Origin: a virus | Length of the DNA: 33,976 nucleotides | Strand: one strand, 5' to 3' | Virus record (IMG/VR): IMGVR_UViG_3300028844_004001 | Coordinates: 1 to 33,976 of that record | In this document: in pieces, positions 1 to 33,976 of the stretch | Layout: the number at the start of each line of letters is the position of its first letter | Numbering within the stretch: position 1 is the stretch's first letter | Notes under the pieces: generated by a model | Databases searched by the model: none | Seen by the model: the letters and a program-made list of their open reading frames with translations, nothing else | What the model was told of the DNA's origin: nothing | Made by a program: the position numbers and the translations under genes

Positions 1-620
1 AGCTTACTATCAATTTGTGAAAGAACTTGTGTAGCAGTATGAGGAAGGATTAAGAAACGGCCTTCATCAGTGTTGTCTGCAAGAGACAAACGGATAGAAA
101 GATCAGTGATCTGGTTTAATAAATCATCTGGATCAGTCATATCTAAAACGTTAGCTTCAGCTTGATCGTTAACAACGTTAGCAGCTAACATGTTTGTAGA
201 GTCAGCCATGAAGTCAAGGATTGCAGTATCGTAGCTTTGCATAAGCTTGTATGCAGCACGGTTAGTCGCACGAGATTCCCAATCGATATGAGAGATCTTA
301 CGTTCGATGTCGTTAACTTCGAATTGGTAATACTTAGCTTGGTCAACTTTCAACACAAGTTCGTTATCAACTAAAGCATCAGAAGTAGTTGTAAGGTTAC
401 GAGTGTAATCCTTAACAGAAACATCTGGCTCTTTTACGATGTGAACAGTATCGCCGTAAGCGCTGATTTCACCGTAGTATTCGTTGTTAGTAATCATGTC
501 TGCAACAGAGTTACGACGTAGTGCAAGTAAAACGTTTTTGCTATAAAGTTCTGGAGTAAAGTTACCAGTTGGAGATGCGCCACCGAAGTTAGTTGTTGAA
601 GCGCCTGCGAAATGAGTCAT
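1..620 (-). CDS. Major capsid protein (N-terminal part, cut by window edge)
   Basis: The reading frame opens with ATG at 620 on the minus strand and stays open to the window edge, giving 206 codons. The start reads MTHFAGASTTNFGG and is followed by segments such as LYSKNVLLALRRNSVADMIT and VNDIERKISHIDWESRATNR. These look like the N-arm and long spine helix of an HK97-fold coat protein. A TAGGTATAT ribosome site precedes the ATG. It lies directly downstream of a scaffold-like gene, the usual head-gene order portal - scaffold - capsid. The call rests on order and sequence style; the C-terminal part is not visible. Confidence 0.82.
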   Translation of the reverse strand, partial: MTHFAGASTTNFGGASPTGNFTPELYSKNVLLALRRNSVADMITNNEYYGEISAYGDTVHIVKEPDVSVKDYTRNLTTTSDALVDNELVLKVDQAKYYQFEVNDIERKISHIDWESRATNRAAYKLMQSYDTAILDFMADSTNMLAANVVNDQAEANVLDMTDPDDLLNQITDLSIRLSLADNTDEGRFLILPHTATQVLSQIDSK

Positions 621-664
621 TTAATATATACCTATTATTATTATTGTTTAGTGTTATTGTGGGT

Positions 665-1648
665 TTAGTTTCTGCGAATTCGACCTTCTGCTTGAGCTAT
701 GGCTAGATCTTCTTGAAATAGTTCATACTCAGCTAGTGACATCTTATCAATTTCTGTCGTGGTCCAAATGCGTTTATTGGAATCACTAACCTCACCAGTC
801 CCGCGAGTACTGATTGCATCAGCAGCCGAAGGTGCCTGTTGCGTGGTAGTGTTATTGGAATTGCTTACTGACGGTGTTGCTCCTGTTGATACTACACCAT
901 TGTCAAATTTGTACAGATCGATAGCACGGGTGAACGAAGCTGCGTCATCCGTATTACCTTTCACCATACTTTGGATATGAGTTGGTTGTTTATCCAACCA
1001 GTCTGTCCAAGCAGATGATGAAACCACATCATAAAAGTCTGAGTGCTTGCTTTGAATTACGGCTACTGCTTTCTCCTGACGGATACTTGCAATCTCCTCT
1101 TGTAACTCTAAGACTTGCGCTTCAGATAGAGAGGTTTTATTTTTATTTAACAGAGCTTCCATAGTAGCGAACATGTCAGGATTCTTTTGACGGAACTCTT
1201 CAAGTTCAGCTTCTGTCTGTGGAGCTAAGTTACCTTCTTCACTTACTTGGCGTTCCAGGGCTGCAATACGAAGACGCTGCTCATGGGTTGCCTTGTCATA
1301 GTGACTCTTCAAATCTGTGTATCTTTTACGATATGTTTGTTCTTCTTCAGTAGTTGCAGGTAGATCATCTGTCAAGGTGGCCAAACCGTCGTCTGGGTTT
1401 GCAGGTGATGCGGTACCTTCAGGTGGTACTGTAGGAGTAACGGGCTCTGTACTTGTTACTGGACTAGGTTCTTGACCTCGGACAGCAGCAATTTGATCAG
1501 CATTTCGTTGCTCTTCTAATTGCTTAATCTCTTCTTCCAGTTTTGCTAGAGAAGGATTACGTCCTGGATTAAACTCAGGTACAGTTTTAGTAGTTTGAGA
1601 TTGTTGCTGTGTATCAGCGTTTGTTGTTGTTGTATCAACAGTTGTCAT
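665..1648 (-). CDS. Probable capsid scaffolding protein
   Basis: This 327-aa protein is hydrophilic and Glu/Gln/Thr-rich. The N-terminus (about residues 1-100) is low-complexity Thr/Pro/Gln, the middle (about 100-200) is predicted coiled coil with heptad-like LEEFRQK and VLELQEEIASIRQEKA segments, and the C-terminus is short and ends in RIRRN. This composition, with a basic tail that could bind the coat protein, and the position between portal and capsid genes fit a phage scaffolding protein. A TTAGGAT ribosome site precedes the start. No protease signature is seen, so it is more likely a plain scaffold than a protease-scaffold fusion. Function is inferred from context. Confidence 0.72.
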   Translation of the reverse strand: MTTVDTTTTNADTQQQSQTTKTVPEFNPGRNPSLAKLEEEIKQLEEQRNADQIAAVRGQEPSPVTSTEPVTPTVPPEGTASPANPDDGLATLTDDLPATTEEEQTYRKRYTDLKSHYDKATHEQRLRIAALERQVSEEGNLAPQTEAELEEFRQKNPDMFATMEALLNKNKTSLSEAQVLELQEEIASIRQEKAVAVIQSKHSDFYDVVSSSAWTDWLDKQPTHIQSMVKGNTDDAASFTRAIDLYKFDNGVVSTGATPSVSNSNNTTTQQAPSAADAISTRGTGEVSDSNKRIWTTTEIDKMSLAEYELFQEDLAIAQAEGRIRRN

Positions 1649-1747
1649 AATTTAGATTATCCTAAGGCCGGTTCGAGTAAGGTAGCACATTAAGTGGCTC
1701 ACTTGTCCGGGTAGCTTGGTTAAGTTAAAGTTGGGTGGGTGATTCTT

Positions 1748-1978
1748 TTATAGTGGCTTAATTGCCAGTTCTTTCTTTGCTTTGTTTCTTAGCCCAATGA
1801 TCTCTCGGTAAGTTTCAACCTTACCTTGAAGTTTGGCTAAGTCCTCAGGAGTGCAACGCTCCATACGAGAATGACACTGGTCAATCTGATACTGCATATA
1901 TTCAGATACGATTGACCATTCTGTGTTAACTGAAAGGCTGATGACAGCCCTCCATAATTCTTTATCAGGTTCTACCAT
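1748..1978 (-). CDS. Hypothetical 76-aa protein in head operon
   Basis: This small protein is helical, with no signal or membrane segment. The middle (residues about 35-65) is rich in Arg, Lys and Glu (ERCTPEDLAKLQGKVETYRE) and could form a short coiled coil. It lies between the portal and scaffold genes in the same direction, with a GAGAGGAT site upstream. Small proteins in this slot occur in many podoviruses, but no family is recognised. The ORF is the only sensible one in this gap and its spacing fits co-transcription with the portal gene. Confidence 0.65.
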   Translation of the reverse strand: MVEPDKELWRAVISLSVNTEWSIVSEYMQYQIDQCHSRMERCTPEDLAKLQGKVETYREIIGLRNKAKKELAIKPL

Positions 1979-2001
1979 AGTGGATTATATCCTCTCGTAT
2001 T

Positions 2002-4218
2002 CTATAGTGACATACCAGGAGGCATAGCACCACCCTGTGGTGGTATTCCATTAGCACCTTCTGGATTACCTGCCCCTACATTGTTACCAGTAAAGGAAGG
2101 ATCGTTGGGTGATGGAACCATACCAGGCGGCATGCCAGGAGGTTGTGCCCCTGGAGCAGCACCAGGTTGAGGAGCTGCGCTTTGCATGCCCATAAGCTTC
2201 GCATAGATTTCTTGTTCTTCAGGATTGTTGAGTATTTCATCTGGGTCCATCTCCATAGAAATTGCTAGCTCTCGTAGTACAGTTGGGAACTTGATTAGTG
2301 GTGCAAGTGCTGGGTTAGCGGCAAGTTGAAGGAAAGTGTTTAATCTATTTGATCTAACTTCCTTAGCTTGAAGAGATGAAGAACCCATGGCTCTGATCTC
2401 TAAGTCACCTCGAATATCTTTACGTCCGTTAAATTGCATTTCAGATCTGTAGTAACCTTCACCTAATGGTTTAAGTAACTCATCATCTATGTTGCGAATA
2501 ACTGTCTTGATGTTCAACGATGCATTTTGTAACAACATTGACATACCAGAAGCAGTACGTGTCGGACTTGTAATACCAGTTTGTCCGTGTGCAAAAGAAG
2601 GAATACCTGTTTCCTCATCTGCAATCTGTCGGACTTGTCTGAACATTTCCATATTAGCGGGTGCAGTGTTCGGGAAGCTGAGACCACTGATGGCACTGCC
2701 TGGTCCGCCTGCACGTCTTCGGAAGATCTTACCAGGACTAATCTCCATGTCTTGACCAGGCTCTAACATAGAATCGTCTACGTCAAATACCATGTTACCT
2801 GACAGGGCTAAGTTGTCTACTGCTAATCTCATGAAACCGTTCATAAGTGTTTGTGAATCTTCCATTGATTCAGGTACGCCTGTTCCCCAGATTGTCCAAG
2901 GATCAGCTTCGTACGGAACAACGTAATATGGAATTCGTTGTGGAAGGAACGGGTTGATTACAGCACGAAGTACTTCATCACCACTCACCCATAAGTTAAC
3001 TTGAACTCTATCACCAATCATTGTATCTGTTGGTAAGTTGAACTCTTCTAACATCTTCTTATCCATATAACCCCAGTACTCTAGGACTTCATATAGATCT
3101 GAGATAGCCTCAGGGGTGTTGTTCTCTTCTTCTAGATTTGTTTCATAACGTCTGTGAGTGTAGTTGCCTTTTGAAGACAGTAGACGATCAATAGCTTTAC
3201 CAGAGAACTGCGGTCTAGACCTAAGCTCAGATACTTGCTGTGATTGCATACGGTGACGTTCAATAGCCCACTCCATATCTGAACCAGATAAGGCGTTAGG
3301 GTCTGGGTAGAAGTTCCAAGAAGATACGTGAGAACATTGAAAGCTCTTACGGATGATTGGTTTGTATTCCATCTCACCAGTTTCTTCATTACTTACCCAG
3401 TTAGGTATTTCTTTATTTATATTAAAAGGGCCTTTAACAATACCAGTACCAAGTAGACACATCTCGTGAATAGCTTTACGTACGTGGGTTCTTGCTTTAG
3501 ATTCTTCTAAATGATCATGGATTACTTTCTCCATATTCCGTGCCAATTGCTTAGCAGGGTTTACGTTGATAGCACCTTCAGCATTTGAATAACCTTCTTC
3601 AAGTACATTGTTACCTTCGGGATCCAAGTAATTATCTTCTAGACCCCCGAGGAAGGAAAGGTTTGTTCGGGTTGCACCAGGAGCTACGGTAAGACCGTCT
3701 CCAGCAAAACCGATACCACCTACAGGACCTTTATCTTTTTGTTCGTTAGCTTCTGCTAGAGCTTCTTCCGAACTCTTATCAGACTCCATGTCACCTTTGA
3801 CATGAGCCCACTCACTTACACCTTCCGGTACAATAGTGGGTTGGATGCTGATAGGAAACTTATTATCAGAGAAAAGAGCTTCAACAATTTGTGCGTAAGC
3901 TGCTTTAACTTTGACAGTCGTGGTACGAACATATACCTTACTCTTCTCAGACTCTGTACGAAAAGGAGTTTCACCTCCATCGATACCACGATATGAGTTG
4001 GTATTCTTTAACCACTGGTTCTCTCTAATGTAACGAGAACGTTCAGAAAGCTCTAGGCGTTTCCTGATCTCACTTACAATAGAAGGAGTCTCTAAAGCAT
4101 TGTACAAAGACTCGATCTTTTTATCAGCAGTCTTTCTATCTTCTGCTATACTGTCTTCAGAGTAGCTGCGGTTAGCATTCATTAACTCTTCTGAAGTAGG
4201 TTGTTTTCCGTTAGCCAA
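2002..4218 (-). CDS. Portal protein
   Basis: The 738-aa product is the right size for a large podovirus portal, the dodecameric ring at the head vertex through which DNA is packaged. The centre carries segments typical of P22-like portals: SSWNFYPDP near residue 300, ADPWTIWGTGVPESMEDSQ, LMNGFMRLAVDNLALSGN, and TGIPSFAHGQTGITSPTRTA followed by MLLQNASLNIKTVIRNID. The last 60 residues are Pro/Gly/Met-rich. The start is a TTG codon at 4218 behind a GGAG site. It sits immediately after large terminase. The assignment rests on motif style, size and position. Confidence 0.9.
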   Translation of the reverse strand: MANGKQPTSEELMNANRSYSEDSIAEDRKTADKKIESLYNALETPSIVSEIRKRLELSERSRYIRENQWLKNTNSYRGIDGGETPFRTESEKSKVYVRTTTVKVKAAYAQIVEALFSDNKFPISIQPTIVPEGVSEWAHVKGDMESDKSSEEALAEANEQKDKGPVGGIGFAGDGLTVAPGATRTNLSFLGGLEDNYLDPEGNNVLEEGYSNAEGAINVNPAKQLARNMEKVIHDHLEESKARTHVRKAIHEMCLLGTGIVKGPFNINKEIPNWVSNEETGEMEYKPIIRKSFQCSHVSSWNFYPDPNALSGSDMEWAIERHRMQSQQVSELRSRPQFSGKAIDRLLSSKGNYTHRRYETNLEEENNTPEAISDLYEVLEYWGYMDKKMLEEFNLPTDTMIGDRVQVNLWVSGDEVLRAVINPFLPQRIPYYVVPYEADPWTIWGTGVPESMEDSQTLMNGFMRLAVDNLALSGNMVFDVDDSMLEPGQDMEISPGKIFRRRAGGPGSAISGLSFPNTAPANMEMFRQVRQIADEETGIPSFAHGQTGITSPTRTASGMSMLLQNASLNIKTVIRNIDDELLKPLGEGYYRSEMQFNGRKDIRGDLEIRAMGSSSLQAKEVRSNRLNTFLQLAANPALAPLIKFPTVLRELAISMEMDPDEILNNPEEQEIYAKLMGMQSAAPQPGAAPGAQPPGMPPGMVPSPNDPSFTGNNVGAGNPEGANGIPPQGGAMPPGMSL

Positions 4219-4253
4219 TTTATTATGACTCCATATATGTATTTGGGTGTGTG

Positions 4254-6395
4254 TTATGTGAAGTAAGAATTGATCCTATCCCACGAACTTGATTTAATAT
4301 TTCTTAGATCGTTTACATAAGAAACTTTCTTAGGCCTTGACATCACGCCATATCGAAGAGCATCTAGTAAATCCCAGTGTCCATCTTTATTACGTGTAGC
4401 CTTAAGGTCGTTAGGTTTGTTTGGATCAGACTTAGCGTTGAGTAGTTGTTTGATCAATCCAGTACAAGTACTGAAGATCTTTATCTTAGGCTGTCCTGTA
4501 ACTGGATCGTTACGAAGAGCTTCATGTATCTGAACCCAACCTGCTTCCCTATTCTTATCTGCTGGTCTAAGTCTCAAGCCTGGTAGGCTTAACATAGATT
4601 CTGCGATAGTAGGACCAGTGTGGCCAGTTCGTGCAAAGACAGACCAATCTATTGGGTGATCCACTAGCATTAACTCGTCCTGCTCTTTCCGCTCGATTGC
4701 TCTAGCAAACTCAAGGCCTGTTAAACCAGTTTCAAGGAACTCATCATAAACAATGATAGCACCGTCTGTTGGATCTATTGCAAACCAAACTCCAGCACTT
4801 GGATCTCGATAACCATAATCAAGTCCGGCCACCCTACTCCAATCACGAGGTACATCAAATGGTGCTATGATGTGTTCGTGTATATTGAACTCAGGGAACA
4901 TACTGTCAACAGATGCAAGCCAATCACCTTCAAGGAGTTGCTTTCTATCTATCTCAGTCATCGACTCCAGTACTGCTCGATACATACCATCGTTGTTTAG
5001 ATGGGGGTTATCTTCTAGTTTAGCTGGAATGAACTTAGCTGTTAGAGGTCTACTAGAACCTACCGAAGCTGGTAGGATGAAAGTGGACATTGGTTCTCTA
5101 TCTTTTATGAACTGTTCGTATACCCATTGTGAACCAGGGTTAGCAGTTGCTCGCACATAAGGATACACTTGATGTTCAGCTGACCTAGCACGTGAACGTA
5201 CATAGTGAAAACCTTCGTCAGTGTTCTGTGCGGATAACTCATCAAAGCCAATGTACTGGTATGAGATACCTTGGTACTTAAGCTTATCATTAGGTGAGTC
5301 AAGGAAACCAAACATAACCTGAGCACCACTCGGGAATCTCCAGGTATTAGTGGAAGAGTTGAACTTAGCTCCAGGGAAAGCCAATGGATATAGCTCACGA
5401 CTGTTGTCTATAAGTTCTTTAAGCTCTGGTGTAGTCTTACGTATAATGACCGCTTTGTAGTAAGATACGTCAGCATGTCTTATAGCATCTAGTACCATGG
5501 CAAAAGATTTACCACCACCAGCAGCACCACCATAGAGTACGACATCCTCACCAGCTGACATAAATAAATACTGACGTGGTGTGGGTAGAAAGGCTACTTG
5601 TCTTTTCTGGAACCTTTCTTTTTTAGCCATGATCTCTTGGTACATCTCCATAAGAAAAGTTTCGTCCTCACCTGCCACCAGTGCTGCTTGATAATTTTCA
5701 ATCAAGTTTATTGGAGTAGGTGTGGTGATAATTTCAGGAGCTGTTATCGGCATTTCAATTACCGTGGTGCTCTCATCAATAATACCGTACTTAGTAGGAT
5801 CGTCTTTCAGTTCAAGCTTTCGGGCTTGTCTTGCTGACTTACGTATAAGAGCTTTTCTCTCTTTCTCTATCTTTTGTAATTCTTTGTTTGTAGCAGAAAG
5901 CTTTTGCCTTTCTTCTATCTTCTTTTTATTTGCAGTGGTTGGATGATGCTTGGTGGCTTTCTTATAGGTGCCATCCTTCTTTCTCATCTCAGCTGTCTTC
6001 TTCTTTACAGCTCTTTGTTTACCATCTGCCTTAGGTATGAACAGTCCGAGATCTCTCTCAGTCCTGTCCAACAGAAGACACAAGCCTGCTGTAGAGATGG
6101 TTACATTATCTGAACCTGCATCTGCCTCGATCTTGTCGATGATCTTTGTTGTTTCTCTGAGAGATCTTTGACGAAGTTGTCGGCATTCCAATAGTGCAGT
6201 TATGTATCCATCTAGTCTTGTCTTGTCTGGGTACCCTAGTTGTTTATTGTCACTGTCGACAATATAACCTCTAGGAGGTTTGCCTGCAATTCTTCTTGGC
6301 TCTGTCATAAGAGCTTCGTAAGCTTTGTCTAGGTCTGGGTTCCATTCGTACCACTGTTCAGGGAACCGGGTACTGATCTCGGTAGAGTCTTCCAT
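4254..6395 (-). CDS. terL: Terminase large subunit
   Basis: This is the ATPase-nuclease motor that packages DNA into proheads. The Walker A loop GGAAGGGKS is at residues 289-297, the Walker B YIGFDEL at 381-387, and the coupling motif ATANPGS near 417. The RNase H-like nuclease begins with the metal-binding Asp in VAGLDYGYRDPSAG (about 526) and ends with acidic residues in WDLLDALRYG near 680. At 713 aa it is longer than the usual 450-600. The extra length is a 265-residue N-terminal region, Lys/Glu-rich and coiled-coil-like between about 125 and 200. The ATG follows GGGAGTG. Small terminase lies just upstream. Confidence 0.95.
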   Translation of the reverse strand: MEDSTEISTRFPEQWYEWNPDLDKAYEALMTEPRRIAGKPPRGYIVDSDNKQLGYPDKTRLDGYITALLECRQLRQRSLRETTKIIDKIEADAGSDNVTISTAGLCLLLDRTERDLGLFIPKADGKQRAVKKKTAEMRKKDGTYKKATKHHPTTANKKKIEERQKLSATNKELQKIEKERKALIRKSARQARKLELKDDPTKYGIIDESTTVIEMPITAPEIITTPTPINLIENYQAALVAGEDETFLMEMYQEIMAKKERFQKRQVAFLPTPRQYLFMSAGEDVVLYGGAAGGGKSFAMVLDAIRHADVSYYKAVIIRKTTPELKELIDNSRELYPLAFPGAKFNSSTNTWRFPSGAQVMFGFLDSPNDKLKYQGISYQYIGFDELSAQNTDEGFHYVRSRARSAEHQVYPYVRATANPGSQWVYEQFIKDREPMSTFILPASVGSSRPLTAKFIPAKLEDNPHLNNDGMYRAVLESMTEIDRKQLLEGDWLASVDSMFPEFNIHEHIIAPFDVPRDWSRVAGLDYGYRDPSAGVWFAIDPTDGAIIVYDEFLETGLTGLEFARAIERKEQDELMLVDHPIDWSVFARTGHTGPTIAESMLSLPGLRLRPADKNREAGWVQIHEALRNDPVTGQPKIKIFSTCTGLIKQLLNAKSDPNKPNDLKATRNKDGHWDLLDALRYGVMSRPKKVSYVNDLRNIKSSSWDRINSYFT

Positions 6396-6430
6396 ATTAT
6401 AAATACACTCCCAATAGGTTGATGTACGTA

Positions 6431-6622
6431 TTACTTTATAGGGTGTGTATGGGAAGGTTTACCTGCAGCTTCAATACGTAGTACACGGCCATTATCATCT
6501 CGGATAACTTTGTGGTCATGTCCTTCACTGAAGGTTGTTCTAGGAGCTCCGCCTTTACGGCTAGCGTTGTCTGTATATTTGTGAACGTGTCCACTACGTG
6601 AACCTGTTTCTACTCTAGCCAT
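6431..6622 (-). CDS. Hypothetical 63-aa His-rich protein
   Basis: A small basic protein between the two terminase genes, with an AGGATTAATATATT ribosome site and a 6-nt gap from small terminase, so it is probably translated from the same message. It contains several His residues in pairs (GHVHKY, EGHDHK, PSHTHP), repeated at roughly 20-residue intervals, which could bind a metal. No family is recognised. Its conserved spacing in the packaging operon suggests an accessory role in packaging or head assembly, but that is inference. Confidence 0.65.
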   Translation of the reverse strand: MARVETGSRSGHVHKYTDNASRKGGAPRTTFSEGHDHKVIRDDNGRVLRIEAAGKPSHTHPIK

Positions 6623-6628
6623 AATATA

Positions 6629-7069
6629 TTAATCCTGTTCCAATGGTGGTACGGTTGTTTCGGTTGGTACACTTACTTGAGCTTTAGCTGGGATAAAGAA
6701 TAGTGGACTGTCAGCTGTAACAGTGACGCCAATGTCTTGCTTCTTAGCAACACCTACTCTATCCAGTACGTCCGTAACAGCCTTGAGTCTTATCTCAGAC
6801 TTAGGTGTAGTACCGTCTTCATCCATTAATCTAGTTAAGCCTCTTACCGCCTTAGGGGCGTTCATTACAAGAGCTTCTTCTGTACGCTTAAGAATCTCTT
6901 CTCTAAGCCTACGAGCTATTGCACCATGTTGGTCCGGAGTGTAGCCAGCTTTAATAGCTGCCATCCGAGTACTACCAGCACACGCTTCGTCTTCGAACAG
7001 GTACTCAAGAAAGAGTTCTTGTTTAGCATTAAGCGTACCGCTGTCATTGTGTGTGTTAGTGGTTGTCAT
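6629..7069 (-). CDS. terS: Terminase small subunit
   Basis: The 146-aa protein has the layout of a small terminase, which recognises packaging sites and loads the large subunit. The N-terminus LNAKQELFLEYLFEDEACAG and AAIKAGYTPDQHGAIARRL resemble the helix-turn-helix 'terminase_2'-type DNA-binding domain (LTxKQxxFxxxY ... AxxAGY). A helical stretch SEIRLKAVTDVLDRVGVAKK follows, likely the oligomerisation segment. It lies directly upstream of terL with one small gene between. The ribosome site is weak. The family call comes from motif pattern and position. Confidence 0.88.
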   Translation of the reverse strand: MTTTNTHNDSGTLNAKQELFLEYLFEDEACAGSTRMAAIKAGYTPDQHGAIARRLREEILKRTEEALVMNAPKAVRGLTRLMDEDGTTPKSEIRLKAVTDVLDRVGVAKKQDIGVTVTADSPLFFIPAKAQVSVPTETTVPPLEQD

Positions 7070-7103
7070 ATTTTATAAGTATCTTTTGTTAGTGTTATTA
7101 GTA

Positions 7104-7532
7104 TTAGTTTTGGATGGTGGTGTTGTTTCTATTCTCTAAGTACTTATTGTAAATAGAGCCACCAAAGAATGTAACACCCTTAAGCATAATGTAAGCTTTG
7201 AACTTACTTAAGCCAGAGTCACATAGCATTTGATGGAACACAGCATCAGCAAAACCTTTATCATACGTACCCGCATTGTAGTACATATAGTCATGGACTA
7301 CAGCCGCTTCAGTGTATTTACCACTGTTAGGGAAGATAGACCAAAGAGCTTTAGGTACACTTGCAAGATCAGTTTTAAAACCTTTCTTAACTTTTACAGG
7401 GTACTGGGAATGCTTAGGACCGTTTACTATAATTGTAAATGGTTGTGTAGTTTCCCAATTAAGAGAACCTGTAAGTTTTTTTAGGTATAGACTTTTTTTG
7501 AAACTAATCTGTAATGGAATGTAATCAATCAT
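7104..7532 (-). CDS. DUF1353 family protein
   Basis: The 142-aa protein carries the DUF1353 signature: KKGFKTDLASVPKALWSIF at about residues 49-67, followed by SGKYTEAAVVHDYMYYN and a C-terminal ADAVFHQML. The Thr-Asp-x-Ala-Ser-Val-Pro and Val-Val-His-Asp motifs are diagnostic. The family is common in phage late and lysis-adjacent regions; its biochemical role is unsettled. It may be a peptidase-like or structural accessory protein. The neighbours are small terminase downstream and small orphans upstream. The start is the first Met, with a weak ribosome site. Confidence 0.8.
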   Translation of the reverse strand: MIDYIPLQISFKKSLYLKKLTGSLNWETTQPFTIIVNGPKHSQYPVKVKKGFKTDLASVPKALWSIFPNSGKYTEAAVVHDYMYYNAGTYDKGFADAVFHQMLCDSGLSKFKAYIMLKGVTFFGGSIYNKYLENRNNTTIQN

Positions 7533-7587
7533 AATAGTAATACTCGTAAAATAAAGTAAGTGAAGTAGTGGTAAAGTGGGGTGGGGG

Positions 7588-7722
7588 TTAGCTGACCAGT
7601 GCTTCTAGATCTTCAAGACGTCTTTCAATGTCTTCCACTATATGCTCTAGCTCATCTACTCTCGCCAATAGTTTAGTTACACCATCCGGTGACAGAGGTA
7701 GTGTTGGAGTGGTAGTGTCCAT
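7588..7722 (-). CDS. Hypothetical 44-aa coiled-coil peptide
   Basis: A longer frame extends upstream to 7830, but the start at 7722 is preferred because it begins one base after the stop of the preceding gene (TAATATGG junction). The C-terminal 30 residues form a clear heptad pattern (LLARVDELEHIVEDIERRL), so an oligomerising coiled coil is likely. Short coiled-coil proteins next to terminase and lysis genes are sometimes spanin- or assembly-related, but nothing in the sequence decides this. No membrane segment. Confidence 0.6.
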   Translation of the reverse strand: MDTTTPTLPLSPDGVTKLLARVDELEHIVEDIERRLEDLEALVS

Positions 7723-7723
7723 A

Positions 7724-7888
7724 TTATTTAGTACTCGTAGTTGAAGTGGGTGGAGTTGAAGGTGGGGCTGGTGTTTCTTTTGGTTTAAAGATATCGTCAT
7801 ACCTATCACGATACTCTGCACTAATAACACCTGTCTTACTATCGTTACGTGGTGCTTTAGTTCTTACGCTTCTTTGTGCTGGTGTCAT
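7724..7888 (-). CDS. Hypothetical 54-aa protein
   Basis: A short frame with a CGGAGAATG ribosome site; its stop is followed one base later by the start of the next gene, a typical coupled pair. The N-terminus is basic (MTPAQRSVRTKAPR), a charged middle reads YRDRYDDIFKPKE, and the C-terminus is Pro/Thr/Ser-rich. No family is recognised. Good ribosome site, tight packing and absence of any alternative frame support it as real. Confidence 0.6.
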   Translation of the reverse strand: MTPAQRSVRTKAPRNDSKTGVISAEYRDRYDDIFKPKETPAPPSTPPTSTTSTK

Positions 7889-7905
7889 GTTGTAATCATT
7901 CTCCG

Positions 7906-8205
7906 TTATATAACTGTTCGTATTCTAGATATCAAATAGTCCATCACATCTTCAGGGACCACTATATCAGGTACACCCGGTACAGGTAATATCATCATAT
8001 CACTGAAACATATTCCACCATACTTATACACATCTTCTAGTGTTTGGAACTCACTACAAAAATAATACCGTACGGGGGACTGAGGGGACTGGAAGGGCGG
8101 GAAGGACTGGAAGGGCTCACAAGTAGTTTGTAGATCTGGTAGAGCTTCTAAACTATTTGTTAAGACTAGTATGTGCTTGGGTGGTAATGCTATCGTGTCT
8201 GTCAT
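7906..8205 (-). CDS. Hypothetical 99-aa protein
   Basis: A small orphan in the leftward operon with a GAGAGGAG ribosome site. It carries a short internal repeat, SFPPFQSPQSP, encoded by near-repeats visible as GGAAGGGCG/GGAAGGACT on the plus strand around 8090-8115. The C-terminal half is hydrophobic and ends DVMDYLISRIRTVI. No family, signal or clear membrane helix is recognised. Confidence 0.58.
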   Translation of the reverse strand: MTDTIALPPKHILVLTNSLEALPDLQTTCEPFQSFPPFQSPQSPVRYYFCSEFQTLEDVYKYGGICFSDMMILPVPGVPDIVVPEDVMDYLISRIRTVI

Positions 8206-8246
8206 TATAACCGCGTACTCCTCTCAACACTATCCGGGGTAGTGGG

Positions 8247-8591
8247 TTAGTTGCTGGATAAATAAGCATATCTCATATTCTGTGAAACTGTACCACATGC
8301 TCCCGCAAAACCACCAAGAGAGGATATGGTGTCAGCTATGAACCTTTCCTGACCATCAAAGTATTTTGTCGTAACAAGGAAACAGTCTTTAGTATAATCA
8401 TCACCACAGAAACTGTATTCAATAGTGCGATAGTGTGTAAGTTTAAACTCACCTATATACCGGAAGTATACATCACCACTATGTCCTTCAGTCTTCCCGA
8501 GCTGTACTTGTTCCCAAGGGTATTCTTTAAAACCAGTAACATCGGTAACACCAGCAACATCCACGGTAACATCCGGATCAATAATATTCAT
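8247..8591 (-). CDS. Hypothetical 114-aa protein, first gene of leftward operon
   Basis: This is the promoter-proximal gene of the leftward transcript, with an AAAGGTG ribosome site. The product looks like a compact beta-rich domain with many aromatic residues (SGDVYFRYIGEFKLTHYRTI) and three Cys (FCGDD, DCFLV, GACGT). No family is recognised. Position suggests early or strong expression from the leftward promoter near 8700. Confidence 0.6.
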   Translation of the reverse strand: MNIIDPDVTVDVAGVTDVTGFKEYPWEQVQLGKTEGHSGDVYFRYIGEFKLTHYRTIEYSFCGDDYTKDCFLVTTKYFDGQERFIADTISSLGGFAGACGTVSQNMRYAYLSSN

Positions 8592-8653
8592 ATGGTAGTG
8601 TACACCTTTATTTTTGATATTTTTGTTTGAGGGGGTGTATCCCTATACGGCTG

Positions 8654-8696
8654 CCCCCCCATGCCCCTTACCCCCCTAGGCAAGCGTAGCCTCCCC
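8654..8696 (-). other. G-rich tract with four G-runs (G-quadruplex candidate) in late leader
   Basis: On the minus strand this stretch has G-runs of 4, 6, 4 and 7. The last three are separated by only three bases each. It lies right after the predicted start of the leftward transcript, so it would be in the 5' leader RNA. A competing hairpin could use the 7-G run against the C-run complementary to 8632-8636. Regulatory effect is inference. Confidence 0.45.
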
Positions 8697-8701
8697 ACCA
8701 C

Positions 8702-8732
8702 ATTATAGCATGAGGACGTATAGCCATGTCAA
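8702..8732 (-). promoter_or_regulatory. Leftward sigma70-type promoter, extended -10
   Basis: Read on the minus strand: TTGACA (8732-8727), a 19-bp spacer, then TGCTATAAT with a perfect TATAAT at 8707-8702. The spacer is longer than the usual 17, but the TG extended -10 element would compensate. It points into the leftward packaging and head operon and is the only good candidate found upstream of it. Confidence 0.6.
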
Positions 8733-9330
8733 ATAACAAAAAGTTATAAGCATATAACCAAGTTACCTACCTACTGATAGATAGGGAGGAGGTTACGTTA
8801 ACGTCACATAGATTACTATATAGTTAAACACATATCGTTAGAGGTATTCAGGTTACGTTAAGGTGAAACTGAATGGAAACTGAACACATACTTAATAAGA
8901 TGCAATCACATATAGTTTGATAGGTGCTCAGGCTTTTTGCACTGTTTTGGTGCAAATGTAGTAGAGAATAATAAAATTACATATGTCAATAGATTATTAA
9001 TATTTAATTGCATAAACAATAAGAAATATATTTGAAATACTATTGACAAAAGCTAAATCACTCCCAGTGACGTTTTAAGCAATAGCCCTTAATGCTAGTA
9101 TTGATTATATTAAAAGAGCTTAGAGGGCTTTATATTAGCTTTAAAGGGTAGTTTATAATACATTCAGTTTCAAATAGTTGAAACAATCCTTTACTTTTAC
9201 ACCTTTTTACTATCCACATAATACATAATACATTGCAAACAATAGATTTATTCTTTGCTTTCAAGCACTTAGTTACAATTATTACTTATAGTTTTAACCT
9301 ATAACATATCTACAACATATTGATAATATA
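8733..9330. other. AT-rich intergenic region with short repeats
   Basis: No credible gene. It holds a 15-bp near-repeat AGGTTACGTTAAcGT/gGT at 8790-8804 and 8850-8864 (60 bp apart). The first copy contains the palindrome ACGTTAACGT. Two GAAACTGAA copies follow near 8865-8885. A near-match DnaA box (8 of 9) lies at 9210-9218. The spacing of the long repeats suggests paired protein-binding sites between the divergent transcripts, possibly an operator or part of the origin. Confidence 0.45.
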
Positions 9331-9535
9331 TTAAGTTTAACTATCATACTTAACTAAACTTAACTTAATTACTTTTTTACTCTCTTTTCTCTTGAAGTAA
9401 CATTGTTTTTATGTATTAGACAACAGAAAAGCCATTAAGTTCCCGTTAAGTTTCAATTATTTTATGTTTATTTTACATTAAGTTACATATTGTGGATAAG
9501 TCTGTGGATAAATCTGTGCTATTATCTGTGGATAA
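9331..9535. other. Probable replication origin: DnaA boxes plus TTAAGTT repeats
   Basis: Three exact DnaA boxes (TGTGGATAA, i.e. TTATCCACA on the other strand) lie at 9491-9499, 9503-9511 and 9527-9535, all in the same orientation. Just upstream are six copies of TTAAGTT: 9331, 9435, 9446 and 9478 forward, 9357 and 9362 reversed. The DNA is very AT-rich, suiting strand opening. DnaA boxes are known binding sites of the bacterial initiator; clusters with iteron-like repeats are typical of plasmid and some phage origins. Use as an origin is inferred. Confidence 0.6.
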
Positions 9536-9585
9536 CTTTTATGTGATTTAATTCAAATTAATTGCAAAAAAAGCTTGATTAGCAC

Positions 9586-9614
9586 TTGCCACCGCTTTTT
9601 AGTTGATATATTAT
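9586..9614 (+). promoter_or_regulatory. Sigma70-type promoter of AT-rich operon
   Basis: TTGCCA and TATTAT are separated by exactly 17 bp, close to the TTGACA/TATAAT consensus. The predicted start would be about 30 bases before the ATG at 9653. It drives the five-gene AT-rich operon that ends at a strong terminator near 12.55 kb. Confidence 0.6.
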
Positions 9615-9652
9615 GGCCACTCTTAAATAACAAACTTAAATGGGTATTAATT

Positions 9653-10675
9653 ATGACTAACTCAACCACTTCTACAAACGCACGTATTAACGCACGTATC
9701 AAAACGAATCTATTAAACGCACTAGTAACACACGACTTTTTAGTAAAGAGAGTAACCACCCTTGTCGACATGATCGACTGTACCGATACTAATAGATTCG
9801 GTATACATGATCTAAAACAGCAGGCTATTGAATTATTTATGACAAAAAAGAGAACATCAAGAGTGGTATATATACAGAGCGGTGCTGCTGTTGTATTCGC
9901 TTATACTGGGAGGCGCGAACGTGCGCTAGTGCAAGAGCAGACAACACTAATTCAAGTAGCTACTTATAATAATATTGATGATATGTTAACACTCGATTCG
10001 ATTAATATTGATAATGCAATAACAGTAGTGACAGCTATAAAAGACGCTTTTTACCTTAAAGCAAGAGCGTTAAAAAATGTTCACAATATTAGTATACAGT
10101 TACGTGATCATTTGAATAGTGATAACGTAAGACAAAAAGAAAACTATATCATTATCAATGATAATGTGAGTGTTAAACTAACAAGTAATCTATTAAAGTA
10201 TGATTTTAATAAAACGCATGTTACACAATATGAACTAATATTAAAAGATCACGATAATGCTATTATATATCTCGGTGAATTAGATTATATTAAAGATATG
10301 AATTTATTCGCTGAAACTTTGATAGAATATATAAAAGACTTATCTTTATTCAATAATTTAGCAGATAGATCACACATTAATAAAATTATTTCTAGCTTTG
10401 TTTTTATACAGTGCAAAAGCTTATCTATTAGAAAAGCATTCACTATTATTGATAAGAAAAGCATACATAATAAAAACATTATATCTCTATATCGTTATGC
10501 AAGATTAGAGAGTATATATAACAGCTTATCCGATATTATATGCGAAACATATTATACAAATAAAACGGATAGTCTATATAACAGTGTTTTAAATGCACGA
10601 GATAAAATACCAGCTTATCTATTAAAGAGAGCGACAAAAGCATATAAAGCAATATTCAATTACTCGTTAGTTTAA
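9653..10675 (+). CDS. Hypothetical 340-aa protein, first gene of AT-rich operon
   Basis: The frame opens at 9575, but that start would lie upstream of the predicted -10 box, so the ATG at 9653 (MTNSTTSTNARINARIKTN) is chosen. The product is hydrophilic, Asn/Ile/Lys-rich and largely helical, without membrane segments or Cys clusters. No family is recognised; its place beside DnaA boxes makes a replication or DNA-binding role possible but unproven. Codon use is strongly A/T-ending (TTA, ATA, AAT), unlike the packaging and replication genes, as for the next four genes. Confidence 0.7.
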   Translation: MTNSTTSTNARINARIKTNLLNALVTHDFLVKRVTTLVDMIDCTDTNRFGIHDLKQQAIELFMTKKRTSRVVYIQSGAAVVFAYTGRRERALVQEQTTLIQVATYNNIDDMLTLDSINIDNAITVVTAIKDAFYLKARALKNVHNISIQLRDHLNSDNVRQKENYIIINDNVSVKLTSNLLKYDFNKTHVTQYELILKDHDNAIIYLGELDYIKDMNLFAETLIEYIKDLSLFNNLADRSHINKIISSFVFIQCKSLSIRKAFTIIDKKSIHNKNIISLYRYARLESIYNSLSDIICETYYTNKTDSLYNSVLNARDKIPAYLLKRATKAYKAIFNYSLV

Positions 10676-10691
10676 ATAAAAGGTGCTCACA

Positions 10692-10913
10692 ATGAATACA
10701 GATAATAGAATTAATAATATACGTATTGGTGCAAGTTTGAAGAATAAAATGCTTAAGCTAAGACAAGAGCGTATTACCCGTATCTATGATTTAATGTTAG
10801 CGTTCTATGCTAAACAAAATTATGCTAGTGTAGTACTAGAAAATAAAATCAATAAACTAAATGTTGCTTATGATAAAGCAATGAAATTGACCGTTAATAA
10901 AAAAGGTGTTTAA
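10692..10913 (+). CDS. Hypothetical 73-aa basic protein
   Basis: An upstream GTG exists at 10683, but it overlaps the AAAGGTG ribosome site; the ATG at 10692 has ideal spacing. The product is helical and basic (GASLKNKMLKLRQERITRIY), possibly DNA- or RNA-binding. No family is recognised. It lies 16 bases after its neighbour and 3 bases before the next gene, so it is part of the same operon. Confidence 0.65.
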   Translation: MNTDNRINNIRIGASLKNKMLKLRQERITRIYDLMLAFYAKQNYASVVLENKINKLNVAYDKAMKLTVNKKGV

Positions 10914-10916
10914 GAA

Positions 10917-11540
10917 ATGAATATATTAAATAATGATAATGTTGTTATCACTGGCTCTCATATCGCTGGCTTATTAGATGAAAAGGCAATGCTTAATTAT
11001 AAGCATAAAGTATCACGTATAACAAGCGAGATAATCCACGCTATACAAAAGCAGTTAGTTGAGGACACACGTAAAATCAATCGACTTGATGTTAGCACTA
11101 ACGATAAGCGAGTATTAAAAAACAATGCTGTTATAACTGCCAACATTAAAAAATCCAATGCTTTAAGTTTTAAGAAAAATATATTAGAGCAATCTTTTAA
11201 TAGTAAACAATTATTGCAATTGAATACCTATTATACATATGCTTTTGATTATGATTTAAGAGGCGGTGCAATAGATCATAAGCTGGCAATTAAAAAGGTT
11301 GGATTTGATAACAGCGACAAGATAAAAGCTTTTGATAAGTTTATAGCGGACAATATAAACGTATTAAATGAAGGTATAAACCACTATACATTGAAGAATG
11401 TTTTTAATTTGTTTAAGTATTATGCGAATAACAGCGGATTAGTATTAATAGATCAAACGCTAAAAAATACTAAGCTAAATTATTTAGCAGATAAAAAGAT
11501 TATCAGTGATTTAAATACTAATAACTACGACGAGGTGTGA
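10917..11540 (+). CDS. Hypothetical 207-aa protein
   Basis: The third gene of the AT-rich operon, with ribosome site AAAAAAGGTG inside the end of the previous gene. The product is hydrophilic and Lys/Asn-rich. A notable segment is YAFDYDLRGGAIDHKLAIKK near residue 110-130; the fifth gene of the operon has a loosely similar NLKGGALDKAESK, so the two may be distantly related. No family is recognised. Confidence 0.65.
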   Translation: MNILNNDNVVITGSHIAGLLDEKAMLNYKHKVSRITSEIIHAIQKQLVEDTRKINRLDVSTNDKRVLKNNAVITANIKKSNALSFKKNILEQSFNSKQLLQLNTYYTYAFDYDLRGGAIDHKLAIKKVGFDNSDKIKAFDKFIADNINVLNEGINHYTLKNVFNLFKYYANNSGLVLIDQTLKNTKLNYLADKKIISDLNTNNYDEV

Positions 11541-11544
11541 GCAA

Positions 11545-11745
11545 ATGAAAACGATTAAAACAGTACTGGTTGTCCTACTATTTGTTATTATTAACACTGC
11601 TAATATATATTATATTAGTTTACTAAATGATTTGTTTATTAATGTGACTAATAAACATTATTACATAGTAGCTATTGCGAGTACTATATTTTATATAGCG
11701 TTGTTAGTTACTATTAAACTATTAAAAGATATTAAAAAAGGATAA
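11545..11745 (+). CDS. Small two-helix membrane protein (66 aa)
   Basis: There are two hydrophobic helices, about residues 5-25 (VLVVLLFVIINTANIYYI) and 40-60 (YYIVAIASTIFYIALLVTI), joined by a short loop. Lys-rich ends (MKTIK at the start, KLLKDIKKG at the end) predict both termini inside. The GAGGTG ribosome site overlaps the stop of the previous gene. Candidate roles are inner-membrane exclusion or holin-like function, but nothing identifies one. A tiny membrane protein in an orphan operon beside the origin is notable. Confidence 0.68.
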   Translation: MKTIKTVLVVLLFVIINTANIYYISLLNDLFINVTNKHYYIVAIASTIFYIALLVTIKLLKDIKKG

Positions 11746-11753
11746 AAAACATT

Positions 11754-12494
11754 ATGAATATATTAGATATTATTATCTCTCGTTTACCTGCTGGCTATTA
11801 CGACTTTGAACGTCACTTCACTAATTTAAAAGGTGGTGCATTAGATAAAGCAGAATCTAAAATAGTATTAAAAGGTTATAAAGATTTATGCGCTAAGCAT
11901 CAATTAGTATTTTTAAATAATAGAATTAAGCCACTAATGTTAACGGGTAGTAGTTTAAATTTATATAGTAAGTTTAGCGGTTCTTTTAATGCTTTTAATA
12001 AAGCAGTATTCCTTAATGCACCGAAGGGATTTAAGCCTAAGTATAAAAAATACTTATTTGAAGTGTGGAATGTTGCAATAAAAAACCAACGTTTTAAAAA
12101 CGAGGATCTTGGGGCATGGTCTAAATTATCACCAATGCAATTAAAGGAAAAATTATTACATAGTGCTACCAGTAATAAAAAAACGGGTAAATTTATAAGT
12201 GACTATCATACTTTTCACTTTAATAAAGAAGTTAAACAAGTTAATAAGATGTTTAGTTATGGCGAAATAAGCCAAAGCAAGCGAGATGAATTAATAAAAC
12301 AATTAGAACATAAACGTTTATTATTAATTGATCATATTAAAAACGAGACACACACAACATTGAATAGAATAAACGCGGGTTCGTTTGTAAGCTTATTAGA
12401 TAATGCGAATGATTATCATTTTGAAATAACGGCTAGTCGTAATCTAACAGCAGCACCAACTAAACAGCGTCACAGTATTGATGGTTACAAATAA
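11754..12494 (+). CDS. Hypothetical 246-aa protein, last gene of AT-rich operon
   Basis: An AAAGGATAA site precedes the ATG. The protein is basic, Lys/Asn/Leu-rich and mostly helical, with NLKGGALDKAESKIVLKGY near residue 25-45 echoing the GGAIDHK segment of the third gene. Its C-terminus ends in RHSIDGYK. No membrane segment, metal motif or nucleotide-binding loop is visible, and no family is recognised. A strong terminator follows 30 bases after the stop, closing the operon. Confidence 0.68.
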   Translation: MNILDIIISRLPAGYYDFERHFTNLKGGALDKAESKIVLKGYKDLCAKHQLVFLNNRIKPLMLTGSSLNLYSKFSGSFNAFNKAVFLNAPKGFKPKYKKYLFEVWNVAIKNQRFKNEDLGAWSKLSPMQLKEKLLHSATSNKKTGKFISDYHTFHFNKEVKQVNKMFSYGEISQSKRDELIKQLEHKRLLLIDHIKNETHTTLNRINAGSFVSLLDNANDYHFEITASRNLTAAPTKQRHSIDGYK

Positions 12495-12525
12495 CTAGAA
12501 CCACCACACACACCGCCCACCACAG

Positions 12526-12556
12526 CCGCTATTGCTCCCAGCTTAGCGGTTTTTTT
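12526..12556 (+). terminator. Intrinsic terminator of AT-rich operon
   Basis: The stem CCGCTA (12526-12531) pairs with TAGCGG (12544-12549), followed directly by seven T. This is a textbook Rho-independent terminator 30 bases after the last gene of the AT-rich operon. Confidence 0.85.
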
Positions 12557-12859
12557 GTGTCTGCTATATAGTGACGCTATCCCTTGCCAGCGCTGGCTAT
12601 AGCTGGCACCACACGAACCACCACACCACCACACTATTCTATATCCTTATACACTATTATATAGCTATATAGCTGTATCATATGCTATGGCTTTATATAA
12701 GCCATTCTAACAGCTTTTAATATAAACCTATACAATCATCAGGGGATGAATTTTAAAACGCTTATACGGCCTTACATGAGGCCGTAAACAGTCACACACT
12801 AAACAATAGTACTAATAGTAGATAGTAATAATTAATTCACTTTTATTTTACTTTAGGTA
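12557..12859. other. Non-coding spacer with palindromes
   Basis: No gene is seen. It contains an inverted repeat TGCCAGC/GCTGGCA near 12584-12608, a GGCTTTATATAAGCC hairpin near 12689, and an ACGGCCT/AGGCCGT hairpin near 12767. These lie between the terminator of the AT-rich operon and the tandem promoter array. They could be operators or RNA hairpins; no further role is visible. Confidence 0.4.
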
Positions 12860-12887
12860 TAGACACTGTTAAAAAAATGTATATACT
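12860..12887 (+). promoter_or_regulatory. Tandem early promoter 1
   Basis: TAGACA, a 16-bp spacer and TATACT. The flanks TTTAGGTA (upstream) and AGGCG (downstream) match those of promoter 2 and, in part, promoter 3, so the three form an array of related units about 155-160 bp apart. Confidence 0.65.
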
Positions 12888-13012
12888 AGGCGCACCAATT
12901 GAGGAAAATATCAGTTTTATTTTATCGGTTGGTAGCCTAGCTTGTTTTATTAGGTTGTTGGTTGCTTAGGTAACAGCGTTGAAAATTGTTTAATCTTTTT
13001 TAACATTACCTA

Positions 13013-13040
13013 TTGACACCGCCAACCACTACTATATACT
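13013..13040 (+). promoter_or_regulatory. Tandem early promoter 2
   Basis: TTGACA (perfect), a 16-bp spacer and TATACT, followed by AGGCGAATCAATTAAGG, which parallels AGGCGCACCAATTGAGG after promoter 1. A TTTAATCTTTTTT tract precedes it, as it does promoter 3. Confidence 0.75.
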
Positions 13041-13174
13041 AGGCGAATCAATTAAGGGATTTAGTTTAACTTGTTTCTTGATTGGTTGGTTGTTGTCATA
13101 CGTACCTAATGTATGATTAATAATTGTAGATAAAACGGTTTAATCTTTTTTCTACTTTTATTTAACATTAGGTA

Positions 13175-13202
13175 TTGACTTGATTATAGAATGCTTTATA
13201 CT
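13175..13202 (+). promoter_or_regulatory. Tandem early promoter 3
   Basis: TTGACT, a 16-bp spacer and TATACT. The upstream ACATTAGGTA resembles ACATTACCTA of promoter 2. It is the last promoter before the hairpin-rich non-coding stretch, whose RNA would start near 13208. Confidence 0.75.
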
Positions 13203-13207
13203 CGCAT

Positions 13208-13755
13208 CTTATATTCAAAAGCTTAACCGCTTAGCAATATAAAGTTTTTTCTGGCACTTGCTACTGTTCGCACTAGCAAGGCCGCATCTGGTAATAAAAC
13301 ACTTTATGTTTACATAACATATAACTAGTAGTTATCGCCACTCGTTATCAAGCTTTAAACACTTGATTCGATGCACTAGGGAATAATGCGCCCAGTCGTG
13401 AACACACGCACCGTCACACCTTGTGATATACGTTTTAATATGTTACTAGTATTTTGTTATCTAAAATATTAGTGATTGGTATCGTATACTGAAATGAAAA
13501 GGAACGGTTAATTATTAAAAGGGATTAAACAACCTGCGCCTAATAAGCGCGAATGCTCTGGAACGGTCGATCAAAGTATAGTAACATTTATATTTTGTGG
13601 GGATGGAGTGCCTATAGCACGGCACTAGGCTTGTTACGTTTGGGAGTGAGTTAAACCAAATAGCGGGGATTATATTTATATAGTTTCATCTATGGGAATA
13701 AGGCATATATACAACAGAACACCACTAGCTTTATAGTTAGGTGGTGTTTTCTGCG
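13208..13755 (+). ncRNA. Candidate ~550-nt structured non-coding RNA
   Basis: There is no credible reading frame between tandem promoter 3 and an intrinsic terminator. Hairpins occur throughout: TTATATT/AATATAA near 13210-13240, CTTGCTA/TAGCAAG near 13257-13279, ATAACT/AGTTAT near 13320-13335, and AGTGCC/GGCACT near 13607-13626, with GGAACGG repeated at about 13500 and 13560. Promoter, folded body and terminator together make an independent RNA likely. The sequence does not match a tRNA, 6S or tmRNA pattern that I can recognise. It might instead be an untranslated leader with attenuation for the gene at 13830. Confidence 0.5.
13718..13752 (+). terminator. Intrinsic terminator after the ncRNA candidate
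   Basis: AACACCAC (13718-13725) pairs with GTGGTGTT (13741-13748), extended by TA/TA with one bulged G. Four T span 13747-13750. It separates the promoter array and RNA from the downstream gene; read-through would be needed if the array drives the early genes. Confidence 0.65.
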
Positions 13756-13756
13756 T

Positions 13757-14166
13757 CTATCTGTTTTTATAAATAGGTATGCTTAAAATAAATGTAGAAT
13801 ATCTTTACATAAATTTTGGAGTAAACCTTATGAATACAGTACAAGAAAGACAAACAAGTAAACAAAATATGATATTAGAAAACATGATCCAGAATATAAT
13901 GGTTGATGTTTCCGAGGTCATACCAGCACTACCTAAGCAAGCAGCCAACGACACTAACATCATCGTATACTATGATGATACTGGTATCGTATGGCATAAC
14001 TATGGCGATACTCTACAAACCTTCGAAGATTATAACGAGGCCGTAGAACAATTGCGAGACGACTATGGTTATGATATTACAATAACCTTAGTCTTAAACA
14101 ACAACGCACCATCACAGGTTAAAATTTGATCTGTACTATAGCATACCTATCTATAAAAGCAGGTAG
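13757..14166 (+). repeat. 27-nt complementary arms flanking a gene
   Basis: The left arm 13757-13783 can pair with the right arm 14140-14166 over 27 nt. In RNA this gives 24 Watson-Crick pairs, two U.G wobbles (13760/14163, 13764/14159) and one A.C mismatch (13772/14151). The arms share the core ATAGGTATGCT and enclose the 99-aa gene at 13830. A stem of this length could be an RNase III processing site or close the mRNA into a loop. Confidence 0.65.
13830..14129 (+). CDS. Hypothetical 99-aa acidic protein, first early gene
   Basis: The frame is open from 13779, but TTGGAG at ideal distance selects the ATG at 13830 (MNTVQERQTSKQ). The product is acidic, with a likely mixed alpha/beta C-terminal half: NIIVYYDDTGIVWHNYGD, then a helix FEDYNEAVEQLRDDYG, then strand DITITLVLN. 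No family is recognised. It is the first gene of the rightward region and is enclosed by the 27-nt complementary arms. An early host-modifying role is plausible by position only. Confidence 0.68.
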   Translation: MNTVQERQTSKQNMILENMIQNIMVDVSEVIPALPKQAANDTNIIVYYDDTGIVWHNYGDTLQTFEDYNEAVEQLRDDYGYDITITLVLNNNAPSQVKI

Positions 14167-14257
14167 ACACTAGCAGAGAAAAGCCTCCCCCGAAATTTAT
14201 AAAATACTTCCCCCCTATTATATTACCTCCTATATTTTAAAGAGTAGAGTCTTGTAA

Positions 14258-14301
14258 CATGTACATGGTAGCAGTGTACATGCCACAGGGTTCTTCCCTG
14301 T
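14258..14301 (+). promoter_or_regulatory. Two leader hairpins before the 281-aa gene
   Basis: CATGTACA (14258-14265) pairs with TGTACATG (14275-14282), and ACAGGG (14285-14290) pairs with CCCTGT (14296-14301). They are adjacent perfect hairpins 40-85 bases before a strong TTAGGAGG ribosome site. They may stabilise the message or control translation; neither has a T-tract. Confidence 0.5.
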
Positions 14302-14341
14302 ATCCTAAAAAATAAATCACATACCTTAGGAGGTATATACT

Positions 14342-15187
14342 ATGTCATTACTAACAACAGTAAAATTCAATGAAATGCTAGGGCATTGGGCTGCCTCCCG
14401 TAAGGAAGCTCTAAAAATCCTAACAACATTGTCTCTTGATGCGGTTGAAACTTACACCAGCAACAATGACTTTAGTAAAATGGAAATCATCTACAATAAA
14501 TTACTTGATGAAGAAGCTGAGGCCGAGCTACACATGGTTAAAACTTTCTTTCAGCGAGTAACCAACGTCGTATTTTTCCTAGATGAAAATGATCTTGATG
14601 CCTCTGGCAAGTGCGCCACTAAGGGCGAACCTAAACTGGCGATGAACAAGATCATTTTAGAATGCAGTGAGAAAGGCATACAAATGTATGCAAAGAAGGC
14701 ACGTACCAAGAAGATGGCTAAGTCATTAGCTAATCTTACTGGTGAAAAGAAAGCACCTGACAACCGTAGCAAAGAGCAACAGGAAGTAGATAAGGGCGAG
14801 TACAATGACGCCTTTAATAAACTATCTGAAACTCAGAAGACTGATCCAGAACTGGCAAAGAAAGCGCAAGATGCTATGGATGCCGTACTAAACGGTGAGG
14901 TTGTACAGGTTGGCGTTACCGCTACTACAAATATAGGCGAGGCTCCCTCTCTACTTGAAAATATTTTTCAAGATGATGAAGCCAATAAACTATTCAATCA
15001 GATAGTGGGTGATCTAAAGGATATAGACTCATGCGGCACTGCCCATTCTACTGGCTCTAAGAAAGTTGAAGCTGTTCAAAAGCTTCGATCCTCACTGCGT
15101 GGTTATGCCCAACAAACCAGCAGCATGAAGAACACTTTCAAAGATGTCATTAATGCAATGGCCAACCGCTTGAAAAACGCAGCATAA
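14342..15187 (+). CDS. Hypothetical 281-aa early protein
   Basis: A strong TTAGGAGGTATATACT ribosome site precedes the ATG and predicts high expression. The protein is hydrophilic and helical. The N-terminal half (1-110) is acidic; residues about 115-150 are Lys-rich (KKARTKKMAKSLANLTGEKK); the C-terminus (about 235-281) is basic and Ser/Gln-rich. No family, membrane or metal motif is visible. It is followed by an intrinsic terminator, so it may be a monocistronic, abundantly made early protein. Function unknown. Confidence 0.72.
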   Translation: MSLLTTVKFNEMLGHWAASRKEALKILTTLSLDAVETYTSNNDFSKMEIIYNKLLDEEAEAELHMVKTFFQRVTNVVFFLDENDLDASGKCATKGEPKLAMNKIILECSEKGIQMYAKKARTKKMAKSLANLTGEKKAPDNRSKEQQEVDKGEYNDAFNKLSETQKTDPELAKKAQDAMDAVLNGEVVQVGVTATTNIGEAPSLLENIFQDDEANKLFNQIVGDLKDIDSCGTAHSTGSKKVEAVQKLRSSLRGYAQQTSSMKNTFKDVINAMANRLKNAA

Positions 15188-15238
15188 GTTTAACAGGGAG
15201 CCGCTAATGCCCCACCCAGCTACACGGTACCCCCTTTT

Positions 15239-15268
15239 CTCCTAGGTGTGGGATCCTAGGAGCTTTTT
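15239..15268 (+). terminator. Intrinsic terminator
   Basis: CTCCTAGG (15239-15246) pairs perfectly with CCTAGGAG (15255-15262), then CTTTTT. This is a strong Rho-independent terminator 50 bases after the 281-aa gene. Confidence 0.85.
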
Positions 15269-15367
15269 ATAAAAGTATAGTGACCGTACATATACCGTAT
15301 TATGTGCCCTGTATTTTTATAAAAAGTTTATAACATAAATCAGATAGTAACATGAGGTGTATATATT

Positions 15368-15601
15368 ATGAAAAAAATTAACAGAGTACACAAGCAAAGA
15401 GCAGGGCACCGTTCTTGTTCATCACGTCTTGAAGCTAAGTTTCTTAACAAGGTAGTACAATTCTCTAGTCACAATGGTCATCCTATACAGGGTGGTGGTC
15501 GTGTAACTAAAGTTAAAACTGGACACGTTCAAATAAAAGGTGAGTGGGTAGATGTCACTAGCCTTAGAATGAATGCTGTCACTGGCACTGACAATGCTTA
15601 A
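15368..15601 (+). CDS. Hypothetical 77-aa basic protein
   Basis: The GAGGTGTATATATT ribosome site is of the type used repeatedly in this genome. The N-terminus is strongly basic (MKKINRVHKQRAGHRS). The C-terminal half, VVQFSSHNGHPIQGGGRVT then HVQIKGEWVDVTSL, looks like a small beta-barrel (SH3-like) fold, so nucleic-acid binding is possible. No family is identified. Its stop overlaps the start of a 31-aa membrane peptide. Confidence 0.65.
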   Translation: MKKINRVHKQRAGHRSCSSRLEAKFLNKVVQFSSHNGHPIQGGGRVTKVKTGHVQIKGEWVDVTSLRMNAVTGTDNA

Positions 15602-15689
15602 GGGTATTGTAAAGAAAGTAAAATTCTTATGCTGGTTTACTTTCATAGTAGCAGCAACCTATTTTATACAGCATATTATCGCAGCTTAG
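15594..15689 (+). CDS. 31-aa single-pass membrane peptide
   Basis: The start ATG lies inside the last codons of the 77-aa gene (ATGCTTAA overlap), implying translational coupling. The peptide is MLKGIVKKVK followed by a hydrophobic helix (FLCWFTFIVAATYFI) and a short polar tail, the pattern of a tiny inner-membrane protein with a basic cytoplasmic N-terminus. No family is recognised. It is small, so confidence is limited. Confidence 0.5.
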   Translation: MLKGIVKKVKFLCWFTFIVAATYFIQHIIAA

Positions 15690-15708
15690 CCTAAGGAGGT
15701 AGCTTAAT

Positions 15709-15879
15709 ATGATTAAGAAAATACTTCTCAATCTATTGGGAATAATTTTAACAGTCACTCTTATTATGTTTGTTTGTTTCTTTGTCCTTGATGTACTTCA
15801 TGGCCTTGGGTTCATTCAACTGGAAGGTAGTCACTATGTAGACATGGTTGATACTTTCGTGGGGGTGATTCGTGGATAG
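15709..15879 (+). CDS. 56-aa membrane protein
   Basis: A perfect AAGGAGG precedes the ATG. The N-terminus MIKKILLNLL leads into one long hydrophobic helix to about residue 30 (GIILTVTLIMFVCFFVLDVL), then an acidic tail that would face the periplasm. The last codons overlap the GTG start of the next gene. No family is recognised; with the preceding 31-aa peptide it forms a pair of tiny early membrane proteins. Confidence 0.62.
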   Translation: MIKKILLNLLGIILTVTLIMFVCFFVLDVLHGLGFIQLEGSHYVDMVDTFVGVIRG

Positions 15880-16090
15880 TCAGAAGGCATGGTATGTCTT
15901 GCAGAACAAATCCACTGGTCTCTATTGTGATGGGTTGTTTGGTTTTACCGAACGTATCGTACACCCTGATCAAATCTATGAGGCTAGAGGAGTAGCAGCC
16001 TTGACAGGTGAGCATAAAGATATGCAAAGCTTGTTAGTGTGGGGTACTAGTAAACCTAGTGTGGTACAGATGAACAATTATATTAATTGA
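15872..16090 (+). CDS. Hypothetical 72-aa protein, GTG start
   Basis: The GTG start is preceded by a GGGGGTG ribosome site within the previous gene, with which it overlaps by 8 bases. The product is soluble and aromatic (KAWYVLQNKSTGLYCDGLFG), probably one small globular domain. No family is recognised. A hairpin follows about 30 bases after the stop. Confidence 0.6.
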   Translation: MDSQKAWYVLQNKSTGLYCDGLFGFTERIVHPDQIYEARGVAALTGEHKDMQSLLVWGTSKPSVVQMNNYIN

Positions 16091-16121
16091 CTTCTCAAAC
16101 CACAAAGGATTACTACCACTT

Positions 16122-16156
16122 AAAAGACTTGATAGCTTACTGTCATCAGGTCTTTT
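16122..16156 (+). terminator. Hairpin, possible terminator
   Basis: AAAAGACTTGAT (16122-16133) pairs with ATCAGGTCTTTT (16145-16156) over 12 bp including one U.G. The A-run and T-run at its ends give it a terminator look on either strand. It sits between a four-gene cluster and the next gene. Confidence 0.6.
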
Positions 16157-16198
16157 AGTTGGTACTAATTCCAGTACCTTTACAGAGGAGATCCTAAA

Positions 16199-16600
16199 AT
16201 GATAGGGTTAAACAAAAAGCAGTACATAGTATCAGCAGTAGCTATAGTTATTCTAGCCACCGTTGGTATAGGTATTGCAAAGAAAGATGTAGTGGTTCCT
16301 GCTGTGTCTGATCAAATAGATTCTGCGAAAAGTTTGATGACGTTCTCATCAGAAGATACGCAGGCTATTGATGAAGCATTGGTAGCTATTACTGCGATGT
16401 CCGAAGAATTGGATACTGAAACGTATCCAGTACAACTGCTGAGCGCAAGTGACGATAACGGACCACTTACCCCAGTAAACATCTGTATTAATTGGCTGAT
16501 AGCAAATGCGGAATACATTAAGGATAAGGGCTATGCTTTACAGATACCCGACTTCCCTGGTATGTATGAGTCGATATGCGTAACACCACTTAAGCAGTGA
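16199..16600 (+). CDS. 133-aa protein with N-terminal membrane anchor
   Basis: The ATG follows AGAGGAG. A single hydrophobic helix at about residues 9-27 (YIVSAVAIVILATVGIGIA) after a basic MIGLNKKQ predicts an anchored protein with a periplasmic domain of about 100 residues. That domain is acidic and contains two Cys (NICINW and SICVTP) that could form a disulphide. No family is recognised. It could act on the envelope during infection; inference only. Confidence 0.68.
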   Translation: MIGLNKKQYIVSAVAIVILATVGIGIAKKDVVVPAVSDQIDSAKSLMTFSSEDTQAIDEALVAITAMSEELDTETYPVQLLSASDDNGPLTPVNICINWLIANAEYIKDKGYALQIPDFPGMYESICVTPLKQ

Positions 16601-17172
16601 TTAAGTGAACGAGGGTACTAGCTTGCCTCTTGTGCTCTCGTTCACAACTGTTTGTTTAAGTAACTGCACAGTGATGGTTTTCTCTGTCTAGCCATGGGCA
16701 TATCTCCTCCCATTACTGTGTAGTTTCTTAAACGAATAGTCTATTGGTAGCTAGCCTACTTGAAATTGAAGAACGTTTACACTGACCACGTACTTTGTGC
16801 CAATCCAATGCACATATCCCAGTACTATTTATCAGAGGTTCTTTGCACGACCCAATAGCAGGAGTCAATCCAATACTCCTAGTAGGAAACCACCAAAGCG
16901 TAGTTAGTTTGCAACAAAGAATTAATGCACAGATCAAGTCGCTGGAGTAGTTTGTTATACCTATATACATTGTGTGTGTAGTTATAACCAACTGCTTCAG
17001 TGTGCCTATAAAGAGTGTATCAACTAATCTCTACCTTACATGTAGAGGCTCACCCACCTTAGGATATGTGTGTTATTTAAATAGTAAGACAGAGTACATA
17101 CTATATGGCACTCATCTGCTTGCAAGTTGACGAACTCAATTTAAATAACTTCCAGTCCAAAGAGGTGTTATT
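16601..17172 (+). ncRNA. Structured non-coding stretch with long stems
   Basis: No gene is visible in 570 bases. Stem 1 pairs GTGAACGAG (16605-16613) with 16637-16645. Stem 2 pairs 16654-16677 with 16710-16733, 24 positions with two G.U and one U.U. A third, GTTATTTAAAT (17072-17082) with ATTTAAATAAC (17139-17149), is a perfect 11-bp pair enclosing smaller hairpins. The stems lie directly between two genes and may be RNase III sites or part of a folded RNA. A minus-strand frame at 16728-16991 was not accepted. Confidence 0.5.
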
Positions 17173-17562
17173 GTGAAGAATCATACAGCAGATAGGCTAC
17201 ATATAGACCCAGTACTTACTGGGCATTTTGAAGTGTTGGAGAGATTCAACATTCATCTACAAAAAGGTGTGGATAATTTCAGTGTGGTGTCTACGATACC
17301 TGCTGGACAAGCATCTACCCAGAACCCTGACGAGAACATTGATGGTTCTAGCAACAAGAGATCGGAGATTTTTAACCCTGACGATAGTTACACAGTCAGT
17401 GGTCTTGTGTGTGACATACATACACAACTTAATCGTATATGGTACGACGTTGTTAAACCAAGAAGTATACAGTGTTCATTAATCGTACTAGGTTTTATGG
17501 CGAGGGGTACATATCGCCTCGAGCATTATTTAAAACACATAAGTAAACAACAATCACATTGA
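17173..17562 (+). CDS. Hypothetical 129-aa protein, GTG start
   Basis: GTG is the chosen start because AGAGGTG lies at the right distance; there is no nearby in-frame ATG. The protein is soluble, with an N-terminal part rich in His and Asp (NHTADRLHIDPVLTGHFEVL), a polar linker, and a C-terminal helical region (VSGLVCDIHTQLNRIWYDVV). No family is recognised. It follows the long structured non-coding stretch. Confidence 0.62.
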   Translation: MKNHTADRLHIDPVLTGHFEVLERFNIHLQKGVDNFSVVSTIPAGQASTQNPDENIDGSSNKRSEIFNPDDSYTVSGLVCDIHTQLNRIWYDVVKPRSIQCSLIVLGFMARGTYRLEHYLKHISKQQSH

Positions 17563-17581
17563 ACCAGTAGGAGTAAATCCC

Positions 17582-17641
17582 ATGCTATATCGGATAAACT
17601 TCTCAGCTCCCTCAGTACAGCAAGGGGTTGAGATATGGTAG
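17582..17641 (+). CDS. 19-aa leader peptide overlapping next gene
   Basis: An ATG seven bases after TAGGAG starts a 19-codon frame, MLYRINFSAPSVQQGVEIW, ending in a stop that overlaps the ATG of the 789-aa gene. This is the arrangement of translational coupling: ribosomes finishing the leader would restart on the large gene, whose own ribosome site is weak (AGGGGTTGAGAT). Confidence 0.45.
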   Translation: MLYRINFSAPSVQQGVEIW

Positions 17642-20004
17642 TGCCAGCTGTACAGCAAAAGTCTTCATTCAATCAAGGGTTCCCAGCATCGATAGGTCAA
17701 GTGCTGTCGTTCCCTTCGAAGCAATTCCCCCGGCCAAGTACCGAGGCGGATAGTAAGCATAGTCAAAAGGCTGTGCTTAACGTAGGTCGTAAGCTTTCTA
17801 AGCGTCAGCTTAAGAAGGCAATGCTTGCCAACAACAATGCCAAGGGTGCAGTAGCTCCTAAGGTAACTGTCAGCAACAAGAAGAAGCAGAAGAAGAATAA
17901 GCAACAGGAAGTTAAAGCTAAGGTCAACCCAATACCTCAGCAACCTGTAGCTACTACTACTGCTACACTCGAGCCGACAGTCACTCGTAAGTTTGATCGA
18001 GCAGCTTATGAAGTTAAGTTGGCAGCAGCTAAAGCCCGTCTAGCTAGCACTAAAGCTATGCGTGGTAAGGTTACTAGAGTCATAAGTAACCAAGGTCCAA
18101 GCACCTCACAAGACTTGGTAACTGTGCAGCTTAAAGACATGCGAGTAAAATCACCAACTTATAAACAGATGGTGGACGTTGTCTTTAATGAAGCATACCA
18201 AGAAGAAGTATTCTTGGAACGTAAGATTTACCCATCAACGAACATTGCCTCTGGTAGTGGTAAGTTTGGTTGGATGGTAGAGTCTAACGGATTCGGCGGT
18301 AAGAAGGAATCTTATGTCGAAGTAGCAACAATTGAATCGATTCAAGCAGCAAAAGTAAAATGTAATGTAACTAGAAACACCAGCGCATTGGTCAGATCTA
18401 TTGGTAATGTAGACTACTCTCTAGCTTCCCGTATGGAAAGCCGTGAAATTGAGCAGTTGGAAACCTTTGATGATGTACCTTGGGCTAACCCTACCCTGGT
18501 TGATCAAGGGCAGGTTGACGATATCGTTGTCACAGTACCAACTGTAAGTGCAGAAGATGCAGCTAAATTAGATGCAGATAAAACTCTTGCAGCGTTAAAC
18601 TCAATGGAAATAAAAAACCTTGAGCGTCTAAGTAATGAAGTTGAAGTAGACCCTGCGGATTTAACCGTAGTAGCTAAACTTACTGGCAAGTTAAGCGATG
18701 AAGAGTTAGCTGGTATTTATACCTGTACTCTCATTGAAGCACGTGAATTAACCGACGAGCAACTAGATATTATGTTGCAAGAAGGTAGCGATGACAGTGC
18801 TTATGCCTGTCTTGCAGAACTAAATCGTCGTGAAGACGATAGGTTAGAGTTAAGTAAAACATTAGCAGCTAAGGCAGCAGATCTTGTAGAAAAGAATGCA
18901 GCCATCAAGAAAGCATCTAGTGAAGCAGCGTTGAAAGTTTCTAATATTATTAGTAACCGTAAACCATACCCAGCAATGCGTACTACTAATTCAGAGCGCT
19001 TGTTGTCGATACACCATGACAATGGTAGTCACAAAGATAAACGTACTGCTCTTGCTTACATCAAGCAGGAACTAGCGGATGAAGTAATCACAACAACAAC
19101 TGAAGAAGTTAAGTCAGTTGCAACAGTCCCTGATGTTAAAGCATCACCTGTTAAAAAGAAAACAGCGACAGTAGCTTCGCCTTTAAGCCACAAGTTTGGG
19201 GGTCATGAAACGAAACGGTTAATGTCTGTCACTGAGTTAGTTGATAAATCTCTTGAAGCTTTATGGTCACAAGAGTTAGTTGAAAGTGCTTGGCGGGTAA
19301 CTGCTGATCACTCTGAAGCACTGACAATGTTTCGTAATGTTCCACCGAAAGCTATGGATAAGTTCAAAGCGTTCGTAGGTAAACTAAACCCATTCACCTC
19401 AAGCAATGTATCGTTTGACACTGAAGAAAGTTTAGAGAAAACACTAGGCTCTATGGAAGTATTCCACCCATCTACTGACGGCAGTGCCAGTGAAGAACAA
19501 CTTGGGTTAGAGCGTTGGTTATCCCTTCGAGCTAATGAAGTAGGGGCTAGTCCTCTATCACCAATTGAAAGTGTACATCAAGTAGCTATTGTTTCTCGTA
19601 TTAACAAAGCACTGAACAACAATCGTCGACGTGAGTTATTGTTAACACACGAACTGTGTGGTGTCGACATTGAAGCTGCACCTAAGGTTAACACTGAAGT
19701 GTATGCTGTAGGTACTGTGTTGCAAGAGCGGTTGACTAAGCCAGTCAAACGTCCACCAGTATCGTTAGAAAAAGTTAAACCAGCTGCACCCATTGCAGTT
19801 GAGCCATTGGCAAACAGTAGCCTTAGCTATACCAAGGTGGCTGATATGTTAGACTTGCGGGGCGAACGTGCTGCACAAGAGCAAGTCGTATGGCGGCAGA
19901 AGTTAGGTAATGCTTTCAAGAGCAAGTCTCTTGATAAGGTGTCTGAGTTATTCAAGGAGCATAAGTTAAGTGCTTCGGGGATCTTGGTGCCCGCCTTCTG
20001 CTAA
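17635..20004 (+). CDS. Large orphan early protein, 789 aa
   Basis: This is the largest early gene. The N-terminus (1-150) is very basic and disordered (KKKQKKNKQQEVK near 82), suggesting nucleic-acid contact. Residues about 155-260 look like a folded beta-rich domain (VTRVISNQGP ... IASGSGKFGWMVESNGFGGK). The centre (300-470) is acidic and helical, and the C-terminal half has helices separated by Pro/Val/Lys linkers. No enzyme motif is visible. The length and modular make-up suggest a multi-domain scaffold or a protein carried in virions, but it is not in the structural operon. Function unknown. Confidence 0.75.
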   Translation: MVVPAVQQKSSFNQGFPASIGQVLSFPSKQFPRPSTEADSKHSQKAVLNVGRKLSKRQLKKAMLANNNAKGAVAPKVTVSNKKKQKKNKQQEVKAKVNPIPQQPVATTTATLEPTVTRKFDRAAYEVKLAAAKARLASTKAMRGKVTRVISNQGPSTSQDLVTVQLKDMRVKSPTYKQMVDVVFNEAYQEEVFLERKIYPSTNIASGSGKFGWMVESNGFGGKKESYVEVATIESIQAAKVKCNVTRNTSALVRSIGNVDYSLASRMESREIEQLETFDDVPWANPTLVDQGQVDDIVVTVPTVSAEDAAKLDADKTLAALNSMEIKNLERLSNEVEVDPADLTVVAKLTGKLSDEELAGIYTCTLIEARELTDEQLDIMLQEGSDDSAYACLAELNRREDDRLELSKTLAAKAADLVEKNAAIKKASSEAALKVSNIISNRKPYPAMRTTNSERLLSIHHDNGSHKDKRTALAYIKQELADEVITTTTEEVKSVATVPDVKASPVKKKTATVASPLSHKFGGHETKRLMSVTELVDKSLEALWSQELVESAWRVTADHSEALTMFRNVPPKAMDKFKAFVGKLNPFTSSNVSFDTEESLEKTLGSMEVFHPSTDGSASEEQLGLERWLSLRANEVGASPLSPIESVHQVAIVSRINKALNNNRRRELLLTHELCGVDIEAAPKVNTEVYAVGTVLQERLTKPVKRPPVSLEKVKPAAPIAVEPLANSSLSYTKVADMLDLRGERAAQEQVVWRQKLGNAFKSKSLDKVSELFKEHKLSASGILVPAFC

Positions 20005-20106
20005 GGCACTGTGTGGTAGTGCATAACATTATACCACTACCGCACATGTACCCTGATATAAGGTACTAAAATTATATCAACTGTAGCAGAGTAACACCGT
20101 GTCATT

Positions 20107-20123
20107 GAAGGTTGGATTCCTTC
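20107..20123 (+). other. T-arm-like hairpin A (variant)
   Basis: GAAGG, a 7-nt loop TTGGATT, CCTTC. The stem is perfect, but the loop differs from the tRNA T-loop consensus TTCRANY at the C. No acceptor partner is found. The weakest of the three. Confidence 0.3.
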
Positions 20124-20627
20124 TCCCCGCTATATACCAAGAGCATGATCACGATATAGCATAGAGTATCGCAGCGGTACATTGTAAGAGAGACACAGGA
20201 CTACGTGAGAGGATATCATCTCATGCTAAGTAACCTGACCATCATACTCCTTATGTACCAATGCGACTCAGAATGAAGTGATCTAGGTGCTGGGCTTGCT
20301 ATAGGTGACACACACACAATTGTAAGACTGAAAGCTGCCAAAGACTGTGGTAAATCTAAGATAATGTAAACACCAAAGGTACATAGATGCTCTTTACTGT
20401 TAGGATGCCTTTCATTAGGGTAGACTTTCGCATAGGAAACGCTTGAATAAAACAAACAATATAGTAGTACACAGTTGCCTGAGTCAAGAGGCACACGGCT
20501 TGACAAGAGGACTCATCCTCCTCAGCATAACGGCTCCCTATCAGATCGTAACTCTGATGCGAAAGCGGCTAGAAAATTTGAGGATTAGTTATGCACAAGA
20601 GTTCCGTACCAACTTACTGGAGTATAT

Positions 20628-20644
20628 GCAGGTTCGAATCCTGC
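20628..20644 (+). other. T-arm-like hairpin B
   Basis: GCAGG, loop TTCGAAT, CCTGC: an exact match to the tRNA T-arm consensus. The 3' flank continues CAAGGGCC as an acceptor strand would; GGCTC at 20532-20536 could pair with GGGCC at 20649-20653. No D-arm plus anticodon arm of normal spacing is found, so it is tRNA-like, not a called tRNA. Confidence 0.5.
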
Positions 20645-21071
20645 CAAGGGCCTTACAACCCCATGCTTATAGGCAAGTAACTCACCCAATAAAGGTAAGC
20701 CCTGGATCTTGAAACGACCCTAACGGAACCGCACTGTTGTAAGAAACTCTAGTGGATACTAAAAAGTTTCTTTGAAGATGGGCTACATTCCCAATCCTTC
20801 CAGAGGGCTATAACATCTGGCAGTATTGAAACACTGTATAAGTATGAGTACTTATAAACTTGAGGATGCGAAGTATAATAAGCAAACCTAGTCTACAGGT
20901 ACTGTGTAGAATAAGCTGGAAGTTAATCAGCGGCCTCCAGATAAGGGGTGATACCATAGTAATATCGTCAAGTCTTATTGAAAGATAAGAGGAAGTCTCG
21001 TTATGTCGATGAGGAGAGGGGTGTACTATGGTAGGTAATACAATATGCAACAACGGTTTGAAGTACTGGGG

Positions 21072-21242
21072 GTTGTCCCTGCTCACTATAAAATGTAGTG
21101 GTTGAGTAGTCGGTGAAGTTCGATGCAACATAATACTTACTGAGAGTGTGTCTTGATCTTAGTCCAATGAGGATTGAACGATGGGATACGGGTTGCCACT
21201 GATGAAGGAAAGGTATTGTAGGTTCGAGTCCTACCGGACAAC
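21072..21242 (+). ncRNA. Possible tRNA-like domain (T-arm C with acceptor-like stem)
   Basis: GTTGTCC (21072-21078) is fully complementary to GGACAAC (21236-21242). Just inside the 3' strand lies a T-arm, GTAGG-TTCGAGT-CCTAC (21218-21234), matching the consensus. Near the 5' strand is a 5-bp stem with 7-nt loop (CACTA/TAGTG, 21084-21100). The enclosed RNA is 171 nt, about twice a tRNA. The layout recalls tRNA-like domains that close longer RNAs, such as tmRNA, but D-arm and anticodon arm are not convincing. Confidence 0.4.
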
Positions 21243-21473
21243 GCAGAGGAAGGGTGATAGTACCATAGGGATTGGTCAATCTAATGTCGCTTAGCTCCAC
21301 AGGAAGTCGTCGAGTCCCGATATAAATGAATCGACACAAACGTAAAGAAGAGTAGTATTGCTCATGCTAGTAGTAGGTAGCAGAAGATGCACTAACATCA
21401 AGGTCAGGGTGCTGTCATGTATCTAACTATTGACCTTGATGATCTAACTAATTATTACGAAGGTGTGTACATT

Positions 21474-21956
21474 ATGAGAATTCGTTACGTAAAAACAAAT
21501 GGAGAAGGTCTGATCAAGCAAGTCAAAGGCTTGTTATACTACCGCAATGTTCACTTTCTTACATCAGATGTTCGTAAGTCTGAGGAGAAGATGAATGCTT
21601 TAGTAACAGAGTTTATCCGAGAGTATGAGAAAAGAGAACATCACCTACAAGTTGTAGAGGATGCAAAGAAAGCAATCAAGAATAGTCCAAGCGCTTTGTT
21701 AAACACTTCTGAAGATACCACTGAGACACTAGGGTTCTTCAAGTGGCTGAAGACTTTCCATTTCCACCGCCTCTATCCTAAACAGGATAATCTTTGGGAG
21801 CCTGTAGCTAAAGTGCTAAAGACTTCTAAGAGTGTCAAGGCTTCAGTGATCGATGCTAAGCCAAGCGTTACAGTTGTTGCGACACAGTCTCTTGTTCCTA
21901 GAACAATGAACAGTAATCGTAACAACAAGAACAACCGTAACAATCAACACAACTAA
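21474..21956 (+). CDS. Hypothetical 160-aa basic protein
   Basis: An in-frame ATG at 21417 also has an AGGGTG upstream, but AAGGTGTGTACATT before 21474 matches the ribosome-site style of other genes here and gives the N-terminus MRIRYVKTNGEG. The product is basic; the middle is helical and charged (EEKMNALVTEFIREYEKREH), and the end is an Asn/Arg tail (NSNRNNKNNRNNQHN) suggesting RNA or DNA contact. No family is recognised. Confidence 0.62.
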   Translation: MRIRYVKTNGEGLIKQVKGLLYYRNVHFLTSDVRKSEEKMNALVTEFIREYEKREHHLQVVEDAKKAIKNSPSALLNTSEDTTETLGFFKWLKTFHFHRLYPKQDNLWEPVAKVLKTSKSVKASVIDAKPSVTVVATQSLVPRTMNSNRNNKNNRNNQHN

Positions 21957-22111
21957 TACAAGACTCATATAGTTTTGTGTTACGTATCAACAAACAGTAT
22001 GTGTAGTTAACAATCACAATCCATCTCAAGACAATATGCCTGTTGCCAAGTCTTATGTGTCTATGTAATCAGTTGGGTGTAAGTGTTTGTGGTTCTGTGT
22101 ATTGCACATGC

Positions 22112-22173
22112 TTGTTTGTTTTCTAGATAGACTTAGGTATGTGAATGTCTAGGTGTATCTACAAAACAAACAA
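22112..22173 (+). promoter_or_regulatory. 18-bp hairpin before a ribosome site
   Basis: The left arm 22112-22129 and right arm 22156-22173 pair over 18 positions with one C.C mismatch, enclosing a 26-nt loop. The arms are T/G-rich and A/C-rich. It ends 7 bases before the TTAGGAGAT ribosome site of the following gene and could affect translation or be an RNase III site. Confidence 0.6.
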
Positions 22174-22195
22174 ACATATCTTAGGAGATATACAA

Positions 22196-22852
22196 ATGAA
22201 AAACATAATGAATAAAGTTTGGGCTGGTATAAAGCTCATAGCTAAATGGATAACATGTCCTATATGGGGACCGTTCTACGGTATCTATGTGGGTTGTCGT
22301 TGGGTATGGAGAAAGGTGAGAGGTAAGTCGAACGACAACCCAACCACCGATGTCTCTGAAGAAGTGTCTGATAAAGTGTACGGTAGAGAAGCATCGTTCG
22401 TTTTTACTACTTCCCGTAAGGCTGCCAATGATATGGAGGATGATTCTGAGCCTGAGGTTGAGAGCTTAGCTCCTATTGTAAGTAATATGGTTGAGGCTGT
22501 TAGAATTTCTAACATCCATGACGCATGTCGAACCTTATCGAATGAAGATGATCTTGATGATTGCATTGTTATATATGACCCTGAGGGGGTTGTATTTAGC
22601 TACTTGAAGCATTCCTCTGGTGAATTCCCTATGCACCTCTCGTTTAGTAAGATTGATTTGGACGTAAACCAAGACTACAGCACACCTTATAAGTATGATT
22701 GTCAATTCATCTACATAGAGTTAGATTGTATTGACATCGACGACACTACTAGTGATCTATTGTCATACCTACGATATAATGCAGAGATTGATGTTGAGTA
22801 TCTAGGGATCATCTACCAAAATGACAACCACTTAGACATAGAGGAGTACTGA
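22196..22852 (+). CDS. 218-aa protein with N-terminal membrane-associated motif
   Basis: The frame opens at 22145, but TTAGGAGATATACAA selects the ATG at 22196 (MKNIMNKVWAGIKL). The first 40 residues are hydrophobic and aromatic, with WITCPIWGPFYGIYVG, followed by a basic cluster RWVWRKVRGK. The rest is an acidic soluble domain ending in DIEEY. The ITxPIWxPF motif is shared with the next gene product, so the pair are likely related membrane-associated proteins. No known family is recognised. Confidence 0.66.
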   Translation: MKNIMNKVWAGIKLIAKWITCPIWGPFYGIYVGCRWVWRKVRGKSNDNPTTDVSEEVSDKVYGREASFVFTTSRKAANDMEDDSEPEVESLAPIVSNMVEAVRISNIHDACRTLSNEDDLDDCIVIYDPEGVVFSYLKHSSGEFPMHLSFSKIDLDVNQDYSTPYKYDCQFIYIELDCIDIDDTTSDLLSYLRYNAEIDVEYLGIIYQNDNHLDIEEY

Positions 22853-22854
22853 TT

Positions 22855-23778
22855 ATGTTTAGTAAATTCCTAGTTAAAGCAATTAGAAAGATACTATACT
22901 ATGGTACTCTGTTCTTCTTAGTGGTGGCTGTCTATAAGATAGTTAGATGGCTTGCAGTTAACGTGTTGTACGAACTGGGTAGACTAATAACCTACCCAAT
23001 ATGGTGGCCTTTCTGGAAGATGTTTGGCTGGAAGTATCCTGAGAAGGAGTTAGCGATACGTCGGTATTTTACTGACACTCGTAGCAGACCATCTGATATA
23101 ACTATTGCTTGTATGTCTGATGAGTACTACTCACTTAGCACTAACGATAAGCGTCAAATTATGGCTAAGCTTTTAGGTGTAGTTGACTCACGTACAGTTA
23201 AAAGAATTGTACGTAAGTTGAAGCCTGGTACTTGTATCTCGTTCCTAACTGTATTCCCTAGAGCGGGTAATACTTATGAATATATAAGTAAAGAGTTTGA
23301 AGTCTATCGTAGAACCCCTTCAGGAGCAGAGATTACTGAGACCTATGGTAACTTGTGGGAAGATTATATTAAAGGGTCTAGTAAATTAGACTTGGATAAA
23401 GTGATCAGACCTATGGGTGAATCTATATCTAAAACACTTGGTGGGTTTTTCCTAGTTCTTGAATTAATTGATGATGAAGATAATGGAGGTATCATCCACG
23501 ACGTACTAGACAACTGTGTAGTAGGTTGGTCTAGCTTGGATATATTTACAGGTAAGACTTGGTCAACATTCTTCTTAATACCTGTCGGTCTTTATTATAG
23601 TTCACATGATTCACATAGAATATGTGAGGATATTCTTGACAAGATCCATGAGAATGTACCTAAGCATTGTACTATTAAATACTCTTACTCTGGTGAGACT
23701 AAACACCTTAAAGGTGCTGTTAGTTTACCTAAGATAGAGGACCCCTCAGACAGTATGTCTAGGGGGGTTAGATGGTAA
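22855..23778 (+). CDS. 307-aa membrane-anchored protein related to its neighbour at the N-terminus
   Basis: It starts two bases after the previous stop. An N-terminal hydrophobic helix (YYGTLFFLVVAVYKIVRWLA) is followed by LITYPIWWPFWKMFGW, a copy of the ITxPIWxPF motif of the upstream protein. A soluble domain of about 230 residues follows, mixed alpha/beta, with no recognised catalytic motif. The two genes probably arose by duplication of the N-terminal module. An envelope-associated role is inferred. Confidence 0.66.
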   Translation: MFSKFLVKAIRKILYYGTLFFLVVAVYKIVRWLAVNVLYELGRLITYPIWWPFWKMFGWKYPEKELAIRRYFTDTRSRPSDITIACMSDEYYSLSTNDKRQIMAKLLGVVDSRTVKRIVRKLKPGTCISFLTVFPRAGNTYEYISKEFEVYRRTPSGAEITETYGNLWEDYIKGSSKLDLDKVIRPMGESISKTLGGFFLVLELIDDEDNGGIIHDVLDNCVVGWSSLDIFTGKTWSTFFLIPVGLYYSSHDSHRICEDILDKIHENVPKHCTIKYSYSGETKHLKGAVSLPKIEDPSDSMSRGVRW

Positions 23779-23882
23779 GTCTTGAGAAGGTTAAGCGGGT
23801 ACCGGATAAACCCAAATCAATTTCCCAGAGAGATCCTAAGAAGGATATCCAAATCTTTTTAAAATATATAGGTGTATTCATT

Positions 23883-24344
23883 ATGAAACGTACAACAGAA
23901 GTTGCAGCGATAGCTGCTATAGTAATCCTTCTACCAATGACAGGTATGGCAGAAGACAATCGATTCACTCAGCAATATAAAGATGATGTTGCTGCTGAGT
24001 CACAAGAAGCAGGGCAACCTCTCTACCAAGAGGAGAAGCAAGGGTTCTTTAGTAAGTCTTGGAACACTCTTACCCACACTGGTAAACGTGTAGTTAACTC
24101 TGCAAAGGGTGCGCTTGATCCTGATGAGCGTAACAAAGAGCTACGTGCTAAGGTTGATCTACTTAACATTGAGATTAAGAATCTCCGTGAACAAAAGATG
24201 ATCACCCGTATTCAAGATACAGTTGAGTGGGAACATGCAACAGCTTGTATCCCTATGATCACTCGTATCATTGAACGTGCTGAGCCTTTACCAACTAACA
24301 CCATCACTGATGCAACAGCAGCAGCAGCGGCTACAACTAACTGA
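23883..24344 (+). CDS. Secreted 153-aa protein with signal peptide
   Basis: The frame is open from 23772, but TATAGGTGTATTCATT before 23883 and the quality of the signal peptide decide the start: MKRTTEVAAIAAIVILLPM, then a cleavage-like GMA/ED. The mature part has YQEEKQGFFSKSWNTLTHTG, a coiled-coil segment ERNKELRAKVDLLNIEIKNL and an Ala/Thr-rich tail. It is likely periplasmic and oligomeric. The downstream neighbours are membrane proteins, so it may be part of an envelope complex. No family is recognised. Confidence 0.7.
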   Translation: MKRTTEVAAIAAIVILLPMTGMAEDNRFTQQYKDDVAAESQEAGQPLYQEEKQGFFSKSWNTLTHTGKRVVNSAKGALDPDERNKELRAKVDLLNIEIKNLREQKMITRIQDTVEWEHATACIPMITRIIERAEPLPTNTITDATAAAAATTN

Positions 24345-24357
24345 GAGGTACAACACA

Positions 24358-24687
24358 ATGGCACAACAAAAGCAAGCAGCATCAGGTCAAGGACGTCAAA
24401 AGTCATCAGCTTCTAATGGTGGTGGTGGTAATCGACGTGCTCCCTCTAAAGCTAGCGCAGCTAATACTATCTTAGCGTATGTTCACTTAGCATTAGGTGG
24501 TGCATTCATTGCATCATTCTTTGAGATTGATAACATCCTTCAAGGAATACTTGGGGGTATCACTCGTATGCTGAACTTCAGTGATGCATGGGTAGCTCAG
24601 GCTGACAGTTATATCATTGCAACATTCTTCTTTGTCGGAGTCTTTGCATGGTTGTACGTTTACACTAACATCACCAAGCGCTCTTAG
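24358..24687 (+). CDS. 109-aa two-helix membrane protein
   Basis: The ATG at 24358 is selected by GAGAGGTAC and lies 13 bases after the previous stop. The N-terminal 45 residues are polar and Gln/Ser/Gly-rich; two membrane helices follow, about ILAYVHLALGGAFIASFF and YIIATFFFVGVFAWLYVYT, joined by a loop of about 30 residues. A holin-like or channel function is conceivable for a small two-helix protein, but position in an early cluster argues against a simple holin call. Confidence 0.65.
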   Translation: MAQQKQAASGQGRQKSSASNGGGGNRRAPSKASAANTILAYVHLALGGAFIASFFEIDNILQGILGGITRMLNFSDAWVAQADSYIIATFFFVGVFAWLYVYTNITKRS

Positions 24688-24710
24688 CGTAAGTGTGGAG
24701 AATAAAACTG

Positions 24711-25172
24711 ATGGAAAAAACAACACCCCTATCTGACATAGCTCACAGCTTGTCTATACCAACCCTGCCTGCAATAGTGGGCTTAGCTTCTGGAATGGTA
24801 TTCCCTCTCTTTGGATTGGGTGCCAACCTATTCCCTGCAACTTGGTTGATCTCTGACCTGCAGATGTTACCAGAGAATGCTGGCATCTTGTCAGTGCTGT
24901 TCTACTCCATGATTACTTATCTGGTTGTTACTTATGGTGTGTTTAAAAACTTCATGCCTAACAATCACTCTGATGATTGGACATACATCTCAAGAGTATC
25001 GTCCCACTGCTTCAGTAAAGGTAGATCATATGCCACTACAGTGTCGTATGTTTACAAGGAGTTAGATAAAGGTGGCCACACCTACAACAAGAAGGATGTC
25101 AACAACGAGGTAGAGGCTTATCTCTATCAACGTGGTTGGTTAGTTCTATTGAAGGATCGTGGACCAGCTTAA
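24711..25172 (+). CDS. 153-aa membrane protein
   Basis: The start at 24711 (MEKTTPLSDIAHSL) has TGGAGAAT upstream. Two hydrophobic stretches, about TLPAIVGLASGMVFPLFGLG and ILSVLFYSMITYLVVTYGVF, are followed by a soluble C-terminal domain with a possible winged-helix look (HCFSKGRSYATTVSYVYKEL ... EVEAYLYQRGWL). It follows the signal-peptide and two-helix genes closely, so the three may form one membrane assembly. No family is recognised. Confidence 0.65.
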   Translation: MEKTTPLSDIAHSLSIPTLPAIVGLASGMVFPLFGLGANLFPATWLISDLQMLPENAGILSVLFYSMITYLVVTYGVFKNFMPNNHSDDWTYISRVSSHCFSKGRSYATTVSYVYKELDKGGHTYNKKDVNNEVEAYLYQRGWLVLLKDRGPA

Positions 25173-25188
25173 GCGTTTATGCTTATCC

Positions 25189-25219
25189 AAGGGCATCCAG
25201 TATACATCAGGGTGTCCTT
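25189..25219 (+). promoter_or_regulatory. Intergenic hairpin
   Basis: AAGGGCATCC (25189-25198) pairs with GGGTGTCCTT (25210-25219) over 10 bp including two G.U pairs. It lies 16 bases after a stop codon; it may be a weak terminator or an RNA stability element. Confidence 0.5.
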
Positions 25220-25249
25220 TAGTAAACATAACCGATGGAGATCAAGATC

Positions 25250-25441
25250 ATGAAAATTGATTCCAAACAATTCTCATATATGAGAGAGGCGTTCAAGAAG
25301 GAAGAACGTCTGTTAATGGTTCAGGCAATAGCACTATGTAAGTTGGCTGACCTAGATGTGGATAAAACTTTTGACACCGCATCGAATATAATAAAGCGTA
25401 AGGATAACGCTGAAGCAGTAAGTGACACTGAAGAAAGCTAG
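25250..25441 (+). CDS. Hypothetical 63-aa protein
   Basis: The ATG at 25250 (MKIDSKQFSYMREAF) is preferred over 25235 because TGGAGATC is then correctly spaced. The product is helical and soluble, with a charged C-terminus (KRKDNAEAVSDTEES). No family is recognised. Confidence 0.55.
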   Translation: MKIDSKQFSYMREAFKKEERLLMVQAIALCKLADLDVDKTFDTASNIIKRKDNAEAVSDTEES

Positions 25442-25759
25442 TGGTAGGTGCAGCTGTGGTGAGTAGTATATCTATTCTTTGTAAGCTCACCATCTGAATG
25501 TAAGACACCTTAAGCTATGTAGTAAGTAAGTGTAAAGGTAATACCCCATAGCAATCGCTAAGAGCAACATGGCTTACAACCTAGAGACAACTTAGGCACT
25601 GAGAGTTATGGAAGTAGGAGGTTAGTCTTAAGCTTGAGACTAAGTAACTTATAGGTACACAGGATCATGCAGTCAGTCCAACACTGTGTGGTATTATAGC
25701 CTTCTATAGTAAAGCAATGCAACCACAACTAACCAAAACTAACCTTAGGAAATAGTAAC
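25442..25759 (+). other. Non-coding intergenic stretch
   Basis: No gene is seen in about 320 bases. A TTAGTCT/AGACTAA hairpin lies near 25624-25645, and GTGAG/CTCAC can pair near 25459-25490. The composition resembles the other structured gaps of the early region. Nothing more specific is visible. Confidence 0.4.
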
Positions 25760-26407
25760 ATGACCACAAATAAAGTAAGCACTCCACGTAAGACCAAAGC
25801 ACCACGTAGTAATAAGAAGAAGCGACACACAACGCAGTCAGCATCCCTCATAGGTAAACGGATACAGAGACGTAAGTTGCGAAAGAGTGTCGATACTTGC
25901 GTCTCCTGCTATGAGGAACGTCTAAGCGCATCTGTATTGGTAGCCAAAGGATTTACACTCCCGTCTACTACAATACCATGTCCTCCTCAAGTTACTGACG
26001 ACTACCCGATTAGTTCAGGTAAGCTTAAGTCTAGCGCTAGTCAACGTAAAAGAAAGCGAGCTAAGATACTTCGCAGTGTACGTATATTAAACTGCACTGG
26101 AGCACCTACTCGTATCAACATGAAGCGGTATAATTCCGTAACTGGATTACCGAACCCTGTTGGTTCTAGCAATACCAAAACTCAACAAGCATTGCCTGTC
26201 AAGATTCATATGGCTTACGACGATTACTTAGCCGAGGTAGTGTCACCAACTCTTGCTGGGGTAAGGAACCCAGAAGATCCAGTAACAATTGTTCGAGCTA
26301 AACCTGGTCGTATTGAAAGACGACTTATTAAACGTGCTATCCTAGCCATTGAAAAGGCTGAGCGAGTAGCTGCCCGTAGAGAAAAGAGAGGTAAGACTAT
26401 TGAATAA
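25760..26407 (+). CDS. Hypothetical 215-aa very basic protein
   Basis: It is Lys/Arg-rich throughout: KTKAPRSNKKKRHTTQ near residue 12, KRIQRRKLRKS near 33, SASQRKRKRAKILRS near 95, and a C-terminal helix RRLIKRAILAIEKAERVAAR. Four Cys occur, including SCYEE, without a clear zinc pair. Such a charge pattern suggests binding to nucleic acid or ribosomes. It starts behind TTAGGAAAT. No family is recognised. Confidence 0.68.
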   Translation: MTTNKVSTPRKTKAPRSNKKKRHTTQSASLIGKRIQRRKLRKSVDTCVSCYEERLSASVLVAKGFTLPSTTIPCPPQVTDDYPISSGKLKSSASQRKRKRAKILRSVRILNCTGAPTRINMKRYNSVTGLPNPVGSSNTKTQQALPVKIHMAYDDYLAEVVSPTLAGVRNPEDPVTIVRAKPGRIERRLIKRAILAIEKAERVAARREKRGKTIE

Positions 26408-26425
26408 CTTTACAACAGTAGTAGT

Positions 26426-26621
26426 ATGAAATAAACGTGAGAAGCTTAGCGATGCTTGCCATCTAGCTGAGTACGTCAATGATCTTAATACGGCAAGCTT
26501 TAATGAGACAGACTGGTCGTTAGTAGATGACTTGGGCAACAGGATGATTACAGATGCAGTCCTGTCGAATGAATTAGAACACAGAGTAAAACTTTCTTTA
26601 ACCAATAATGTGACCTACTAG
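26426..26621 (+). pseudogene. Small ORF with apparent +1 frameshift
   Basis: ATG AAA at 26426 runs into TAA at 26432. Skipping one base there opens a 63-codon frame from AAA CGT GAG to a TAG at 26619-26621, reading KREKLSDACHLAEYVNDL and on to an acidic, protein-like sequence. No other start codon in that frame fits. It may be a gene broken by one inserted base, or a programmed +1 shift at AAA-TAA. No good ribosome site precedes it, so a decayed gene is the simpler reading. Confidence 0.4.
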
Positions 26622-26695
26622 CTTCTTACTATTGTGTATTGGTACACAGTATACAACAGTTAGGAGTTAGTAGGTTGTCTTTAGGATACAATACT

Positions 26696-26920
26696 ATGTT
26701 TAAAAGTATGCGTTATCTTTGGATGTTTACATACACATTAGCCGATGTATTATTCACACCATTCAGATGGTTGTGGGCTGCCCTAAAGTTCCTGATGTAT
26801 TTAGCAGGGGCTGCAGTAGTGGCGTCAGTGTGTTACGTAGCATTCAGTTTGTACCAAGGGGTTGCTATCAACAGCATCCTTGCAAGTACGACATCCCTAC
26901 TACTCGGCTTAATTTCTTAG
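26696..26920 (+). CDS. 74-aa membrane protein
   Basis: The frame opens at 26639; TTAGGATAC selects the ATG at 26696 (MFKSMRYLWMFTYTLADVLF). The first half has an aromatic amphipathic stretch, TPFRWLWAALKF, that resembles the PIWxPF motifs of the 218- and 307-aa proteins, followed by two hydrophobic helices (LMYLAGAAVVASVCYVAFSL and ILASTTSLLLGLIS). It is probably an inner-membrane protein. No family is recognised. Confidence 0.6.
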   Translation: MFKSMRYLWMFTYTLADVLFTPFRWLWAALKFLMYLAGAAVVASVCYVAFSLYQGVAINSILASTTSLLLGLIS

Positions 26921-26948
26921 CTTTGTAGATAGAGAGAGGTGAATCACT

Positions 26949-27233
26949 ATGGAAACTTTAACCGTAGATGAGTTCAGAAAACAATTTTTAGATGAAACAT
27001 TAAACTTCCTTAACAGTTTCAAGATGACCGAGAAGCAATCAAGTGCAGAGTCTTGGGATCAAGATCGAGATAAGTTTATGGCAGATAGTGGATTTAACCC
27101 TGAGAGTTTCAGTCACATTGTATTCAGTCAATCCAATACTAAAGTCACAACACCAAATGTAACTGACCAATCAGGCTCTGATGGTACTGCTGTAGATGAT
27201 GATCTCCCTTGGACTACCTCGGATAATGTTTAA
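26949..27233 (+). CDS. Hypothetical 94-aa acidic protein
   Basis: It starts behind a GAGAGAGGTG site. The N-terminal third is helical (EFRKQFLDETLNFLNSFKM); the rest is polar and rich in Asp, Ser and Thr, ending DDDLPWTTSDNV. It resembles in composition the small acidic inhibitors and DNA mimics that many phages make early, but no specific family is recognised. Confidence 0.6.
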   Translation: METLTVDEFRKQFLDETLNFLNSFKMTEKQSSAESWDQDRDKFMADSGFNPESFSHIVFSQSNTKVTTPNVTDQSGSDGTAVDDDLPWTTSDNV

Positions 27234-27442
27234 GGTGTATAGTGCGTTTCATCCAAGCGAGTATAGTAGAATATGGAATGGTACACAATGTTATCCCATA
27301 AAGTTTACCCCTAGCAACTTGTGCTGACACATCTCACAAGCACAGTACATACACAACCACTGCATTATGTAACCAACCCAATGTTATATCCTGTCTGGTG
27401 TCTATGTATATCCAAGTACAAAGCAAACGTTAGAGGTAATAT

Positions 27443-27616
27443 ATGGGACCAACGTTTACAGATTATTTATTAAGCATGAAATTAGCAGGTTGTATATTGA
27501 TACCTATGTTCTTAGCTTTTGTTGAGGCACAGCGTAGATTAGACGACCCATCATTAATACCACTAGGTTCTAAAGAATGGATAACCTATGTGAAAAGTTT
27601 AGGTATAGGATACTAA
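27443..27616 (+). CDS. 57-aa membrane-associated protein
   Basis: A TTAGAGGTAATAT site precedes the ATG. The peptide has one hydrophobic helix, about residues 9-28 (LLSMKLAGCILIPMFLAFVE), then a polar tail ending in YVKSLGIGY. It is followed after 4 bases by the next gene. No family is recognised. Confidence 0.58.
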   Translation: MGPTFTDYLLSMKLAGCILIPMFLAFVEAQRRLDDPSLIPLGSKEWITYVKSLGIGY

Positions 27617-27620
27617 AGTT

Positions 27621-27899
27621 ATGAACTTCATGATAGATTCTGTTTTAAATCTATTCAAAGTAATAAAGTGTATAATGTCTACGATACTTCGTATTGTGGA
27701 TTTAGTAATAGATAAGGCAGAAGATTTTGTAGGTGAGCCTGAAGGAAAAGAGCTCAAAGAAATTAAAGAGTATTCGTTTAAAGGTATTAGAATATTCGCA
27801 AAGCTAAGTGCATTGATCCCTGGATTTCCTATGGGTCTCATTCCGTTGTACGCTTTCTGGTCAACGTATGCCTCAGCTTCAGTGCCGTTACCTCTATGA
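27621..27899 (+). CDS. 92-aa hydrophobic protein
   Basis: It starts 4 bases after the previous stop, probably by coupled translation since no clear ribosome site is present. The N-terminus is amphipathic and hydrophobic (MNFMIDSVLNLFKVIKCIMS), the centre is charged (EDFVGEPEGKELKEIKEY), and the C-terminus is hydrophobic (LSALIPGFPMGLIPLYAFW). It is likely membrane-bound. No family is recognised. Confidence 0.58.
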   Translation: MNFMIDSVLNLFKVIKCIMSTILRIVDLVIDKAEDFVGEPEGKELKEIKEYSFKGIRIFAKLSALIPGFPMGLIPLYAFWSTYASASVPLPL

Positions 27900-28163
27900 G
27901 ACGGACGTAAAGCAGCGTAGAGCGCTGTAAGATTATCATACATGCTAGACTATATCCTATTGTTTAAAATCGAATGACAGCGATTACAGTGCGGTTAGAT
28001 GCATATCGGCACAGGTACTTCCCACCTTAATACGACAACACGTATATCTCCTAAGGTTGGTGGGGAGTATCTGTCCCTATGTGTATCTTCCCGTACCTAC
28101 TACTTGCGAGAGTGGTATATAGGAAATTTTATTAGCAGCAAGTATCATGTTGGAGATTACAAT

Positions 28164-28409
28164 ATGAAGATGTATGATATGAATCAATTTCAAAAGTGGG
28201 CTGAAGCAGAGTTCGCTAAGTACCATATGCACTTTAAGTCTATGGAAATGACAACACAGTTAGTGACGTTAGAAGACGGAGAAACTTTAGCGATACTACC
28301 TGGTCTAAAAATTATTGCTAAGACTGACGAGGAGATAATCCAAGAAGTTACCAGTCGTAGTGGCACTGTACTAGTTACAGCCCCTACTGTTAGCAAGAGT
28401 GAAGAATAA
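28164..28409 (+). CDS. Hypothetical 81-aa protein
   Basis: The frame is open from 27999, but TTGGAGATTACAAT selects the ATG at 28164 (MKMYDMNQFQKWAEAEF). The N-terminal 25 residues are helical and the rest is beta-like (TQLVTLEDGETLAILPGLKI). Soluble; no family recognised. A hairpin follows its stop. Confidence 0.6.
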   Translation: MKMYDMNQFQKWAEAEFAKYHMHFKSMEMTTQLVTLEDGETLAILPGLKIIAKTDEEIIQEVTSRSGTVLVTAPTVSKSEE

Positions 28410-28416
28410 CTTTCCC

Positions 28417-28449
28417 ACACCCTGATTGAACTAATTTTAATTGGGGTGT
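28417..28449 (+). terminator. Hairpin after the early gene block, weak terminator
   Basis: 28417-28427 pairs with 28439-28449 over 11 bp including one U.G and one G.U. No T-run follows, so it may act as a processing site or partial terminator before the replication genes. Confidence 0.45.
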
Positions 28450-28597
28450 CTAAAATCTAGTAAGTAAGTTCTATACTACCAAGTACTCAAGTATAAAAGG
28501 TTAGAGTATTAATAAGAAGTCGAGTCTCTTATGGTGAATATAAAGCATGTCTTAATATATAATACTATTCAAGATGATCCAAAGGATATGAGATACT

Positions 28598-30508
28598 ATG
28601 TATAACAATAGATATAAGGGGAAGCCAAGTGGTAAACTTGTCGAACATATACGATGTACGAATTGTCCGAGCAGTGATGCTATGGCTGTTCACGAACAAA
28701 GTGGGACTAGCCCTGTTAAGCACAATGCATGGTGTTGGTCATGCAGCACATACGAACCCAATCCACCGGGATTCCTAGGAATGTCTAAAGATAGACGGCA
28801 CGAGCCCAAGAACCTAGGACAAGGACAGGAGGATAGTATGCAATCCCACTCATCATTACGAAACTCAGCTCCACCATCTTACATTGGAGCTGGGACTATT
28901 TTAAATAGTAGTAAAGGTAACATCACCCCCGATGATACTTCAGTAACAACTTCCACTCAACCTACTCTGACAAAGAGTACCCCAACTAACCAGGACATTC
29001 TGTCCGAATTCAACACATACCCCATTAGAGCAATACCCGATAGAGGACTTTCACTTAGAACATGTGAGAGATATGGCGTGAGAGTTAGCCTAAGCCCACG
29101 TGACGGCACTACAATACTCAGTCATATGTACCCCTATCATAAGAAAGGAATCCTCACAGGATACAATCAACGCGTTGTAGAGACTAAGAACTTCTTCGCT
29201 AAAGGTGATCGTAAAGGCGTAGGTCTTTTTGGATCTCATCTACCCAAGGCTGGTAAGACTTTGTACATCACTGAAGGTGAGTTAGATGCTATGTCTTTGT
29301 ACCAAGTACTGTGGGAATCATCTACACTGGACGACTTCAACCCTAGTGTTGTGTCTCTAGCTCATGGTGCTGCTAGTGCAGTACGTGATATCACTGAAGA
29401 CTTTGAGTTCGTAGATTCTTTTGAGAAGATCGTACTTGTGTTTGACCAAGATGAACCTGGTCAGGCTGCTATCAAAGATGTATGTACCTTACTTGCGGGT
29501 AAAGTATTTATAGCTAAGCTCAGTGAGAAAGATCCTAACGACATGTTGTTAGCTGGTAAGGCTAATGAAATGAAGTGGGAAGTATTGAAGCATGCTAAGC
29601 CTTACATGCCTGACAATATTTTAAACTATGCAGATGCGTACAATAGATTCAAAGACTCACGTAACCAAGAGTCCTTCCCTTTCCCTGAAACTTATACAGG
29701 GTTGAATGAGAAGACATATGGTGTACGTAAGGGAGATCTAGTAGTAGTAACATCTGGTACTGGTATGGGTAAGACCCAAGTACTACGTGAATTCAAATAC
29801 CATTACTTCAATACAACTGATTGGCTTATGGCTGACATTGCATTGGAAGAAGATATAGGTGAGAGTATGTCAGGTATGATGGCACTCCACTTAAACAAAC
29901 GTATCTCTCTACCTGACGTACATGTTACTGATGAGGAGACTGACTCTGCGTTTGATCATCTCTACAGTACAAGACGTTGGGATGGCTATGACTTCTTTGG
30001 TGGACTGGATGATGACACACTGTTCAGTAAGATAAGATGGATGGCAGCTACAGGTAAGTCTGTTATATGGCTTGACCATTTGTCAATCATCATATCAGAG
30101 TTTGCTGATCAAGGTGATGAACGACAACGTATAGATATGATCATGACTAAGCTGGCACGTATGTGTAAAGAGCTAGACATTATCATCTTTCTAGTTGTAC
30201 ACTTAAAGAAAACAAGTACAGGCACTTCTTTCGAAGAAGGCGCTACCCCCTCACTCGATGACCTCCGAGGATCTGGTACCCTCAAACAATTGCCAATGAC
30301 TATCTTGGCACTATCCCGAAACCAGCAGCATGATGATTCTTATTGTGCTAACACTTCCAAACTTACAGTATTAAAATGTAGATTCACTGGCCGTACTGGT
30401 ACAGCTGACTACCTTCACTTCGATGCAACTACAGGGCGTATGAATGTCGTACCTGAACCTGCTAACTATACCAAGAAGAAGCCTAGCTCTTTTGGTGGAG
30501 ACTATTAA
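28598..30508 (+). CDS. DNA primase-helicase (T7 gp4-like)
   Basis: A zinc-binding primase domain has Cys20, Cys23, Cys46 and Cys49. A TOPRIM fold follows, with Glu226 in YITEGELDAMS and acidic VFDQDEPGQ at 281-289. The RecA/DnaB-type helicase has Walker A SGTGMGKT at 386-393, Walker B SVIWLDHLSII at 488-498, and VVHLKK near 533. The 636 aa exceed T7 gp4 (566) mainly through a Ser/Thr/Pro linker at about 60-135. The protein unwinds DNA at the fork and makes primers for the polymerase encoded downstream. Confidence 0.95.
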   Translation: MYNNRYKGKPSGKLVEHIRCTNCPSSDAMAVHEQSGTSPVKHNAWCWSCSTYEPNPPGFLGMSKDRRHEPKNLGQGQEDSMQSHSSLRNSAPPSYIGAGTILNSSKGNITPDDTSVTTSTQPTLTKSTPTNQDILSEFNTYPIRAIPDRGLSLRTCERYGVRVSLSPRDGTTILSHMYPYHKKGILTGYNQRVVETKNFFAKGDRKGVGLFGSHLPKAGKTLYITEGELDAMSLYQVLWESSTLDDFNPSVVSLAHGAASAVRDITEDFEFVDSFEKIVLVFDQDEPGQAAIKDVCTLLAGKVFIAKLSEKDPNDMLLAGKANEMKWEVLKHAKPYMPDNILNYADAYNRFKDSRNQESFPFPETYTGLNEKTYGVRKGDLVVVTSGTGMGKTQVLREFKYHYFNTTDWLMADIALEEDIGESMSGMMALHLNKRISLPDVHVTDEETDSAFDHLYSTRRWDGYDFFGGLDDDTLFSKIRWMAATGKSVIWLDHLSIIISEFADQGDERQRIDMIMTKLARMCKELDIIIFLVVHLKKTSTGTSFEEGATPSLDDLRGSGTLKQLPMTILALSRNQQHDDSYCANTSKLTVLKCRFTGRTGTADYLHFDATTGRMNVVPEPANYTKKKPSSFGGDY

Positions 30509-30509
30509 T

Positions 30510-30770
30510 ATGACACTATTCAGATATAGTACTGACGTATACTTACTTACGTCTGCTATCATTCACCCAGATAACAAAGAAACCAATAGAGAAATCATTG
30601 CCGTACATGTCGATGAGTCTGAGGCAATGCTAGCAAAAGAGCAATACGAACATACTTACGCCAGACACCCTGGTAGTGATGGGTCTACTAAGTTTGATGT
30701 TATTAATACTAGCCTACTGGTAAGTAAGGAGTGGCTAGAGGAAATGGAGGATATCATTTGGCCAACGTAA
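30510..30770 (+). CDS. Hypothetical 86-aa protein
   Basis: A TGGAGACTATTAAT site selects the ATG one base after the primase-helicase stop; a longer frame from 30444 overlaps that gene and is rejected. The product is a small acidic alpha/beta domain: YLLTSAIIHPDNKETNREII, a helix ESEAMLAKEQYEHTY, and an acidic C-terminus. No family is recognised. The gene lies within the replication operon. Confidence 0.65.
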   Translation: MTLFRYSTDVYLLTSAIIHPDNKETNREIIAVHVDESEAMLAKEQYEHTYARHPGSDGSTKFDVINTSLLVSKEWLEEMEDIIWPT

Positions 30771-30940
30771 CCCACCACCTCGACTGCCCCTCCTGTGGGA
30801 TGTTCTCACCCAGTTCATCTAAATGTATTAGATGTGGTACGGAACTAACCACCCTGCAAGATGTCATAGATAATATAGATGACACCCACCATTTCGACGA
30901 AGCTGTATCTGATGGAGACTTCGACGACATTATCCTTTAA
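30758..30940 (+). CDS. 60-aa zinc-ribbon protein, TTG start
   Basis: A GTG start at 30731 would abut its ribosome site, while TTG at 30758 has GGAGG at the right distance and overlaps the previous gene by 13 bases. The protein has CPSCG and, about 15 residues later, CIRCG, a four-Cys zinc ribbon, then a strongly acidic tail (DNIDDTHHFDEAVSDGDFDD). An acidic tail after a zinc ribbon recalls small adaptor proteins of replication or transcription. No specific family is recognised. Confidence 0.6.
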   Translation: MANVTHHLDCPSCGMFSPSSSKCIRCGTELTTLQDVIDNIDDTHHFDEAVSDGDFDDIIL

Positions 30941-30963
30941 CCTATATAAGGATTACCCTCCCA

Positions 30964-31152
30964 ATGAATAACTCCCAATATGACGATGAAGATGATCAAG
31001 ATAGTAAGAAGCTACGTAAGATAAAAGCACTAAGACCTCTCTGCCCTTATGGTAGTACAGGTAAACATGCTTGGATAGTCTACAGCAGTCGAGGTATACA
31101 ACGATGCCACGACTGTAAATACACGGAGCCCTTAGTCTATGTCGGTCAATAA
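30964..31152 (+). CDS. 62-aa protein with Cys/His zinc-like motif
   Basis: The acidic N-terminus (YDDEDDQDSKK) precedes a Cys-His arrangement: CPYGSTGKHAW, then RCHDCKY. Three Cys and two His could hold one zinc. The end overlaps the DNA polymerase start by 14 bases, so the two are probably translated together. No family is recognised; two consecutive zinc-like proteins before the polymerase suggest replication accessories. Confidence 0.6.
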   Translation: MNNSQYDDEDDQDSKKLRKIKALRPLCPYGSTGKHAWIVYSSRGIQRCHDCKYTEPLVYVGQ

Positions 31153-32615
31153 CACTAAGAGAAAGATTGTAATGGACATGGAGGCCAACAATCTATACCC
31201 AGCAGTTACAGTACTTCATTGTGCTGTAGCTACTGACCTAGTCACCAGTGAATCTTTCCAGTTTAGACCTGAGCAAATGATCAACGGAGAGTTCACTGAC
31301 TTCCTGGATAGTTGTGATTTCATAGCATGCCATAATGGTATTGGCTTTGACTTCCCAGCTATCGAGAAAGTCCTTGGGTGGAAACCAACTGACCCTTCTT
31401 ACCTGTTCGATACCCTAGTCTTTTCACGGACACTTAGTCCTGACAGACTCCCTCCCTTTGGTGCCAGATTCCCACACAGTGTTGAGTCTTGGGGCCGTAG
31501 GTTTGGTATCAAGAAACCTGAGTACGAACAGTGGGAAACTTACGACGAAGAAATGATGCATCGTTGTTCAGAAGATACACGTATCCAGACCATGATGTTT
31601 AAAGTCTTGTGTCAAGAAGCTGGATTCGATATCAAGCATATAGATCCTCGTAACCCTGATGGCTACCGTAAAGGTGAACCTAACTGGGCAGAGAGTCTAT
31701 ACAACGAACACAGATCTAGTACAATAATGTTTGCTCAAGAGATGAACGGATGTTCTTTTGATTTTGAAAGAGCACTTGAGTTTATAAAAACATTGAACGA
31801 TTTCTCAGATGAGAAGTCAGAGTACATACTACGTAACATACCAATATCATACAAACAGTATGGTGTCAGTGTCTCAGCCCCATTTAAGATGAATGGAGAT
31901 TATAAGAAGATGACAACAGATTGGTACGAGGATGAGGTACACCTAGTTGGTGGCCCATTCAGTCGTATCCAAGAGTGTATTCTTAATCTCAACTCAGCTA
32001 AGCAATTAAAGGATTGGCTGTATACAGTAGGATGGGTACCTGATGAATGGAACTACAAGAAAAATAAAGCTGGTAAGCTTGAGAAAGATGAAGATGGTAA
32101 TCTAATAAAGACATCACCCAAGATAACACAGTCAAGTCTTGATAGGATAGACGGTCATCTAGGTGAGTGTATTAGTTTACGTAACAAAGCTAACCACAAA
32201 CGGAATCAGTTACAAGGATTCTGTGATCGTACTAACAAACAAACACTCCGGATACCAGCAGGTGCTAACCCACAAGGTACACCAACTGCCCGGATGAAAC
32301 ACCGTAACGTAGCTAACGTACCTAAGGCAAGTTCTTTTGAGAATAAGAAAGATAAGAATGACCCACGTAATGGTAGCTTGTTATGGTTCCCTGAAAAGCA
32401 AGATCCCTTCTTCGGTACTGAGATGCGGTCAGTCTTCAAGGCTGCGGACAATAAAGTACTGGTTGGTCGAGATGCAGCTGGCTTAGAGTTCAGATGCTTT
32501 GCTCACTATGTCGGTGATGAAGAGCTTATCGATGTAATACTTAACCAAGATATACACACATACAATCAGCTTAAAGCTGGCCTACCTACCCGATCTATTG
32601 CAAAGACATTCATCT
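31139..32615 (+). CDS. DNA polymerase family A, exon 1
   Basis: This exon gives the 3'-5' exonuclease and the first part of the polymerase domain. Exo I is MDMEANN (Asp13, Glu15), Exo II HNGIGFDFPA (Asp71), Exo III CSEDTRIQ (Asp146). Motif A is GRDAAGLEFRCFAHY with Asp445. The exon stops in motif B after AKTFI plus the first base of the next codon. Reading on gives nine more codons and a stop at 32644, so unspliced RNA would make a truncated protein. Joined to exon 2 it encodes about 666 aa, near T7 gp5 (704). Confidence 0.93.
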
Positions 32616-33299
32616 TAACAAATGCTAGGATGACTTGGGTGTAAGCCCTCGACTAAAACCCATTGAATTCAGGGGAAGTCTAGAACAGACAATCCTGAGC
32701 TAAGCAAGGAATCTATACCATATGTATCTCATCGATCATAATAAATTAAAAAAGGACCAAATTAAAGATCCATCACGTTGGCCTCAAGGTAAGTTCAAAA
32801 AGAAACCTTGTCGTAACTGTGGTGATATCTTTCAACCACACAGTCCTTCTGAACTTTATTGTGACGATAAGTGTAAGTCTGATGGAATAACCACAGCATA
32901 TCTATTAAGAACATACGGTATAACATTAATCGATTACAAAAACATGATAGAAGAGCAGGAAGGTCTTTGTAAGATCTGCCGAACGGAAGGATGGACAATG
33001 GCCAAACACCACAAGATTAAACTTGTAGTAGATCATTGTCACGCTTCTGGGAAAGTAAGAGGACTTCTTTGTCATAACTGTAACCGTGCTCTTGGCCTAC
33101 TTAAAGATAATGAAGATTATTTAGAAAGGGCTAAGGATTACTTGAAAGTGCAACGACTATCCGAAAGGAGTACACCTAAGCAGGTGGAAGCGGTGGGCCC
33201 CCAGTAATGGGGTGATGATATAGTCTACTCTATATGGGGACATATAGCAGTTCGTAAGAGAACGAGGTGAGTGGTTGCGTACTCATCTGAATATAAAGG
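32616..33299 (+). ncRNA. Group I intron in DNA polymerase gene
   Basis: The exon joint is fixed by protein sequence: T at 32615 plus AT at 33300-33301 makes a Tyr codon, giving AKTFIYAFLFGAG as in T7 polymerase. The 5' exon ends in U and the intron ends in G, as group I introns require. P1 is visible: exon TCATCT (32610-32615) pairs with GGATGA (32628-32633) with the final U.G. GCATT in exon 2 can pair with AATGC at 32621-32625 as P10. Core-like ACAATCCTGAGCTAAGC precedes the internal gene, and GATATAGTCTACTC follows it. Confidence 0.9.
32722..33207 (+). CDS. HNH homing endonuclease, endonuclease VII-like
   Basis: This 161-aa gene lies inside the intron. An N-terminal zinc finger-like part has PCRNCG and CDDKC. 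The catalytic His-Me finger has GLCKICRTE, then VVDHCHASGKVRGLLC and HNCNRALGLLKD, the hallmark of the T4 endonuclease VII-like family often found as free-standing or intron homing enzymes. It would cut intronless alleles of the polymerase gene and so spread the intron. The ribosome site is weak, consistent with limited expression. Confidence 0.9.
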   Translation: MYLIDHNKLKKDQIKDPSRWPQGKFKKKPCRNCGDIFQPHSPSELYCDDKCKSDGITTAYLLRTYGITLIDYKNMIEEQEGLCKICRTEGWTMAKHHKIKLVVDHCHASGKVRGLLCHNCNRALGLLKDNEDYLERAKDYLKVQRLSERSTPKQVEAVGPQ

Positions 33300-33823
33300 A
33301 TGCATTCCTGTTCGGTGCTGGTAATAAGAAGCTTGGTTCTATTGTAATGCCAAACGGTACAGAAGAACAACAGAAAGCTGCTGGTGCTGCTGCTAAGGAG
33401 AACTTCCTTAAAGCTATACCTAAACTAGAACAACTCATTAAGCAAGTACAGAAAGCCAGTAAGCGTGGTTGGTTACGAGGTCTTGATGGTCGTTGTATGT
33501 TTATGCGTAAAGGTGAGGATGGTCGTATCCAAGCTAACAAAGCACTTAACGTACTATGTCAAGGAGCTGGTGCTGTCATCATGACCCGTGCTAGAATCTG
33601 GGTATGGGATGAGATAGAGAAGCGTGGCTGGATAGATAGTGGTAAAGCTATTAAAGTTCTTGATTACCACGATGAAGAAACATGGGAATGTGATGCTGAT
33701 ATTGCGGAACAAGTAGCAGATTTACTTGTCCAAAGTATAGTGGAAGCAGGACTACATTTCAATCTTAAGATACCACTGGATGCTGAAGCACAGATAGGGC
33801 AGACATGGGCTGAGATACATTAA
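33300..33823 (+). CDS. DNA polymerase family A, exon 2
   Basis: Translation continues the split Tyr codon: AFLFGAGNKKLGSIV completes motif B (O helix), GWLRGLDGRCMFMRK matches the conserved region of T7 polymerase, and DYHDEETWECDAD is motif C with the catalytic His-Asp-Glu. The end, AQIGQTWAEIH, closely parallels the C-terminus of T7 polymerase. An in-frame start-like codon upstream of the exon is within the intron and is not used in this interpretation. Confidence 0.93.
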
Positions 33824-33849
33824 TGAATTAGTATATTGGAGATAATCTA

Positions 33850-33976
33850 ATGACAACAACAACAACGATTTACCAACTAGAGTTATATAGTTTTGATATT
33901 GGTAGTTATGTACCATATGAAGACTTAACCTATGCAACCTTAGAGTTAGCACAACAAGCTGTATCTTACCTTGAGA
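33850..33976 (+). CDS. Hypothetical protein, cut by window edge
   Basis: The ATG follows TTGGAGATAATCTA, a good ribosome site, 27 bases after the polymerase stop. The 42 visible codons begin MTTTTTIYQLELYSFDIGSY. Too little is visible to name it. Confidence 0.6.
   Translation, partial: MTTTTTIYQLELYSFDIGSYVPYEDLTYATLELAQQAVSYLE

Follow-up and report, generated by a model that had tools for sequence, protein, structure and literature searches.

The window, a 33,976-base phage record from IMG/VR, encodes a terminase large subunit, an SU10-type portal, and a T7-type primase/helicase, and among deposited phages the closest primase is that of PQ867844.1 (53.6%), which is filed under Zobellviridae. 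Its early genes lie on the + strand and its late genes on the - strand, and upstream of the early genes are three tandem sigma-70-like promoters, their frequency being not above that in shuffles. Positions 20005-21473 (+) constitute a gene-free block, whose borders were set by the stop of a 789-aa open reading frame (ORF) at 20004 and by the conserved start of the next gene, ATG 21474, which is residue 20 of the mechanically called ORF 21417-21956. Here, the start codon is preceded by AAGGTGTGTACATT, with a counterpart, AAGGTGTGTATATC, standing before the ATG of the same gene in a relative (L005). Protein family searches with the ORFs flanking the block gave no match, and no notable promoter or terminator was found inside or beside it.

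Several other regions of the window were noted in passing. A second long gene-free stretch (12495-13778, 1.28 kb) includes promoter-like sites, and another (25442-25759) contains a hairpin around TTAAGCTTG that is common to the window and L005, with stems (TTAGTC/GACTAA vs TTAGCC/GGCTAG) compared by eye and with the structural signal absent in a shuffle test. Positions 9500-12500 form an island of 26-30% G+C in a genome of about 40% G+C, perhaps an acquired one, in which three larger ORFs (366, 207, and 246 aa) have no Pfam or PHROGs match. Moreover, an insertion at 32612-33300, with an endonuclease VII-type HNH ORF (32722-33207), splits the DNA polymerase gene; it is missing from L005 and present in another relative (L006), where Rfam calls a group I intron. 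At 22108-22177 there is an intergenic 70-bp imperfect palindrome, 77% self-complementary.

The original prediction had described a 1.47-kb gene-free stretch at 20005-21473, and this was confirmed by the ORF borders and by a tblastx comparison with L005. Between 20004 and 21474 we found no gene-like ORF, and a coding frame conserved in relatives, which had been named beforehand as an observation that would speak against an RNA, was not seen in that comparison (no frame in common before about 21350). A protein-coding region, whether read by recoding or from the - strand, accordingly has next to no probability in our estimation: open frames of 89-112 aa do exist, including ORFs of 107 and 112 aa on the - strand, but stops interrupt all + frames and none is shared with L005 across the block.

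The stretch had also been described as packed with hairpins. While the stems named for this do exist (a 9-bp stem, 20952-20960/21025-21033, enclosing a 6-bp hairpin, and the 8-bp hairpin with a TGAG loop), neither stem number nor folding energy rises above shuffles or coding controls. In fact, the minimum free energy gave z scores of -1.1 (+) and -1.0 (-), and the five stems of at least 8 bp compare with 3.2 +- 1.3 in shuffles and with 4 and 6 in coding controls, so that both measures, being at chance level, were rejected as evidence for an RNA. Two features of the single sequence are conspicuous, namely two exact T-arm matches and 12-bp hairpins at both ends of the block. The T-arm motif GGTTCRANYCC occurs twice in the window against 0.07 expected, a count of two being reached in 0 of 100 shuffles. 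Three T-arm-like hairpins had been predicted, and all three are present (starts at 20107, 20628, and 21218, spaced by 521 and 590), though a canonical T-loop is found only in the last two. Separately, a 40-base element at the 3' edge (21377-21415) recurs as an inverted copy elsewhere in the same phage (L004:18720-18759, 85% identity), perhaps as a shared terminator or processing signal. The features of the locus are collected in Table 1.

Table 1. Coordinates of features in and around the gene-free block and of its positional counterparts in relatives (window positions unless a contig is named).
Feature	Position	Strand	Evidence
Gene-free block, candidate large noncoding RNA	20005..21473	+	ORF map; tblastx; syntenic L005:1723-3165
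Three tandem sigma-70-like promoters (12860-12887, 13013-13040, 13175-13202) upstream of early genes	12860..13202	+	Promoter scan
12-bp hairpin at 5' edge, TGTGTGGTAGTG/CACTACCGCACA, candidate boundary/processing element	20010..20046	+	Not clearly conserved in L005
T-arm-like hairpin 1, non-canonical loop TTGGATT	20107..20123	+	Not conserved in L005
Conserved domain, stem GCATAAC/GTTATGC (L005 TCACAAC/GTTGTGA)	20525..20594	+	z -4.4; helix comparison
Inner hairpin of this domain, CAGA/TCTG (L005 CATA/TATG)	20542-20556	+	
Invariant GATGCGAAAGC with GAAA tetraloop	within 20525..20594	+	
Canonical T-arm hairpin GCAGG-TTCGAAT-CCTGC (L005 GTGGG-TTCGATC-CCCAT)	20628..20644	+	Motif search; helix comparison
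Stem after T-arm, GGGC.CTTAC/GTAAGCCC, one bulge (L005 CATTAC/GTAGTG)	20648..20702	+	
Hairpin AGAAACT/AGTTTCT (L005 GTACATT/AGTGTAT), rewritten stem, invariant 16-nt loop CTAGTGGATACTAAAA	20742..20771	+	z -4.0
Covarying hairpin GATGGG/CCCAATC with bulge (L005 TCTAGG/CCTAGA)	20777..20796	+	
Covarying hairpin CCAGA/TCTGG (L005 GTCTG/CAGTC)	20800..20820	+	4 double changes, 1 mismatch
8-bp hairpin, TGAG loop; aligned L005 site TAGCT-TGCG-AGCTA	20837..20856	+	
9-bp stem around hairpin 20974-20989	20952..21033	+	Inner hairpin matched in L005
tRNA-like domain, 7-bp acceptor-like stem GTTGTCC/GGACAAC (L005 TTGATAC/GTATCAA), enlarged middle	21072..21242	+	Predicted folds; helix comparison
D-like hairpin of tRNA-like domain	21084-21100	+	
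Canonical T-arm of tRNA-like domain	21218-21234	+	
12-bp hairpin at 3' edge, CATCAAGGTCAG/TTGACCTTGATG	21396..21441	+	Same-place stems in L010 (11 bp) and L023 (8 bp)
Conserved ribosome-binding site and start AAGGTGTGTACATTATG of downstream 160-aa protein	21460..21476	+	Sequence; repeated in L005
Gene-free blocks of 742-870 nt	L010:8015-8872 (= PQ867844.1 37279-38136); L023:3886-4755; L028:3934-4675		Same gene order
Gene-free block of 979 nt, looser counterpart	L019:4708-5686		Same gene order

In a near-identical strain (L003/L004), the block is 100% identical. More distantly, L005, the primase of which is 73% identical to that of the window, has a 1443-nt gene-free block whose flanking genes are homologous to those of the window's block, one aligning at 28.9% over 225 aa (E 9e-11) and the other at 38.8% over 147 aa (E 1e-30). 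The two blocks have sequence islands in common, with 74% identity over 77 and 68 bases, and align poorly in the middle and the 5' third. Here, we noticed that at least eight helices have rewritten stems in which the pairing is kept, with G-U among the conserved pairs, though for the 9-bp stem 20952-20960/21025-21033 no L005 counterpart was found. Between the window and L005 there are two double changes in the seven pairs of helix 20525-20531/20588-20594, two double and two single changes in 20742-20748/20765-20771, four double changes with one mismatch in 20800-20804/20816-20820, and two double changes in the T-arm at 20628-20644; these counts are not a blind test, since the helices were picked by eye and then counted, and the covariation amounts to one comparison, as two sequences of this 1.4-kb type were found. 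An exhaustive stem matching of the two blocks with loose mapping proved too noisy to use (118 matches vs 71-111 at wrong offsets). DNA pattern searches for further members matched only contigs already known, and a genome scan with the primase profile returned only distant relatives.

When RNAalifold was set against column shuffles of the window/L005 alignment, segments 20521-20595 (z -4.4) and 20731-20837 (z -4.0) stood out, with 0 of 200 shuffles each, values to be read beside a primase coding control averaging -0.2, diverged coding controls reaching -3.8 and -4.1 once each, and a - strand that scores about as well as the + strand in both segments. The segments S2, S4, and S5 were not significant.

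Relatives of a second type, found by a primase profile search, have the same gene order, with a gene-free block of about 0.8 kb lying between a ~600-aa ORF and a ~160-aa ORF (L010, L023, and L028). Here, the + strand was clearly preferred, the RNAalifold shuffle z scores for L010 and L023 being -8.1, -8.2, and -5.0 (+) vs -3.2, -3.3, and -2.1 (-). Stems here are fully rewritten, among them GGTAGGTTGG/CCAACCTACC vs CTGTACTG/CAGTACAG, and CTGCA/TGCAG vs CTGTG/CACAG and CTGAG/CTCAG, and a loop, CGTAAGGAA, is invariant on three different stems. Helices kept by compensatory change are thus found in L010 and L023, and partly in L028, which is also matched by a covariance model built from the other two (E 1e-8); the same model did not match the window, L005, L019, or Vibrio phage CHOED. 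These observations bear on whether the block is instead a DNA-level element with inverted repeats, such as a replication origin or a packaging region. Inverted repeats act in DNA too, and the 40-base element at 21377-21415 has its reverse match elsewhere in the same phage, but G-U among the conserved pairs and the far better + strand in the 0.8-kb type argue for pairing in RNA and make this explanation hardly likely.

Between the 1.4-kb and 0.8-kb types there is no significant similarity (profile alignment z 0.7; covariance models do not cross), and profile and covariance-model searches did not link the 1.4-kb type to L019 or CHOED either. The downstream proteins of both types do align (hhalign E 2e-4), whereas the upstream proteins do not. 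Given that the sequence links are absent while gene order and the downstream protein are shared, we treat the two types as positional counterparts and not as a proven single family, though possibly they are one rapidly changing RNA. A unified alignment of both, in which the order of motifs (TGAAACA, then TAAGG) looked suggestive by eye, was set aside in light of the same z score and uncrossed models. In CHOED (KJ192399.2 44219-45711; L117:3460-4952), a gene-free block of 1.49 kb, which is not annotated, contains one T-arm, AAATTAT spacers, and two repeated motifs, and the protein encoded downstream resembles the window's 160-aa protein at its N-terminus (by eye). With a similar position and one T-arm, and without significant similarity, this block was rejected as a homolog; CHOED is possibly an isolate with a host, but offers a positional counterpart only.

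The earlier remark on T-arms turned out to be a good lead, as canonical T-arms account for two of the three hairpins, one of them lying within a tRNA-like 3' domain. The seven nucleotides that follow this second T-arm have a perfect upstream complement in the window (21072-21078/21236-21242, with a 1-nt spacer) and in L005 (2820-2826/2919-2925), and four of the seven pairs of this acceptor-like stem are double-changed between the two. By simple counting over the positions searched, the chance of a perfect 7-mer partner is about 4% per sequence and about 0.2% for both. A canonical T-loop T-arm adjoins a 7-bp acceptor-like stem, as in a tRNA (21218-21242 with 21072-21078), and no CCA is encoded after it. 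Folded alone, each sequence is predicted to form a multi-branch domain closing around the D-like hairpin and the T-arm; L005 has a predicted stem with a 7-nt loop at the position of the anticodon arm, and the middle is enlarged in the window. Taken by themselves, the two domains have unexceptional folding energies (z -1.7 and -1.4). No tRNA was found in the window by ARAGORN or with RF00005, also at a permissive threshold. When ARAGORN was allowed introns of up to 1.5 kb, its candidates for long-intron tRNAs were discarded as not credible because many low-scoring ones appeared on both strands and in unrelated places too.

Among the relatives, T-arms are found in the first gene-free block of L023 and L019, as well as in a second gene-free block, and are missing from the first block of L010 and L028. 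This second block (L010:11359-12121; L023:7665-8395; L028:7402-8156), with structural z scores down to -5.3 and -7.5, contains a tRNA-like element carried by an extended helix, GTTAGTCGGGG../..CCCCGACCAAC, with a normal-looking T-arm and, in L010 and L023, an extra hairpin, CCCGTCGGCATATGCGGCGGG, in the anticodon domain. Moreover, tRNA genes recognized by RF00005 have abnormal anticodon loops in L019 (7085-7154 and 7162-7230; 5 or 6 nt) and L028 (1503-1575; 8 or more), and are possibly decoys or non-decoding tRNAs. In L006 (3719-4000), a tRNA-Trp-like body shows a split or interrupted tRNA-like arrangement, its 5' strand ACCTGT pairing with ACAGGT after a second T-arm ~210 nt downstream and not with the sequence that follows its own T-arm. 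The primase of L028 is also split, into ORFs 9998-11053 and 11815-12558, the intervening 11054-11814 being probably another intron. Could the block then be the remains of a decayed tRNA gene cluster? The canonical T-arms and the odd anticodon loops of the tRNA-like genes in the relatives' second block would fit this, but compensatory rewriting of the helices in the tRNA-like domain is not expected from decay, most of the conserved islands are not tRNA-derived, and no tRNA match appears even at a permissive threshold, so that we assign decay a very low probability.

As to known RNA families, none in Rfam 15 reaches threshold in the block (GOLLD, ROOL, OLE, tRNA, tmRNA, and the group I intron RF00028), though RF00028 does detect an intron in L006, and tmRNA was found neither with Rfam nor with ARAGORN. 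The original suggestion of GOLLD or ROOL finds no covariance-model match, these two being unlisted even at E up to 10, and the accompanying remark that such RNAs often lie near tRNAs does not literally apply, with no tRNA island of the ROOL type seen in the window (a fragment) or in L005. A highly diverged GOLLD or ROOL member, forming an RNA-only multimeric cage, would share with the block a phage origin, a comparable size range (over 800 nt in GOLLD members; PMC12286853), GNRA-type and T-loop-type modules, and an association with tRNA-like sequence; even so, the failure of both models at gathering score and beyond, and the missing tRNA island, leave this explanation quite improbable.

The broader idea of a large structured phage RNA fares better, being backed by the conserved position, the islands without a reading frame, and the rewritten helices that still pair. 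Judged from these comparisons, a conserved structured RNA very probably exists in the block, and we consider it likely that it is a large structured noncoding RNA gene on the + strand, read together with the early genes in a Zobellviridae-like podovirus. Alternatively, the block might be cis-acting, as a structured leader or processing region of great length that governs stability and translation for the early mRNA and for the 160-aa gene, without yielding a product of its own. Its place inside one operon, where it lacks a strong promoter or terminator, and a hairpin just upstream of the conserved ribosome-binding site, are in keeping with this. However, 1.4 kb of sequence, an internal tRNA-like domain, and conserved loops and islands distant from both flanking genes go well beyond the needs of a leader, and the position stays constant while the length differs twofold between types; we thus view a purely cis-acting role as improbable.

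For the noncoding RNA gene, the best reading of the sequences is a new family in a rare clade of Zobellviridae-like phages, unusual in its tRNA-like domain and in a position kept despite sequence turnover. The block would be transcribed as part of a long early RNA starting at host-type promoters near 13 kb, and might then be excised by host enzymes, either an RNase III-type activity cutting at the edge hairpins or RNase P acting at the tRNA-like domain. The released RNA could fold compactly into several domains via T-loop and GNRA-type contacts, and whether it acts in trans seems to us an even bet. If so, tRNA-elbow mimics might be presented to host factors of tRNA handling or translation; judging from the retained T-loops, the RNA may use the elbow that many host tRNA partners recognize, yet we regard this mechanism as doubtful, and an RNA-only assembly as described for GOLLD and ROOL (PMC12286853) would also be within reach. 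In a bolder reading, which we consider less likely than not, the RNA would belong to a new giant phage RNA class that is built with tRNA-elbow modules and stays at one position across the clade despite nearly complete turnover of its sequence; early in infection it would capture host factors that handle tRNA, be it RNase P, tRNA-modifying enzymes, EF-Tu, or the ribosome. The further tRNA-like RNAs with abnormal anticodon arms in relatives may reflect the same strategy. As the RNA lies among the early genes of short-tailed phages, of which one is deposited (PQ867844.1), it may be testable in infection.

To our knowledge, phage RNAs that are both very large and structured are few, and what GOLLD and ROOL do is still an open question. 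Our literature search combining Zobellviridae with noncoding RNA, incomplete in coverage, found nothing. GOLLD, a large multi-domain RNA of phages and prophages that sometimes has tRNAs in a linker (PMC12286853), resembles the block in being a large multi-domain phage RNA, and differs in its covariance model, which the block does not match, in its genomic context, and in the non-canonical tRNA-like domain that the block has near its 3' end. ROOL, likewise a large structured RNA of phages and prophages, has a model that the block also fails to match and a nearby tRNA island that the block lacks; the ROOL studied by cryo-EM is 659 nt, with the block about twice that. GOLLD and ROOL both form RNA-only assemblies (PMC12286853). 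With tmRNA, unmatched here by ARAGORN and Rfam and set apart by the CCA not encoded after the acceptor-like stem, the block shares the linkage of a tRNA-like domain to a larger structured RNA. In mascRNA and menRNA of MALAT1 and MEN-beta, the tRNA-like domain serves RNase P processing of a long RNA (PMC11693755); these are eukaryotic, with no evidence of homology to the block and with RNase P cleavage of the block only proposed, but they do show the same module of acceptor and T-arm on a long noncoding RNA. Set beside these systems, a further large-RNA family, one that has tRNA-like domains and comes from a different group of phages, would provide a second line of attack on the role of such RNAs.
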